A program made the translations under genes and the position numbers. DNA of 51,949 nt from an uncultured Acidilobus sp. JCHS (GTDB taxonomy: Archaea > Thermoproteota > Thermoprotei_A > Sulfolobales > Acidilobaceae), in assembly GCA_000495735.1 (NCBI GenBank), contig AYMD01000002.1, positions 23,189 through 75,137 on the forward strand, written 5' to 3'. Positions 1-51,949 of the stretch are shown here, piece by piece. Numbering within the stretch: position 1 is the stretch's first letter; the number at the start of each line of letters is the position of its first letter. The notes under the pieces are model-generated. The model searched no databases, had not been told where the DNA came from, and saw only the letters and a program-made list of their open reading frames with translations.

Positions 1-49
1 CACGGGCCGTCCGCCCAAGACGGATGACATAGGCCCCGTCCCCCGCCAC
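1..49 (-). CDS. Possible 5' end of a gene leaving the window
   Basis: On the minus strand a GTG at 49 opens a frame that runs off the window edge and reads MAGDGAYVIRLGRTAR. An AAGGAG-like ribosome site lies just upstream, and the NAD-kinase-like gene ends 14 bases before it, so it could be the next gene of that operon. Only 16 residues are visible and no family can be named. An overlapping plus-strand frame ending at 70 is also open and cannot be excluded. Confidence 0.3.
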   Translation of the reverse strand, partial: MAGDGAYVIRLGRTAR

Positions 50-62
50 CGCTCCTTGACCA

Positions 63-1163
63 CTAAATAACTCTAAGGACCAGCTCCTCGCCGTACCCAA
101 CGACCGCGCGCCTGAACCCCCTCAGGGCCGAGTCAAGCTCAGGGTCCCCCGTGTCAACCCTGAGCGACCTGAGCCTGAGCGCCTTAGACTTGGCCGCTAC
201 AACCACTATGTTGTCAACGCCTACCCTCCTTATAACCTCGGGGCTCAGCTGCTGGTTCCCCCTCCCCAGCAGGAACCCCTGTCCCCCTATCGGCGACACT
301 ATGACTTTGGCCTTGGGGTATCGCTTTAACAGCTCCAGCATGCCAGCCTCGTTCAGGTCGCGCCCCACGAGCCTTCCGTCGACGACAGCGTCGAAGCCGA
401 GGAGCGTCTTGCTGATGCCGAGCCTCCTGGCTATGGCAGCCACCGTGGAGCCCGGGCCAAGTATGTAGAGGACCCCGCGCTCCATGTTCTCCACGACATA
501 TGAGGCTATGGCCTCCAGCTCCTCCTCAGCGTAGGAGGCCACCTCCTTGCCTGACCTGACAACCTCTTCGGCCGCCGGCACCAGGGCCGTGCCGTAAAGC
601 CTCAACCTCAGCTCGTCCCTCCTGAAGGCTTCCTCGTCGATGTCCAGCACCTCGGCCCTCTCAACCCTCACCTCTCCCCTGAGGAACCTCTCGGCTGCTA
701 TGGCCGCCATGGCTGGGGTCTCGGCGAAGACGCCGCTGTACATCTTGACCCCGCTCGGGACCCCAAGCACGGCCACCCTCTCGTCAACCACCTCGACGAT
801 GTCCCGCGCCGTCCCGTCTCCCCCCACGAAGACTATGAGGGGAACCCTGCCCACGGCCTCCCCGGCGCACCTCCTGGTGTCCTCAGCTGACGTAGGCCCC
901 TCCTGCGGCGCGCATCCCATGACCTCAAGGCGGCCCCCCAGCCCCGCCTCCCTGGCCTCCGCCTCGCCCATCTGGCCGGGCGGCGCCAGGACCCTGATGT
1001 CAGGGCTTAGCGACCTGAGGAACTCCACGGCCCTCCCCGGGGCGACCGGCCTGGCCCCGAGCTGGAGGGCCCTCAGGTAGGCCTCGCCGTCAGTGCCCTT
1101 CAGTCCCACCCTCCCGCCCATGCCGGCTATCGGGTTAACTATGAGGGCCAGCTTCGCCTCCAC
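63..1163 (-). CDS. ATP-NAD kinase / AcoX family protein
   Basis: A 366-residue cytosolic protein of the ATP-NAD/AcoX kinase family, which phosphorylates NAD or uses a related diacylglycerol-kinase-like fold. The N-terminus carries the family opening IVNPIAGMGGRVGLKGTDG (residues about 8-26). The nucleotide-binding GGDGT motif is at 114-118 in VFVGGDGTARDIVE, followed by GVPSGVKMYSGVFA (134-147). A second glycine-rich stretch, GPGSTVAAIARRLG, lies near 238. Length fits archaeal members. The start is a GTG, 57 bases from the divergently transcribed pilin-like gene, so the two share a short promoter region. The exact substrate is inferred: AcoX-type members are not all proven NAD kinases. Confidence 0.85.
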   Translation of the reverse strand: MEAKLALIVNPIAGMGGRVGLKGTDGEAYLRALQLGARPVAPGRAVEFLRSLSPDIRVLAPPGQMGEAEAREAGLGGRLEVMGCAPQEGPTSAEDTRRCAGEAVGRVPLIVFVGGDGTARDIVEVVDERVAVLGVPSGVKMYSGVFAETPAMAAIAAERFLRGEVRVERAEVLDIDEEAFRRDELRLRLYGTALVPAAEEVVRSGKEVASYAEEELEAIASYVVENMERGVLYILGPGSTVAAIARRLGISKTLLGFDAVVDGRLVGRDLNEAGMLELLKRYPKAKVIVSPIGGQGFLLGRGNQQLSPEVIRRVGVDNIVVVAAKSKALRLRSLRVDTGDPELDSALRGFRRAVVGYGEELVLRVI

Positions 1164-1220
1164 GGGCCCCTCTCCGGCCAGGGGCGGGGGAGCCCGGCTT
1201 TTTCACCAGTAACCCCTTCG

Positions 1221-2960
1221 GTGCCGAGGTTGAGGAGGTCGCTTAGCGAGGTCATAGGGGCCGTCATAGTGCTAGCCGTCGTGGTCCTGGCGGCCCTCTC
1301 CCTCCTGAGGCTGGGCTCGCAGGTGGTCCTTTACGCTGAGAGGGTCTCTTCATCCCAGTTCGCCAGGGAGGCCCAGATGTCGTCACCCCCTGAGATGAGC
1401 GTCGTCCTCAGGAACTCAAGCCTCTACCTCCTGGTCAGCTCGTCAGTCCCCCTCAACATAAGCTACGCGGTGATACAGGAGGCGGGCAAGGTCTACGTCG
1501 AGAGGGTTGACGAGAGCGTCTCGGGGCAGGCCCTCCTGAGGCTCCTCACCAACTACAGCTGTCAGAACGTCAGTATATTCCTCGTCAGCTCCACAGGCGC
1601 GGTGTTCAGGTATGAGCCCTACAACGACCCCCTGCTCATGGGCAGGGCGCCTCAGGGCGTTGACTACTTCAGCTGCGTCTTCGTCAACTCCACGGGCCCC
1701 TCAAGCGCCTCCTCAAGCCCAGGGTACCAGCAGGTCTACCTGGGGCCTGACGCCTTCAGGCTTCCAAACAACGTGGCGCTCGTAGGGCTTCAGGGCAGCG
1801 GGGGCTCCTTTGAGAGCGCAGGGAAGCTCCAGGTCAAGGTCAGGATGAGCGGGTGGTTCTGCAGCGAGAGCGTCGTGGCAAGCGTCGGTAACGTCAACAT
1901 CTCAAGGTCCTTCAGCGGCCCAATGGCCTACCTCGGCTGGGTTAACGTGAGCGGCGTCAACGTGAGCCTCCTCGCCTTCTGCCAGGGGTGGAGCACGGGC
2001 GTCGTGATACTGCCCGCCTCAGGCTACGTCACCTTCAGCGCCGTCGTGAACGCAAATGTCACGGCCCAGACGCCCTACACCGCGCCCATAGGCCCGGTCA
2101 CTGCCGCGGCCCTCGGCTTCACGGGCAACTTCACGGCCAGCGGCTCCACGAAGTTCCTCTGGTCAGGCTGGACCAGCGGTGGGCTGTACTACTACTGGGG
2201 CTTCTACTCGCGGGCCAGCGGCAAGGGGACGACCCCAGGGCCCATCACATTGCTTGTAGGCTACAACCTCAGCTTGGCCAGCGGCGGCAGCTTCACCTTG
2301 AGCGCCGTCATAAATGCTACAGTCTTGAAGTTCACGGGCAACGCCAGCCTCACCCTTGACGTGCCCGGCCCCGTCACGTTCAAGGCCTTAAGCCTTTCGG
2401 CGTCAGGTTCATACCCGCCCATGATCGGCGCCCTCATGAGCTCCCTACAGTACGTGACCCCCTCGATCTACCTGACCTTCTACACGCAGGAGGGCGCCGT
2501 CACGAGGTCTGTCAGCTCGGGGGAGTTCCTGGTGCCGTTCTACCAGGTCGCCGTGACTATGCCGTATGGGCCCTCAGGGCTGCTCGAGGTAGGCCCCCAG
2601 CTCAAGCCTGCTAACAACGGCTGGATCGCCTACGCTGTCAACGTAACACCGTTCCCCTTCGTCACGCCAACCATGTTGGAGCTCAACTCAACTGGGGTAG
2701 GAACCTTGGTGCTTGTGTCGCCAACGTGGCTCAGCAGCTCCCTTCAGGTAGGGCCGTTAACGGAGGGCGGCCCGGTCATAGCTATACCTCTCGGCGTAGA
2801 CCCCCTCAGCTGCGTCAGCCCCATGGTTGCGCAGCTGAGCCTTCAGGGCTACCAGGCCTACGCGAGGCTCCCCTGGTCCAACCTGACAGAGGGCACACCC
2901 CCGGGCGCCTACCTGCTTTACTGTAAGGGGCAGGGCGGCTACCTGGCCATAATATCATAA
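1221..2960 (+). CDS. Secreted/surface protein with type IV pilin-like N-terminus
   Basis: A 579-residue protein of unknown function. Its first residues, RRSLSEVIGAVIVLAVVVL, match the archaeal class III (prepilin/archaellin) signal: basic residues, then a Glu five or so positions into a long hydrophobic helix. Cleavage by a PibD-type peptidase near residues 5-7 is an inference. The rest is rich in Ser, Gly, Val and Asn with many N-x-S/T sites and no further hydrophobic anchor, typical of a glycosylated extracellular beta-rich protein. It is far larger than ordinary pilins, so it may be a tip or adhesive subunit. It starts with GTG; a T-rich TATA-like stretch lies about 25 bases upstream. No pilus assembly ATPase or membrane gene is nearby. 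Confidence 0.7.
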   Translation: MPRLRRSLSEVIGAVIVLAVVVLAALSLLRLGSQVVLYAERVSSSQFAREAQMSSPPEMSVVLRNSSLYLLVSSSVPLNISYAVIQEAGKVYVERVDESVSGQALLRLLTNYSCQNVSIFLVSSTGAVFRYEPYNDPLLMGRAPQGVDYFSCVFVNSTGPSSASSSPGYQQVYLGPDAFRLPNNVALVGLQGSGGSFESAGKLQVKVRMSGWFCSESVVASVGNVNISRSFSGPMAYLGWVNVSGVNVSLLAFCQGWSTGVVILPASGYVTFSAVVNANVTAQTPYTAPIGPVTAAALGFTGNFTASGSTKFLWSGWTSGGLYYYWGFYSRASGKGTTPGPITLLVGYNLSLASGGSFTLSAVINATVLKFTGNASLTLDVPGPVTFKALSLSASGSYPPMIGALMSSLQYVTPSIYLTFYTQEGAVTRSVSSGEFLVPFYQVAVTMPYGPSGLLEVGPQLKPANNGWIAYAVNVTPFPFVTPTMLELNSTGVGTLVLVSPTWLSSSLQVGPLTEGGPVIAIPLGVDPLSCVSPMVAQLSLQGYQAYARLPWSNLTEGTPPGAYLLYCKGQGGYLAIIS

Positions 2961-2990
2961 TAGGGGCCCGCGGAAAGCCCTAGAGCGGCC

Positions 2991-3683
2991 TTGGAGTCGC
3001 TGGGACCAGAAATAATATATGACGAGGCCCGCTGGAGGACCCTGGCCGCCAAGAGGGGCAGGGCAACGCCTGTCCTGAGGGCCTTCATGGGGGCAGGCCT
3101 CGAGGCCTACGTGTTCGGGAGCGTGGCGAGAGGTGACGTGAGGCCGGAGAGCGACGTTGACGTCGTTATCCTTGACCCGGCGCCGCCCTACCTGGTCGAG
3201 CTGGCGATCGAGAGGGCAGGCCTCAGGGCCTACAGCAAGGAGATAGTCCAGGCCACCCCCTCCTACGTCCCAAAGGCCTACATATACCTGGACCCTGATG
3301 AGGAGCTTGTCGTCAGCTTCCCCCTGGCCAGGATGAGGCCGAGGGAGCAGGAGTTCTACAGGTGGGGAGGCCTGCTTGACGCCAAGGGGGTCATGGAGGG
3401 GAGGAGGGTGCCTGGCGTCAACAAGGGGCTGATAGCGATAATCCCTACGCCCAGGGGGCACGTTGAGGTCCCCGTGGCGGGCCACGAGGGGGAGGTGGCC
3501 AGGCTCCTCAGGGTCTCAATGGACATAGTGAGGGAAAGGCTCAGCGTCCTCGGCAGGAGGAGGGAGGTGGGCAGGACGGGCACGTTCATAAAGGAGGAGG
3601 TGCCTCCTGAGGAGCCCATAGAGGAGGCCGTGAGGAGGCTGGCTGAGAGGAACGAGTTCTTCAGGAGGTCCGTCACGGCCTGA
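2991..3683 (+). CDS. Nucleotidyltransferase-fold protein
   Basis: A 230-residue protein with the minimal nucleotidyltransferase signature of the pol-beta superfamily: GSVARGD at 43-49 followed by DVD at 55-57, which supply the metal-binding aspartates. The C-terminal 150 residues are not recognisable but are well conserved in style, with a basic stretch near 185 and a charged end. It could transfer a nucleotide to RNA, protein or a small molecule; the target is unknown. It is larger than the MNT domain of HEPN/MNT toxin pairs, and no HEPN partner adjoins. The start is TTG, 30 bases after the pilin-like gene. The lumazine synthase gene follows after 45 bases. Confidence 0.75.
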   Translation: MESLGPEIIYDEARWRTLAAKRGRATPVLRAFMGAGLEAYVFGSVARGDVRPESDVDVVILDPAPPYLVELAIERAGLRAYSKEIVQATPSYVPKAYIYLDPDEELVVSFPLARMRPREQEFYRWGGLLDAKGVMEGRRVPGVNKGLIAIIPTPRGHVEVPVAGHEGEVARLLRVSMDIVRERLSVLGRRREVGRTGTFIKEEVPPEEPIEEAVRRLAERNEFFRRSVTA

Positions 3684-3728
3684 GCTCTGCTTTATAAAGG
3701 ACAGGGCTAACAGGCGAATAGGACCACC

Positions 3729-4196
3729 ATGAGCGAGCAGCCTGTCCGCATAGCGCTGGTGGTTTCAGAGTTCAACTATGACGTGACCAGGGTCATGGAG
3801 GAGAAGGCGATCTCGCACGCGAGGTTCCTGGGCGCCGAGGTGCCCATAGTCTTCAGGGTGCCAGGGGTCTACGACTCCCCCTTCGGCGTGCTCCAGGCGA
3901 TAAAGCTCGACTACGTCGACGCCGTGGCCGTCATAGGGGCCGTCATACAGGGCGAGACAAAGCATGACGAGGTGGTGGCCAACCAGGCCGCCAGGGCGCT
4001 CATAGACATAAGCCTCCAGTACGGCAAACCCGTGACCCTGGGCGTCATAGGCCCAGGCGCCTCAAGGGTTCAGGCCCTCGAGAGGGCTGAGGAGTACGCC
4101 AGGAGGGCCGTTGAGGCCGCTGTCAAGCTCGTGAGGAGGCAGAGGGCGCTGGCGGGCTCCAGGCCTGCCGCGGGCCAGACGCTCACGGTGGGGTGA
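3729..4196 (+). CDS. ribH: 6,7-dimethyl-8-ribityllumazine synthase
   Basis: The penultimate enzyme of riboflavin synthesis. It condenses 5-amino-6-ribitylamino-uracil with 3,4-dihydroxy-2-butanone 4-phosphate. Family landmarks are visible in 155 residues: the substrate-contacting FNYD at 15-18, VPGVYDSP at 44-51, GAVIQGETKHDEVV at 70-83 containing the catalytic His79, and GVIGPG at 105-110. Length is normal apart from a short Ala/Arg-rich tail. The gene begins with ATG after a TATA-like TTTATAAAG at about 3691-3699. Its stop overlaps the GTG of the GTP cyclohydrolase III gene by four bases (GTGA), so the two riboflavin genes are almost certainly co-transcribed and translationally coupled. Confidence 0.95.
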   Translation: MSEQPVRIALVVSEFNYDVTRVMEEKAISHARFLGAEVPIVFRVPGVYDSPFGVLQAIKLDYVDAVAVIGAVIQGETKHDEVVANQAARALIDISLQYGKPVTLGVIGPGASRVQALERAEEYARRAVEAAVKLVRRQRALAGSRPAAGQTLTVG

Positions 4197-4921
4197 AGTT
4201 GGAGGTAAAGCTGACCCTGGTGGAGCTCAGGGGCTACAGGGATTGGACTGAGCTCCTTGGGAGCGACAGAGAGTGGAGGATACAGTCAACCCAGGCCAGG
4301 CTATACGAGGTGGCCTCAAGGGCCTCCGCATCTGCCTCCGCCCTGGCCGTGCCCCTGAGGTATGACTATATTCTGCTCGTCACAACGGGGCTTGAGGAAA
4401 CGGAGGTCAAGGAGGTAGTTGACGAGATAGCCGCGGCCGCCCCCGTGGGCGTGAGGCACGCCTCGGCGTGCGCCAGGAGGCCCACTGATGCCGTCGCCAA
4501 GGCCTTCAGGGCCCTGAGGGGAGGACCTGCTGACCCCTGCCTCGGGGACCTGACGGTCATAGCTCACGTAGACCTTGACGATGTGACCTCCCTCACCGAG
4601 TCCACAGACCCTGTCGAGGCCTATAGGCAGGTCCAGTCGCTCCTGAACGGCGTGTCCTCAGTGACCTTCCCAGCCGGCGGCATAGTTCAGTACCTTGGAG
4701 GCGACAACATACTCGTCATAATGCCCACCGAGGGCTATGAGGGGCTCGCCCAGGACCTGGCCTCGCTCGCCAAGGTCAAGGTGGGGGTAGGCGTCGCGCG
4801 GAGCGGGAGGGAGGCCTCGGCGTTAGCCACCGAGGCCCTTGACGAGATAAGGAGGAACAGGTCCCTGGGGCCTGTGAGGGTTAGAACCTCCAAGGTCCTC
4901 CTCAGTACACGATCCCCCTGA
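4193..4921 (+). CDS. arfA: GTP cyclohydrolase III (archaeal riboflavin pathway)
   Basis: A 242-residue enzyme that in archaea opens the GTP ring to give a formylated aminopyrimidine, the first step toward riboflavin (and F420 in some lineages). The sequence shows the two-lobed pattern of the family. The N-terminal lobe has QARLYEVASRA (about 34-44) and YDYILLVTTGL (58-68). The C-terminal lobe has HVDLDDVTSLT (125-135) and the cyclase-like GGDN at 169-172 inside GGIVQYLGGDNILVIMP. It lies in the same transcript as ribH with a four-base overlap, which supports the assignment. It is slightly shorter than methanogen homologues. It meets the convergent gene at 4902 with a 20-base tail overlap. Confidence 0.9.
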   Translation: MKLEVKLTLVELRGYRDWTELLGSDREWRIQSTQARLYEVASRASASASALAVPLRYDYILLVTTGLEETEVKEVVDEIAAAAPVGVRHASACARRPTDAVAKAFRALRGGPADPCLGDLTVIAHVDLDDVTSLTESTDPVEAYRQVQSLLNGVSSVTFPAGGIVQYLGGDNILVIMPTEGYEGLAQDLASLAKVKVGVGVARSGREASALATEALDEIRRNRSLGPVRVRTSKVLLSTRSP

Positions 4922-5384
4922 AGGCCACCCTGTGAGGTCCCCCTGGACTCCAGGAGTACCCCTCGGGCCTGAGCGTGGGCCCCGCGAGCTCCTGTAGCCC
5001 CTCCCTCTCCTGCCCAACCCATATCATGGCCCAGGCCCTGAGCAGGCCCAGGTCATCCAGCTGCCTACGGGCCCTCTCGCTGACCCCTATATCAAGCCCC
5101 TCGTCCACGTGAACCCTCGATATAGGGGTGACGGGCCCGCAGGTGTACATCAGCACGAGGCCCCCGTAAAGGGTAGCGTACCAGAGGGACTTGAGCTCCC
5201 AGCCCCACCTCGGGTCGGGGCTGAAGGGGCTGAGGGAGCTGTACTGCTCCTCCAGCCTAGACAATATCAGTGGGTCAGGCCCGAAGGGCGCGCTCTCAAG
5301 GACAGCTGACACAGCTAAGCACCTAGACGAGGCCAGGATAACTGCTGGCCTGACCTGGAAGGAGCTCAAGGGGCTCAGCCTCAC
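4902..5384 (-). CDS. Conserved-looking hypothetical protein
   Basis: A 160-residue protein that I do not recognise. It has no signal peptide or transmembrane helix. The middle is aromatic (ELKSLWYATLYGGLVLMY) and may form a small sheet domain. The GTG start overlaps the stop of the upstream DUF2299 gene by four bases (GTGA), which argues that it is a real, translationally coupled second gene of that operon. Its end overlaps the GTP cyclohydrolase III gene by 20 bases, tail to tail. Function unknown. Confidence 0.6.
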   Translation of the reverse strand: MRLSPLSSFQVRPAVILASSRCLAVSAVLESAPFGPDPLILSRLEEQYSSLSPFSPDPRWGWELKSLWYATLYGGLVLMYTCGPVTPISRVHVDEGLDIGVSERARRQLDDLGLLRAWAMIWVGQEREGLQELAGPTLRPEGYSWSPGGPHRVAFRGIVY

Positions 5385-5875
5385 ATGTGTATGGTTGTTG
5401 AGGCGCCGCCCCGGGCTCCCCCTACCTCGGCGTTGAAGTAACCCACTATGACCGCGTACTCGTTGACCAGGGTCCTCACGGTCCCCCCTATTGACGAGGG
5501 GTTTATCCCCTCCTCGTACAGCACCCTGCTGACAACTATGGTGTCAGGGCTCTCAAGCTGAGGCTGGAATATCACGACGCAGTCGGGGCACACGCTGACG
5601 AGCCTCGTGAGGAGCTCTGTCATGGACTTCAGCCTGTCCCGCTCCGGCATAGAGTTCATGGCCGCCCTGTGCTGGTCCGCCACCTTGACAATCATACTAA
5701 GCACCAGCCTCTCAGTCTTCGTCTTAGGCTTCTGGACCCCTATCATGACCCTCAGCGGGGCCTTGACTGTGGCGTTCAGGGCCCACTCTATTGGCACGTT
5801 AGGAGGGACCTGAACCTCCTCAACGTCTATGTCCTCCTCTTTAAGCCACCTTATGACGTCTTCCTTAAGTCCCAA
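5381..5875 (-). CDS. DUF2299 family protein
   Basis: A 164-residue cytosolic protein resembling the uncharacterised DUF2299 family of archaea and some bacteria. The N-terminus is the family-type KEDVIRWLKEEDIDVEEVQVP (about 4-24), a helix followed by a strand. The middle reads IGVQKPKTKTERLVLSMIV, and the end has the recognisable IVVSRVLYEEGINPSSI (about 122-138). Family function is unknown. The Gly/Ala-rich C-terminus is likely flexible. It is the first gene of a two-gene operon with the hypothetical at 4902 and is transcribed divergently from mtnA. Confidence 0.7.
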   Translation of the reverse strand: MGLKEDVIRWLKEEDIDVEEVQVPPNVPIEWALNATVKAPLRVMIGVQKPKTKTERLVLSMIVKVADQHRAAMNSMPERDRLKSMTELLTRLVSVCPDCVVIFQPQLESPDTIVVSRVLYEEGINPSSIGGTVRTLVNEYAVIVGYFNAEVGGARGGASTTIHM

Positions 5876-5958
5876 GGGGTATCCCCCTACGCCACCATAG
5901 CATACACTTATAATCCTCCATGAAGAATTTACCTCTCAAAAGTCAGCTCGGTGAGAGC

Positions 5959-7062
5959 ATGAAGATAGACGACCTGTTGGCCAGGCTTGACAGATTTAAG
6001 GAGTTCCTAACGGTAAAGCCCCTCTACTGGGACTTCGAGACCAACGAGTTCGTGTGGCTCGACACAAGGCAGATCCCCTGGGCCGAGGTCTACGTTAGGA
6101 CCAAGGACTACAGGAGAGTGGCCCAGGCGATAAAGGACATGGAGATCAGGGGCGCGCCCGCCATAGGCGTCTCAGCTGGCTTCGGGATGGCGCTGGCCGC
6201 GGTCCACTCTAAGGCCTCGAGAAGCGCTCAGCTGATGGAGGAGCTCAGGGTCGCCAAGGAGGTCCTGTCCAAGACGAGGCCGACGGCCTTCAACTTGTTC
6301 TGGGCCCTGGACAGGGTCATGAGGGTTGCTGAGGCTGTCGCCGACAGGGAGGACGACGCTGACGCCGTGAGGGAGGCAGTCATGAGGGAGGCGCTGACCA
6401 TGTACGTTGAGGACGTAGAGAACAACGTCAACATGGGGCGCCACGGCTCCAAGCTGATAGATGACGGGGCCAGGATAGTGACCCACTGCAACACGGGCTC
6501 CTTGGCCACGGCCGGCTTTGGCACGGCCCTCGGCGTCATAAGGTACGCCTGGCTTGAGGGCAAGAGGATAAGGGTCTACGCTGATGAGACGAGGCCCCTC
6601 CTGCAGGGCGCTAGGCTCACCGTCTGGGAGCTCAAGAAGGACGGCATACCTGTGACGTTAGTAGTTGACGGGGCCTCGGGGCTGCTCTTCAGGAGGGGCA
6701 TGGCGGACCTAGCCATAGTGGGGGCCGACAGGATAACGCTGACCGGCCACGTAGCCAACAAGATAGGCACCTACAACCTGGCCCTCGCGGCCAACGCCAG
6801 CGGGAGACCCTTCTACGTCGCGGCCCCGACCAGCACGGTACAGCCAGTTGAGGGCGAGGAACACATAGTCATTGAAGAGAGGTCGCTCGACGAGGTCAGG
6901 ACCGTGCTCGGTAAGCTGAGCATAACCGTTGAGGGCGTTGAGGCCTTTAACCCGGCCTTTGACGTGACCCCTCCTGAGCTCGTGACCGCCATCATAACTG
7001 AGAAAGGTGTGGCCAGGAGCCCATACACCAGGAGCCTCAGGGAAATCCTCGGCTTAACGTAA
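5959..7062 (+). CDS. mtnA: S-methyl-5-thioribose-1-phosphate isomerase
   Basis: Converts methylthioribose-1-phosphate to methylthioribulose-1-phosphate in methionine salvage; close relatives are ribose-1,5-bisphosphate isomerases. Numbering from the upstream ATG at 5920, IRGAPAIGVSAGFG lies at 76-89, THCNTG at 188-193 with catalytic Cys190, the ADETRPLLQGARLT segment at 221-234, and VGADRI with catalytic Asp270. I place the start at ATG 5959 because GGTGAG lies four bases upstream and a TATA-like ACTTATAAT is at about 5906-5914; the ATG at 5920 is too close to that box. This gives 367 residues. It fits with SAM by-product recycling elsewhere in the window (ahcY, SAM adenosyltransferase). Confidence 0.92.
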   Translation: MKIDDLLARLDRFKEFLTVKPLYWDFETNEFVWLDTRQIPWAEVYVRTKDYRRVAQAIKDMEIRGAPAIGVSAGFGMALAAVHSKASRSAQLMEELRVAKEVLSKTRPTAFNLFWALDRVMRVAEAVADREDDADAVREAVMREALTMYVEDVENNVNMGRHGSKLIDDGARIVTHCNTGSLATAGFGTALGVIRYAWLEGKRIRVYADETRPLLQGARLTVWELKKDGIPVTLVVDGASGLLFRRGMADLAIVGADRITLTGHVANKIGTYNLALAANASGRPFYVAAPTSTVQPVEGEEHIVIEERSLDEVRTVLGKLSITVEGVEAFNPAFDVTPPELVTAIITEKGVARSPYTRSLREILGLT

Positions 7063-7078
7063 CAGCCGATTGTTTAAC

Positions 7079-7088
7079 GTTTTTAAGC
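7079..7088 (+). promoter_or_regulatory. TATA box for icd
   Basis: A T/A-rich box, TTTTTAAG, lies in the 45-base gap after mtnA and is centred about 27 bases before the TTG start of isocitrate dehydrogenase. That spacing implies a leaderless or near-leaderless transcript. Confidence 0.5.
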
Positions 7089-7107
7089 CCTAAGGGCAAC
7101 CAGCGCC

Positions 7108-8409
7108 TTGGCGAAGGCCTTGGCGAGGATCCCCTGTACTGTAGATGAGCTCAAGCCCCCAGCGGAGGGTGAGTTCGCAAGGTATGAGAACGGGAGGCTC
7201 ATAGTCCCAGATAACCTCATAGTGGCCTACTTCAAGGGCGACGGCATAGGCCCCGAGATCGTTGACAGCGCGATTAAGGTCATGAACGCGGCCGTTGAGA
7301 AGGCCTACGGCGGCTCCAGGAGGCTGGTCTGGTGGGAGGTGGCGGCGGGCGACCTGGCCGAGCAGGAGTGCGGGAACAGGCTGCCTGAGGCCACCCTTCA
7401 GGCCTTCAAGATGGCCAGAGTCAACCTGAAGGGCCCCCTGACAACGCCTGTCGGCGGCGGCTGGAGGAGCATAAACGTCACGATAAGGATGGTCCTTGAC
7501 CTCTACTCCAACGTGAGGCCCGTCAAGTGGTACGGCCAGCCGGCCCCTCACTGCCACCCAGAGAAGATAGACTGGGTGATATTCAGGGAGAACACGGAGG
7601 ACCTCTACGCCGGCATAGAGTGGCCCGCCAACAGCCCCGAGGCCCAGAAGGTCAGGGACTTCCTTAAGAAGGAGTTCGGCATCGAGCTCACGCCTGACAC
7701 GGGCATCGGCGTAAAGCCAATATCAAGGTGGAAGACGCAGAGGCACGTGAGGAGGGCCATGGAGTGGGCCATAAGGAACGGCTACAGGTACGTGACCATA
7801 ATGCACAAGGGCAACATAATGAAGTACACGGAGGGCGCCTTCAAGGACTGGGCCTATGAGCTTATACTGAAGGAGTTCAGGGACTACGTGGTGACGGAGG
7901 AAGAGGTCAACACCAAGTACGGCGGTAAGGCCCCGCCGGACAAGATAATAGTTAACGACAGGATAGCCGACAACATGCTCCAGCAGATAATCACGAGGCC
8001 GGGCGAGTACAACGTCATAGTCACGCCTAACCTAAACGGTGACTACATAAGCGACGAGGCGAACGCCCTGGTCGGCGGCATAGGCATGGCCGCTGGCCTC
8101 GACATGGGCGACGGGATAGCCCTCGCCGAGCCTGTTCACGGCAGCGCCCCCAAGTACGCTGGCAAGAACGTGATAAACCCCACCGCCGAGATACTCAGCG
8201 GCATGTACCTGCTGAGCGACTTCGTTGGCTGGAGGGAGGTCAAGCTGCTGGTCGAGCACGCGATAAGGCAGGCCATAGCTCACAAGCAGGTGACCTACGA
8301 CCTGGCCAGGGAGATGCCGGGCGTCCAGCCCATATCAACAACTGAGTACACAGATGTCCTGATAGGCTACATAAAGGAGGCCGACCTCAAGACCCTGAAG
8401 GGCCAGTAA
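7108..8409 (+). CDS. icd: Isocitrate dehydrogenase
   Basis: A TCA-cycle enzyme that oxidises and decarboxylates isocitrate to 2-oxoglutarate, giving NAD(P)H. The 433-residue length is typical of the NADP-type dimeric enzyme. Visible features are GDGIGPE at 44-50, the substrate loop KGPLTTPVGGGWRSINVTIR at 108-127 with the phosphate/substrate Ser121 and Arg127, ENTEDLYAGIEW, the Lys/Tyr segment HVRRAMEWAI, and the metal-binding Asp region in EANALVGGIGMA. The N-terminus is extended by about 20 residues, as in other crenarchaeal Icd proteins. The start is TTG, chosen from the TATA spacing. It converges on the HAD phosphatase gene with a seven-base gap. Confidence 0.96.
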   Translation: MAKALARIPCTVDELKPPAEGEFARYENGRLIVPDNLIVAYFKGDGIGPEIVDSAIKVMNAAVEKAYGGSRRLVWWEVAAGDLAEQECGNRLPEATLQAFKMARVNLKGPLTTPVGGGWRSINVTIRMVLDLYSNVRPVKWYGQPAPHCHPEKIDWVIFRENTEDLYAGIEWPANSPEAQKVRDFLKKEFGIELTPDTGIGVKPISRWKTQRHVRRAMEWAIRNGYRYVTIMHKGNIMKYTEGAFKDWAYELILKEFRDYVVTEEEVNTKYGGKAPPDKIIVNDRIADNMLQQIITRPGEYNVIVTPNLNGDYISDEANALVGGIGMAAGLDMGDGIALAEPVHGSAPKYAGKNVINPTAEILSGMYLLSDFVGWREVKLLVEHAIRQAIAHKQVTYDLAREMPGVQPISTTEYTDVLIGYIKEADLKTLKGQ

Positions 8410-8416
8410 AGCCTCC

Positions 8417-9079
8417 CTACTTATCTTCCCCTTTTTCTATCGTCTCAAGCAGACCGCACAGCTCACCGAGTGACCTGATCCTGTACCTCGCCACGCTCAG
8501 CACCGCAGGGTCGTCGCCCATGGCCACGGGGTAACCTACTATCTTCATGGCCTCAACGTCCCACTTCGAGTCACCTACGTACATCGCGCTCTCGGGCGGG
8601 ACGCCGAGCTCGTAGAGGACGGCCCTCACGGCCTTCACCTTGTTGACCCCTACCACGGGCAGCCCTCCAGGCACGAGGCGCCAGCGCTTGTCGAAGCTCA
8701 GCTGGTTAGCCACCCAGATGTCAGCCCCTACCGCCGCGGCGACCCTGGCCACCAGGAGGTCGATCCCCCCACTTACGAGCGCTATCCTTCTGCCGCTCCT
8801 GTGGACGCAGCTGGCCACGTCCTGGGCCTCCCTCCTTATTGGGATCCCTGAGAGTATCTTCTCGAGGTCCCACCTCGTTATCCTCCCTCCAGTCGCCTCC
8901 ACCCACAGCTGGGTGTCAAGCCTCATCCACTCCGCGTAGTCTATCTCGCCCCTCTCGAACCTCTCCGCTATCTCCCTGGCCCTCTCCTGGACCCCAAGGG
9001 CCCTGTGCACGAAGCCCCAGCTGCTGTCCACCTCGGTCAGGACGCCGTCAACGTCAAAGATCACAGCCCTTACCTTCAT
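8417..9079 (-). CDS. HAD-superfamily phosphatase (SerB-like)
   Basis: A 220-residue haloacid-dehalogenase-type phosphatase. All four HAD motifs are present: DVDGVLT at 9-15 with nucleophile Asp9 and Asp11, Ser103 in ALVSGG, Lys147 in GVNKVKA, and GDSKWD at 169-174. A helical cap of about 60 residues lies between motifs I and II, as in phosphoserine phosphatases, which is the nearest functional guess; phosphoglycolate or sugar phosphatase activity is equally possible. The gene begins inside the 3' end of the upstream DUF123 gene, overlapping by 26 bases, so the two form an operon. Confidence 0.88.
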   Translation of the reverse strand: MKVRAVIFDVDGVLTEVDSSWGFVHRALGVQERAREIAERFERGEIDYAEWMRLDTQLWVEATGGRITRWDLEKILSGIPIRREAQDVASCVHRSGRRIALVSGGIDLLVARVAAAVGADIWVANQLSFDKRWRLVPGGLPVVGVNKVKAVRAVLYELGVPPESAMYVGDSKWDVEAMKIVGYPVAMGDDPAVLSVARYRIRSLGELCGLLETIEKGEDK

Positions 9080-9575
9080 CGCCGCACCACCACAGCGTGC
9101 CTCCCCTTCTGGCGAGCGCCTCAGCGATCGCTCCTGGGTCCTTGCAATAAAACATGTGGGGCCTCAGGGAGTCCGTGGCCCCCGCCATCCCGAGGGGGAA
9201 GAGGCCCTCCAGGGGCTCTATGTATGAGGCGAGGCCGTCCTCGGCCGGCCTGCCGTAGCGCCCAACCTCATAGTAAATGAAGACGGGCCTGGCCAGCGGG
9301 CTTGAGGAGACGCTGTCTATGTGCCACCACACCCTCTGGGGCCCCCTCAGGTGCCTTGACACCCTGGCCCTGATACCTCCAGGGCCCCCAGCGCTGCCCA
9401 CGTATATGAGGTAGCCCCTCTCTGCCTTGGCCAGGACCCTCCCGCGCCTGTCCCTTATCTCAACGGGTCCCTCAAGCCTGAAGCAAACAGCGTAGACGCC
9501 CTTCTCAGCGGGCAAGGGAGGGCGGCGTCCGCTACCCCGGAGAGGCTCATCGCCAGCGGCTCCCTCCGGGCACAA
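9054..9575 (-). CDS. DUF123 family GIY-YIG nuclease-like protein
   Basis: The sequence from about residue 25 (KGVYAVCFRLEG) matches the DUF123 / GIY-YIG-related domain often found fused to or beside endonuclease III in archaea. It shows GYLIYVGSAGGPGGIRARV (54-72), then RHLRGPQRVWWHID, and ends with a Cys-containing RPHMFYCKD motif. The family is suspected to act in DNA repair, with no proven activity. The first 20 residues are Gly/Pro-rich and may be untranslated; a later start cannot be ruled out. It overlaps the HAD gene by 26 bases and is transcribed away from the P-loop gene at 9655. Confidence 0.75.
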   Translation of the reverse strand: MCPEGAAGDEPLRGSGRRPPLPAEKGVYAVCFRLEGPVEIRDRRGRVLAKAERGYLIYVGSAGGPGGIRARVSRHLRGPQRVWWHIDSVSSSPLARPVFIYYEVGRYGRPAEDGLASYIEPLEGLFPLGMAGATDSLRPHMFYCKDPGAIAEALARRGGTLWWCGDEGKGCDL

Positions 9576-9654
9576 CTTACGTCACCCGCCGCCGAGGGAC
9601 CGAGGGCGCCTGAAGTTAAAGTAGTGTCACGCTCTCCCGGGCGCGGGCTAGGCC

Positions 9655-10530
9655 TTGAAGGTGCTGATAGCAGGCCTCATACCTAACGACGCCGGGAAGA
9701 CGGTCCTGGCAGCCAGCCTGGTCAAGGCCCTCCTCAGGGAGGGCGTCTCAGCGACCCCGGTCAAGCCCCTCGGCGCCACTGACCTCTGGGGGCACCCAGA
9801 GGCGCTAAGCAGGTCAAGGGAGGCCAGGCTCGTGGTCACCTGGGACGGCTACATCCTCCACAGGGCGTCAGGGGGAAGGCTGCCAATAGAGGTGATTAAC
9901 CCCATAGGGGCCCTCCTGGCGCCCACGCCCCCCTCCAGGTACAGGAGCAGGTCAAGCTACGAGGCCTCCCTTGTGGAGCCCTACAGGAGGGCGGTGCTGA
10001 CGAGGGTCACGGGCTGCGCGGGGGGCAGCAGGTCGCTACACCTGGCCAACGCTGACGCCATGTCAAGGGTTCCCCAGCAGGTCAGCGAGGCGCTGCAGGA
10101 GGTGATTATGTACCTTACGCCTCCCCCTACGCCGGCCAGCGACGAGGCCATAGCGGGCATATTCTCAGGCGCCGGCTCAACGGCCGCCGACACCTGCCTC
10201 GCCATGGCTGAGGCCTCCAGCGACGCGGTGATAGTGGAGTCGAACAGCGACGTAGTTGCCCCAACGCCCTCATCGTCATATCCCTCCCTGGCCATCATGG
10301 TGGTGCCGGGGGAGGCCTACCTGGTTGAGGGGACCAGGCTCTCAAGGGCCCTTGAGGCCATAGCCATGTCAGGCAGGCCATGGGCGGCGAAGGCCATGGA
10401 GGCGCTTGAGCTGACGGGCCACCTGGGCAGGGTCGACCTGCCCCTCCTCGAGGACCCTGACGAGGGCTACCCGCCTGACGTTATCTCGCCACTCGTCGAG
10501 GCCGTGAAGGGCAGGCTAAGAAAGGGCTGA
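9655..10530 (+). CDS. P-loop NTPase, BioD/CobQ-like fold, function unknown
   Basis: A 291-residue protein beginning with a clear deviant Walker A, AGLIPNDAGKT (6-16), in the position and style of dethiobiotin synthetase / CobQ-like GTDTGVGKT loops. It is followed by a KPLGATDLWG segment (about 37-46) that resembles the switch region of that fold. The second half contains AVIVESNSDVVAP and MVVPGEAYLVEG strands. It has no ATP-grasp or biotin-specific signature, and no biotin or cobalamin gene is nearby, so a metabolic role cannot be named. The start is TTG; ATG is not available near the Walker motif. Confidence 0.65.
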   Translation: MKVLIAGLIPNDAGKTVLAASLVKALLREGVSATPVKPLGATDLWGHPEALSRSREARLVVTWDGYILHRASGGRLPIEVINPIGALLAPTPPSRYRSRSSYEASLVEPYRRAVLTRVTGCAGGSRSLHLANADAMSRVPQQVSEALQEVIMYLTPPPTPASDEAIAGIFSGAGSTAADTCLAMAEASSDAVIVESNSDVVAPTPSSSYPSLAIMVVPGEAYLVEGTRLSRALEAIAMSGRPWAAKAMEALELTGHLGRVDLPLLEDPDEGYPPDVISPLVEAVKGRLRKG

Positions 10531-10583
10531 CAGAAAATTATGAATCCCTCACTACATAAGGTCTAGACTCTCTAAAAAGAGAA

Positions 10584-10591
10584 GCTTAAAA
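10584..10591 (+). promoter_or_regulatory. TATA box for the DUF981 gene
   Basis: GCTTAAAA is centred about 27 bases upstream of the ATG at 10615, in an otherwise A/T-rich 84-base gap. The spacing predicts a leaderless transcript. Confidence 0.5.
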
Positions 10592-10614
10592 CCTTTCTCT
10601 AATAATAGAATTAT

Positions 10615-11220
10615 ATGGTGAGCGGCGTGGCGCTGTTCGTCGACATACTCGACGTACAGCTCCAGGTCCTGGCCTGGGGTCTCCTGGCCGGCGCCGCCTG
10701 GGTCCTGCTGAGGTTCGGGATGCCGAGAGGGGAGACAGAGAAGCTTGACAAGGGCTTCGGCTACGCCTTCTTCACGATAGGCCTCTACGCCTTCATAACC
10801 GGCCTCTGGGCGACCTTCGCGTGGCCGCTGCCCAGCAGCTACAACCTGGTGCTCTCCGACCCCTACGCGCTCTTTGGCATAGCCTACCTGGCCCTCGGCC
10901 TCGCCCTGATCTACGGGGCTGACCTCAGGGGCGTCATGTACATGATAGCCTTCCTCTCGCTGTCTGTCTTCATCTACGGCGCCGACATCTACAATTATCA
11001 CATGACACACGAGCCCGCTGCCGCGGCAGCCATGTACATCTTCATCGCCCTGGCGGCCCTCCTGAGCCCCCTGCTGACCTACAGGAGTACCTCGAGGTGG
11101 TTCGCCTATATCGAGATAGTGCTCCTGGTGATAGGAGCTCTCTTGTCGGCCTACATAGGGGCCTCAGCGACGTTTGAGCACACAGCCGGCTGGGTCAAGT
11201 GGGTTCCCTTCTACGGCTGA
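10615..11220 (+). CDS. DUF981 family integral membrane protein
   Basis: A 201-residue protein with about six hydrophobic segments (near residues 8-33, 48-68, 80-105, 106-122, 138-155, 163-182). It matches the DUF981 family of archaeal and actinobacterial membrane proteins of unknown function. Acidic and His residues sit between the helices (DIYNYHMTHEP at about 122-132), suggesting a small buried polar site. The next gene on the same strand encodes a thioredoxin-like protein, but it has its own TATA box and a T-rich stop signal intervenes, so they are probably separate units. Confidence 0.75.
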   Translation: MVSGVALFVDILDVQLQVLAWGLLAGAAWVLLRFGMPRGETEKLDKGFGYAFFTIGLYAFITGLWATFAWPLPSSYNLVLSDPYALFGIAYLALGLALIYGADLRGVMYMIAFLSLSVFIYGADIYNYHMTHEPAAAAAMYIFIALAALLSPLLTYRSTSRWFAYIEIVLLVIGALLSAYIGASATFEHTAGWVKWVPFYG

Positions 11221-11250
11221 TGATGGCCTGAAGGGAGCGCTCTCTTCCTA

Positions 11251-11264
11251 ATGTCTTTTTTCCT
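11251..11264 (+). terminator. T-rich terminator after the DUF981 gene
   Basis: A run of GTCTTTTTTCCTTT lies about 30 bases past the stop codon. Archaeal termination commonly uses such U-tracts without a hairpin. It also merges into the TATA box of the next gene. Confidence 0.4.
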
Positions 11265-11271
11265 TTATATC
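11263..11271 (+). promoter_or_regulatory. TATA box for the thioredoxin-like gene
   Basis: CTTTATATC is centred about 30 bases before the TTG at 11297. A GAAGGAC sequence directly before the start could still act as a weak ribosome site. Confidence 0.45.
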
Positions 11272-11296
11272 CTAGCCGACAGCGGGGCTGAAGGAC

Positions 11297-11719
11297 TTGC
11301 CGCTGCAGCTCCCGAGCCAAGAGGGCATCATACGCTTTGACCCAGCGACTGGGGGCTGGGCTAGGCTTAACGAGCTCAAAAAGTCGGGCCTGGCCGAGGG
11401 CTTCAACATGGTTTACTTCAGGAACCTCATGTGCTCGGCCTGCCGCCTCCTGGACCTTAAGTTCCCTGACCTCATCAACATGTACAGCTGCAGGGCTACC
11501 ATAACCGTGGTGACCTGTATGTGGTTCTCCAAGCTCTGCCTCACGCACGCGGCCAGGAGGGCCTTCGAGGAGTTCAAGGTCAGGGAGTCACCGACGATCT
11601 ACGCGGCTCTCGTCAGGGAAGGGTCCGTGGTCAGGGAGGCTGTGATCATAGGGACCCTCTCGCTGAGCGAGTACAGGTCCTACTTAGCCAAGGCTATTGG
11701 TTTGAGGGTGTGTAGTTAA
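11297..11719 (+). CDS. Thioredoxin-fold protein with CSAC motif
   Basis: A 140-residue protein with a thioredoxin-like layout: strand FNMVYFRNLM, then a CxxC redox motif CSAC at 46-49, an amphipathic helix, and the likely cis-proline in ESPTIY (about 103-108). It carries extra cysteines (in MYSCRATITVVTC and SKLC), unusual for a plain thioredoxin, so it may bind metal or form a second disulphide. It has no signal peptide and is presumed cytosolic. Possible roles are protein disulphide reduction or electron delivery to a partner; none is identified nearby. The start is TTG, chosen from the TATA spacing. Confidence 0.65.
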   Translation: MPLQLPSQEGIIRFDPATGGWARLNELKKSGLAEGFNMVYFRNLMCSACRLLDLKFPDLINMYSCRATITVVTCMWFSKLCLTHAARRAFEEFKVRESPTIYAALVREGSVVREAVIIGTLSLSEYRSYLAKAIGLRVCS

Positions 11720-11761
11720 CACTTAAATAGAAGAGGTGTCGGCTAAAGAACCTGTGAGACC

Positions 11762-14731
11762 TTGAATAACTCCAGGAGGGCGTTAGCCCTAGGTCTCCTC
11801 GTCCTGGTCCTTGCAGTTGTGGTCGTTCCCCTCGTCAACATGCCGGTCGTGCTCAAGTCAGCCAGGGCCCAGCAGGGCTCTGGCCAGGTGTACTCAAACT
11901 TTACCGTCTCGTGGAGCGGCAATCTGACGGTGTACCTGTACGGGGTTTCGCCCTCCTCTAAGGTGCTCCTCTGGTGGGGCATAGAGCCGTACCCGCAGGG
12001 GCCGTGGTACACGACCAGCGGCAAGCCGGGCAACATGGAGACCCCCATGACCTATAATTCCACGCTGAGGGCGTTCGTGGCCACCATAGGGCCCTTCGAG
12101 AACGGCACGTGGGTCGCCTACGTCTTTAACGTGAACGGCACCATCTGGATAAACTACGAGGGCCATGCCTTCTGGAACTGGAACGTCATAATTAACCCTC
12201 CTATGAACATAGTAGGCTACACTAAGGCCTGGGTGCTTCCCAACGGCTCAATAATGATAACGGCCATAGGCAGACCCCCTGACGAGATGATACTCTGGTG
12301 GGGCCTGACCTCAGGGCCTCAGACTGGCTTGCCGTGGTACACCACCGCAGGCACCCCTGGGGCCAACCAGACCGTCATGACCTACAACCCGCTGTGGGGC
12401 AACTACACCGCCATCATAGGTCCCTTCAAGCCCGGCCAGTGGGTGCAGTGGGTCTACCACGACGCCTACACGGGCTGGTGGATACACAACAGCAACGTGA
12501 GCCCAGGCGCTAACTTCGCCATACAGGACGTCTACACGCCGGTCCACGCCGTGGCCATGCACACCAGCCAGCTCGTCTACGAGGTCGGGCAGCAGGTGGT
12601 AATGAACGTGACCGTTCAGAACGAGGGGCCGGCCATGAACTACACCATAGCGCTCCAGGTAGGGACCGAGGTGGTCTCAAACAGGACCGTTGAGCTGCCG
12701 AGCGGGTACTCCAACCTGACCTTCACGTTCCCGGCCAACCTCCCAATGGGCATCTATAACGTCTTCCTGCTGGTAGGACTCAAGGGCATATGGCAGAACA
12801 GCACCGTCGGGCAGCTCTACATAGTTAACACCACCGGCAGGAAGCCTCTGAGCGTCGTGATAGTCTGGAACATGCACCAACCCCTCTACCTTGAGCCCAA
12901 CGGCACGTGGGGCCAGCCATGGGTTCAGTGGCACACCGGCCAGGACCTCTACTGGAACGGGAGCCTCGTGGGCGCCTATGAGCTCCAGGCGATGCTGCTT
13001 AACGAGTTCCCAAACATAAACGTGACCATAGACTTCACGCCAGTGCTCCTATACCAGTGGGAGGCTTTCCTGCACCAGAGCAGCCCGACGTTCATGGGAT
13101 CTGGGGTGCTGGTAAGCCATGACCAGCAGGCCACGGAGGAGACCATAGCCCTCTACAGGAAGCTAGTACAGGAGGGCAGGCTTCAGGTACTTACGGTGCC
13201 CTTCTACCACCCGCTTGAGGCGCTAGTCTACGACAACGGCTGGCAGTCAGACCTCCTGGCCCAGCTACTCATGGGCGAGAACATGACCTACACAGTCTTC
13301 GGCGTGAGAGCCAACGGCGTTTGGACCCCAGAGATGGGCTTTAACATGGGCCTGCTGTGGCTCTACGCTGACGCAGGCTTAAACGTGACCATACTTGACT
13401 ACCAGGCCTTCGTCCAGATGGCCCCGGCCCTCACCGTCGTGAGCGGCAACACGAGCCTGGGTCCCTATGGCATCTATGTCGTCCAGAACTCCCTGGGCCA
13501 GAGGATGTACGTGCTCTTCAGGGACACCGCGCTCTCCAACATGTTCAGCTTCATATTCTTCAGCCAGTCACCCCAGCTCACCCAGCAGATGCTCCTCCAG
13601 TACCTAGTGAAGGTCTACATGGAGCACCCAGGGGCTGTGGTCGTGGTGGCCCTTGACGGTGAGAACCCGATAATATTCAACCCGACGCCTCTGTCCGCGA
13701 AGGACCTCTACGCGATCTACCAGGCTTTGTCAGAGGCCGAGGGCGAGGGCTGGCTTGTGACCCAGACGGTGAACCAGGCCATAGAGACCCACCAGGTGGC
13801 GGCAGTTCTGACAAACCTTCCAGAGGAGAGCTGGGCCACCAACCTCAACAACTGGAACAACGGCTACTCGGCCAAGGTCTACATATGGGACAATGTGAGC
13901 CTTGCCAGGGAGTACCTGGCCGCGTACTCGGCCATGCTAGGCATGCCTATATCGCCTGTGGTGCCGCTTTCCTTCGCCCATGCGCCCAACGCCAGCGCAA
14001 GCGCCTTTGAGGCAATGACTGGCGAGCCAGCCTACGTCACTGTGAACGGGGTTACCTACGCGAACCCGCTCTACATGTACTACACCATGTGGAACTGGCT
14101 CTACGTCAGCGAGGGCAGCGACTGGACCTGGCAGGCAGGGCCGCCCAACAACGGGCCGCAGTGGTTCTGGGTCCAGCCGGTCATATACGACCAGGCAATA
14201 GTGAGCTACGTGAGGCAGGCGTTCTCGAAGGTGACGCCCTTCAGCGTCGTCACTAACGGGCAGGGCAAGGTCCTCATAAACTTCTACAACAACCTAACCT
14301 CCGCCCAGGCCCCGTTGCCCGTCCACCTGTACCTGGTGATATCTAATGGCACAGCCAACGTCAGCGAGTACGTGACGCTCGGCAAGCAGGTCTCAGCGGT
14401 CACCGCCAACATAACCGTGGCCCCAGGCTCTGCTGTCACCGTCTACCTCTACGCGCCCGTGACGCAGCCCGAGCTCGGCGCCGCGGTGACCCCCGTGTCG
14501 AACAACGGCCTGCTGATAGGCGAGTACACGCTGACGGCCCAGAAGGGGGTCATGACTACGACAGCCCCGCCCTCGCCGTCAACCGCGTCAACCTCTACTA
14601 CGCTAACTGTTACTACGCCGAGCACTGCGGTGACCACAACAGAGACTTCAACTACTGCGATCTGGGTAGTGGTAGGCATAGTAATCGTGGCCGTCATAAT
14701 AGCTGTCCTACTAGGGGTTTCGAGACGCTAA
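11762..14731 (+). CDS. Cell-surface GH57 glycoside hydrolase
   Basis: A 989-residue extracellular enzyme of glycoside hydrolase family 57 (alpha-amylase / amylopullulanase type), expected to cut alpha-glucans. After a signal peptide (hydrophobic residues 8-30) come two repeats of a starch-binding-like module at about 65-150 and 175-255; both contain LWWG, PWYTT and IGPF motifs. A beta domain follows (260-355). The catalytic domain starts with the GH57 hallmark MHQP (371-374), has GVWTPEMGFN with nucleophile Glu524, and DGEN with acid/base Asp632. A Thr/Ser-rich linker (about 925-965) leads to a C-terminal membrane anchor ending in SRR. Many N-glycosylation sites are visible. The start is TTG, with TTAAATA about 35 bases upstream. 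Confidence 0.92.
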   Translation: MNNSRRALALGLLVLVLAVVVVPLVNMPVVLKSARAQQGSGQVYSNFTVSWSGNLTVYLYGVSPSSKVLLWWGIEPYPQGPWYTTSGKPGNMETPMTYNSTLRAFVATIGPFENGTWVAYVFNVNGTIWINYEGHAFWNWNVIINPPMNIVGYTKAWVLPNGSIMITAIGRPPDEMILWWGLTSGPQTGLPWYTTAGTPGANQTVMTYNPLWGNYTAIIGPFKPGQWVQWVYHDAYTGWWIHNSNVSPGANFAIQDVYTPVHAVAMHTSQLVYEVGQQVVMNVTVQNEGPAMNYTIALQVGTEVVSNRTVELPSGYSNLTFTFPANLPMGIYNVFLLVGLKGIWQNSTVGQLYIVNTTGRKPLSVVIVWNMHQPLYLEPNGTWGQPWVQWHTGQDLYWNGSLVGAYELQAMLLNEFPNINVTIDFTPVLLYQWEAFLHQSSPTFMGSGVLVSHDQQATEETIALYRKLVQEGRLQVLTVPFYHPLEALVYDNGWQSDLLAQLLMGENMTYTVFGVRANGVWTPEMGFNMGLLWLYADAGLNVTILDYQAFVQMAPALTVVSGNTSLGPYGIYVVQNSLGQRMYVLFRDTALSNMFSFIFFSQSPQLTQQMLLQYLVKVYMEHPGAVVVVALDGENPIIFNPTPLSAKDLYAIYQALSEAEGEGWLVTQTVNQAIETHQVAAVLTNLPEESWATNLNNWNNGYSAKVYIWDNVSLAREYLAAYSAMLGMPISPVVPLSFAHAPNASASAFEAMTGEPAYVTVNGVTYANPLYMYYTMWNWLYVSEGSDWTWQAGPPNNGPQWFWVQPVIYDQAIVSYVRQAFSKVTPFSVVTNGQGKVLINFYNNLTSAQAPLPVHLYLVISNGTANVSEYVTLGKQVSAVTANITVAPGSAVTVYLYAPVTQPELGAAVTPVSNNGLLIGEYTLTAQKGVMTTTAPPSPSTASTSTTLTVTTPSTAVTTTETSTTAIWVVVGIVIVAVIIAVLLGVSRR

Positions 14732-14750
14732 GCCTGGCGTAATGCCTATC

Positions 14751-14764
14751 CTTTCGTTTTTGGT
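14751..14764 (+). terminator. T-rich terminator after GH57
   Basis: CTTTCGTTTTTGG follows the GH57 stop codon by about 20 bases in the gap before the convergent site-2 protease gene. It is consistent with archaeal U-tract termination. Confidence 0.35.
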
Positions 14765-14779
14765 TCCTCATATCCTTAC

Positions 14780-15898
14780 TTAAGGTAGCCTTACGGGCGC
14801 TATAGTTATGAGGCTCAGGAGCAGGAGCAGCGTCAAGAGCTCAACGGCCGCGGCCGCCTCGCGACCAGCCCTGAACCTTGAAAGCGCTTCCCTCAGGGCC
14901 TGCCCTCCATCGCTCTCTACGCCGAAGCCTGGAAGGGGAAAGGCCAGGGGCGCGGCGTTCACGAGCGCCAGGCCGAAGTTCACCACGTACATAGCTGAGA
15001 CGAAGCTCATGAGCCACGGAATCGAGAAGGCCTGTACTACCTCTATGCCGAGCCTGGCGTAGCCGGCGGGCTTGAACACCGTGAGGTTCCTGAGGACCCC
15101 CTGATATAACACAGAGAGGGTCACGACAGCCGCCCCGGACCCCTCGGCCCCTGACCTGACAAGGGCCCTGAGGCCCTGCTCAACGGTTCTCACCGGGGTC
15201 CCGTTAACGGCAACTATAACCATGCCCGGCTGAAGCCCAGCATGTGAAGCCGGCGAGCCGAGCTGGACGCTAACTATCTGAACGCCGTTAGCCAGGTGGG
15301 CCGCCAGGTAACCAGTGAGGTACATGAAGGTGAGGCCAAGGGCCAGGTTGGCCGCGACACCGGCCGAGTATATCATGGCCTTTGACCTGACCCTCGCAGC
15401 CTTCATGGCCTCCTCGTCAGGCTCCACGAAGGCCGCGGGTATGAAGGCGAGCAGCAGGAAGCCGGCGCTCCTTATGGGGACGCCGACGGACCTCGCCACA
15501 ACCGCGTGGGAGAGCTCATGGACTAGGACCGCTACTCCAACGGCCAGAAGTATGTAGATGAGCTCGCTCAGCCCCACCGTGACGCCAGGTATCAGCGGCA
15601 CGAAGCCCTCCTGGGAGGCGGCCTGAGTCGGCGCTATGTACCTCCTTACGAACAGCGTAGCGCTGACGTAGTAGAACAGGGCCGCTGAGACCATGGCGAG
15701 GGGCACCGAGACCAGGCCGTAGGCCCTGATCAGCCTCGCCCTGGTCCCCGGCGCATAGGGGGCCCTGCTGTACCTGAGCCTGTAGATCAGGAGGAAAGGG
15801 TATACCGTCAGGGGTCCCCTGGTCCCCCCGACAACGAAGTATAGAACTAACCAGGCGGCTATGAAGGCGGCTGCTGTATAGGCCCAGGCAGGGATCAT
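14780..15898 (-). CDS. Site-2 protease-like M50 metalloprotease with PDZ domain
   Basis: A 372-residue membrane zinc protease that would cleave substrates within the bilayer. The order is an N-terminal helix (5-25), two further helices (58-85, 105-126), zinc-binding HELSH at 127-131 with catalytic Glu128, a PDZ domain at about 205-275 ([19 protein letters not shown]), and the second metal motif [20 protein letters not shown] (about 318-337), whose Asp completes the site. A final helix is at 350-367. The start ATG overlaps the stop of ahcY by four bases (ATGA), so it is the second gene of that operon. Its substrate is unknown; S2P proteins often release membrane-bound regulators. Confidence 0.9.
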
Positions 15899-17145
15899 CT
15901 CCAGCTCCTCAGGTACTCCCTCTGCGCGGGCGTAAGTTCGTCCATCCTTACACCCATGGTCTCCAGCTTGAGCCTGGCGACCAGCTCATCCTGCTCGCGG
16001 GGCACGTCATAGACCTTCGGGGCCAGCCTGCCCCTGTTCTGGACGTGGTAGAGCACTGAGAGGGCCTGGTTAGCGAAGCTCATGTCCATCACCTCGCTGG
16101 GGTGCCCCTCGGCCGCCACCAGGTTAACTAGCCTGCCCTCGGCCAACAGGTAGAGCCTCCTGCCGTCGGGGAGCCTGTACTCGACAACGTTGGGCCTCAC
16201 GGTTCTCTTAGAGACGGCTATGGACTCCAGGTCGGAGACGCTCACCTCCACGTTGAAGTGGCCCGCGTTGGCCAGGATTGCGCCGTCCTTCATCTTAAGC
16301 ATGTGCTCCTTAGTTATCACGTCCCTGTCCCCGGTGGCCGTTACGAAGACCTCGCCTACCTCAGCGGCCTCAGACATGGGCATCACGTCGAAGCCGTCCA
16401 TCACCGCCTCAAGCGCCCTTATGGGGTCGACCTCGGTCACTATAACGCGGGCCCCCATGCCCCTCAGCCTCATAGCTATCCCGCGGCCCACCCAGCCGTA
16501 GCCTGCTACCACGACCCTCTTGCCAGCCAGGAGCGCGTTCGTGGCCCTGAGTATGCCGTCAACTGTGCTCTGGCCAGTGCCGTACCTGTTGTCGAAGAGG
16601 TACTTGGTCAGGGCGTTGTTGACGGCTATCACGGGGTAGAGGAGCCTCCCCTCGGCCTCGAGGGCCCTCAGCCTTATGACGCCCGTTGTAGTCTCCTCGT
16701 TGCCCCCTATGACGCTCTTGCCCACCTCAGGCATGGACTGGTGTATGGTCACGTGAAGGTCAGCGCCGTCATCTATGACTATGTCTGGCCTTGCCCTGGC
16801 CGCCTCAGCTATGGCCCCGAAGTACTCCTGCTCGTTCATGCCCCTCCACGCGACCACTGTGATCCCCTCCTCCTCGGCCAGGGCGGCAGCAACGTCGTCC
16901 TGGGTTGAGAGGGGGTTGCTTGGGGCCAGGAACACTGAGGCGCCCCAGTCCCTCAGAGTCCTGACAAGGGCCGCCGTCTCCTTAGTCACGTGCAGGGCCG
17001 CCGATATCCTCAGGCCCTCAAGGGGCTTCTTCTCCCTGTACATCGACCTCAGCTTCATGACGACAGGCATGTGGGCCTCAGCCCACTCCACCTTCAGCCT
17101 GCCCTCCTTAGCTAAGGAGGGGTCCTTGACCTTCGAGCTCGGCAA
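15895..17145 (-). CDS. ahcY: Adenosylhomocysteinase
   Basis: Hydrolyses S-adenosylhomocysteine to adenosine and homocysteine, removing the inhibitory product of methylation. The 416-residue length matches archaeal enzymes. Recognisable parts are the substrate region [19 protein letters not shown], the catalytic-core DDGADLHV and [13 protein letters not shown], the [13 protein letters not shown] segment, and the NAD-binding [20 protein letters not shown]. The archaeal type lacks the C-terminal Lys-Tyr extension of eukaryotic enzymes. The TTG start is preceded by GGTGAG, and a TTTTTAATGG TATA-like box lies near 17178-17187. It is followed by the overlapping M50 protease gene. Adenosine produced here could feed the adenine/purine genes at 38-43 kb. 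Confidence 0.96.
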
Positions 17146-17198
17146 GGCCTCTCACCGAGGCCGAGGGGGAAAGGGCCATTAAAAAGAGACTATAGATT

Positions 17199-18494
17199 TC
17201 AGAGGCTTGAAGTGAAGGGCGCCCTGCCCGCGTACGTAGCCACTGGGCCGAGGTAGTCCTCTATCTCAAGGAGCCTGTTGTACTTGGCCACCCTCTCGCT
17301 CCTAGCCGGGGCCCCCGTCTTTATCATGCCGGCCCCCACGGCCACGGCGAGGTCAGCTATGAAGGGGTCCTCTGTGTCACCGCTCCTGTGGCTTATGACA
17401 GGCCTCACCCCCGCGTCCCTCGCCACCCTCACGTACTCCAGGGTCTCAGTGAGGGTACCGACCTGGTTGACCTTCACCAGGGCGCCGTTTGTCGCCCTGG
17501 CCTTTACCCCCTCCCTCAGGTACCTCACGTTTGTGGCATAGAGGTCGTCGCCAACTATGAGAACCTTTGAGCCGAGCCTTGACGTTATCTCAGCGAAGTG
17601 CTTCAAGTCCTCCTCGTGGAAGGGGTCCTCAAGGTAGGCTATGCTGAACTCCTCCACGAGCTGACCGTAGAGCTCCAGCAGGGAGCCTGCGTCGTAGTCC
17701 TTCCCGTCAACCCTGTATGCCTTCCTCTCCTGGTCATAGAACTGTGAGGCCGCAGCGTCAATGCCTAACATGAAGTCGGAGCCCAGGGTATAGCCCGCGG
17801 CCTTTATGGCAGCGCTCAGGGCCTCCAGGGCATCCCTGACCTCCTTCATGGGCGGGGCGTAGCCTCCTTCGTCCCCCACGTTAGTGGCCCCCTTGCCGTA
17901 CTTTTCTGTCAGGTAGGCCTTGAGCGCCTTGTAGACCTCGACCGACATCCTCATGGCCTCTGAGAAGGAGCTGGCCCCAACCGGTATGAGCAGGAACTCC
18001 TGGAAGGCCAGCCCGTTGCCCGCGTGGACGCCGCCGTTTATCACGTTAAGCAGCGGGGTCGGGAGGAGACGGGCTGAGGGGCCTCCCAGGTACTCAAAGG
18101 GCTCAAGGCCGGCGCTGGCCGCGGCGGCCTTGGCCACGGCTACGCTCACGGCGGTGGTCACGTTGCCGCCAAGCCTTGACTTGTTCGGGGTGCCGTCGAG
18201 TTCCACCAGGAGACCGTCTATCCTGGCCTGCTCCCTCGAGTCGAGGCCTATCAGCCTTGGGGCGACGAAGGTGTTGAGGTTGGCCAGGGCCTGGGAGACC
18301 CCCATGCCTCCCCACCTCTTCCCCCCGTCCCTGAGCTCAACGGCCTCCTTGGTGCTCTTGCTGGCGCCGCTGGGCGCTATGCTGACGCCGACGCCGCCCT
18401 TGGTCCTGACCACAGCCTTAACCGTCGGGTTGCCACGGGAGTCTAGGGCCAGGACGCCCCTGACCCTGGTTACTATGAATTCCTCCTCAGGCAA
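17199..18494 (-). CDS. eno: Enolase
   Basis: Glycolytic enzyme that interconverts 2-phosphoglycerate and phosphoenolpyruvate. The 431 residues show the N-terminal ALDSRGNPTVKA (15-26), GVHAGNGLAFQEFLLIPVG, the Mg-binding YLEDPF segment and GDDLYATN. The C-terminal signature reads SHRSGDTEDPFIADLAVA, where the family usually has SGET; Asp for Glu is a mild change. Catalytic Lys in VKVNQVGTLTE is present. The start is TTG. It is a single gene between the surface repeat protein and ahcY on the same strand, with short gaps and its own AT-rich upstream region. Confidence 0.97.
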   Translation of the reverse strand: MPEEEFIVTRVRGVLALDSRGNPTVKAVVRTKGGVGVSIAPSGASKSTKEAVELRDGGKRWGGMGVSQALANLNTFVAPRLIGLDSREQARIDGLLVELDGTPNKSRLGGNVTTAVSVAVAKAAAASAGLEPFEYLGGPSARLLPTPLLNVINGGVHAGNGLAFQEFLLIPVGASSFSEAMRMSVEVYKALKAYLTEKYGKGATNVGDEGGYAPPMKEVRDALEALSAAIKAAGYTLGSDFMLGIDAAASQFYDQERKAYRVDGKDYDAGSLLELYGQLVEEFSIAYLEDPFHEEDLKHFAEITSRLGSKVLIVGDDLYATNVRYLREGVKARATNGALVKVNQVGTLTETLEYVRVARDAGVRPVISHRSGDTEDPFIADLAVAVGAGMIKTGAPARSERVAKYNRLLEIEDYLGPVATYAGRAPFTSSL

Positions 18495-18536
18495 GTCCAG
18501 GCCCTAGCTTCAGCAGGACGGAACCGAAATAAATGA

Positions 18537-21266
18537 CTACCTCCTCATCATGAAGAGCAGCGCTGCCACCACTATTGCAACAACCACGACAGCGGCCACT
18601 GCGAAGAGGGAGCCCGTGACGACCGGCTTCTTTGGGCTTAGATACACAGACGTCTGGGAGGGCACCACGAGCTCGCCAGATAGCCTGAGCGTCCCGCTCG
18701 AGCTCGTCAGGACAGCCTGGTAAGCGTAGGACCCTGACGGGAGGTAGATCGTCAGGCTCCTGGCCTGGGTTGGGCCCGCGGCCAGGGTCCCGTTGATGTA
18801 AAGCTTCCAGGAGCTCACGCCTGAGGGCACAGCGAAGGTGACGGCATATGATGTCGGCAGGGCGACCGCCAGGTTAACGGTGCCGTTCAGCCTCAGCGAG
18901 CCGGAAGGCCCCCTGAAGGTCAGGTTAGCGCTCCTCCAGAGTACTGAGTAGCTGGCGGGCCCTGAGGCCAAGTACACCGAGGCGCTCCCCGTGCTGAGCC
19001 AACTTGTCACAGGGGTCCCGTTGACCAGGAGCTCCCAGGCGCCTCCCGGCGGCAGGCCCTGCAAAGCCACGCTGAGTATCGATATTGGTGACGTGACGAT
19101 TATGTTCAGGGGTCCCTGGGCAGGGGCCAGAGCAGGCGGCTCCCTGAGCTCGCCGCCGGGGTAGCTAAAGACCAGCTGGTAGACCAGGGGAGTCGATGGC
19201 AGCGGGAGCGTGGCGTTGGGGGCTGAGGTGAAGGGCAGCGCCACGGTGCCGTTAACTATCAGCTCCCACCTGACACCAGACGGGAGGCCCGTGACCATAA
19301 CATGGGCCTGCCTTATCGCCGAAAACTGCAGGCTCAGGACGCTGCTCGAGCTCACAGAGATGATCTCCGAGGTCGCCGTGACGTTGATGCCCAGCGGGTA
19401 GTCGTAGTAGACCGCTGTGACCCTGTAAACGCCCTCAAGTAGCTCAAGCGTCGTTCCCTGAGGCCCTAGGGGACCTACCGCCGTGTTGTTGATCACGAGC
19501 CACCACGACCCGCCTGGGAAGCTGGCCGGGATGAAGCTCACGGAGTAGAACTGGACAGGCATAGTTATTGTGGTGTTCCCTGTCAGGTTGAGCTCGGAGC
19601 TCCACACTGTAACGTTAACCCTCGGCACCTGGAGGAAGGCCACCACTTCTACCTTGTAGATGCCCTGGGGCAGGGTGAACGAGAGCGCCTGAGAGGTCCC
19701 CTCGGCCACCTTGATGCCGTTGACAAGGACTTCCCACACGACGTTCTGAGGCTTCGACGGGAACAGGACATTAACCCCATAGGTGTGGAAAGGTACCACC
19801 ACGGTCTCAGAACCATTTATGAAGAGCCTCCCAGAGGTCACATTAATGTAGGTGGACAGGAGCGAGTAGTAGACCGTGACCGCGTAGCTGTAGTTGCCTG
19901 CGGGCAGCTGTATAGTTATGATGGGCAGGGTTGACGAGGCCACCTCCTTCCCGTCCAGCACGAGGTACCACTTGATACCCTGAGGAGCGCCCTGTAGCTC
20001 GAGCGTGAGCGAGTAGAGGCCGGCGTAGAACTGGATCACCGAGTTGGTCGTCACGTTGATGATGCCCTCTGAGGCCACCGTGTACGTGCCCAAGGGGCCG
20101 TAGTAGATGACGACGCTGTACCTGTAGACGCCCGCGGGGAGCGGCAGGACCTTGACAGCGCTGGTCGTGAGGTTTATCACCGTTGTCCCGTTGATCACGA
20201 GGGACCAGCTGACGCCTGGCGCCTCGTCAATGGCCACGGTCGTCAGGTTATAGACCTCTGGCCTAAGGGCCAGGACCTCGTTGGAGCCAAGGTATATGGT
20301 GCCCTCGGACTCTATGACGCTCTCCTTCAGCGGAGCGTAATAGAACAGCACCTTATATGAGTATACGCCTGCCCTCAGCGTCAGCGTAATAGAGCTGTTA
20401 TAGAAGGGCCCCAGCCTGGTCCCGTTAAGTATCAGGTACCAGGGCGTGCCGCTCGGTAGCCCCTGCTGCAACACCGTGAGGGCATATGTTGTTGGGTAGG
20501 GCACTACCACGAGCTCGTTGCCTGTCACCGCGAAGGTCCCCTTGGCGAACAGGCCCGTGGAGTAGGTGCTAGCGTTAAACGAGTAGGCCGCGTAAGAGTA
20601 GACGCCAGGCCCCAGGAGCAGGGTTATGTTGCCAGTGGAGTAGGGCGTCTGTAGGGAGGAGTTGATCACAATATACCACTCGAGCCCAGGGGGCAGGCCG
20701 AGCGGCCAGAGCTTGACGGTGTAGGCTGTCAGCTGGATGGTCTTGTTGGAGTTTAGGTCAAAGACGCCATGACCCAGCGGCACCCACTCGCTAAAGGAAG
20801 AGTTGTAGTACGAGGCGTTGTAGGAGTAAACGTCCTCAGGCAGCCATAGGGAGAGGTTCCCTGTGCCCTCAACCAGGAACGTGCCATTGATGTAGACCCT
20901 GTACGCAGCGCCCTCGGGCAGGCCCGCAGCCGTGAAGTCAACCCTGTAGACGTTTATGAAGACAGTGTAATTGGAGTTAAGGTTTATCACACCGCTCCTT
21001 ATCGACAGGTACTTCCCTGAGCTGCTGTTGAAGTAAGCTATTACATATGAGTAAACACCTGGTGGCAAGTAGAAGTTTATAACGTTAGAGTAGTTGGTCC
21101 CAAATATCGTTGAGTTTATGACAACCGACCAGAGGAAGCCCTTCGGCAGATATGATAGGACAAACGAGAGCCTGTACTTAACCTGCTGGGCCTGGGACGT
21201 CCTAAGCGCTAGTGGCGCGAGCGCTAGCAGAACTCCCAGGGCTATAGCTAGTATGGGCCCTGGCAC
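18537..21266 (-). CDS. Large anchored surface protein with about eleven beta repeats
   Basis: A 909-residue extracellular protein made almost entirely of a repeat of roughly 75-80 residues. Each unit has a LPxGxxWxxxINGT-like strand (for example QGLPSGTPWYLILNGT and TGLPSGVRWELIVNGT), a loop, then a YSYxVxxY strand and a short hydrophobic strand. About eleven copies can be counted, with the first and last more diverged. The pattern resembles beta modules found next to thermopsins and in thermoacidophile surface proteins. A signal peptide covers residues 1-27 (ending SQAQQ), and a C-terminal helix (about 885-905) followed by MMRR anchors it. Asn/Thr/Ser richness implies heavy glycosylation. 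It starts with GTG. Function unknown; adhesion or cell-wall scaffold is a guess. Confidence 0.8.
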   Translation of the reverse strand: MPGPILAIALGVLLALAPLALRTSQAQQVKYRLSFVLSYLPKGFLWSVVINSTIFGTNYSNVINFYLPPGVYSYVIAYFNSSSGKYLSIRSGVINLNSNYTVFINVYRVDFTAAGLPEGAAYRVYINGTFLVEGTGNLSLWLPEDVYSYNASYYNSSFSEWVPLGHGVFDLNSNKTIQLTAYTVKLWPLGLPPGLEWYIVINSSLQTPYSTGNITLLLGPGVYSYAAYSFNASTYSTGLFAKGTFAVTGNELVVVPYPTTYALTVLQQGLPSGTPWYLILNGTRLGPFYNSSITLTLRAGVYSYKVLFYYAPLKESVIESEGTIYLGSNEVLALRPEVYNLTTVAIDEAPGVSWSLVINGTTVINLTTSAVKVLPLPAGVYRYSVVIYYGPLGTYTVASEGIINVTTNSVIQFYAGLYSLTLELQGAPQGIKWYLVLDGKEVASSTLPIITIQLPAGNYSYAVTVYYSLLSTYINVTSGRLFINGSETVVVPFHTYGVNVLFPSKPQNVVWEVLVNGIKVAEGTSQALSFTLPQGIYKVEVVAFLQVPRVNVTVWSSELNLTGNTTITMPVQFYSVSFIPASFPGGSWWLVINNTAVGPLGPQGTTLELLEGVYRVTAVYYDYPLGINVTATSEIISVSSSSVLSLQFSAIRQAHVMVTGLPSGVRWELIVNGTVALPFTSAPNATLPLPSTPLVYQLVFSYPGGELREPPALAPAQGPLNIIVTSPISILSVALQGLPPGGAWELLVNGTPVTSWLSTGSASVYLASGPASYSVLWRSANLTFRGPSGSLRLNGTVNLAVALPTSYAVTFAVPSGVSSWKLYINGTLAAGPTQARSLTIYLPSGSYAYQAVLTSSSGTLRLSGELVVPSQTSVYLSPKKPVVTGSLFAVAAVVVVAIVVAALLFMMRR

Positions 21267-21372
21267 TCAAGCCGCGAACCTCTGATATTTGGGCGACCAG
21301 GGAACTGAAAAATATTATCTTGCCGCTGCACGCTTTTTTACTTAGCCCTGTCAGGGGGTCTAGGGAGAGCCT

Positions 21373-21684
21373 TTGCCAAGGGGCAGCAGGAGGCAGGCAG
21401 ACCCCTTCACGTGTCCGGTCTGCGGCGCCAGGGTCACGGAGCCCGAGAGGACCTGGACAGTGGTCTCTCCTATCCCTGACAGCAAGGGGAGGGTCACAAT
21501 AACGATAATGGGCTCATTCAGGTGCCCCAACGGGCACACCTGGAAGGCCGTGATAAAGAAGTTCAAGAGCGGAGGAGAGGAGGGAGAAGGGGAGGGCGAG
21601 GGTGAACGTGAGCCAGGCGAGGTGATAACCCTGGACCTCTCCGACATACAGGGCCTCGATGAGGAGTCGCCTCCTTCTGAGTGA
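21373..21684 (+). CDS. Small zinc-ribbon protein with acidic tail
   Basis: A 103-residue protein with Cys14 and Cys17 (CPVCG) and a second pair, Cys51 and His55 (CPNGH), separated by a strand-rich segment (RTWTVVSPIPDSKGRVTITIMG). The two pairs would make one zinc-binding site. The N-terminus is basic, and the last 35 residues are Glu/Gly/Asp-rich. This mix of a basic head, zinc ribbon and acidic tail suggests a nucleic-acid-associated or transcription-related protein of crenarchaeal type, but I cannot name a characterised family. The start is TTG. It is divergent from the repeat-protein gene. Confidence 0.7.
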   Translation: MPRGSRRQADPFTCPVCGARVTEPERTWTVVSPIPDSKGRVTITIMGSFRCPNGHTWKAVIKKFKSGGEEGEGEGEGEREPGEVITLDLSDIQGLDEESPPSE

Positions 21685-21827
21685 CATGCTTGTGGGACTA
21701 GACAGAGGGACTTTTAACTTTCAGCAAGCCAAGGGGTTTTCCGTCAACGCGTCCTCTGGTGAAGGCGTGACCCAAGTGACGTTACAAAATATATTCCTTG
21801 AAATAGGTAATACCTTAAACGGAGGAC

Positions 21828-22151
21828 ATGACGAGGAGGGGGCAGCAGGTATTTGAGAGAACAGTAGTTGATCACGTTGCGAGGATAGCCGCTGGCCTCG
21901 AGGGACCTGACGGCTTCTACTCGCCCCTGCTCTCAGGGCACGTCCAGGAGGCCATACGGCTCGTGGGCCTTAGGCTGAGGAGGCCAAGGGAGACGCCCAT
22001 AACGTGCTCCCTGTGCGGCGAGGGCTCCGGAAGCTTCACTCCGAAGGGCTACTACCTTCACCTTCTGAGGGCTCACCGCCAGGAGCTTCTTGACCTTGTT
22101 CAGACGGAGGCCTTAAGGATAGCAGGAGCCGCGAGAGCCGCGGGGCCCTGA
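21828..22151 (+). CDS. Small C2H2 zinc-finger-like protein
   Basis: A 107-residue protein whose second half contains Cys60, Cys63, His78 and His83 (CSLCG followed by YYLHLLRAH), a C2H2 zinc-finger spacing with a long loop. The first half is helical and charged (FERTVVDHVARIAAGLEG). The ATG start has a GGAGGA ribosome site four bases upstream and an A/T-rich region before it. Its last 116 bases overlap the 3' end of the gene on the opposite strand. It is probably a DNA-binding regulator. Target unknown. Confidence 0.65.
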   Translation: MTRRGQQVFERTVVDHVARIAAGLEGPDGFYSPLLSGHVQEAIRLVGLRLRRPRETPITCSLCGEGSGSFTPKGYYLHLLRAHRQELLDLVQTEALRIAGAARAAGP

Positions 22152-22614
22152 CTATCCTCAGCTGCCCGCCCTCGAACTGAAGGAGGACGTACTCGACGTC
22201 CTCCTCTGCCTTCATGGGGCCGTCGTAGAGGTAGGTGTCGGGCGGGGCGTCATACCACTCCACCGAGTTCAAGGTGAGCCTCTCAAGCCCTTCCTGCTGG
22301 GCCTGGGACAGGTGCTGAAGCCTCAGGACGCCGACCCTGGTGAGCCTCTGAGGTGTTGGGGAGAGGAGCCTTGTGCCCGTCCTGTCCTTAATCCCCTCGC
22401 CTATCACGTACTTCGTCTCCCCTCCCTCGGCCTCAATTACGGCGAAGTCTCCCTTCCTTGACCTCATGGCGCTCTCCGCGACCTGAAGAACTGCGTCAAC
22501 GCCTTTCGCCTGAACTTCGACCTCCTCGGCCCCTGAAGGCGCCAGGGCCTCCACCTCAACGGGGCCTATTGTCGCCGTCCTCCTTTTGAACCACGTGACC
22601 TTAACTCTGGCCAA
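22036..22614 (-). CDS. Hypothetical protein, acidic C-terminus
   Basis: A 192-residue protein that I do not recognise. The N-terminal 60 residues look like small strands (VKVTWFKRRTATIGPVEVEA), the middle is mixed, and the last 25 residues are Gly/Glu/Pro/Ser-rich and probably disordered. No membrane helix or known motif is seen. It overlaps the zinc-finger gene tail to tail by 116 bases; the overlap falls in the disordered tail here and in the finger of the other protein. Its coding bias resembles that of the neighbouring genes, which favours a real gene. Confidence 0.55.
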   Translation of the reverse strand: MARVKVTWFKRRTATIGPVEVEALAPSGAEEVEVQAKGVDAVLQVAESAMRSRKGDFAVIEAEGGETKYVIGEGIKDRTGTRLLSPTPQRLTRVGVLRLQHLSQAQQEGLERLTLNSVEWYDAPPDTYLYDGPMKAEEDVEYVLLQFEGGQLRIVRAPRLSRLLLSLRPPSEQGQEAPGGEPSEGEGSSPSE

Positions 22615-22755
22615 GACCTGTCGCCTCAGCTGCCCTTAGCAGCGTTTACCCTGGGGTAACAGCTTTTACCACAAATTAAATGCTTCAGTTGTACCTCGCT
22701 GTATCTCTATACCTTAAAATTTTCTGACACACCACTTAGTAGCTGGTGTCCAACC

Positions 22756-23979
22756 TTGCAGGGCGAGACCAGGCAAGCGCCCGTGACGGCGCTGAGGGAG
22801 GAGATGTACGAGATACAGGGCGAGACGGCCTTCACGTACCTCCCCATAATAAGGCAGCTCGAGTCGAGGGGGGTCAAGGTAGTAAGCTTTGGCATAGGCC
22901 AGCCTGACTTCCCCACGCCCAAGTACATAAGGGAGGCCGCCAAGGACGCCCTCGACCAGGGCTTCACTGGCTACACCGAGACCGCGGGCATACCTGAGCT
23001 CAGGGAGGCCATAGCTGACTACCTCAACGAGAGGTACGGCGCTGGGGTCAGGCCTGACGAGGTGCTCGTGACTACAGGCACTAAGACGGCCATATTCATG
23101 GTAGGCGCCGCCTACCTGAGGCCTGGGGACGAGGCCATTGTCATAGAGCCCAGCTACTACGCCTACGCCCAGGCGGCCAAGTTCTTCGGCGCTAAGCCCG
23201 TCTTTGTGCCCATGGACTTCAGGCCCGGCGAGGGGTTCAGCCTCGACATAGCCAAGGTGGAGAACGCCATAACGCCCAGGACCAGGCTGCTCTTCCTCAA
23301 TAACCCCCATAACCCGACCGGGGCTGTGCTGCCGCCTAAGCACGTCGAGGAGCTGATGGAGCTGGCCTCCTCGAAGGGGATAATAGTCGTGGCTGACGAG
23401 ATATATGACAACTTCCTCTACGACGTCCCATTCAGGAGCACCATAAGCGCGGAGGGCTGGAGGGACTACCTCATATACATCAACGGGTTCTCGAAGACCT
23501 TCGCCATGACCGGGTGGAGGCTCGGCTACATGGTCGCCAGGCGCGAGGTCATAGAGAGGATGCTTGACCTGGCAGTCAGCGTCTACAGCTGCGCTAACAG
23601 CGTAGCCCAGAAGGCAGGCGTCGCCGCCCTGAGGGGAGACTGGACGCCTGTTAAGGAGATGATAGCCGAGTTCAAGAGGAGGGCCCAGGCCCTCTACTCA
23701 TCGCTTAAGGACGTGCCCGGCTTCGAGCCCTACATGCCCTCGGGGGCCTTCTACATGTTCCCGAGAGTCTCTAAGCTCATGGATGCCCTAGGGACGAGGA
23801 ACGTGTCGGAGCTCGTTAACAGGCTCCTCTACGAGAAGGGGGTCCTTGTCCTGCCCGGCACCTCGTTCCCTGACAGGGCTGGGGCCGATTTCGTGAGGTT
23901 CAGCTTCGCCACGTCGATTGACAACATAGTTGAGGGCGTCAGGAGGATAGCCGAGTTCGCCAGGGAGGTCATGAAGTAA
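22756..23979 (+). CDS. Class I/II pyridoxal-phosphate aminotransferase
   Basis: A 407-residue fold-type I aminotransferase of the aspartate aminotransferase family. Features are GIGQPDFPTP (46-55), TGYTETAGIPELREAIA (71-87), NPHNPTG (183-189), ADEIYDNF with PLP-ring Asp214, and the Schiff-base lysine Lys247 in GFSKTFAMTGWRLGY. Substrate choice (aspartate, aromatic or alanine) cannot be set from motifs alone. The TTG start at 22756 follows a TATA-like CCTTAAAATTTT at about 22711-22722. The gene is a single unit followed by the SAM adenosyltransferase gene on the same strand after 56 bases. Confidence 0.9.
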   Translation: MQGETRQAPVTALREEMYEIQGETAFTYLPIIRQLESRGVKVVSFGIGQPDFPTPKYIREAAKDALDQGFTGYTETAGIPELREAIADYLNERYGAGVRPDEVLVTTGTKTAIFMVGAAYLRPGDEAIVIEPSYYAYAQAAKFFGAKPVFVPMDFRPGEGFSLDIAKVENAITPRTRLLFLNNPHNPTGAVLPPKHVEELMELASSKGIIVVADEIYDNFLYDVPFRSTISAEGWRDYLIYINGFSKTFAMTGWRLGYMVARREVIERMLDLAVSVYSCANSVAQKAGVAALRGDWTPVKEMIAEFKRRAQALYSSLKDVPGFEPYMPSGAFYMFPRVSKLMDALGTRNVSELVNRLLYEKGVLVLPGTSFPDRAGADFVRFSFATSIDNIVEGVRRIAEFAREVMK

Positions 23980-24035
23980 GCCCTGAAGCAAGCCCCTTAT
24001 CCTCCTCCAACGGGCTTTTTCCCAGGCGAGCGGCC

Positions 24036-24863
24036 TTGCCCGGCTTCATGGGTCTGGTCACAGACTTCGGGGGCTCGGTCTATGACGGCATAGTTGAAGC
24101 CGTAGTCAAGTCCATAGACCCAGGGGTCCAGTTGGTCAGGCTTGAGACGGGCGTGCCGCCGTTCTCCGTCCTCGCTGGCAGCTACATAGTCTACTCGTCA
24201 TACCGCTGGCTTCCACCTCGCTCAGCCCTGGTCGCCGTGGTCGACCCAGGCGTGGGCACCACCAGGAGGGCGGTGATAGTTGAGACCAGGAACTACACGT
24301 TCGTGGCGCCGGACAACGGCGTCATATATGAGGCAGCCCTCGAGGACGGCATAAGGTCAGCCTACGTTATTGACTACCAGGCCGTCAGGAGGGAGGCCTC
24401 GAAGTACGTCCCAGCCTTCCTGACCACCCCCCTCTCAAGCACCTTCCACGGCAGGGATATCTTCGCGCCTGCCGCCGCGCTGATCCTAAGGGGCGTGGAC
24501 CCCTCCTACATAGGGAGGCCCGTAAGTCCTTCGACGCTCACGGCCCTCAGGCTGAGGAGGGTCATCAGGAGGGGCGGCAGGCTGAGCCTGACGGCGGTCT
24601 ACGTTGACAGGTTCGGCAACGTGGCCCTGAGCGCGACCCCAAGGGACCTGGCCGTAAGGGAGGGGGCCATGGTCAGGCTCTCCAGGGGCAGCTCAGCTTT
24701 CCTGGCGAGGAGGGCCAGGACATTCGGTGACGTTAAGTCTGGGGAGTGGGTCCTCTACGTTAACAGCTTCGGCTTCTGGGAGGTGGCAATCAACCAGGGA
24801 AGCGCCGCCTCCGCCCTCCAGGTCAGGGTCGGAGACGAGGTGCAGCTCGAGCTCATAAGCTAA
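24036..24863 (+). CDS. SAM hydroxide adenosyltransferase (DUF62)
   Basis: A 275-residue member of the family that hydrolyses S-adenosylmethionine to adenosine and methionine; related bacterial enzymes are fluorinases and chlorinases. The conserved Asp-Arg-His set is visible as Asp70 and Arg77 in VVDPGVGTTRR and His138 in STFHGRDIFAP. VTDFGG (8-13) and APDNG (91-95) contact the nucleoside. The two-domain length is normal, and the hydroxide-type His marks it as a hydrolase rather than a halogenase. Together with ahcY and mtnA it points to active turnover of SAM products. Its stop overlaps that of the FAD oxidoreductase by four bases. Confidence 0.92.
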   Translation: MPGFMGLVTDFGGSVYDGIVEAVVKSIDPGVQLVRLETGVPPFSVLAGSYIVYSSYRWLPPRSALVAVVDPGVGTTRRAVIVETRNYTFVAPDNGVIYEAALEDGIRSAYVIDYQAVRREASKYVPAFLTTPLSSTFHGRDIFAPAAALILRGVDPSYIGRPVSPSTLTALRLRRVIRRGGRLSLTAVYVDRFGNVALSATPRDLAVREGAMVRLSRGSSAFLARRARTFGDVKSGEWVLYVNSFGFWEVAINQGSAASALQVRVGDEVQLELIS

Positions 24864-25921
24864 CTCAGGCCCACACATATGGAGTCGAAGGGCTCGAGGG
24901 GGCCGTCCAGGGCCTTTCTAGCTGGGGACAGCAGGGGGTCCTCGTCAGCGGTCCCCTCAGCTATCTCCACGAGGAGCCTTGACAGGGCCGGCGACAGCGT
25001 TAGCCCGGCGCCGTCTAGGCCAGCTATAACGTATACCCTGTCGTCAACCTCTCCCACCACGGGCAGGCCGTCAGGCCCTGAGGCGCAGGGCGCTGACCAT
25101 GACGACACGGGCCTCATGAGCTCGGCGACGGGCATCCTCCTCGAGACCCTCTCAAGCACCTCATAGGGTTCTGAGGGCTCGTACCTGAAGCCGTCCTCAA
25201 GCCTGCTCAACGTGCTGTCAGGGCCTCCGACTATAGCCCTTTTGCCTGACTCAGGCACCACGTAGAACTCATTGACGTCGTCCTCCACTATCATGTTGGG
25301 CACCCTCTCGCCTTCGACCGAGTGCGCCGAGCACCTGTACAGCCTCAGGTCGACCTTGACCAGGGAGGGGGTCCAGGGCCCCGCCGCCACGAAGTAGGCC
25401 TCTGCCTCTATTGGGCTTCCATTGAAGTACAGCCTCCCGCCCCTGCTGGTCACCTGGCCGCCCCTGAACGTAGCCCCCTTCTCAGCAAGGACTTTGGTCA
25501 GAGCGTTGACAGCGTCGCCGGCGTTCACGATGCCCTGCATCATGAATATCGCCCTCTCGCCCTCGCCCCTCAGCAGGCCGTCCACCTCGTCAAGCTTCAT
25601 CACCTCAGCGACCGCGCCGAGCCTCCTCAGCTCTGCCGCCACGGCCTCAGCGCATCGGCAGAGCTCCCTCCTCGGCACCCATATCGTGGGCGTCTCCCTG
25701 ACGCCAACCCAGGAGTAGTAGTCTATCGCCTCCATAGCGTACTTGAGGAGCGGCACTGGCAGCTGAAGGGAAAGTATGCCGGCTGCCCTTGACGAGGCGC
25801 CGTAGCCTGGGTACTCCTTCTCGTAGACTGTGACCTCATACCCTCGTTGAGCGAGATGATAAGCCGTCCAGAGGCCGGCAAGGCCAGCCCCTATGACGGC
25901 GACCCTACGGCCACTACTCAA
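24860..25921 (-). CDS. FAD-dependent amine/amino-acid oxidoreductase (DAO family)
   Basis: A glycine-oxidase / D-amino-acid dehydrogenase-like flavoprotein. The N-terminus is a classical FAD-binding Rossmann motif, VAVIGAGLAGLWTAYHLAQRG, with the acidic end of strand 2 at VTVYEKE. It is followed by GASSRAAGILS and a C-terminal DGLPVVGEVDDRVYVIAGLDGAG motif that closes the FAD site. The open frame extends upstream to 25996, but I choose TTG 25921 (353 residues): GGTG lies five bases upstream and a GTTAATAAG TATA-like box is at about 25966-25975. A perfect dyad lies between that box and the start. The substrate is unknown. Confidence 0.85.
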   Translation of the reverse strand: MSSGRRVAVIGAGLAGLWTAYHLAQRGYEVTVYEKEYPGYGASSRAAGILSLQLPVPLLKYAMEAIDYYSWVGVRETPTIWVPRRELCRCAEAVAAELRRLGAVAEVMKLDEVDGLLRGEGERAIFMMQGIVNAGDAVNALTKVLAEKGATFRGGQVTSRGGRLYFNGSPIEAEAYFVAAGPWTPSLVKVDLRLYRCSAHSVEGERVPNMIVEDDVNEFYVVPESGKRAIVGGPDSTLSRLEDGFRYEPSEPYEVLERVSRRMPVAELMRPVSSWSAPCASGPDGLPVVGEVDDRVYVIAGLDGAGLTLSPALSRLLVEIAEGTADEDPLLSPARKALDGPLEPFDSICVGLS

Positions 25922-25931
25922 GGTCGCACCT

Positions 25932-25949
25932 TCTAGGTAATTACCTAGA
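25932..25949. promoter_or_regulatory. Perfect 18-bp palindrome in the FAD oxidoreductase promoter
   Basis: TCTAGGTAATTACCTAGA is a perfect inverted repeat. It sits between the TATA-like box (about 25966-25975, minus strand) and the TTG start at 25921, over the expected transcription start. This is the expected place for a repressor dimer that blocks polymerase. The regulator is not identified. Confidence 0.55.
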
Positions 25950-26138
25950 GCTGTTGAGGCTCCAAGGCTTATTAACCTTGACCAAGGCGCTAACATCCCA
26001 CGACGGTGGTTAAGGACCTCTTGATGGCCCTTTGCTCAAGGCCTAGGCTGTCATAAGGGGAGCGTACTCCCTCCTCTTGGGCGAGGGCTAATCTTTATTA
26101 AAAGGTGTCAAGGAAAAAAAAACCACAGGTAAGGCTAC

Positions 26139-26705
26139 TTGCTGATAAGGTGCAGGAACGGCATCTACGTCAGCGTCGGCGTCTGCAACGGCGTTAAGGG
26201 CGCCAACGGCGACGCCCACTGCCTGGTTTACCTGAGGCCAGCAGAGGGCGGCGTCAAGCCCCTTGCCTCAGCTGGCCAGTCCGTTTCGGGTGTGCAGGGC
26301 TCAAGGTCAAGGTGGATATATGTCACGGCAGCAGCTCTCTTGGACGCAGTGTTGACCTTACTCCTCTTTCAAACTGAGAACTCGGCTGAGGCGCCATACC
26401 TGGCGGCGGCCATAGCGGCTCTGACCGCTGGCCTCGCTATATTCAGGGTCAAGACATCGCCCAGGAGGCGGCGCACCACTGTAATGACTTCGATCTTTAC
26501 GAGCAGGGATGAGCTGTGCATGGCTGAGGGTGTCGAGTTCGTAACCATAACGTCGGCCGAGCTCCTCCTCAGCGACTCCACAGGCAGCGTGAAGCAAGTC
26601 AGGGTGTCGCTGGCCAACGGGGTCAGGGCAACCATCTACCTTACTGACAAGGAGCTCGAGGAGCTCAGGTCACACATCGCACTGAGCCCCACGCCCACTT
26701 ACTGA
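26139..26705 (+). CDS. Hypothetical membrane protein
   Basis: A 188-residue protein without a recognised family. Residues 1-55 are a polar N-terminal part with several Cys. Two hydrophobic helices follow (about 61-78 and 83-105, ALTAGLAIF), then a basic RRRR loop (about 109-115) and a C-terminal soluble domain with short strands (VRVSLANGVRATIYLT). This suggests a small membrane protein with a cytosolic PH-like or strand domain. The start is TTG; a TTTATTAAAA box lies at about 26093-26102 and a nine-A run at 26113-26121. Real but low-confidence gene. Confidence 0.5.
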   Translation: MLIRCRNGIYVSVGVCNGVKGANGDAHCLVYLRPAEGGVKPLASAGQSVSGVQGSRSRWIYVTAAALLDAVLTLLLFQTENSAEAPYLAAAIAALTAGLAIFRVKTSPRRRRTTVMTSIFTSRDELCMAEGVEFVTITSAELLLSDSTGSVKQVRVSLANGVRATIYLTDKELEELRSHIALSPTPTY

Positions 26706-26761
26706 CCTAGGCCTGGCCGGGGCCCTTGATCAAGGGCTACGAAGCCATGGCTTCCGCGGTT

Positions 26762-27523
26762 CTAGAAGACCCCGTGGAGGAGCCCTCCGTCGACCGGTAT
26801 GGCAGCGCCGCTCACGTAGCTTGCCCTCTCGCTCAACAGGAACTCTACTACCTCGCCCACCTCCTCTGGCTTGCCTATCCTGCCCAGGGGGACGTCGGCC
26901 ATCTCCGCCTTCAGCTCCTCCTCGTAGCTTACGCCCTTTGCCCTTGCCCTGCTCTCTATGACCTGCCTTGACCTGTCGGTCTCAATGTTGCCCGGCAGGA
27001 CCATGTTGACCCTTATGCCGTACTTGCCGAGCTCCCTGGCCAGGGTCCTGGTGAGGCCTGCCAGGGATATCCTTATCACGTTGCTTAGGGCCAGTACCTC
27101 GACCGGCTCCCTTATGGCAAAGCTCGAGAGCAGCACCACGCTCCCCCTTGACCTCTTCAGGTGCGGCAGCGACTCCTGGACCAGCCAGACCGCGTTCAAC
27201 AGGAGCTGCCTTACCCCCAGCTCCCAGTCCCCTGGCGAGAGCTCCTCGAACCTGCCGGGCCTGGGCGGGGGAGCTATGTAGACAAGCCCCTCAAGACCCC
27301 CCATGGCCTTGACTGCCTCTGAGACCAGCCTCACCACCTCCTCGCGCCTCGTTATGTCGGCCATGACGCCGTGAACACTGCCGAGGGGTGAGAGGGCCTC
27401 TAGCGCCTTCCTGACGTGCTCCTCCGAGCTCCCGTTTATCGTTACCTCGTGGCCCCTCTCGAGGAGCACCTTGGCCACGCCAAACCCTATGCCCCTGCTG
27501 GAGGCCGTGACCAGGACCCTCAT
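26762..27523 (-). CDS. SDR-family oxidoreductase-like protein with non-canonical active site
   Basis: A short-chain dehydrogenase/reductase fold. The upstream GTG at 27532 would give 256 residues and the numbering below uses it. I prefer ATG 27523 because GGTG lies about eight bases upstream. The cofactor loop ASSRGIGFGVA (10-20) and the C-terminal IRVNMVLPGNIETDR are typical. Ser137 is present, but where SDRs have the catalytic Tyr-x-x-x-Lys this protein has Ser150 and Arg154 (LALSNVIRISLAGL). It may belong to a divergent archaeal subgroup with altered chemistry or a non-catalytic role. It is a single gene, convergent with the hypothetical membrane protein gene. Confidence 0.8.
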   Translation of the reverse strand: MRVLVTASSRGIGFGVAKVLLERGHEVTINGSSEEHVRKALEALSPLGSVHGVMADITRREEVVRLVSEAVKAMGGLEGLVYIAPPPRPGRFEELSPGDWELGVRQLLLNAVWLVQESLPHLKRSRGSVVLLSSFAIREPVEVLALSNVIRISLAGLTRTLARELGKYGIRVNMVLPGNIETDRSRQVIESRARAKGVSYEEELKAEMADVPLGRIGKPEEVGEVVEFLLSERASYVSGAAIPVDGGLLHGVF

Positions 27524-27674
27524 GACCTGCACCGAGGGGCCTGGGGAAGGCCAGGTTAAAAGCTGGAGCTAATAGGTCCCGCCCAATATCGTAGACTGGC
27601 CCCGGTGATGCGCGAATCCAGCTGACTTGGTGAGGACCCATTGCAGCGCTGAGGGGCCTCACGCCAGCTAGGCC

Positions 27675-27989
27675 TTACCTTGCCACAGTCCCCTCAACCC
27701 AGGAGATGTAGTCGGTCAGCCCCCTCTCGACCCTCAGGGCCAGCACCTCCGGGACCTTGTAAGGGTGAACCCTCCTTATGACCTCCTCAAGCCTGCCGTA
27801 GGCCTCGTCGGTGGTCTTTATGAGCAGGAGGTCCTCCTCGGCCTCCTCGAGCTTGCCCTCCCACCAGTACGAGCTGTGGACGCCGCTAACCACGTTAACG
27901 CAGGCAGCGACCTTTTCCTTCAGCAGCTCAAGGGCTATCCTCCTGCCCTCACCCTTTGGGGTCGTTACGAGGACCAGTAGGACGGTCAT
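27675..27989 (-). CDS. cutA: CutA1 family protein
   Basis: A 104-residue trimeric CutA1 protein. It shows the family order: VLLVLVTTPKGEGRRIALELL (about 3-23), VAACVNVVSGVHSSYWWEGKLEE (31-53), DLLLIKTTDEAYGRLEEVI, and HPYKVPEVLALRVERG followed by YISWVEGT. The fold is very stable and widespread. It was linked to divalent-metal tolerance in bacteria, but its role in archaea is not settled. It stands alone between the SDR gene and a 160-base noncoding gap. Confidence 0.95.
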   Translation of the reverse strand: MTVLLVLVTTPKGEGRRIALELLKEKVAACVNVVSGVHSSYWWEGKLEEAEEDLLLIKTTDEAYGRLEEVIRRVHPYKVPEVLALRVERGLTDYISWVEGTVAR

Positions 27990-28134
27990 GATGACCGCCA
28001 GCGGTGGCGCCTTCGCACGACCTAATAAGGTTGCCGGCCTTCTAATGTGAAGTCGGCCTCAGGCAGAGCCCTTTACGTTAGCAGAGGCCCCTCTGGGCAA
28101 AAGCGACGTTAACTCGGCGTTGAAGGCCCTGAGG

Positions 28135-28150
28135 AGGCCCTTAAGGGCCT
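28135..28150. terminator. 16-bp palindrome between cutA and the 28.2-kb gene
   Basis: AGGCCCTTAAGGGCCT is a perfect palindrome seven bases past the stop of the minus-strand gene at 28157. It could fold as a hairpin in that transcript. No U-tract follows, so its use as a terminator is uncertain. Confidence 0.3.
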
Positions 28151-28156
28151 TTCGTT

Positions 28157-28735
28157 CTAGGGCGGCTCCCTTGAGAGGAAGCCCTGCGGCTCGGCCACGT
28201 AGCCCAGTATGCCCAGGAGCTCCTCGCCCTCCGAGGTGGAGTAGCCTATGAGCCTCAGCTCGTCGCCTGGCCTGAGGACCTCAAACTCCACAAGTATCCC
28301 GATTGGGTCGTAGCCCCTCGTGTAGACCTCCTGGAGGACTAGGACCAGCCTCCTGGAGCTCCCCCTCCAGAGCTCAAGCTGTTGGACCCTCGGCTGAGGG
28401 CTCTGGTTGTAGAACCCGAAGACAACTATCGCCCTGTCGGCCGGGATAACGGTCCTCAGCAGCTCGTTGACCCCCTTCCTCACGCTGAACCTCCAGTCGG
28501 GCCTGGGAAGGCCCAGGTCCTCGGGTCTCAGCTGCCTCACCACCAGGCTCCTCGGTATGAAGTGCCTGAGGAACGCGACGCCGGCCTGTATGGCCCTCTT
28601 CCTGGCCTCGAGGTAGACGCTGTACACGGTCTCCCTGGGCATTATCGAGGCGGGGTAGATCAGCGCGTACTGCCTCTGCTCAACTCCGAGGCCTGAGACG
28701 TCAATGTCCTCAAGCGATGCCTCCTCGCTCGTCAA
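28157..28735 (-). CDS. Hypothetical cytosolic protein
   Basis: About 192 residues, unrecognised. The frame is open further upstream to 28831, but the TTG at 28735 is favoured: GGGGAAGG lies directly before it and a T/A box is near 28775-28786. The protein is mixed alpha/beta, with EARKRAIQAGVAFLRHFIP as a helix and AIVVFGFYN and LVLVLQEVYTRGYDPI as strands. The last third reads like a small beta domain (VEFEVLRPGDELRLIGY). No catalytic motif stands out. It is transcribed divergently from the MFS pair. Confidence 0.5.
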   Translation of the reverse strand: MTSEEASLEDIDVSGLGVEQRQYALIYPASIMPRETVYSVYLEARKRAIQAGVAFLRHFIPRSLVVRQLRPEDLGLPRPDWRFSVRKGVNELLRTVIPADRAIVVFGFYNQSPQPRVQQLELWRGSSRRLVLVLQEVYTRGYDPIGILVEFEVLRPGDELRLIGYSTSEGEELLGILGYVAEPQGFLSREPP

Positions 28736-28845
28736 GTCCTTCCCCTTTCGGCAAGGCGCCTTGATAAAGGGTGAGTAAAACGCTTTATGTCGGCAATCTA
28801 TGTATATATTAATAATAGGTCTGCCCTCCATGCACTAAGAAGGCC

Positions 28846-30087
28846 ATGACAGACGACTACAGGCAGAGCCTCATTTACCTGGCAACGATGAGGACCGTGA
28901 GGAGCGTGGCAGCAGGCATAATATACGTAGTCTTCACCTACCTAGCCAAGGAGGTCCTCCACATATCCATGTTCGAGCTGGGCATCATATACGCAACGGC
29001 GGGCGCCGCGACGGCGGCCCTCTCGGTGGTTGTGGGCTACATGACTGACCTCATAGGCCGCAAGGCCTCCCTCTACATATCATCAGCGCTCCTCGTACTC
29101 ACGCCGCTCGTGCTCCTTGTCCACCTGTCCCTGGCCACAGCCTTCGCCGCAGCCATACTCGGCGGCATATCGGCCACCGGGGCGATGGGCGCAGGAGGCG
29201 TGGGAGGCGTTGTGGGGCCCGTCCAGAACACCATAATTGCAGACCTCACGAAGGACCTGGGGAGGACCAGGGTCCTATCGCTCCTGTCGTTCATAGGTAG
29301 CCTGGCAGCAGCTGGAGGAGCCCTCCTGGGCGGCTACTTCAGCTACTGGGACGAGCTGGTCATGGCCACCGTCATAGCGGCCGCCGCTATGCTCCTGATA
29401 CCACCCATGAAGCTGCCTGACGTAAGGGCCAGGGGCCTCTCAATGAGGTCAGTCTCCAATGCCTTCAAGTTCTCCATGACGGGCCTCATGAACGGGCTGA
29501 CGAGCGGACTTACAACGCCCTTCATAATCCCCATATTCGCTTACATCTACCACGCGCCCAGGGCCCTGGCAAGCGACGTCATTGCAGCCGCCTCCCTCGT
29601 GGCCACCTTCTCAATGCTCGCGGCCCCTGAGCTTGAGAGGAGAATGGGGTTCCTGAGGAGCATAACCGTCACGAGGGCCCTCACCATACCCATAATGCTG
29701 GCCTTCCCCTTCGCGGGCAGCTTCTGGGTTGCGGCTGCCCTCTACCTCCTCTACCCCATGCTCAGGGTCATAGCGATCCCCGTTCAGCAGTCCTTCCTCC
29801 TTGAGCTCACTCCGCCTGAGGAGAGGGGGAGGGTCTCGGGCCTCAACCAGGGCTCAAGGCTCCTCTTCTCCTCTGTCGGCACCTACGCGGCGTCCCCCTT
29901 CTTCTACGTGTCTGAGGCGGGGTCTGTGGTGTCAGAGGCAGGGCTCGTGCCCATGTACGCCGTCCCCTTCTTCCTCTACGCAACCCTAATGGCAGCCAAC
30001 ATCTATATGTACTGGAGGTTCTTCGCTAGGGACGAGGCAAGGCTCGCGGCCAGGAGGCAGGGCCCCGCCCCAGCCTTAGAGGACTGA
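28846..30087 (+). CDS. MFS transporter
   Basis: A 413-residue major facilitator superfamily membrane protein with about twelve hydrophobic helices. The conserved loop between helices 2 and 3 is visible as GYMTDLIGRKASLY (about 64-77), and the midpoint cytosolic loop is near 190-200 (PDVRARGLSMR). A second family-type signature, TPPEERGRVSGLNQGSR, is at about 325-341. The substrate is unknown; the sequence does not point to sugar, nitrate or drug subfamilies. The promoter is the AT-rich TATATATTAATAAT at 28803-28816. The next gene, three bases after the stop, encodes another MFS protein. Confidence 0.85.
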   Translation: MTDDYRQSLIYLATMRTVRSVAAGIIYVVFTYLAKEVLHISMFELGIIYATAGAATAALSVVVGYMTDLIGRKASLYISSALLVLTPLVLLVHLSLATAFAAAILGGISATGAMGAGGVGGVVGPVQNTIIADLTKDLGRTRVLSLLSFIGSLAAAGGALLGGYFSYWDELVMATVIAAAAMLLIPPMKLPDVRARGLSMRSVSNAFKFSMTGLMNGLTSGLTTPFIIPIFAYIYHAPRALASDVIAAASLVATFSMLAAPELERRMGFLRSITVTRALTIPIMLAFPFAGSFWVAAALYLLYPMLRVIAIPVQQSFLLELTPPEERGRVSGLNQGSRLLFSSVGTYAASPFFYVSEAGSVVSEAGLVPMYAVPFFLYATLMAANIYMYWRFFARDEARLAARRQGPAPALED

Positions 30088-30089
30088 CC

Positions 30090-31223
30090 GTGAGGAGGAA
30101 CGCCTTGAGGGTTCAGGACAAGCTGGCCGCCATATCGGCCATAAGGGTGCTCGGCCTCTCGCTGACCACGCCCTTCATAGGGGTCGCGCTCGAGGAGGCC
30201 TACAGGGTGCCGCTGGCCCAGGTATCTGCCTATTACGTTATACTAGCGGCCATGGGGGCGGCCGGGCAGGTCATTGGGGGCCTGGCCTCAGACAGGGCTG
30301 GCAGGGTCAGGGTGATGGCCTTCTCGGCCCTCACTGCCTTCGCCCTCCTGGCAGCTGCGACTGCCCTCGCCGGCAGCCCCCTGGCCCTTGAGGCGCTTAC
30401 CTCCCTTCAGAGCTTCTTCTCAGGCTCCTTCGCCTCAAGCAGCACTGCCCTCGTAGGGGACTACTTCAGCGAGCACGCAGAGCTGGTCAAGGCCTATGGC
30501 AGGGTCAGGGTAGGCGCAAACCTGGGCTGGGCTCTGGGCGCTGTCGTGGGGGGCTCCCTCTACCAGCTCCTGGGCCTCAGGACGCTCCTGGCCTTCACTT
30601 CCCTAACCCAGCTTAGCACGGTGCCGCTGATCCTGGCCATCCGTGAGCCGACCCCTAGGTCATCTATGAGGCTTGAGGCCCCCTCAGGACCCATGCTCCT
30701 CTTCCTCGGGCCCTCCTTCCTCACGTTCATTATAGCGGGGCTCATGGGCTACCCGTTAGTTTACTACTTCTCCGTGACCCTTGGCATGGGCACAGCCCTC
30801 GGAGGCTCGCTCCTCGCCCTCAACGGCGCCCTCGTGGTCCTGCTCCAGGACAGGGTAGCGGCCCTGGCCTCGAGGCTGAGGCCCTCGAGGGCCCTGGCCG
30901 CCGGCATGACGATCTACGCCATAGGCTATGCGATCCTCCCAGCAGTGAGGGGGCTGCCGGAGGCCCTGGCAGACATAGCCCTCATAACGGCGGGCGAGAT
31001 GGTGGCCCTCCCGGTCTCAAGTGCAGTGGCGGCGAGGCTCAGCAGCCCGTCCTCAAGGGGGACCCACATGGGGGTGTACGGCCTGACCGGATCAGTGGCC
31101 AGGACCCTGTCGTCCTCTATCTTCGCGGCCCTGCTCTACACGCTCCCCCCGTCCGAGGTCTGGGGCGTTGAAGCTATAGTAGCTACGGCCTCAGCCCTAG
31201 GCTACCTAGCCGTGCTAGGCTAG
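30090..31223 (+). CDS. MFS transporter, second of tandem pair
   Basis: A 377-residue MFS protein with about 11-12 helices, starting with GTG three bases after the previous gene, so they share a transcript. It has the loop 2-3 motif GGLASDRAGRVRVM (about 64-77) and a mid-protein charged loop (REPTPRSSM). It is only distantly similar to the first transporter, so this is not a recent tandem duplication. Two co-transcribed MFS proteins might form a heteromeric or two-substrate unit; that is a guess. It overlaps the convergent cysteine-hydrolase gene by four bases. Confidence 0.85.
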   Translation: MRRNALRVQDKLAAISAIRVLGLSLTTPFIGVALEEAYRVPLAQVSAYYVILAAMGAAGQVIGGLASDRAGRVRVMAFSALTAFALLAAATALAGSPLALEALTSLQSFFSGSFASSSTALVGDYFSEHAELVKAYGRVRVGANLGWALGAVVGGSLYQLLGLRTLLAFTSLTQLSTVPLILAIREPTPRSSMRLEAPSGPMLLFLGPSFLTFIIAGLMGYPLVYYFSVTLGMGTALGGSLLALNGALVVLLQDRVAALASRLRPSRALAAGMTIYAIGYAILPAVRGLPEALADIALITAGEMVALPVSSAVAARLSSPSSRGTHMGVYGLTGSVARTLSSSIFAALLYTLPPSEVWGVEAIVATASALGYLAVLG

Positions 31224-31750
31224 CCGAGGACCTTAGGGAGCTCGTCGCTGCTCACTACCGTGGCCCCGTAGACCCTCCTGTAGTACTCCTCCCAGTTCTT
31301 ATCTATGCGGGCCGCCACGGCGTCCCTGACCACAACCACCTTGTATCCCCTGAAGAAGGCGTCAGCGGCCGTGTGCCTCACGCATATGTCTGCGTCGAGC
31401 CCCACCAGCACGACAGTGTCGACGCCCAGCGACCTGAGTATGTGGTCGAGCGGGGTGCCGTAGAAGCCGCTGTAGGCGTGCTTCTCAAGCACGTACTCCC
31501 CCTCCCTCGGGGCCAGCTCAGGCACCACCTGGGCCCCCCAGGTGCCCTTCATGGCGTGAGGGCCCCAGAGGGGCATCTCTATGTCGGTGCTGTAGTGGGA
31601 GTCGTTCACGTATATCACTGGCCAGCCCCTCGACCTGAAGTGCTCAAGGGCCCTCCTGGCGGGCTCAACTGTTGAGGCCGCCTCGGGGGTCTTAAGAGCG
31701 CCGTGAACGAAGTCGTTAAGCATGTCAATAATCACGAGGGCGGGCCTCAA
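31220..31750 (-). CDS. Isochorismatase-like cysteine hydrolase (nicotinamidase-like)
   Basis: A 176-residue member of the isochorismatase-like family. The catalytic triad is visible: Asp9 in VIIDMLNDF, Lys90 in VLEKHAYSGFYGTPLD and Cys123 in DADICVRHTAADAF. NDSHYSTD (49-56) and the His in WGPH (65) fit the metal site of nicotinamidases, making nicotinamide deamidation the leading guess. The TTG start has GGTGA eight bases upstream and a CTTATATTCC box near 31781-31790. A 14-bp dyad lies in the leader. It is convergent with the MFS pair. Confidence 0.82.
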   Translation of the reverse strand: MRPALVIIDMLNDFVHGALKTPEAASTVEPARRALEHFRSRGWPVIYVNDSHYSTDIEMPLWGPHAMKGTWGAQVVPELAPREGEYVLEKHAYSGFYGTPLDHILRSLGVDTVVLVGLDADICVRHTAADAFFRGYKVVVVRDAVAARIDKNWEEYYRRVYGATVVSSDELPKVLG

Positions 31751-31763
31751 GCTCTCACCGTGA

Positions 31764-31777
31764 AGAACAGATGTTCT
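31764..31777. promoter_or_regulatory. 14-bp dyad in the cysteine-hydrolase leader
   Basis: AGAACAGATGTTCT is an inverted repeat with six-base arms around a GA centre. It lies between the TATA-like box (about 31781-31790) and the TTG start at 31750, so it may be an operator. Its short length makes chance plausible. Confidence 0.35.
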
Positions 31778-31911
31778 CCAGGAATATAAGCGTGCCTCTG
31801 GTGCCTAACAGTTACCTCTGAGGCCACCTAGACGGGGAGCCCTACGTAGTTGTTTCAACTTTCATAATATGTTTATAAGTTGCCACCGCAGTCAGCATAT
31901 ACAGGAGGTAC

Positions 31912-32625
31912 GTGTCTGTTCACTCAAGATGTGGGGTCCCTGGGGTGGCCCTGAACGCCCCCAAGCCCGATGAGGCCCCGAGCGGGATGCGGGGGAATAA
32001 GGATGAGGCGATGACCGTAAGGCAACATGAACCTATACGAGAGCTGAACCCCCTTAAGCCCCTCCTGGACCTAGACAGCTGGGCAAGGCCCTTGGCCAGG
32101 CCCATATACGGCCAGGGCTTCTTCCACGTGTCAAGGGAGGCCATATTCTACACCATAGTCTTCGACTACGCTGACGAGGAGATGGAGTACCAGCGCCTCC
32201 TCTCAGGCCCGCCTGAGGCCCTGAGGGCCGAGGAGGAGAGGCTCAGGTCAGAGATGCAGTCCCTCATGGACTCGGAGAGGGTCATAATAAACGGGGAGAG
32301 AGTGAGGCCCAGGGTCATCGCGGCCAGGGCAGAGGTGAGGGGGGAGCCGAGGAGGTCAACGGCCACCTTCCTCGTCGAGATGCCGTGGAGGCCAAGGACG
32401 GGGGTCAACGTCTATGAGGACTTCTACGAGCCCGACGTGGCCGAGTACGACTACGTGGTCTACTGGCTCATGCCCCCGTGCGCCTCGATAAGGAGCTATG
32501 AGATGCCAGGGAGGGCCAGGGTTGAGGGGAGGCTCCTGGAGGTGAAGGTCAGGGCAGGCACCAGGGTTGAAGGCTACGAGAGCATAGCCTTTGAGCTGCC
32601 TGAGGGCTGCCTCACAGCACCCTGA
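31912..32625 (+). CDS. Hypothetical protein
   Basis: Up to 237 residues, with no family recognised. The GTG at 31912 follows GGAGGT by only two bases. An in-frame ATG at 32011 (MTVRQHEPIRELNP) has GGATGAGG just upstream and may be the true start, giving 204 residues; the first 33 residues look unstructured. The body has IFYTIVFDYADEEMEYQ, a long charged helix (about 95-125), and strand-rich parts ending in GYESIAFELPEG. The upstream region carries TTTATAAG at 31872-31879 as a TATA box. It converges on the PIN gene, overlapping by 14 bases. Confidence 0.55.
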   Translation: MSVHSRCGVPGVALNAPKPDEAPSGMRGNKDEAMTVRQHEPIRELNPLKPLLDLDSWARPLARPIYGQGFFHVSREAIFYTIVFDYADEEMEYQRLLSGPPEALRAEEERLRSEMQSLMDSERVIINGERVRPRVIAARAEVRGEPRRSTATFLVEMPWRPRTGVNVYEDFYEPDVAEYDYVVYWLMPPCASIRSYEMPGRARVEGRLLEVKVRAGTRVEGYESIAFELPEGCLTAP

Positions 32626-33007
32626 CGGGCACGCCCAGCCTGGCCGCCACCTCGGCCTGCCTTGAGTCAGCCGTGACCAGCTCAGCCCCAAGCCTGAGGG
32701 CGGCAGCTACGAAAAGCGCGTCCTGCATAGTCAGGTCCTCCCTTGACGATATCTCGAGGGCGTCCTTAAGCAGATCCCTGAAGCCAATGACCTTCAGGCC
32801 CTTTCCCTCAGCGAGACCCTCAAGGGCCTTTGCGGCGGTGGCGGGGTCGACCTTGCTCGCCCTGACCCTCCTGGCAAGGGCGTTGGCCGCCTCGACGAGG
32901 GCCAGGTCAACTGTCGCAGCCCCTTCCCTCATGGCCTGCTCCACCTGCTCCCAGCCGTCCTCCCCCAGGAGGTACTTGACGAGGGCTGAGGAGTCGAGGA
33001 CCCTCAA
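32612..33007 (-). CDS. PIN-domain protein (VapC-like)
   Basis: A 131-residue PIN-fold ribonuclease-like protein. The acidic residues expected at the metal site are visible: Asp5 in VLDSSALVKYL, Glu near 39 in LALVEAANAL, and two aspartates in the C-terminal half (TMQDALFVAAAL and VTADSRQ). This is the VapC toxin layout, but no antitoxin gene (VapB/AbrB-like) adjoins. Instead the TTG start overlaps the stop of a MoaD-like gene by four bases (TTGA), so it is the third gene of the ferredoxin-MoaD operon. Confidence 0.85.
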   Translation of the reverse strand: MRVLDSSALVKYLLGEDGWEQVEQAMREGAATVDLALVEAANALARRVRASKVDPATAAKALEGLAEGKGLKVIGFRDLLKDALEISSREDLTMQDALFVAAALRLGAELVTADSRQAEVAARLGVPVRVL

Positions 33008-33273
33008 GTGAGGCCACCTGAGACCGGGGGCAGTATGGAGATGAAGTCGCCGTCCGATAGCCTCACCTCGCCAGCCCTGGAGGGCTCAGCGCTCCTCCCG
33101 TTGACAAGCACGAGCACCCTCCCAGCCATGGCTGACGTTAACCTGGGGCCGTGTATCCTCCCCAGCTCTCCCAGCAGGTCAGCCAGGCTCGAGCCCTCCG
33201 GCAGCTCGAGCTCCTCCCTGTGGACGCCAGCGGCCTCGACCAGCTGGCCCCCGAAGAGCACTGTGACCCTCAA
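33004..33273 (-). CDS. MoaD/ThiS-like beta-grasp protein with two residues past Gly-Gly
   Basis: An 89-residue ubiquitin-fold sulphur carrier or small archaeal modifier-like protein. It has VTVLFGGQLVEAAG at the start, the conserved VLVLVNGRSAEPSRA segment, and LSDGDFISILPPVSGG at the end. MoaD and SAMP proteins normally end in Gly-Gly, which is adenylated by an E1-like enzyme; here Leu-Thr follow, because the stop overlaps the PIN start. Processing or loss of conjugation would be needed. It lies eight bases after the ferredoxin gene, suggesting a role in tungsten/molybdenum cofactor delivery to an oxidoreductase. Confidence 0.85.
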   Translation of the reverse strand: MRVTVLFGGQLVEAAGVHREELELPEGSSLADLLGELGRIHGPRLTSAMAGRVLVLVNGRSAEPSRAGEVRLSDGDFISILPPVSGGLT

Positions 33274-33281
33274 GGCCTAGC

Positions 33282-33782
33282 TCACGAGCCCCTGGGGGCA
33301 GGGTAGGGCACTATGGGCACCAGCGCCTTCTCCTGGAGCTTGGCGAAGAAGTACCTCTTGAAGTAGGCTGCGTCGTTCACGTCAACGTAGGCCAGGGCGC
33401 CCTCGGGGCAGGCCTTCACGCAGGCCGGGTCGCCGCCGCAGAGGTCGCACTTGACGGCCTTCTTCTCAAGGCGGTCTATTGTTATGACCCCGTACGGGCA
33501 GACCATGACGCACCTCTCGCAGCCGTCGCACCTGGACCTGTCTATGACCACGGCGAAGGTGTTTGGGTCCCTGTATATGGCGTCATGGGGGCACACGCCG
33601 TCCATCGCACAGAGGCCGCACTGTATGCAGAAGAGCGGGGCGTCGAGGGGCTCCCTCTCGAGCCTGAGCACATGGATTGCCGAGAGCTCCGGGTCGAAGA
33701 CCTTGAAGTGCTCGAAGCTGCAGGCGAGCTCACACCTGCCGCAGCCAGTGCACTTCTCGGGGATCGCTATGAGCTGCTTCAA
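33282..33782 (-). CDS. Polyferredoxin-like 4Fe-4S protein (16 Cys)
   Basis: A 166-residue electron carrier of the DmsB/HycB/CooF type. Four cysteine groups are visible: CTGCGRCELAC (11-21), CIQCGLCAMDGVCP, CDGCERCVMVCP and CDLCGGDPACVKACP, enough for four [4Fe-4S] clusters. Such proteins pass electrons to or from a molybdenum/tungsten oxidoreductase or hydrogenase catalytic subunit. Crenarchaeal aldehyde ferredoxin oxidoreductase genes often have this type of protein and a MoaD protein beside them, and both are here, but no catalytic subunit is in the window near it. First gene of a three-gene operon. Confidence 0.88.
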   Translation of the reverse strand: MKQLIAIPEKCTGCGRCELACSFEHFKVFDPELSAIHVLRLEREPLDAPLFCIQCGLCAMDGVCPHDAIYRDPNTFAVVIDRSRCDGCERCVMVCPYGVITIDRLEKKAVKCDLCGGDPACVKACPEGALAYVDVNDAAYFKRYFFAKLQEKALVPIVPYPAPRGS

Positions 33783-33903
33783 GCCGGGCCCCTCTCAGGC
33801 TGGGCCCCAGGAGATATATTACCCTGACCTCCTCCCGGCCCCAGTAAGGGATGAGGTCTAGCCCCTCCTTAACGTTACGCCATCTAAGGAACGCCAGGCC
33901 GCG

Positions 33904-34455
33904 ATGGTCAGGAGGGGCTGGGACTCAGGCCTTGACTTCGAGGAGGCCTACAGGAGGATACTAAACCACATGCTGAGCTCCAGGAGCCCATACGACGTGG
34001 TCCTCCTAGTCCAATTGCGCAACGGCAGCCGCGTAGGCGAGGCCGTAGAGGCCACAGTGAGGTTCTGCGAGACAGACCAGGACCAGGTCCTCGTAAGGGT
34101 CGAGAAGCACAAGGACAATGACCTGCGCCTTATGGTCCTCTCAGAGGAGCTCAGGTCAGGCGAGGGCAGGCAGCTGCTGGGCGAGGCCTGCTCCAGGCTC
34201 TCAGCCCTCAGGAACCCAAAGGCCGCCGTAAAGGTGTACTGCCGCAGGGCCTACGGCTTCAACACCCACAGCCTGAGGTACGCCTTCGTTTCGTACCTCC
34301 TGAAGAGGGGCGTGTCGCCGAGCATAGTCGCCAAAATCACAGGCCACAGGTCGCTCGACCACATCCTTCACTACACTGAGGTCAAGCTGGCTGAGGAGGT
34401 ACTGGCTGGCCTCAGGGGCTGGGGCGCCTCGCCATCTGAGGGCCAGGCGCCTTGA
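33904..34455 (+). CDS. Short tyrosine recombinase/integrase catalytic domain
   Basis: A 183-residue protein that contains only the catalytic half of a tyrosine recombinase. The full active-site set is visible: Arg43 (NGSRVGEAV), Lys68/70 (RVEKHKDN), His122 and Arg125 (HSLRYAF), His148 (TGHRS) and nucleophile Tyr157 (ILHYTE). The N-terminal DNA-clamp (SAM-like) domain of XerA and phage integrases is missing, and there is no upstream remnant of it. It may be a stand-alone family or a trimmed integrase. It lies 60 bases upstream of the disrupted secreted-protein gene. Confidence 0.75.
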   Translation: MVRRGWDSGLDFEEAYRRILNHMLSSRSPYDVVLLVQLRNGSRVGEAVEATVRFCETDQDQVLVRVEKHKDNDLRLMVLSEELRSGEGRQLLGEACSRLSALRNPKAAVKVYCRRAYGFNTHSLRYAFVSYLLKRGVSPSIVAKITGHRSLDHILHYTEVKLAEEVLAGLRGWGASPSEGQAP

Positions 34456-34471
34456 CCTTAGGCCGCAAAGC

Positions 34472-34480
34472 TATTTATAT
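34472..34480 (+). promoter_or_regulatory. TATA box for secreted protein copy A
   Basis: TATTTATAT lies about 39 bases before the TTG start, giving a short leader that contains GAGGTG (34501-34506). The same box, as TATTTAAAT, precedes copy B. Confidence 0.55.
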
Positions 34481-34514
34481 TTCAAAGCGCAAAGCATCTT
34501 GAGGTGCGGTCCTC

Positions 34515-34862
34515 TTGAGGACCAAGGGGGCCCTGGCCCTCGTCCTTATCATCGTTGTCTCGGCATCACTGCTCGCTGGGCTGTTCTACGCGATGCCTAG
34601 CCTGTTCCACAGGAGGGGCGTGATAATAGTAAGGGCATACGCTATAGGGAGCGACGGGGGCCTGATCCAGCTGACCAACGCCTCGTTCTCGGTCTGGGCC
34701 TGGGCCCCCACACCTAACGGTACTGAGTTCATCCCCGTCTTCAACGGCACAGGGGCCCAGGCCGCGATAAACCTGACCAGGCTCGTAGGCTGGGCCGAGG
34801 ACTGGATAAGCACATACGGCATGGCGGCCATATTCTCCTTTGAGCCCTCGATAATTATCTGA
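34515..34862 (+). pseudogene. Secreted protein copy A, 5' part ending at in-frame TGA
   Basis: Encodes 115 residues: a signal/anchor helix (ALALVLIIVVSASLLAGLFY), then VRAYAIGSDGG and FSVWAWAPTPNGTEF. The frame stops at TGA 34860-34862 directly after FEPSIII. The intact paralogue on the minus strand (45447-47027) has Trp (TGG) at exactly this position in FEPSIIIWVSY. The frame then continues without a break for 452 more codons, so this is a full-length gene with one nonsense change (or a base-call error or readthrough site). Function of the family is unknown; it is probably an extracellular, glycosylated protein. Confidence 0.75.
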
Positions 34863-36218
34863 GTCTCATACCCCATAGCACTGCCCAACGGCAGCCTTGA
34901 GCTTGTGACCCAGCCCTCCTTCCAGCCCCTTAACCTGAGCCTCCCGCTGAGCGGCAGCGGGGCCGTGATAGACGTTATGGTGGGCCACCCCTTCAGGACG
35001 CTGCTGAACCCTGGCAAGGGCGCTGGGGTAGCTGTAAGGGGTCTCACCAAAGTGTCGCCAGGGCAGACCACAACGACGACCGTCACCACCACGCTAACTA
35101 ATATAACCACAACCTCATCCACGCGCCCATCAAACGCTTGCCCCATCTGCTATATGCCTATCGATCTCTTACTGGTACCTCACGTCATTGCTTGGTACCC
35201 CAACGACACGGGCATGGCCCCCATAAGCCTCGCCATTGCCTTGGCGCAGCCCAGTAATGTTAGTGGCAAAAACGATGCATATATGACCATAGGTATAACG
35301 GTGGCCTCTTCGTATGTCAAGCAGTTCACTATAAACGGCCTCATGATAGCTGGCAGCGCGTTCGACGCCGCTACGGATGATTACGAGGAGACGGGGAACC
35401 TGTTCCAGGCCGTCAGCAAGCTTTCCCCGCAGCTGGGGACCACGTTCACGTTCACGACTGAAGGAGAGATCGCAGAAAGTAACGGCGTAGGGGTCGAAAC
35501 CCCAACGACTGATGACGACATAGCCCAGCTCTACATGGTTGGCCAGGTGGCGCTGGTCAACTGGACGGCGTACATGCTGCCTCTGGTTTCCAACACGCCA
35601 GTAGGCTGGTACCTCGGCCTCCAGCTGACGGAGTTTAAGGCAGTGGAGAACAACAGCGCAGTGGCCCCCGTGATATATCGCTGGTGGGCCTACGACTCGT
35701 GCGTTAACCTGAGCGAGTGGGCCTCCTACCAGGAGGCCCTCATGCAGAACCCAAACTCCCTCTATTACGGTGAAATTAACTCCACGTGCCTGCCCCCTAA
35801 CACGCCAGCGCCCGTCATATGGCAGGACTACGCCACGAACCTGACGCATTTCACTACGATGAACCCTAACTCACAACAATACTACTACTACGTGGACCTC
35901 TCCGTTAACGGGGGCGAGTCGCTTCTGGGCATAGGCATTGACGCGGGCTCGGCCATAGCGTCGATTATAGGAACGGCCCTTATGGTGAGCCAGCCAGAGG
36001 TAGGCGCTGCCGTACTCGTGATAGCGGCGCTCCTAGGCTCCTTCCAGTACCAGTACCACTCACTGGCGGAGAGCGTAAACAGTTTTTTGGTAGGCAACAC
36101 CCTCCTGAATTATTACGTTAACATATACTACAGCAACCTGACCCCCGTGTACTATAACGCCAGCGGCTACGGCTTCACCCTGCCCAGGGAGCTGATACTT
36201 ATAAACGTGACCTCATAG
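34863..36218 (+). pseudogene. Secreted protein copy A, 3' part
   Basis: This part is in frame with the 5' part after the TGA and matches residues from VSYPIALPNGSLELV onward in the intact paralogue. Shared landmarks include PLNLSLPLSG, VPHVIAWYPNDTGMAPISLA, CVNLSEWA, NTPAPVIW and YYNASGYGFTLP near the end. A GTG at 34905 could restart translation and give a 437-residue protein, but without a signal peptide. A Thr-rich stretch (TTTTTVTTTLTNITTTSST, about 35070-35125) is longer than in copy B. The frame stays open and conserved, so inactivation, if real, is recent. Confidence 0.7.
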
Positions 36219-36231
36219 CCTGAAGGCTAAG

Positions 36232-36279
36232 GGGGCGCCTAAGCGCCCTAGTAAAATCTTTTTCTTCGCTTTCCCTTTT
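36232..36279 (+). terminator. Hairpin plus T-rich terminator of copy A
   Basis: GGGCGC at 36233-36238 pairs with GCGCCC at 36243-36248 around a CTAA loop. A T-rich stretch follows (ATCTTTTTCTTCG, then CCCTTTT). The same hairpin follows copy B, so it belongs to the duplicated unit and probably ends the transcript. Confidence 0.65.
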
Positions 36280-36440
36280 CGGCATGAGCCTCTAAACCTC
36301 GTGGCCTCAGCCCGCAGAGACAGAAGTGCCAGGAATCTTACGCATGGGGAGCGCCGTAAATGGGGCCCTGCGGGCGAGGCGGAGGTCCCTGGGCGCGAGG
36401 GTGACCATAAGCTGATGAAGGTAAGTCCTAGGGACAGACG

Positions 36441-36511
36441 GCTGGCCAGCCCCTCGAGGCGCCTCGAGGGGTCACGTGAGCTAATTTCATTTTCCACAAG
36501 CTTGTGGAAAA
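36441..36511. promoter_or_regulatory. Cluster of four perfect palindromes
   Basis: In 71 bases there are GCTGGCCAGC (36441-36450), a 22-bp palindrome with half-site CCCCTCGAGGC (36450-36471), TCACGTGA (36472-36479), and a second 22-bp palindrome with half-site TTTTCCACAAG (36490-36511), each exactly self-complementary. This density suggests protein-binding sites: an operator, a recombination or partition site, or an origin-like element. The TTGTGGAAAACGA half is loosely reminiscent of archaeal origin-recognition boxes, but no cdc6/orc1 gene is in the window. Confidence 0.6.
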
Positions 36512-36672
36512 CGACCTAGCTGGGCCGCTCGAGGGGCCTGACGCCCTGTTACCTTACGCCATTTAATAAACGCAGGACTTACATCAAGGCCTGGGGCTCC
36601 GCGTTAAGGCCCTCCTCAGTCACCTGTTCAAGCCTTGTAGTAACACATAATAGCCGGTTTGGTGAGGTCCCC

Positions 36673-37068
36673 TTGACGGGGTCGACCTTGAAGTACTCAA
36701 CCTACCTGATGGTCGGCGCCCTGACCTTTGACCTCCTGGTAGCCGTCGTCTACCTTATAGTGGCCCTGGGCATAGGGGCCCCGGCCCTCGCCAGCGGCTT
36801 CTACGCCTTCCTCGGGGCCCTCATCTTCATACTCATAGGCATGGGGGCCTCGCTCGGCCTGACAGTGGGCGGCTACAGGAGGTCAATGCTGGCCGTGAGC
36901 CTTGTCTTCAACCTGGCCCTGGCGGCCCTCATGTTCTACTTCAAGGCGGGCCTGGTACCTGAGGCCGTGACAGCCCTGGTGGCCCTCGTCAACATCGCGG
37001 CCTCAGCCATGGCTTACTCCGCCATGGGGTCGAGCAGGGAGGTCAAGCTGCCAATACTTGGGGTCTAA
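36673..37068 (+). CDS. Small four-helix membrane protein
   Basis: A 131-residue hydrophobic protein with four predicted helices (about 8-32, 37-63, 70-88 and 95-117), short loops and no recognised family signature. The start is TTG at 36673, preceded by GAGGT and a GTAACACATAATAG region that may contain the TATA box. It stands alone between the palindrome region and the convergent thermopsin-like gene. Function unknown; size resembles small multidrug or DUF-type membrane proteins, but no motif supports transport. Confidence 0.55.
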   Translation: MTGSTLKYSTYLMVGALTFDLLVAVVYLIVALGIGAPALASGFYAFLGALIFILIGMGASLGLTVGGYRRSMLAVSLVFNLALAALMFYFKAGLVPEAVTALVALVNIAASAMAYSAMGSSREVKLPILGV

Positions 37069-37074
37069 GCCAGC

Positions 37075-38397
37075 TCATGACTGAGAGCTGAGCGAGGCCC
37101 TCCTGAGCGAGACCCTTACTGCCAGGGCGGCGGCCGCTGAGACGAGGGCCAGGAGAAGGCCGTACCCCAGGGGGCCGGCCAGGAGGAGGGTCAGCGGGGG
37201 AGGGGAAGAGGGGACCGAGCCGTAGTAGGAGGTGTTCTCAAAGGCGGGGAAGCCCCCGACCCAGGCCACGGCCGTCACGTTCAGGTAAACTGCGTCAGGG
37301 GGGACGGCCTCAGAGGCCACGCCTGACGGCGAGGGCCTCAGGACCTGCCTCACGAGGGAGCCACCATAGTAGTACTCAACTGTCACGGTCCAGTTAGCGC
37401 AGGTCGGCCAGACGGAGGCGTAGGCGACCCCTCTGGCGGCCCTGACCAGGGCAGTGGCCATCATGGCCTGGCCCCCTGAGGCGCCCTGGGTCTCATTGAA
37501 GGCCCAGAGCGAGGGGTCCGGCCTCACCGTTACCCCCTGGGCCGAGGAGACGCCCTCAGCCGTCTGAGACCCCTCAGGCCACATGGCCGGGAAGCAGTAC
37601 CACTGCCCTGGCGGCGAGGGCGGCGACCAGGGCCCTAAGTAGTACCTCAGCGACGCCAGGGCGTCCCATGAGCCTATGATGGCCTCTGAGCCCTCGGCGT
37701 AGCCTCCCACCACGAACTCGGCGTCCATGCCTTCGGCCTGCCATATCACCATGGTCACGGGCTGCGGCAGCATAACTACCAGGAGGGGCCTGAGCGAGGC
37801 GGACCCGTTGAGGCCGTAGTAGAAGGCCACGTAGTCCCCCTGGGCGGCCACGGCCAGCGTGAGGTTGAAGGGGGAGGTCACGTTTGTCCAGCCGGCCGAG
37901 GAGTAGAGGTAGGGGCCCTGCGGAGACCTGGCCAGGCGGGCAGAGCCCAGAACCACAGTGAAGTTCAGGGGCTGGCCGAGGCCCGGCTCGTAGCCCTCAG
38001 GCCCCGTGAAGTTCCAGAGGTTTACCCAGGCCCTCACGGCGTACCTTCCTCCCCCGAGCTCCCTGACCCCGGCCACGGCCTGGGCCCAGTAGTAGCCCGA
38101 GGGCGATGAGGTGTTCCCCGAGACCAGGTCAACGTTGAGCTGGACGCTAACCGAGCTCCCAAAGCCCTGGGAGCTGAAGGAGCCGTTGATGAAGTAGAGC
38201 CAGCCCAGGGCCGCCGTGATGGGTATCGGGGACTGGGACGAGTAGCCGAAGGTCAGGCTCGTGTTGCCCTGGGACAGGGCGCTCTCCTGGACACCGTAGT
38301 AGGTCGGGCCGACGGGGCTCGCGGCAAGCGCAAGGCCCAGACTCATTGTAAGGGCGAACAGCGCAATCAGCAGGGCGGCCCAGGGCCTGAAGGGCAC
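37075..38397 (-). CDS. Thermopsin-like secreted, membrane-anchored protein
   Basis: A 440-residue extracellular protein. It has a signal peptide (about 1-26, ending LALAAS), and the next segment, YYGVQES then TAALGWLYFING, resembles the thermopsin (acid protease A5) start. SSVSVQLNVDLVSG followed by YYWAQAVAGV and VNLWNFTGP is characteristic of that family, as is the later FVVGGYAEGSEA. Thermopsins work at high temperature and low pH, which fits a thermoacidophile. Active-site residues of the family are not well defined, so activity is not proven. A C-terminal helix (about 406-425) followed by RRAS anchors it. Confidence 0.7.
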   Translation of the reverse strand: MPFRPWAALLIALFALTMSLGLALAASPVGPTYYGVQESALSQGNTSLTFGYSSQSPIPITAALGWLYFINGSFSSQGFGSSVSVQLNVDLVSGNTSSPSGYYWAQAVAGVRELGGGRYAVRAWVNLWNFTGPEGYEPGLGQPLNFTVVLGSARLARSPQGPYLYSSAGWTNVTSPFNLTLAVAAQGDYVAFYYGLNGSASLRPLLVVMLPQPVTMVIWQAEGMDAEFVVGGYAEGSEAIIGSWDALASLRYYLGPWSPPSPPGQWYCFPAMWPEGSQTAEGVSSAQGVTVRPDPSLWAFNETQGASGGQAMMATALVRAARGVAYASVWPTCANWTVTVEYYYGGSLVRQVLRPSPSGVASEAVPPDAVYLNVTAVAWVGGFPAFENTSYYGSVPSSPPPLTLLLAGPLGYGLLLALVSAAAALAVRVSLRRASLSSQS

Positions 38398-38667
38398 AGG
38401 TTTACCCTACAGCCTTATGAGTGGACGCTGAGGGCGTAATTGCTTTAGTCCAGCTGAGGTGCTTAGGGGGACGAAGGGGGAAGGCCGCTTAGTCTTACCC
38501 AAGGCAGAAGGCCCAGCAACACGAATAGAGCTACCGCCCAAGGAGACGTCGTGAAGTTCTTTCGAGCGGCCAAAATATACAACTGTCCACCAGTACTTAA
38601 ATTTGTTGCACGCCTTACACGTCAGGCCTAAGGCAAATAACTCCTGGCCCGGAACACTTAAAGTAAC

Positions 38668-39906
38668 ATGGTTGTCGTCAGGGACCCCAGGCCTGAGGCC
38701 AGGGAGCTAGTAGCTGCGGCGAGAGCGGCTCTTGGACTGGAGGAGCTTGACCTCCTGGTAAGGGGCGCTTACGTGGTGGACGTCTGGGCCAGGGACGTCA
38801 AGAGGCAGGACGTTGGCGTGAAGGGGAGGGTCATAGCGTGCGTCGGCTCCTGCCGCGGAAGGGCCAGGAGGGTCATCGATGCTGACGGCCTGTTCCTGGC
38901 GCCTGGCTTCGTAGAGGCCCACATACACGTGGAGAGCTCCTTCCTCTCCCCATCAGAGTTCTCAAGGCAGCTCGTTACCCACGGAACCACGGCGGCCTTC
39001 GTGGACGTCCACGAGGTCGGGAACGTAATGGGCCTGAGAGGGGTCGCCGCGCTCGCCAGGGCCTTTGGGGCCGTGAGGCTCAAGGTGTTCCTCCTGGCGC
39101 CCCCCAACGTCCCGCCTTCCCGCAAGGTAGATGACCAGGGAGGGGCCTCAATACCCTACGGGGAGGTCCTAGAGGCCGCCAGGGGGCTCTCGGGCATAGG
39201 CGAGGTCATGGACCTCCAGTCCCTGGCGGAGGGCGACGAGGAGTTCCTCTCGTTTGCCGCCCAGGCCTCCACCTCATTCACCGTGCAGGGCCACATGGCC
39301 GGCCTGAAGGGGCCTGAGCTAGACGCCTACGTAAGCCTCGGCATAAGGAACGACCACGAGGTGGTCAGCCCAGAGGAGCTTGAGGAGAGGATCTCAAGGG
39401 GCGTCTTCCCCTTCGTCAGGTACGGGTCGAGCTGGAGGGACCTGGACAGGCTGAGCCAGCTGGTCTCAAGGCACTCGCCCCTCGTCTCCATAGTAGCTGA
39501 CGACATACATGCCCTCCACCTTGTCGCCGAGGGCCACCTTGACAGGGCCCTGAGGAGGGCCGTGGAGCTAGGCGTCGACCCGGTTGACGCGGTCAGGGCA
39601 GTCACGCTGGCCCCAGCCATGGCCTACGGCTTTGAGGCCTGGATGGGCTCGATAGCGCCCGGGAGGCTCGCCGACATTGTGCTGCTGAGCGGCCTCGACA
39701 GGGGGCTGAGCGTCCTCAGGACCTTCATTGACGGCTCTGAGGCCGTTTGCAATGGCGCAGGGGCCGACCTGAGCGCCCTGAAGAGGCACCGTCAGGGTCT
39801 CCTTCACCCCCTCGCTCGAGGTCAGGGCCCCCGTGGGGGACGGGGAGGCCTCGGCCAGGCTGATAGAGCTCGTCAACGGCTCAAGCCTAACAAGGGAGAG
39901 GGTTGA
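38668..39906 (+). pseudogene. ade: Adenine deaminase, N-terminal part (frameshifted)
   Basis: Encodes the amidohydrolase barrel of adenine deaminase, which turns adenine into hypoxanthine. The metal motif is HIHVES at 85-90. Also visible are THGTTAAFVDVHEVGNV, TVQGHMAGLKGPELDAY with metal-ligand His, the GIRNDHEVVSPEEL segment and SIVADDIHALHLV. Homology breaks after about residue 370 (DLSALKRH); the remaining 40 residues are a frameshifted read rich in Arg/Gly. The rest of the enzyme continues in another frame from about 39782, so the gene is split by a one-base (or two-base) shift. Intact homologues are about 570-590 residues. Confidence 0.8.
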
Positions 39907-40402
39907 GGGGGTCAGGGTAAGGGAGGGCAGGGTCGTGGCATCGGGGAACGTCTCGGAGGTCCACGTTATAAACAGGTACGGCAAGCCGCGCCAGGGGTCT
40001 GGCCTGCTAGGCCTTGCGGTGGAGGGGGCCATAGCCTCATCGGTCTCCCACGACACCCATAACGTGGTCGTGGTGGGCGGCGACAGGAGGTCTATGGAGG
40101 CCGCCCTAGGCGCTGTGCTCTCCGCCGACGGCGGCATAGCCGTGGCGAGGGGAGGCGAGGTGAGGGCCCTCCTGCCCCTGCCCCTCGCCGGGCTCATGAG
40201 CGACATGAGGGCCGAGGAGGTGGCAGAGCGCCTCAGGACGGTGATAAATGAGCTCAGCAGGGCCTGCAGGTGCGACGGTGACGTCCTCCTTCACCAGCTC
40301 CAGCTCCTCAGCCTGACCGTGATACCTGAGCTGAGGGTCACCGACAGGGGCCTCTACAGCGTGCCCAAGAGGTCATATGTGCCCCTCCTGGAGGTGAGCT
40401 GA
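39833..40402 (+). pseudogene. ade: Adenine deaminase, C-terminal part (other frame)
   Basis: This frame contains the conserved C-terminal domain of adenine deaminase: EVHVINRYGK, GAIASSVSHDTHNVVVVGGD (catalytic-domain-adjacent SHDTHN), LPLPLAGLMSD and LSLTVIPELRVTDRGLY. Coding similarity begins before the GTG at 39833; the same frame reads RGTVRVSFTPSLEVRAPV from 39782, which fits the missing linker. A stop (TGA 39779-39781) closes this frame just upstream. So one coding sequence is cut by a shift between about 39778 and 39800. It ends one base before the TTG of guaA. Confidence 0.8.
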
Positions 40403-40403
40403 G

Positions 40404-41957
40404 TTGGCCTGGGAGCCCCGCTCCGAGCACGACACAGTGCTCGTCATAAGCTTCGGGGGCCAGTACGCCCACATGATATCACGGAGGGTCAGGGACCTGG
40501 GCGTCTACAGCGAGGTCATGCCCTACACCAGGGCCACTGAGGAGGCCGTGAGGGCCAGGGCGCCCAAGGCGTTGATACTCTCGGGCGGGCCCAGCAGCGT
40601 CTACGAGCCCAACGCCCCGTCCATAGGCCCCTGGGTCCTTGAGCTGGGGGTTCCCGTGCTGGGGATCTGCTACGGGCACCAGCTCCTGGCCAAGCTGGCG
40701 GGGGGCTCTGTGGAGAGGGGGGTCGGGGAGTACGGCAGGACCAGGGTGGTCTTGCTCAGGGACGACCCGCTCCTCGAGGGCTGGGGGAAGGAGGAGGACG
40801 TCTGGATGAGCCACGCAGACTACGTAGCGTCGCCCGGCAGGGGAGGCGAGGTCCTCGCCGTCTCGGAGGGCACGGGCTACATAGCAGCCATGAGGCTAGG
40901 CGACGGGGTCTACGGCGTCCAGTTCCACCCTGAGGTCAGGCACACGGAGAAGGGCAGGCTGCTCCTGGCCAACTTCCTCTTCAAGGTGGCCAAGGTTAGG
41001 CCCACCTGGAGGGTCGAGGGGCTGGCCGAGAGGCTCATAGAGGAGGTCAGGGGGCGGGTGCCGGAGGGCGAGAAGGCGCTTGTGGCTGTGAGCGGGGGCG
41101 TCGACTCGACTACGGCCGCCGTCATAGCCAAGAGGGCGCTGGGCGACAGGGCCGTGGTTGTCTTCGTGAACCACGGGCTGCTGAGGGAGGGGGAGGCCGA
41201 GGAGGTCCTGGCGGCCCTCAGGGGCCTGGGCCTCAACCCCATTTACATAGACGCCTCGGAGCGATTCCTAAGCGCCCTGAAGGGGGTGACGGACCCTGAG
41301 CAGAAGAGGCTCATAGTGGGCAGGCTCTTCGCCGAGGTCTTTGAGGAGGTGGCCAGGTCTGACCCCTCCATAAGGTGGCTCGTCCAGGGCACCACGTACC
41401 CTGACGTTATAGAGAGCGGCGCCGAGCCGGGGGCCGACAGGATTAAGAGCCATCACAACGTTGGCGGCCTGCCCGAGAGGCTGGGGCTCGGGGTCATAGA
41501 GCCCCTCAGGTACTTCTATAAGGACGAGGTCAGGAGGCTCGCCCTGTCCCTTGGGGTGCCCGAGGGCATAGCCCTGAGGCACCCGTTCCCTGGGCCGGGG
41601 CTGGCGGTCAGGGTCATAGGGGAGGTCACTGAGGAGAAGCTGAGGGTGGCCAGGAGGGCCTCAAAAATAGTTGAGGAGGAGCTAAGGAGGGCCGGGCTCT
41701 ACGACAGGGTCTGGCAGGCCTTCGCCGTTGTAGGGGACGACAGGTGGGTAGGGGTCAAGGGGGACAGGAGGGCCCTCGGCTACATAGTTACCATAAGGGT
41801 CGTCGAGAGCGAGGACGGCATGACGGCCGACTGGGCGAGGCTTCCGCACGACCTGCTTCAGCGCATGGCGTCAAGGATAACGTCAGAGGTACCTGAGGTC
41901 GTTATGGTGACCTACGCCATAACTACTAAGCCGCCGTCAACCATAGAGCCCGTTTAG
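40404..41957 (+). CDS. guaA: GMP synthase (glutamine-hydrolysing)
   Basis: Converts XMP to GMP using ATP and glutamine. The 517 residues are a single-chain enzyme. The class I glutaminase domain has GGPSSVYEP (61-69), catalytic Cys89 in GICYGHQLLAKLAGG and the His/Glu pair in QFHPEV. The ATP-pyrophosphatase domain has the PP-loop SGGVDSTTA (about 230). The C-terminal dimer domain ends KPPSTIEPV, a hallmark of GuaA. Fused glutaminase and synthetase contrast with the two-subunit enzyme of many euryarchaea. The TTG start is one base after the adenine deaminase stop, so the purine genes form a unit. Confidence 0.96.
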   Translation: MAWEPRSEHDTVLVISFGGQYAHMISRRVRDLGVYSEVMPYTRATEEAVRARAPKALILSGGPSSVYEPNAPSIGPWVLELGVPVLGICYGHQLLAKLAGGSVERGVGEYGRTRVVLLRDDPLLEGWGKEEDVWMSHADYVASPGRGGEVLAVSEGTGYIAAMRLGDGVYGVQFHPEVRHTEKGRLLLANFLFKVAKVRPTWRVEGLAERLIEEVRGRVPEGEKALVAVSGGVDSTTAAVIAKRALGDRAVVVFVNHGLLREGEAEEVLAALRGLGLNPIYIDASERFLSALKGVTDPEQKRLIVGRLFAEVFEEVARSDPSIRWLVQGTTYPDVIESGAEPGADRIKSHHNVGGLPERLGLGVIEPLRYFYKDEVRRLALSLGVPEGIALRHPFPGPGLAVRVIGEVTEEKLRVARRASKIVEEELRRAGLYDRVWQAFAVVGDDRWVGVKGDRRALGYIVTIRVVESEDGMTADWARLPHDLLQRMASRITSEVPEVVMVTYAITTKPPSTIEPV

Positions 41958-41968
41958 GGATAAAAGGC

Positions 41969-41983
41969 AGGCCTCCGAGGCCT
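41969..41983. promoter_or_regulatory. 15-bp dyad in the guaB leader
   Basis: AGGCCTCCGAGGCCT has perfect seven-base arms around one central base. It lies between a GGGATAAAAGG TATA-like box (41957-41967) and the ATG at 42000, over the likely start of transcription. It could be an operator, or a hairpin ending guaA transcription. Confidence 0.4.
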
Positions 41984-41999
41984 AAGGCGGTGAAGCGGC

Positions 42000-43406
42000 A
42001 TGGGCTTCCTGGAGAGGCTTGGCAGCGCCGAGAAGCTGTACACCTTTGACGACGTCTACATAGTGCCGGGCAGGGCCCCCGTAGACCCCAGCGAGGTTGA
42101 CATCAGCAGCAGGTTCAGCAGGCACGTAAAGGTCCTGATACCGATATCCTCGTCCCCCATGGACACCGTGACCGAGTACGACATGGCCGTAGCCATGGCC
42201 TTAATGGGGGGAATAGGGGTCATACACAGGAACATGTCAAGGGAGCAGCAGGCCGAGATAGCCAGCAGGGTCAAGAGCGCCCCTCCCGTGCCAACGTCAA
42301 GGCTGTACCTGACGCCAGACGAGGAGTGCAGCAGGGCCTACGATGGACTCAGGTCCCTGGGCCTGAGGGACGCCCCCGTGGTGTCGCCCGATGGTAGGGT
42401 GGTAGGACACGTGAGGGCCTCGTCTCTGAAGGGCTGCAGGGGCAGGCCGGTGGCAGAGCTCGTCGAGCCCCCTAAGGCCTTTGACGTCAGGCGCGCGGAG
42501 GAGGCCCTCAACTTCCTGGAGTCCGGGGCCGCCGACGCTGTTGCCATAGTTGTCTCTGAAGGCGCATACGTCGGCACCGTGACCTTCGACTCCTCTCTCA
42601 ACAGGGTCACGCCCTCCCTGGACCCCGAGGGAAGGCTTGTCGTGGCCGCTGCAGTGTCCCCCTTCGACGTTGAGAGGGCAAAGCTCCTGGACAGGTACGT
42701 GGACGCAGTAGTGACAGACGTGGCCCACTTCCACAACGTGGAGGCCATGGCGGCGGCCAAGGTCATGGCTAAGGAGGTCTCGGCGGACTTCGTGGTGGGC
42801 AACATAGGGACCCGCGAGGCCGCTGTGGACGCCCTGACAATTGTTGAGAGGGTTGACGGCTTCAGGGTAGGCATAGCCGGGGGCTCTATATGCACGACGT
42901 CAAGCGTTGGAGGCGCCTACGCCCCGGCCCTCTGGGCGGTAGCGTCCGTGAGGGACGCCGCTGACCAGCACGGGGCTGACGTCCCAATAATAGCGGACGG
43001 CGGCATAAGGTCATCAGGCGACATAGTTAAGGCCCTGGCGGCTGGGGCCTCGAGCGTCATGTTGGGCTACCTGCTTGCCGGCACCGACGAGGCCTCTGCG
43101 CCGCTGATAAGGATCGGGGACAGGGCCTACAAGCCCTACAGGGGCATGGCTAGCAGGGGGGCCATGGAGAGGAGGTTCGCCGTGGACAGGTACACCAGGG
43201 CCTCGAAGAGGGTGGCCGAGGGCGTTGAGGGCGTGGTGGAGTACAGGGGCTCAGTCATGTCGGTGCTCGCCGACCTGGCGGAAGGCATAAGGGCAGGCCT
43301 TGGGTACGCCGGGGCCTCAAACATAAGGGAGCTGTGGGAGAAGGCAAGGTTTGGCCTGGCTATACCTAAGCAGGTGCCAGGGGAGCTCTTCAGGACTGGC
43401 CAGTGA
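42000..43406 (+). CDS. guaB: IMP dehydrogenase
   Basis: Oxidises IMP to XMP, the step before GuaA. The 468-residue barrel enzyme has FDDVYIVPGRAP (16-27), SSPMDTVTEYDMAVAMA (51-67), a CBS pair inserted at about 95-205, and the catalytic-loop Cys298 in AGGSICTTSSVGG. IADGGIRSSGDIVKALAAGAS follows. The loop differs from the usual GPGSICTTRxVxGVG: Arg is replaced by Ser, and DVAHGHS is changed to DVAHFHN. It may be a crenarchaeal variant; GMP reductase is less likely given the CBS domains. The ATG has GGCGGTG upstream. It lies 42 bases after guaA. Confidence 0.92.
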   Translation: MGFLERLGSAEKLYTFDDVYIVPGRAPVDPSEVDISSRFSRHVKVLIPISSSPMDTVTEYDMAVAMALMGGIGVIHRNMSREQQAEIASRVKSAPPVPTSRLYLTPDEECSRAYDGLRSLGLRDAPVVSPDGRVVGHVRASSLKGCRGRPVAELVEPPKAFDVRRAEEALNFLESGAADAVAIVVSEGAYVGTVTFDSSLNRVTPSLDPEGRLVVAAAVSPFDVERAKLLDRYVDAVVTDVAHFHNVEAMAAAKVMAKEVSADFVVGNIGTREAAVDALTIVERVDGFRVGIAGGSICTTSSVGGAYAPALWAVASVRDAADQHGADVPIIADGGIRSSGDIVKALAAGASSVMLGYLLAGTDEASAPLIRIGDRAYKPYRGMASRGAMERRFAVDRYTRASKRVAEGVEGVVEYRGSVMSVLADLAEGIRAGLGYAGASNIRELWEKARFGLAIPKQVPGELFRTGQ

Positions 43407-43552
43407 GCGTTCGCCGTCCGCTAACGCCTGCAGCCTTCAGACAGCTGTAGCGTTATCGAGTAGCTCACCACGCTGCTCTTGAGCTCAGCTTGGCAGTTCA
43501 TGTACAAGGTTATTAACTAGCTAATGGTTAGCAGTAGCTAGGCGACCTATGT

Positions 43553-43903
43553 ATGGTATTTCGTAAGATATCAGTCTTGGCCAAGATCTTTGATGAAAGG
43601 GATCACGCTGTCGTCATGGTGAACAACGTCCCAGTGCTCATAGTCAAGTACAACGGCAAGTTCTACGCCATGGACGCCAGGTGCCCTCACATGGGCTGCG
43701 GCGTGCTCAGCGAGGTTCAGGACGGGCACATTGCCGTCTGCCCGCTCCATAAGGCCAAGTTCGACGTGCTGACAGGCGACATGGTTTCACAGCCAATAGT
43801 CATGCCTGAGAGGCAGTGCGAGTTCAACAGGGAGCTGCACCCCCCGCTTAAGAGGTACGACGTGAGGGTGAGCCCTGAGGGCCTCCTTGAGATCGATATC
43901 TAG
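43553..43903 (+). CDS. Rieske [2Fe-2S] ferredoxin
   Basis: A 116-residue soluble Rieske-type protein. The cluster ligands are visible as Cys44 and His46 (CPHMGC) and Cys63 and His66 (CPLHKAKFD). The N-terminus has ERDHAVVMVNNVPVLIVKYNGKFYAM, the usual strand region. No membrane anchor is present, so it is a soluble electron carrier, as in aromatic dioxygenase systems, rather than a bc1-type subunit. It stands alone with a TTATTAAC box about 40 bases upstream. No oxygenase or reductase partner is nearby. Confidence 0.9.
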   Translation: MVFRKISVLAKIFDERDHAVVMVNNVPVLIVKYNGKFYAMDARCPHMGCGVLSEVQDGHIAVCPLHKAKFDVLTGDMVSQPIVMPERQCEFNRELHPPLKRYDVRVSPEGLLEIDI

Positions 43904-44260
43904 CGGGGAGCTTCAACGTAATGGCCTTGTCTCACAGGGCTATCATGCCCTTAGGCGGCGTAAGAGCTGGCCTCCTCTCTGTCCTGAAGGGCGAGGGCTC
44001 CTTAGGCGAGGAGGTCAGCTGTAAGGCGTGGGCCCTGCCTACTTCTTTTACAAGTATTATGACATACTCCTCGCCGCCTACCATATAGTTCTCCTCACGG
44101 GCGGCCAAGTCCATGTAGCCGCGTATGGCCTCCTACACATCGCATTTAGACCGCCATGCCGTAAATGTCATGTTGGCTCTGCGGCCAGGCCCTCGGCCTG
44201 CTCAACGACAACGCCGCGGCTGAGTTGCCACTTATCGCTGTCGGCCTCAGCTGCGGCCAC
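43904..44260. other. 357-bp region with possible gene remnants
   Basis: No intact gene is supported. On the minus strand, two short frames read like coding sequence: 43932-44114 (with MVGGEEYVIILVKEVG) and one from about 44258 (VAAAEADSDKWQLSRG) ending in a stop near 44168. They are separated by stops. They may be pieces of a decayed gene downstream of the GH12 gene. Confidence 0.4.
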
Positions 44261-45136
44261 TTAATTCTGGGGCAGGACAAGGACGCCGTACGAGTTCAGC
44301 CTGTACCTGGCCAGGACGCTCACCTTAGTTGGGGGCCATGTTAGCGACGTGTACTCCATGCCGAGCTCCAGGCCGTTAAGGTAGAGGTCCATGACCTCGC
44401 TCCCCCACGGCAGCAGCTCCTGAAGGGACCTGAGCATCAGGGTCAGAGGCACGAGCACGCTACCCGAGGCCAGGGGCGGCTCCATGACGAACGCCACGTA
44501 GGTCCAGCGGCCGGGCCCCATGGGGTCGGCTATGTAAACTCCCCAGTTAACGACGCCGGGCCTGCCGTTCACGACAGTGGGCAGCCCAAGGGTCCGATTT
44601 GGCGACTGGTAGCCCATTGGGTTAAAGCCGGGGCTACGGTAGAGCCATATCATGACTTCAAGCTCCCTGGGCCCCACTCTGCCCTGGCCTGGCCCCCTGG
44701 TCAGCCACAGGTCGAAGGCCAGGTTGCCCCTGCCGTTCGGGAACTCTACCAGGTAATCAACGTAGGCGAGGGCCTGGGGGAGCTGGCCTACCTTGGCTGG
44801 CAGCTGGAGCAGGGGGGATGTGCTAGTTGAGAGCGAGCCCCAGGGCTTGTAGCCATATATGACCTCCGGGTAGCCCAGCACGGTCTCAGGGGGCCTCGTG
44901 GCCGTGGCCTCGCTGTAGGAGACCACAACGTTCAGGCCGTCGCTGCACAGCTTAGCGGAGGAGTTACCCCAGCCCTCCCAGGTGTTCCAGGGGTTTGGGT
45001 CCACAACCACGCTGTGACCTTCAGGGTCCTTCACCGCCACCCAGCCGGGCTCCCCAGCCTTTGTGGAGGAGGCCTCCACGCAGTCCCTGAGGCCGCTGGG
45101 AGGCATGAGGTTAAGGTAGCCCCCAAGCGACTTCAA
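44261..45136 (-). CDS. GH12 endoglucanase-like protein lacking a signal peptide
   Basis: A 291-residue protein matching glycoside hydrolase family 12 (beta-1,4-glucanase). Landmarks are PWNTWEGW (49-56), VLGYPEVIYGYKPWG (86-100), the nucleophile region ELEVMIWLY with Glu160, VNWGVYIADP, and the acid/base region LELGMEYTS with Glu261. The catalytic domain seems complete, but the frame starts with TTG at residue SLGGYLNLMPPSG, with no hydrophobic leader, and an in-frame TGA lies nine codons upstream. Archaeal GH12 enzymes are normally exported. The region just upstream is the end of duplicated copy B, which may have removed the gene's 5' end. Confidence 0.75.
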   Translation of the reverse strand: MKSLGGYLNLMPPSGLRDCVEASSTKAGEPGWVAVKDPEGHSVVVDPNPWNTWEGWGNSSAKLCSDGLNVVVSYSEATATRPPETVLGYPEVIYGYKPWGSLSTSTSPLLQLPAKVGQLPQALAYVDYLVEFPNGRGNLAFDLWLTRGPGQGRVGPRELEVMIWLYRSPGFNPMGYQSPNRTLGLPTVVNGRPGVVNWGVYIADPMGPGRWTYVAFVMEPPLASGSVLVPLTLMLRSLQELLPWGSEVMDLYLNGLELGMEYTSLTWPPTKVSVLARYRLNSYGVLVLPQN

Positions 45137-45446
45137 GGGCGCTTCCCAGGCAAGGTGACCTCAGGAGGCTATATCCTCTGCTGCAGCCGTTTGTCCCGCG
45201 CCCTCGCCTCAATCACCTGTCTATTCATAACCGAGCGTAGGGCTTTCGCCTCGCCCACAGGGCCCTAGCGGCGCCGTTGGCGTCATGGGCGGCCGTCGGG
45301 CCCAACGGCGTGGGGCCCCATCTACGGCGCCTCCCAGGCGTAAGTTTCAGCCCCTCTGCCTTTGCGGGTCACGAGGTTTAGAGGTTCATGCCAAAAAGCC
45401 AAAGAATAAAGGCCTTTACTAGGGCGCTTAGGCGCCCCTTTAGCCT
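45137..45446. other. 310-bp region between GH12 and copy B
   Basis: No gene is supported. From 45240 to 45446 it matches, on the reverse strand, the 3' tail of copy A, including the terminator. It has an extra segment of about 50 bases (45263-45311) with an imperfect inverted repeat (CGCCGTTGG and CCAACGGCG). The rest (45137-45239) should contain the GH12 promoter, but I see no good TATA box. Confidence 0.5.
45391..45438 (-). terminator. Hairpin terminator of copy B
   Basis: On the minus strand, GGGCGC pairs with GCGCCC (45422-45437) around a four-base loop, followed by TTTATTCTTTGGCTTTTT. It is the same element as after copy A. Confidence 0.6.
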
Positions 45447-47027
45447 TCAGGGCGATGAGCTCACGTTTATGAGCACCAGCTTCCCGGGCAGGGTGAAGCC
45501 GTAGCCGCTGGCGTTATAGTACACGGGGGTCAGGTCATTGAAGTATACGTTAACGTAATAGCCACGCGGCAGGCTGTTGAACGCCATAATTTCGTTAAAC
45601 ACCAGGTACTGGAAGGGGACAAGGACCCCCGCTATTAGATCCGCGGAGGCTGTTGCCCCTGGCTGGCCGAAATCCTTGCCCTCCATCACTGACGCTATGG
45701 CCGAGCCAAGGTCGATGCCCGCGCCCAAAGGGCTTATGATAGTTCCGTTAACGCCGTGTGAGAGCTCATAAGAGAGCTCTATGAAGTTACCGCCAGGCCT
45801 CACCGTAGCGTAATACGTCAGGTTCGTGGCGTAGTCCTCCCATATGACTGGCGCTGGCGTGTTCGGCAGAGGGCACGTGGAGTTCATGCCAGCCTTGAAG
45901 AAGTAGCTTGAGTTCTGCATGAGGACCTGTTGCTCACGAGCCCACTCGCTCAGGTTGACGCACTTATCGTAGCCCCACCAATAGTAGAGCCCAAGGCCCG
46001 TGTAGCTCACGAACTTCGTGGGCTTAAACTTCGCGATCCTAGCCTCCGTCGGCTGGAGGCTGAGGTACCAGGTTACTGGCCTGCCGAAGGCGCTCACCTC
46101 AGTCCAGTTGACCAGCGCGCCCTGGCCAACTATGTAGAGCTGGCTTATGTCAGGCCCTTTCTCATTTTGCAACAGGATATAGGCCACTGTGCCGATGGAC
46201 AAGATGCTCGTGAAGTCGAGCGCAGGCCCCATTACCGGGGAAAGCGTCCTGACGGCCTGTAGCAGGTTCCCCGACTCAGCAACTCTTAGAGCGGCCTCGA
46301 ACTCGCTGCCAGACAACGTGACGGAGTCCACGATGGCAGGGAATCCTTCTGTTGATATCTCCACGTCCGCTACGCCTCCACTAGCAGAGCTGGGCTGCGC
46401 TAAGGCCACAGCGAGGCTTATGGGGGCCATGCCCGTGTCGTTAGGGTACCAAGCAATTACGTGAGGTACCACGTAGAATGGGGGTGGGAATGCCAACGTA
46501 TCACCTGAGCCCCTTGCGTTCGCCCCGCTGGCCTTCACGACGGTAATGAAGGGGCGGCCCATCACAGCGTTTACTACCATGCCCAAAATGCCGCTCAGCG
46601 GGAGGCTCAGGTTGAGGGGCCTGTAGAAGGGCTGAGCCACGAGCTCGACGCTGCCGTTGGGCAGGCGTATGTAGTACGAGACCCAAATTATTATCGATGG
46701 CTCAAAGACGCCTATGGCAACCTTGCCATAAGCGTGAACCCAGTCCTCGGCCCAGCTGGCCAGCTTTCTCAGGCCTATCACCGCCTGGAACCCAGTCCCG
46801 TTGTAGATAGGCATGAACTCGGTTCCGTTAGGGGTCGGCGCCCAGGCCCACACTGAGAAGGAGGCGTTAGTTAGCCAGACCAGCAAGCCGTAGCTTCCTA
46901 TAGCGTAAGCCCTTACTATCACGCTTCCCCTGTAGAACAGGTTAGGCGTCGCGTAGAACAGCTCCGCGAGCAGCAAGGCCGAGACAATGACAATAAGGAC
47001 GAGGGCCAAGGCCCTGGCGGTCCTCAA
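45447..47027 (-). CDS. Secreted protein, intact paralogue (copy B)
   Basis: A 526-residue extracellular protein of unknown function and the intact relative of 34515-36218. It has an N-terminal signal/anchor helix (about 5-27), VRAYAIGSYGLLVWLTNASFSV, and FEPSIIIWVSYYIRLPNGSVELV where copy A has its stop. Two short conserved blocks, VPHVIAWYPNDTGMAPISLA and CVNLSEWA, are nearly identical between copies. The C-terminus YYNASGYGFTLPGKLVLINV ends without a second membrane helix. Asn-x-Ser/Thr sites are frequent. The start is TTG, with AATTTAAATAG at about 47059-47069 as TATA box. Confidence 0.7.
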   Translation of the reverse strand: MRTARALALVLIVIVSALLLAELFYATPNLFYRGSVIVRAYAIGSYGLLVWLTNASFSVWAWAPTPNGTEFMPIYNGTGFQAVIGLRKLASWAEDWVHAYGKVAIGVFEPSIIIWVSYYIRLPNGSVELVAQPFYRPLNLSLPLSGILGMVVNAVMGRPFITVVKASGANARGSGDTLAFPPPFYVVPHVIAWYPNDTGMAPISLAVALAQPSSASGGVADVEISTEGFPAIVDSVTLSGSEFEAALRVAESGNLLQAVRTLSPVMGPALDFTSILSIGTVAYILLQNEKGPDISQLYIVGQGALVNWTEVSAFGRPVTWYLSLQPTEARIAKFKPTKFVSYTGLGLYYWWGYDKCVNLSEWAREQQVLMQNSSYFFKAGMNSTCPLPNTPAPVIWEDYATNLTYYATVRPGGNFIELSYELSHGVNGTIISPLGAGIDLGSAIASVMEGKDFGQPGATASADLIAGVLVPFQYLVFNEIMAFNSLPRGYYVNVYFNDLTPVYYNASGYGFTLPGKLVLINVSSSP

Positions 47028-47114
47028 GAGGGCACCCAGAACTACTTTGTGCTTATGAAATTTAAATAGTTCTTGAAGCCCTCTAAGTCAAGGCGCGTCC
47101 TGGCTTTCAATTGG

Positions 47115-47162
47115 CGAGGCGCCTCGTCACGTGGGGCCTCAGCGTGCTTAGGGGCCTCGTCA
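47115..47162. promoter_or_regulatory. Palindrome and direct repeats upstream of the winged-helix gene
   Basis: CGAGGCGCCTCG (47115-47126) is a perfect palindrome followed by TCACGTG. The stretch GGCGCCTCGTCA (47118-47129) recurs as GGGGCCTCGTCA at 47151-47162, 33 bases later. Both lie between copy B's promoter and the TATA box of the regulator gene, so they are candidate operators, possibly for self-regulation. Confidence 0.45.
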
Positions 47163-47185
47163 GAAGAGCTTATCTTTGACGAGCC

Positions 47186-47193
47186 CTTTAAAG
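47186..47193 (+). promoter_or_regulatory. TATA box for the winged-helix fusion gene
   Basis: CTTTAAAG is centred about 24 bases before the TTG at 47213, a spacing that predicts a leaderless transcript for the regulator-exporter operon. Confidence 0.5.
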
Positions 47194-47212
47194 AGACTGA
47201 GCGGGTGGGCGG

Positions 47213-48514
47213 TTGCCCGAGGACATCTACGAGGCCATATCTCACCCGACCAGGAGGGCCATAGTGAAGGCCCTGGGCGAGAGGGGACACATGACCTTCA
47301 CTGAGCTCATGGAGGCCGCCAACGTCAAGGACACGGGCACCATGACATTCCACCTCAGGAAGCTGTCGGCCCTGGTGACCAGGAACGCCTCAGGCGAGTA
47401 CGAGCTGACGGAGCTGGGCAGGAGGGCCTACGAGGCCATAAAGATGATAGAGGGACAGGGGGCAGCCCCTGCTAAGGAGGCCGCTGGGCCTTCAGCCCCC
47501 GCGGGCGGGGCCAAGGAGGAGGGAGTGGGGCTGCTCATAATATCGAACAGGGTCAACGTTGACATTGACAGGGCTCTGCTTGAGGACGCAAAGGCTCAGG
47601 GCAGGAGGGTGCTGGTCAGGGACTGCGCCTTCGTCAAGGTGCTCGACGACGTTGATGAGAACCTCGTGAAGGAGGCGCTGGAGGGCATAGAGAGCAGCGC
47701 CTTCGTAGAGGCCCCGAAGAGGCTCTCAGGCGTGCTCAACCCCAGGATGAGCTACGTGGCCTTCGTGAGCTTCAAGGACCACGTAGAGCCCTCATCGTCA
47801 TTCATGGGTCTCGAGAGGACTGTACTCAAGGACTTCCTGCCCGCGGCCCTCCTGGGCTCCCTGAAGTCAGGGCTCCTCAGGGGCTGGCACTGGAGGGCGA
47901 AGCGCACCCTCGTCTACAGCTCCCCCCTCAGGGCCTACAGGTCGGTGAAGCTTGACGTTGAGGACTCCGAGCTCAGGCTGACGAGGGGCGAGGGCAAGGT
48001 TGAGTTCTACAGCTATGACTCAAGCTGCAAGTACGACGTGGGTGAGGACAACGACGAGCTCGCCATAAAGGCCAAGGACTGCGAGGTCGAGCTCTCCCTC
48101 CGGCCTGGGGCAACCTCGCTCGAGCTCAGCGCCGAGGACTCTGACGTCAAAGTTGACTACAGGGGCCTAAGCAGGGTGGATGTTGAGGCCCTTGACTCGA
48201 ACGTAAGGCTGTCCCTTGACGACATGGGGGAGTCAGAGCTCGGTGTTAGGGTTGAGGACAGCTTCGCCGCCCTGAACATAGCTTATGGCGAGCTCAGGGG
48301 CAGGTCCAAGATATCGGCCAGGGCCGAGGGCTCAAGCCTCGACATAGAGGCCACCGTGAAGGGGAACGCCAGGGTCACGCCAGTTGTCAAGAGCAACGAG
48401 GACAGCGCTGTCAGCATAGAAGTTGACAGCTCCCTGAGCGGGGGCGAGGGGGAGATAGCACTTGAGCTGAGCTCAAGCGACAGCCACGTCAAGGCCAAGT
48501 TCTCAAGGAGGTGA
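47213..48514 (+). CDS. Winged-helix (ArsR-like) protein fused to a beta-repeat domain
   Basis: A 433-residue fusion. Residues 1-80 form a winged helix of the ArsR/HTH_20 type (EAISHPTRRAIVKALGERG, then MTFHLRKLSALV with the recognition helix). A linker of Ala/Gly/Pro follows (about 83-100), then a 110-residue alpha/beta part. From about 235 to the end, repeated short strands rich in Asp/Ser/Glu (VEDSELRL, AEDSDVKVDY, EALDSNVRLSL) form a DUF4097-like beta-helix/adhesin fold, here without export signal. It lies four bases upstream of an ABC exporter, whose expression it may control. The ligand is unknown. Confidence 0.75.
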   Translation: MPEDIYEAISHPTRRAIVKALGERGHMTFTELMEAANVKDTGTMTFHLRKLSALVTRNASGEYELTELGRRAYEAIKMIEGQGAAPAKEAAGPSAPAGGAKEEGVGLLIISNRVNVDIDRALLEDAKAQGRRVLVRDCAFVKVLDDVDENLVKEALEGIESSAFVEAPKRLSGVLNPRMSYVAFVSFKDHVEPSSSFMGLERTVLKDFLPAALLGSLKSGLLRGWHWRAKRTLVYSSPLRAYRSVKLDVEDSELRLTRGEGKVEFYSYDSSCKYDVGEDNDELAIKAKDCEVELSLRPGATSLELSAEDSDVKVDYRGLSRVDVEALDSNVRLSLDDMGESELGVRVEDSFAALNIAYGELRGRSKISARAEGSSLDIEATVKGNARVTPVVKSNEDSAVSIEVDSSLSGGEGEIALELSSSDSHVKAKFSRR

Positions 48515-48518
48515 GGCC

Positions 48519-49346
48519 ATGAGCCCCAACGCCATAGAGGTCGTGGGCCTGAGCAAGTCCTACGGCAAGGTAGTGGCCCTGGAGGACGTAAGCCTTGAGG
48601 TGAGGAAGGGGGAGCTCGTCTCCCTGCTGGGCCCCAACGGGGCCGGCAAGACGACGCTCGTGAGGCACCTCTACTGCGAGCTGAGGCCGGAGAAGGGCTT
48701 CGTCAGGGTCCTCGGCGTGGACCCGTGTGACAGGGAGGTGAGGCTCAGGATGGGGGTGACGCCCCAGGAGGCGCAGCCCTACGGGGACCTCACGGTCTTC
48801 GACAACGTCTACTACGCCGCAAGGGTGAGGGGCGTGCCAAGGGATAAGGCCAGGGAGATGGCCCTCGAGACCATAAGGAGGCTCGGCCTCTGGGAGCACA
48901 GGGACAGGTACGTCATGGACCTCTCAGGCGGCCTGAGGAGGAGGACGCTGGTGGCCATGGCCGTCGTCCACTCCCCTGAGGTGCTGGTGCTTGATGAGCC
49001 TACGACGGGCCTTGACCCAATGGGTAGGAGGGAGTTCTGGGACGTGCTGAGGCAGCTCAAGGGCGAGGGCAGGGCCATACTCCTGACCACCCACTACATG
49101 GAGGAGGCGGAGGCGCTCTCAGACAGGGTCTACTTCATAAACAGGAAGGTGTTGGCTGAGGGCACACCCGCTGAGCTCAGGAAGAGGTTCGCCTTCTACT
49201 ACGAGGTCATTGACCTGGAGGAGGGGAAGGTGTACAAGGTCAGGGAGGACGAGGTTAAGGAGTTCGTGGCGAAGCTCAGGGGGAAGTTCGAGGTCAGGGC
49301 GCCCTCCCTTGAGGAGGTCTACCTTGAGGTGATGAAGGGTGCTTAG
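48519..49346 (+). CDS. ABC transporter ATP-binding protein
   Basis: A 275-residue ATPase of the CcmA/ABC-2 export type. Walker A is GPNGAGKT (38-45), the Q-loop is in GVTPQEAQPYGDLTVFDN, the signature is LSGGLRRRTLVAMAV (about 133-147), and Walker B is VLVLDEPTTGLDP, followed by the switch-His segment LLTTHYMEEAE. A C-terminal extension (VIDLEEGKVYKVREDEV) is common in drug or polysaccharide exporters. The ATG start follows the regulator gene's stop with GGAGG present. It overlaps the permease gene by eight bases. Confidence 0.92.
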   Translation: MSPNAIEVVGLSKSYGKVVALEDVSLEVRKGELVSLLGPNGAGKTTLVRHLYCELRPEKGFVRVLGVDPCDREVRLRMGVTPQEAQPYGDLTVFDNVYYAARVRGVPRDKAREMALETIRRLGLWEHRDRYVMDLSGGLRRRTLVAMAVVHSPEVLVLDEPTTGLDPMGRREFWDVLRQLKGEGRAILLTTHYMEEAEALSDRVYFINRKVLAEGTPAELRKRFAFYYEVIDLEEGKVYKVREDEVKEFVAKLRGKFEVRAPSLEEVYLEVMKGA

Positions 49347-50058
49347 GGAGCTTACGTCCCTCATAGAGATGTCCTTCAGGCAGATGAAGGCGTACCTTGC
49401 AGTGAACCTCTTCTTCGCCATCGTGTTCCCGGTGGCAATGATCTTTGGCTTCAGCTACATAGTTAGGGGCCCCGCCGTCTACTACTTCGTCTCGGGCGTA
49501 ATAGTGCTCCAGGTCTCCCTGAGCAACATACTCTCAGTGCCCCAGAACATAGGCTGGGACAGGGAGAACGGCAGGCTCTCGCTAATAATATCCATGGGGG
49601 TCCCGCTCTGGGCCTACGCCATAGCGATGACGTTGCCGAACAACCTCTACGCCATGGGCTCGGGCCTCCTTGTGCTGGGTGTAGCGGTGGCCATGGGGTA
49701 CCTGTCCGTAAGCCCTGGGGGCCTGGCCATGCTGATCCTGGCGCTGCTCGTAAGCTCTATCCAGGGCTCGATGGTTGGCCTACTCATGGCTGCGAGGATA
49801 AGGAACTGGAGGCTGCTGCAGCAGGTCAGCCAAATAGCGGGGTTCGGCTTCAGCTTCTTCGCCCCCGTCTACTTCCCCCTGAGCGTAGTGCCGAGGTACC
49901 TGCTGCCCCTCGCCATGCTTGAGCCGACGACCTATGCGGCCCAGGCCATAAGGCTCTCCCTGCTCGGCGACCCAGCCTCCTTCGTCTGGGACCTCGGCAC
50001 TGTGGTCTACGGAGCCGTGATGGCCACCCTGGCTAGCAAGTGGGGCCTGAAGGCCTAA
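49339..50058 (+). CDS. ABC-2 type transporter permease
   Basis: A 239-residue membrane protein with about six helices (near 18-40, 45-65, 88-115, 120-145, 155-180 and 215-235). The N-terminal amphipathic LIEMSFRQMKAYLAVN is typical of ABC-2 permeases. It starts inside the ATPase gene, and together they would form a dimeric exporter. The substrate is unknown; candidates are lipids, peptides, or a compound sensed by the adjacent winged-helix protein. Confidence 0.88.
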   Translation: MLRELTSLIEMSFRQMKAYLAVNLFFAIVFPVAMIFGFSYIVRGPAVYYFVSGVIVLQVSLSNILSVPQNIGWDRENGRLSLIISMGVPLWAYAIAMTLPNNLYAMGSGLLVLGVAVAMGYLSVSPGGLAMLILALLVSSIQGSMVGLLMAARIRNWRLLQQVSQIAGFGFSFFAPVYFPLSVVPRYLLPLAMLEPTTYAAQAIRLSLLGDPASFVWDLGTVVYGAVMATLASKWGLKA

Positions 50059-50064
50059 AATGAG

Positions 50065-51231
50065 GTGAACGCGTTAGGCTCATTGGCCTGGAGCTTCGTG
50101 GTCGACATGGCGGCCTCAGGGGACGGAGGCCTCAGGGCGCAGAGAGGGCTCTCAAGGGATGAGCTGCTGTTAGTCGTAGCAGGAGGCCTCTCAGGCGTAG
50201 TCTTCGGCGCCAACACCCTTGCCCTGCCTCTCTACCTGAGGTCCCTGGGGCTCAGCCCCTTTGAGGTTGGGCTCCTGGTCGGCGGCTACGTGCTGTTCGG
50301 CACAGCGACGGGGTTCTTCACATCGGCCCTGGCCGACGCCTACGGGAGGAAGAAGCTCTTCCTCCTCGGGAGAGCCGTCTCAGCGGCCTCATACCTCCTC
50401 CTCTTCCTGGGGGTCCCGCTGGCGGTGCTCCTCATATTCGGCCTCGGAGGAGGCTCCCTGCAGGCCCTCATAGCCGAGAAGTCGAGAAGCATAGACAGGA
50501 ACATGAACCTCATGTCGTCAATCTCCACGGGCCTCGCCATACTCGGGGCCTCAGTCCCGTGGGTGGTGGGCCTCAGAGACACGATGCTTGTCGACATGGC
50601 CGTAGTACTCGTTACCCTTGCCCTCGTCATGCCGGTGAGGGAGGGCTACAGGGGGACGGGCAGGGTGACCCTGAGGCTGAGGTCGATCGGGAACATAGCG
50701 AGGCTCTCGACTAACGCCATGATAGGCCTCGGGGCCGGCCTGATGCTTCCACTCATGTCGCTCTGGTTCAGCCTAAGGTTCGGGGTCACGGCGAGGCAGC
50801 TCTCGCCTGTCTACATGGCGGCCGACGCGACCCTGGCCCTCGCCGTGCTGGGGGCCCCCAGGCTGGCCAAGGCCATCGGCAGGGTCAAGGCCATAGTGGT
50901 CACGCACGCCGTCGGCATAGCGCTCCTGATAGCGCTCCCCTTCGCCGGCTCCTACCTCGAGGCCTCCGCCATATTCGTGCTCAGGAACGCCGCCATGAAC
51001 ATGGCCAACCCCCTCTTCTCGTCCCTTGTCGTCACTATAATACCCGAGGAGGAGAGGGCCAGGGGGTCAAGCCTGGTGAACTTAATTGACGGCCTGCCCA
51101 GGTCCGTAGGGCCCTGGGTCACGGGCTACATATTCTCGACAGGTGACCTGACCCTCCCCTTCTTCGTAACGGCCTCCCTCTACACGGCAGCCACGGCCGC
51201 CTTCTATTTGCTGTTCAAAGACGTACGCTAG
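50065..51231 (+). CDS. MFS transporter
   Basis: A major facilitator protein of up to 388 residues with about twelve helices. The loop 2-3 motif is present as SALADAYGRKKLFLLGRAV (about 92-110), and IIPEEERARGSSLVNLIDG near 327-345 echoes the other MFS proteins of this window. The first 30 residues are polar, so a start at TTG 50083 or ATG 50107 is possible instead of GTG 50065. It follows the ABC permease gene by seven bases and is likely part of the same transcript, pairing two kinds of exporter under one regulator. Confidence 0.85.
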   Translation: MNALGSLAWSFVVDMAASGDGGLRAQRGLSRDELLLVVAGGLSGVVFGANTLALPLYLRSLGLSPFEVGLLVGGYVLFGTATGFFTSALADAYGRKKLFLLGRAVSAASYLLLFLGVPLAVLLIFGLGGGSLQALIAEKSRSIDRNMNLMSSISTGLAILGASVPWVVGLRDTMLVDMAVVLVTLALVMPVREGYRGTGRVTLRLRSIGNIARLSTNAMIGLGAGLMLPLMSLWFSLRFGVTARQLSPVYMAADATLALAVLGAPRLAKAIGRVKAIVVTHAVGIALLIALPFAGSYLEASAIFVLRNAAMNMANPLFSSLVVTIIPEEERARGSSLVNLIDGLPRSVGPWVTGYIFSTGDLTLPFFVTASLYTAATAAFYLLFKDVR

Positions 51232-51413
51232 GAGGCCCAGGCAAGTGGTGCTGATGGATATGGACGCCTTAAGTTATTAATTATTAACGCAATAGTTAAA
51301 ATATCTTAAAAGTAAAGATAGGTTTCGTGAATGCCTAAAGATTCGTGGACTGTTAATCGCCTTTAACAAACTACTTATAGAAGCCCTTCTATTATCGTAT
51401 ACTGGTTAAAGAG
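51232..51413. other. AT-rich intergenic region upstream of the NuoF-like gene
   Basis: About 180 bases with no gene. The stretch 51270-51390 is strikingly A/T-rich compared with the rest of the window, with TTATTAATTATTAA, GTTAAAATATCTTAAAAG and CTACTTATAG. The last (51371-51380) may be the TATA box for the gene at 51414. Confidence 0.5.
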
Positions 51414-51949
51414 TTGCCCGCGAAGGCCGTTTTGAGGCCTGAGGTGGAGTCCTTTTACTCCTTCTCTAAGGTAGTTGTAAGCGAGGAGCACTGCAGGGGC
51501 CTGGCCTGCTACGTGGCCAGGTCGCTTAACCCAAAGGCCTGGGAGGCTGCAGTCAGGCAGGAGCCGCCCACATATTGCCTCGGCAAGTGCTACGTGGGGC
51601 CATCAAGCTCTCGGACCAGCGGGGTCCCCCACATCGAGGTGAGGTCCAGCAGGGCCGTCGTGCTGAGGCACATTGTCAAGGGGCCCGTCAGCTCGCTCGG
51701 CCAGTACCTTGAGCTTGGCGGAATGAGGGGCCTTGAGAAGGCGCTAAAGATGAGCCAGGGCGAGGTCATAGAGGAGGTCAAGAGGTCCCAGCTCAGGGGC
51801 AGGGGAGGCGCCTACTTCCCCACCGGGCTTAAGTGGGAGTCCGCCTATCAGCAGAGGGCGCCCCAGAAGTTCGTGCTGGTCAACGGCGACGAGGGCGACG
51901 CGGGGGCATACGTTGACAAGCTCCTGATGTGGTGGGACCCCTACCTCGT
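51414..51949 (+). CDS. NuoF-like NADH/FMN-binding subunit (partial)
   Basis: The 5' end of a flavoprotein of the NuoF / hydrogenase-formate dehydrogenase beta-subunit family, open to the window edge (178 residues seen). The first 90 residues contain a Cys-bearing segment (HCRGLACYVARS and CLGKC) in the position of the thioredoxin-like NuoE-type domain. The FMN/NAD-binding signature follows: LRGRGGAYFPTGLKWESA and FVLVNGDEGDAGAYVDKLLM. It would pass electrons between NAD(P)H and iron-sulphur clusters, perhaps as part of a formate dehydrogenase, hydrogenase or bifurcating complex beyond the window. The start TTG is the best upstream candidate. Confidence 0.82.
   Translation, partial: MPAKAVLRPEVESFYSFSKVVVSEEHCRGLACYVARSLNPKAWEAAVRQEPPTYCLGKCYVGPSSSRTSGVPHIEVRSSRAVVLRHIVKGPVSSLGQYLELGGMRGLEKALKMSQGEVIEEVKRSQLRGRGGAYFPTGLKWESAYQQRAPQKFVLVNGDEGDAGAYVDKLLMWWDPYL

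Follow-up and report, generated by a model that had tools for sequence, protein, structure and literature searches.

The STSV/SMV (bicaudavirus) integrase family was named by Badel et al. (2021; PMC8371274), who detected no Pfam domain in it and do not include it in their table of integrases with demonstrated activity. In the Thermococcales, members of the pT26-2 plasmid family are type I, that is, they target tRNAs and the att site lies inside the gene (PMC6972569). Archaeal Xer/dif sites have 11-bp arms around a 6-bp spacer (PMC8371274).

The locus described here lies in a 51,949-nucleotide stretch of DNA (the window) from the 1.48-Mb archaeal genome G000. In pairwise comparisons its integrase is 33-35% identical over 89-92% of its length to those of ATSV, STSV1/2, ATV and SMV1, above the minimum that PMC8371274 uses for the STSV/SMV family (30% identity across 60% of the protein). 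Because PF00589 is detected in the window integrase, in contrast to the family as described, we keep the assignment at "nearest relative". The window integrase has no counterpart to positions 1-72 of the phrog_9208 profile (241 positions in all), and whereas the STSV/SMV viruses are 45-76 kb, here a free-standing 183-aa enzyme is found in an element of 2.7 kb that carries a single cargo gene. Among other mobile elements, the short integrase of the Pyrococcus abyssi plasmid pGE2 (pT26-2 plasmid family, PMC6972569) is 44% identical over 93%, and that of pMEFER01 is 39% identical. A palindromic site, TTAACTTTCATACGAAAGTTAA, lies ~70 bp upstream of the pGE2 integrase, with equivalents in L141 and L142, and the palindrome TTAACTTTC..GAAAGTTAA found upstream of the integrases of the Thermococcus and pGE2 relatives differs from the window core described below. 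The window also departs from the Thermococcales type I arrangement in that it has no nearby tRNA and its integrase gene stays intact. No relative of the integrase was found among IMG/VR viral contigs; relatives do exist in more distant genomes of the order. Literature searches on Acidilobus mobile elements and on STSV integration sites gave no title that describes this element.

The integrated element and its empty site

The first-pass annotation had placed the palindromes in a noncoding gap. The stretch is indeed noncoding (its sole overlapping ORF, 36213-36497 on the minus strand, has no family match), but the gap proved to be the right end inside an integrated element rather than an ordinary host intergenic gap. 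The element and its parts are as follows.

33878 to 36562, unstranded: integrated mobile element, whose joined flanks match contig C6 of G000 (L041)
33868 to 33893, plus strand: attL, made up of host CTTAACGTTA, overlap CGCCAT (33878-33883) and element arm CTAAGGAACG, read against the empty site L041 and the L040 and L145 cores
33904 to 34455, plus strand: short tyrosine recombinase/integrase, 183 aa, catalytic domain only (PF00589, E 1.4e-10; phrog_9208, E 4.7e-35)
34515 to 36218, plus strand: cargo gene, ~550 aa if intact, here split by an in-frame stop (TGA, 34860-34862) with the same frame on both sides
36219 to 36464, plus strand: noncoding sequence downstream of the cargo gene; three sister-species copies are 89-90% identical
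36512 to 36556, plus strand: conserved right-end segment, running up to the core arm GTTACCTTA (36548-36556)
36548 to 36572, plus strand: attR, made up of element arm GTTACCTTA, overlap CGCCAT (36557-36562) and host TTAATAAACG

Counted from the CGCCAT overlap on the left up to its copy on the right, the element is 2,679 bp long and contains the integrase, one broken cargo gene and a noncoding right end of ~340 bp. Both junctions carry TTACGCCAT (33875-33883 and 36554-36562), and contig C6 (L041) is a contiguous match to 33497-33894 plus 36551-37200 at 97.7% identity, differing from the joined flanks by two 1-base indels and a few substitutions. The shared junction sequence and the empty allele are what is expected at the filled and empty sites of a tyrosine recombinase integrative element, and comparison thus shows the filled element, its boundaries and an element-free allele in one assembly. 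Over its full 3,489 bp, C6, from the same assembly, is 98% identical to window positions 31058-37200, with several indels. It could represent a strain mixture or a variant of the same locus without the element, or else a second locus or copy in the assembly; since it matches further upstream too, at 98% and with other indels, we take it to be the same locus in a variant strain, lacking the element.

The recombinase-like gene reported at first pass is real. Alignments show that it has the residues R..K..HxLR..GH..Y, as expected for the recombinase of such an element (R..K..HxxR..H..Y), with the glycine of GH varying in some relatives. The nearest solved sequence is archaeal XerA, and Foldseek matched the AlphaFold model (mean pLDDT 83) to XerA and to the catalytic domain of HP1 Int, with marginal E-values.

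By BLAST, 33905-36464 is a multi-copy unit in the sister species (L038, L039 and L040; about 80% identity). The cargo gene, which has no match in Pfam or NCBIfam, is a single 549-aa ORF in L040; related copies occur at further places in both G000 and the sister genome, paralogues are present in other genomes of the family, and intact versions of ~550 aa are multi-copy in the genus. The conserved right-end segment recurs at L040, L042, L043 and L044, with pairwise identities of 81-94%. At L042 (G000:C10:4527-6923), the region of an MNT nucleotidyltransferase-like gene and its adjoining gene occurs twice, on either side of a solo right end, with an intervening run of N.

The recombination core

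The empty site reads AACGTTA-CGCCAT-TAATAAACG (attB, AACGTTACGCCATTAATAAACG). The window cores at 36548 and 33884 match a palindromic site, GTTACCTTA-N6-TAAGGTAAC; the attL arm has one extra C, which makes the overlap 6 or 7 bp. In the sister species, L040 has the full GTTACCTTA-GCTCAG-TAAGGTAAC immediately before the integrase; the core arm contributes an in-frame TAA, located 24 nt ahead of the integrase start. In L145, from a Desulfurococcaceae MAG, TTTACCTTA-CGGCCC-TAAGGTAAA lies upstream of an integrase that is 49-51% identical, and this core is the perfect palindromic site except for its outermost bases. Genome-wide pattern searches, from which all our genome-wide counts derive, found a perfect TTACCTTA-N6-TAAGGTAA once in G002 and once in G098 (the genome of L145), each time with an integrase adjoining. 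The only match to the core pattern in G000 is the right end of the element in contig C10, with 2 mismatches, a right end that recurs in G002; at the paralogous site C10:849, homology starts exactly at the core. These comparisons support a model in which the short tyrosine recombinase would act on a core of 9-bp inverted arms, GTTACCTTA and TAAGGTAAC, flanking an overlap of 6 (or 7) bp.

In layout, this core is like an archaeal Xer/dif site, with inverted arms and a 6-bp spacer, and the integrase has a XerA-like catalytic fold; it differs in its sequence, in lying at element loci, in having its own linked integrase and in insertion at several sites. A Xer/dif chromosome dimer site was rejected on the grounds of the 9-bp arms, the several element loci and the linked element integrase. 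An SSV-type suicidal integrase was also rejected, since the L040 core, with its in-frame TAA, is upstream of the gene and the gene is intact when integrated. No tRNA was found near the insertion site, which led us to reject a tRNA target.

Two further sites were noted. G003, which has no detected integrase of this kind, carries a near-core, TTACGTTA-ACGCCA-TAAGGTAC, at C1:533851-533872, with 2 mismatches and with CGCCA as in the window overlap. The L145 integrase with its matching core lies near a PriX/primase-like gene, which suggests that the L145 locus may be a larger integrated plasmid or virus with the same recombination site.

The locus brings together a filled site, its matching empty site and a core shared across archaeal families, all for an element that, at 2.7 kb, looks near minimal; the enzyme's target is therefore now directly testable. 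PMC8371274 gives no activity data for STSV/SMV-type integrases.

The palindromes of the right end

Four palindromes lie within about 120 bp of the right recombination core.

36440 to 36451, unstranded: GGCTGGCCAGCC, 12-bp palindrome sharing 2 bp with the next; not conserved, relatives carrying GGCTGGGCG
36450 to 36471, unstranded: CCCCTCGAGGCGCCTCGAGGGG, perfect 22-bp palindrome on a rearrangement junction, its left half present in homologues and its right half not
36472 to 36479, unstranded: TCACGTGA, 8-bp palindrome absent from homologues
36490 to 36511, unstranded: TTTTCCACAAGCTTGTGGAAAA, perfect 22-bp palindrome of the recurring family TTTTCC(A/C)CA..TG(T/G)GGAAAA, found at six loci in two species

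All four had been reported at first pass, the first of them as 10 bp rather than 12, together with the claim that perfect 22-bp palindromes are very improbable by chance, and this holds: by order-3 and order-4 Markov simulations, 52 kb should hold 0.025-0.033 palindromes of 22 bp, and none of 150 Markov runs placed two within 100 bp of each other. The two 22-mers, the longest perfect palindromes of the 52-kb window, are 40 bp apart, and such a pair is far beyond chance. The 8-bp and 12-bp palindromes are not remarkable, their lengths being at chance level (19 palindromes of exactly 12 bp in the window, with 15 expected). The palindrome DNA has strong hairpin potential (z -4.3), and an Rfam search of the region gave no known RNA, its one sub-threshold match being taken as chance.

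Judged by conservation in relatives, the yardstick proposed at first pass, one of the four palindromes holds up; the other three are absent from the homologous copies. Homology to L038, L039 and L040 breaks off at 36464, within the first 22-bp palindrome, and in L038 and L039 GGCTGGGCG-(A/G)(C/G)CCCTCGAGGCGCCT-ATTGAG stands in place of the first three. The CCCCTCGAGGC palindrome is best read as a by-product of a rearrangement that would have joined the cargo to the right end, and the two short palindromes look incidental.

The fourth, the TTTTCCACAAG palindrome, behaves differently. A genome-wide search with the strict pattern TTTTCC-N-CA..TG-N-GGAAA found six loci, distributed over G000 and G002. 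G001 and G003, which have no detected integrase of this kind, yielded none, and neither did the reversed pattern used as a control. All six are loci with an integrase or its remnant (window, L039, L046 and L124) or a right end (window, L042 and L043). Because several of these are orthologous pairs (L042/L043 and L046/L124), we count about four independent loci. From the palindrome centre to the core arm GTTACCTTA the distance is 47.5 bp in the window, 49.5 bp in L042 and 50.5 bp in L043, the latter two having arrays of two or three palindromes. Paired changes in the arms distinguish the copies (ACA..TGT or CCA..TGG; AAGCTT or AGGCCT), some of which are imperfect. The arms are spaced at 22 bp in the window and L039 and at 26 bp elsewhere, a variation that fits awkwardly with a single rigid dimer. 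Position varies as well: in L039 an identical palindrome lies within the 3′ end of the integrase gene instead of at the right end; in L046/L124 one palindrome is ~30 bp past the integrase gene with another further downstream. L038 and L040 have the integrase and lack the strict palindrome. Since the TTTTCC palindrome was not seen beside the integrase relatives examined in more distant genomes of the order, it appears to be a genus-level feature.

The cluster had also been proposed as a recombinase site. The integrase gene and the palindromes do belong to one element, but the recombination core, GTTACCTTA-N6-TAAGGTAAC at 36548 and 33884, is distinct from all four palindromes. Our preferred reading, to which we assign a probability of roughly 55%, is that the palindromes belong to the right arm of an attachment region and that the TTTTCCACAAG palindrome is an accessory site, either arm-type or regulatory. 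The progression from core through conserved spacer to one to three palindromes most likely reflects such an attachment region with accessory sites, to judge from its resemblance to that layout. The integrase would recognise the core, and excision would give a circular form in which the right end, the core and the integrase are joined, with the junction GTTACCTTACGCCATCTAAGGAACG. The TTTTCCACAAG palindrome, which at three right ends keeps a distance of 48-51 bp from the core and elsewhere is repeated up to three times, would serve as the accessory site, bound as a dyad by a protein of the element or of the host; the bound protein would shape the recombination complex, set its direction or repress the integrase. 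The palindrome cluster thereby becomes a specific question, namely whether a catalytic-domain-only integrase needs an accessory arm site.

Other readings of the palindromes and a neighbouring unit

The main rival, which we consider unlikely though worth keeping in view, is that the TTTTCC..GGAAAA palindrome is a self-spreading small dispersed repeat (REP- or MITE-like), concentrated in this element family and with no role in integration. In its favour, L039 has a 47-bp unit, made up of the palindrome and part of the right-end tail, inserted into the 3′ end of its integrase gene between duplicated copies of GGCGCC; the window and L040 copies lack this unit. The two- to three-copy arrays in L042 and L043 would also suit a mobile repeat, as would the copies that follow the integrase in L046 and L124. 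Such spreading is harder to reconcile with the confinement of every strict copy in the two genomes to integrase or right-end loci, with its absence from G001 and G003, and with a distance to the core that is held within 3 bp at three right ends. The Y1 transposase expected of a REP/RAYT or IS200/IS605 repeat was also absent: no Y1/RAYT transposase was found in G000, G002 or G003 (PF01797, positive in controls).

It is very doubtful that the whole set of four arose by chance, or as by-products of mutation, in a rearranged patchwork of GC-rich repeats. Three of the four are not conserved and one sits on a junction, as this would predict, but the fourth recurs at six loci with paired changes.

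We give still less credence to the idea that the palindrome and the right-end tail would be recombined as a folded single strand, in the manner of an integron attC, with the integrase moving hairpin-tagged cassettes independently. If true, it would account for the right ends without an integrase (L042-L044), for the hairpin unit inside the L039 integrase gene and for cargo genes swapped between integrase and hairpins.

A replication origin or partition site, as proposed at first pass, found no support and seems most improbable. On this account the palindromes would act as initiator sites resembling iterons, either for the host or for the element's circular form; the tandem near-palindromes of L042 and L043 do look iteron-like, and the half TTTCCA resembles the dyad of archaeal ORB elements. 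The element has no Rep gene, however, the nearest cdc6-family gene is ~104 kb away, and the regions searched around five of the cdc6-family genes of G000 and G002 have neither such a palindrome nor an ORB-like motif, so that the pairing of ORB motifs with cdc6/orc1 that marks an ORB-type origin is missing. An operator array for a neighbouring host gene, also put forward at first pass, can be given hardly any weight: the palindromes do lie ~160 bp upstream of ORF 36673-37068, but the element boundary at 36562 separates the two, the empty allele C6 has none of these palindromes although its sequence past the core is the same, and the palindrome recurs elsewhere beside quite different neighbours.

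A separate 80-nt unit lies at window positions 36363-36444 and contains a 12-bp stem, GTCCCTGGGCGC..GCGCCCAGGGAC. It matches no Rfam family even at E=1, and may possibly be a small RNA or a dispersed repeat. The copies show a paired G-C/A-T change, and the unit stands alone at three other sites in the sister genome (L045, L049 and L050).
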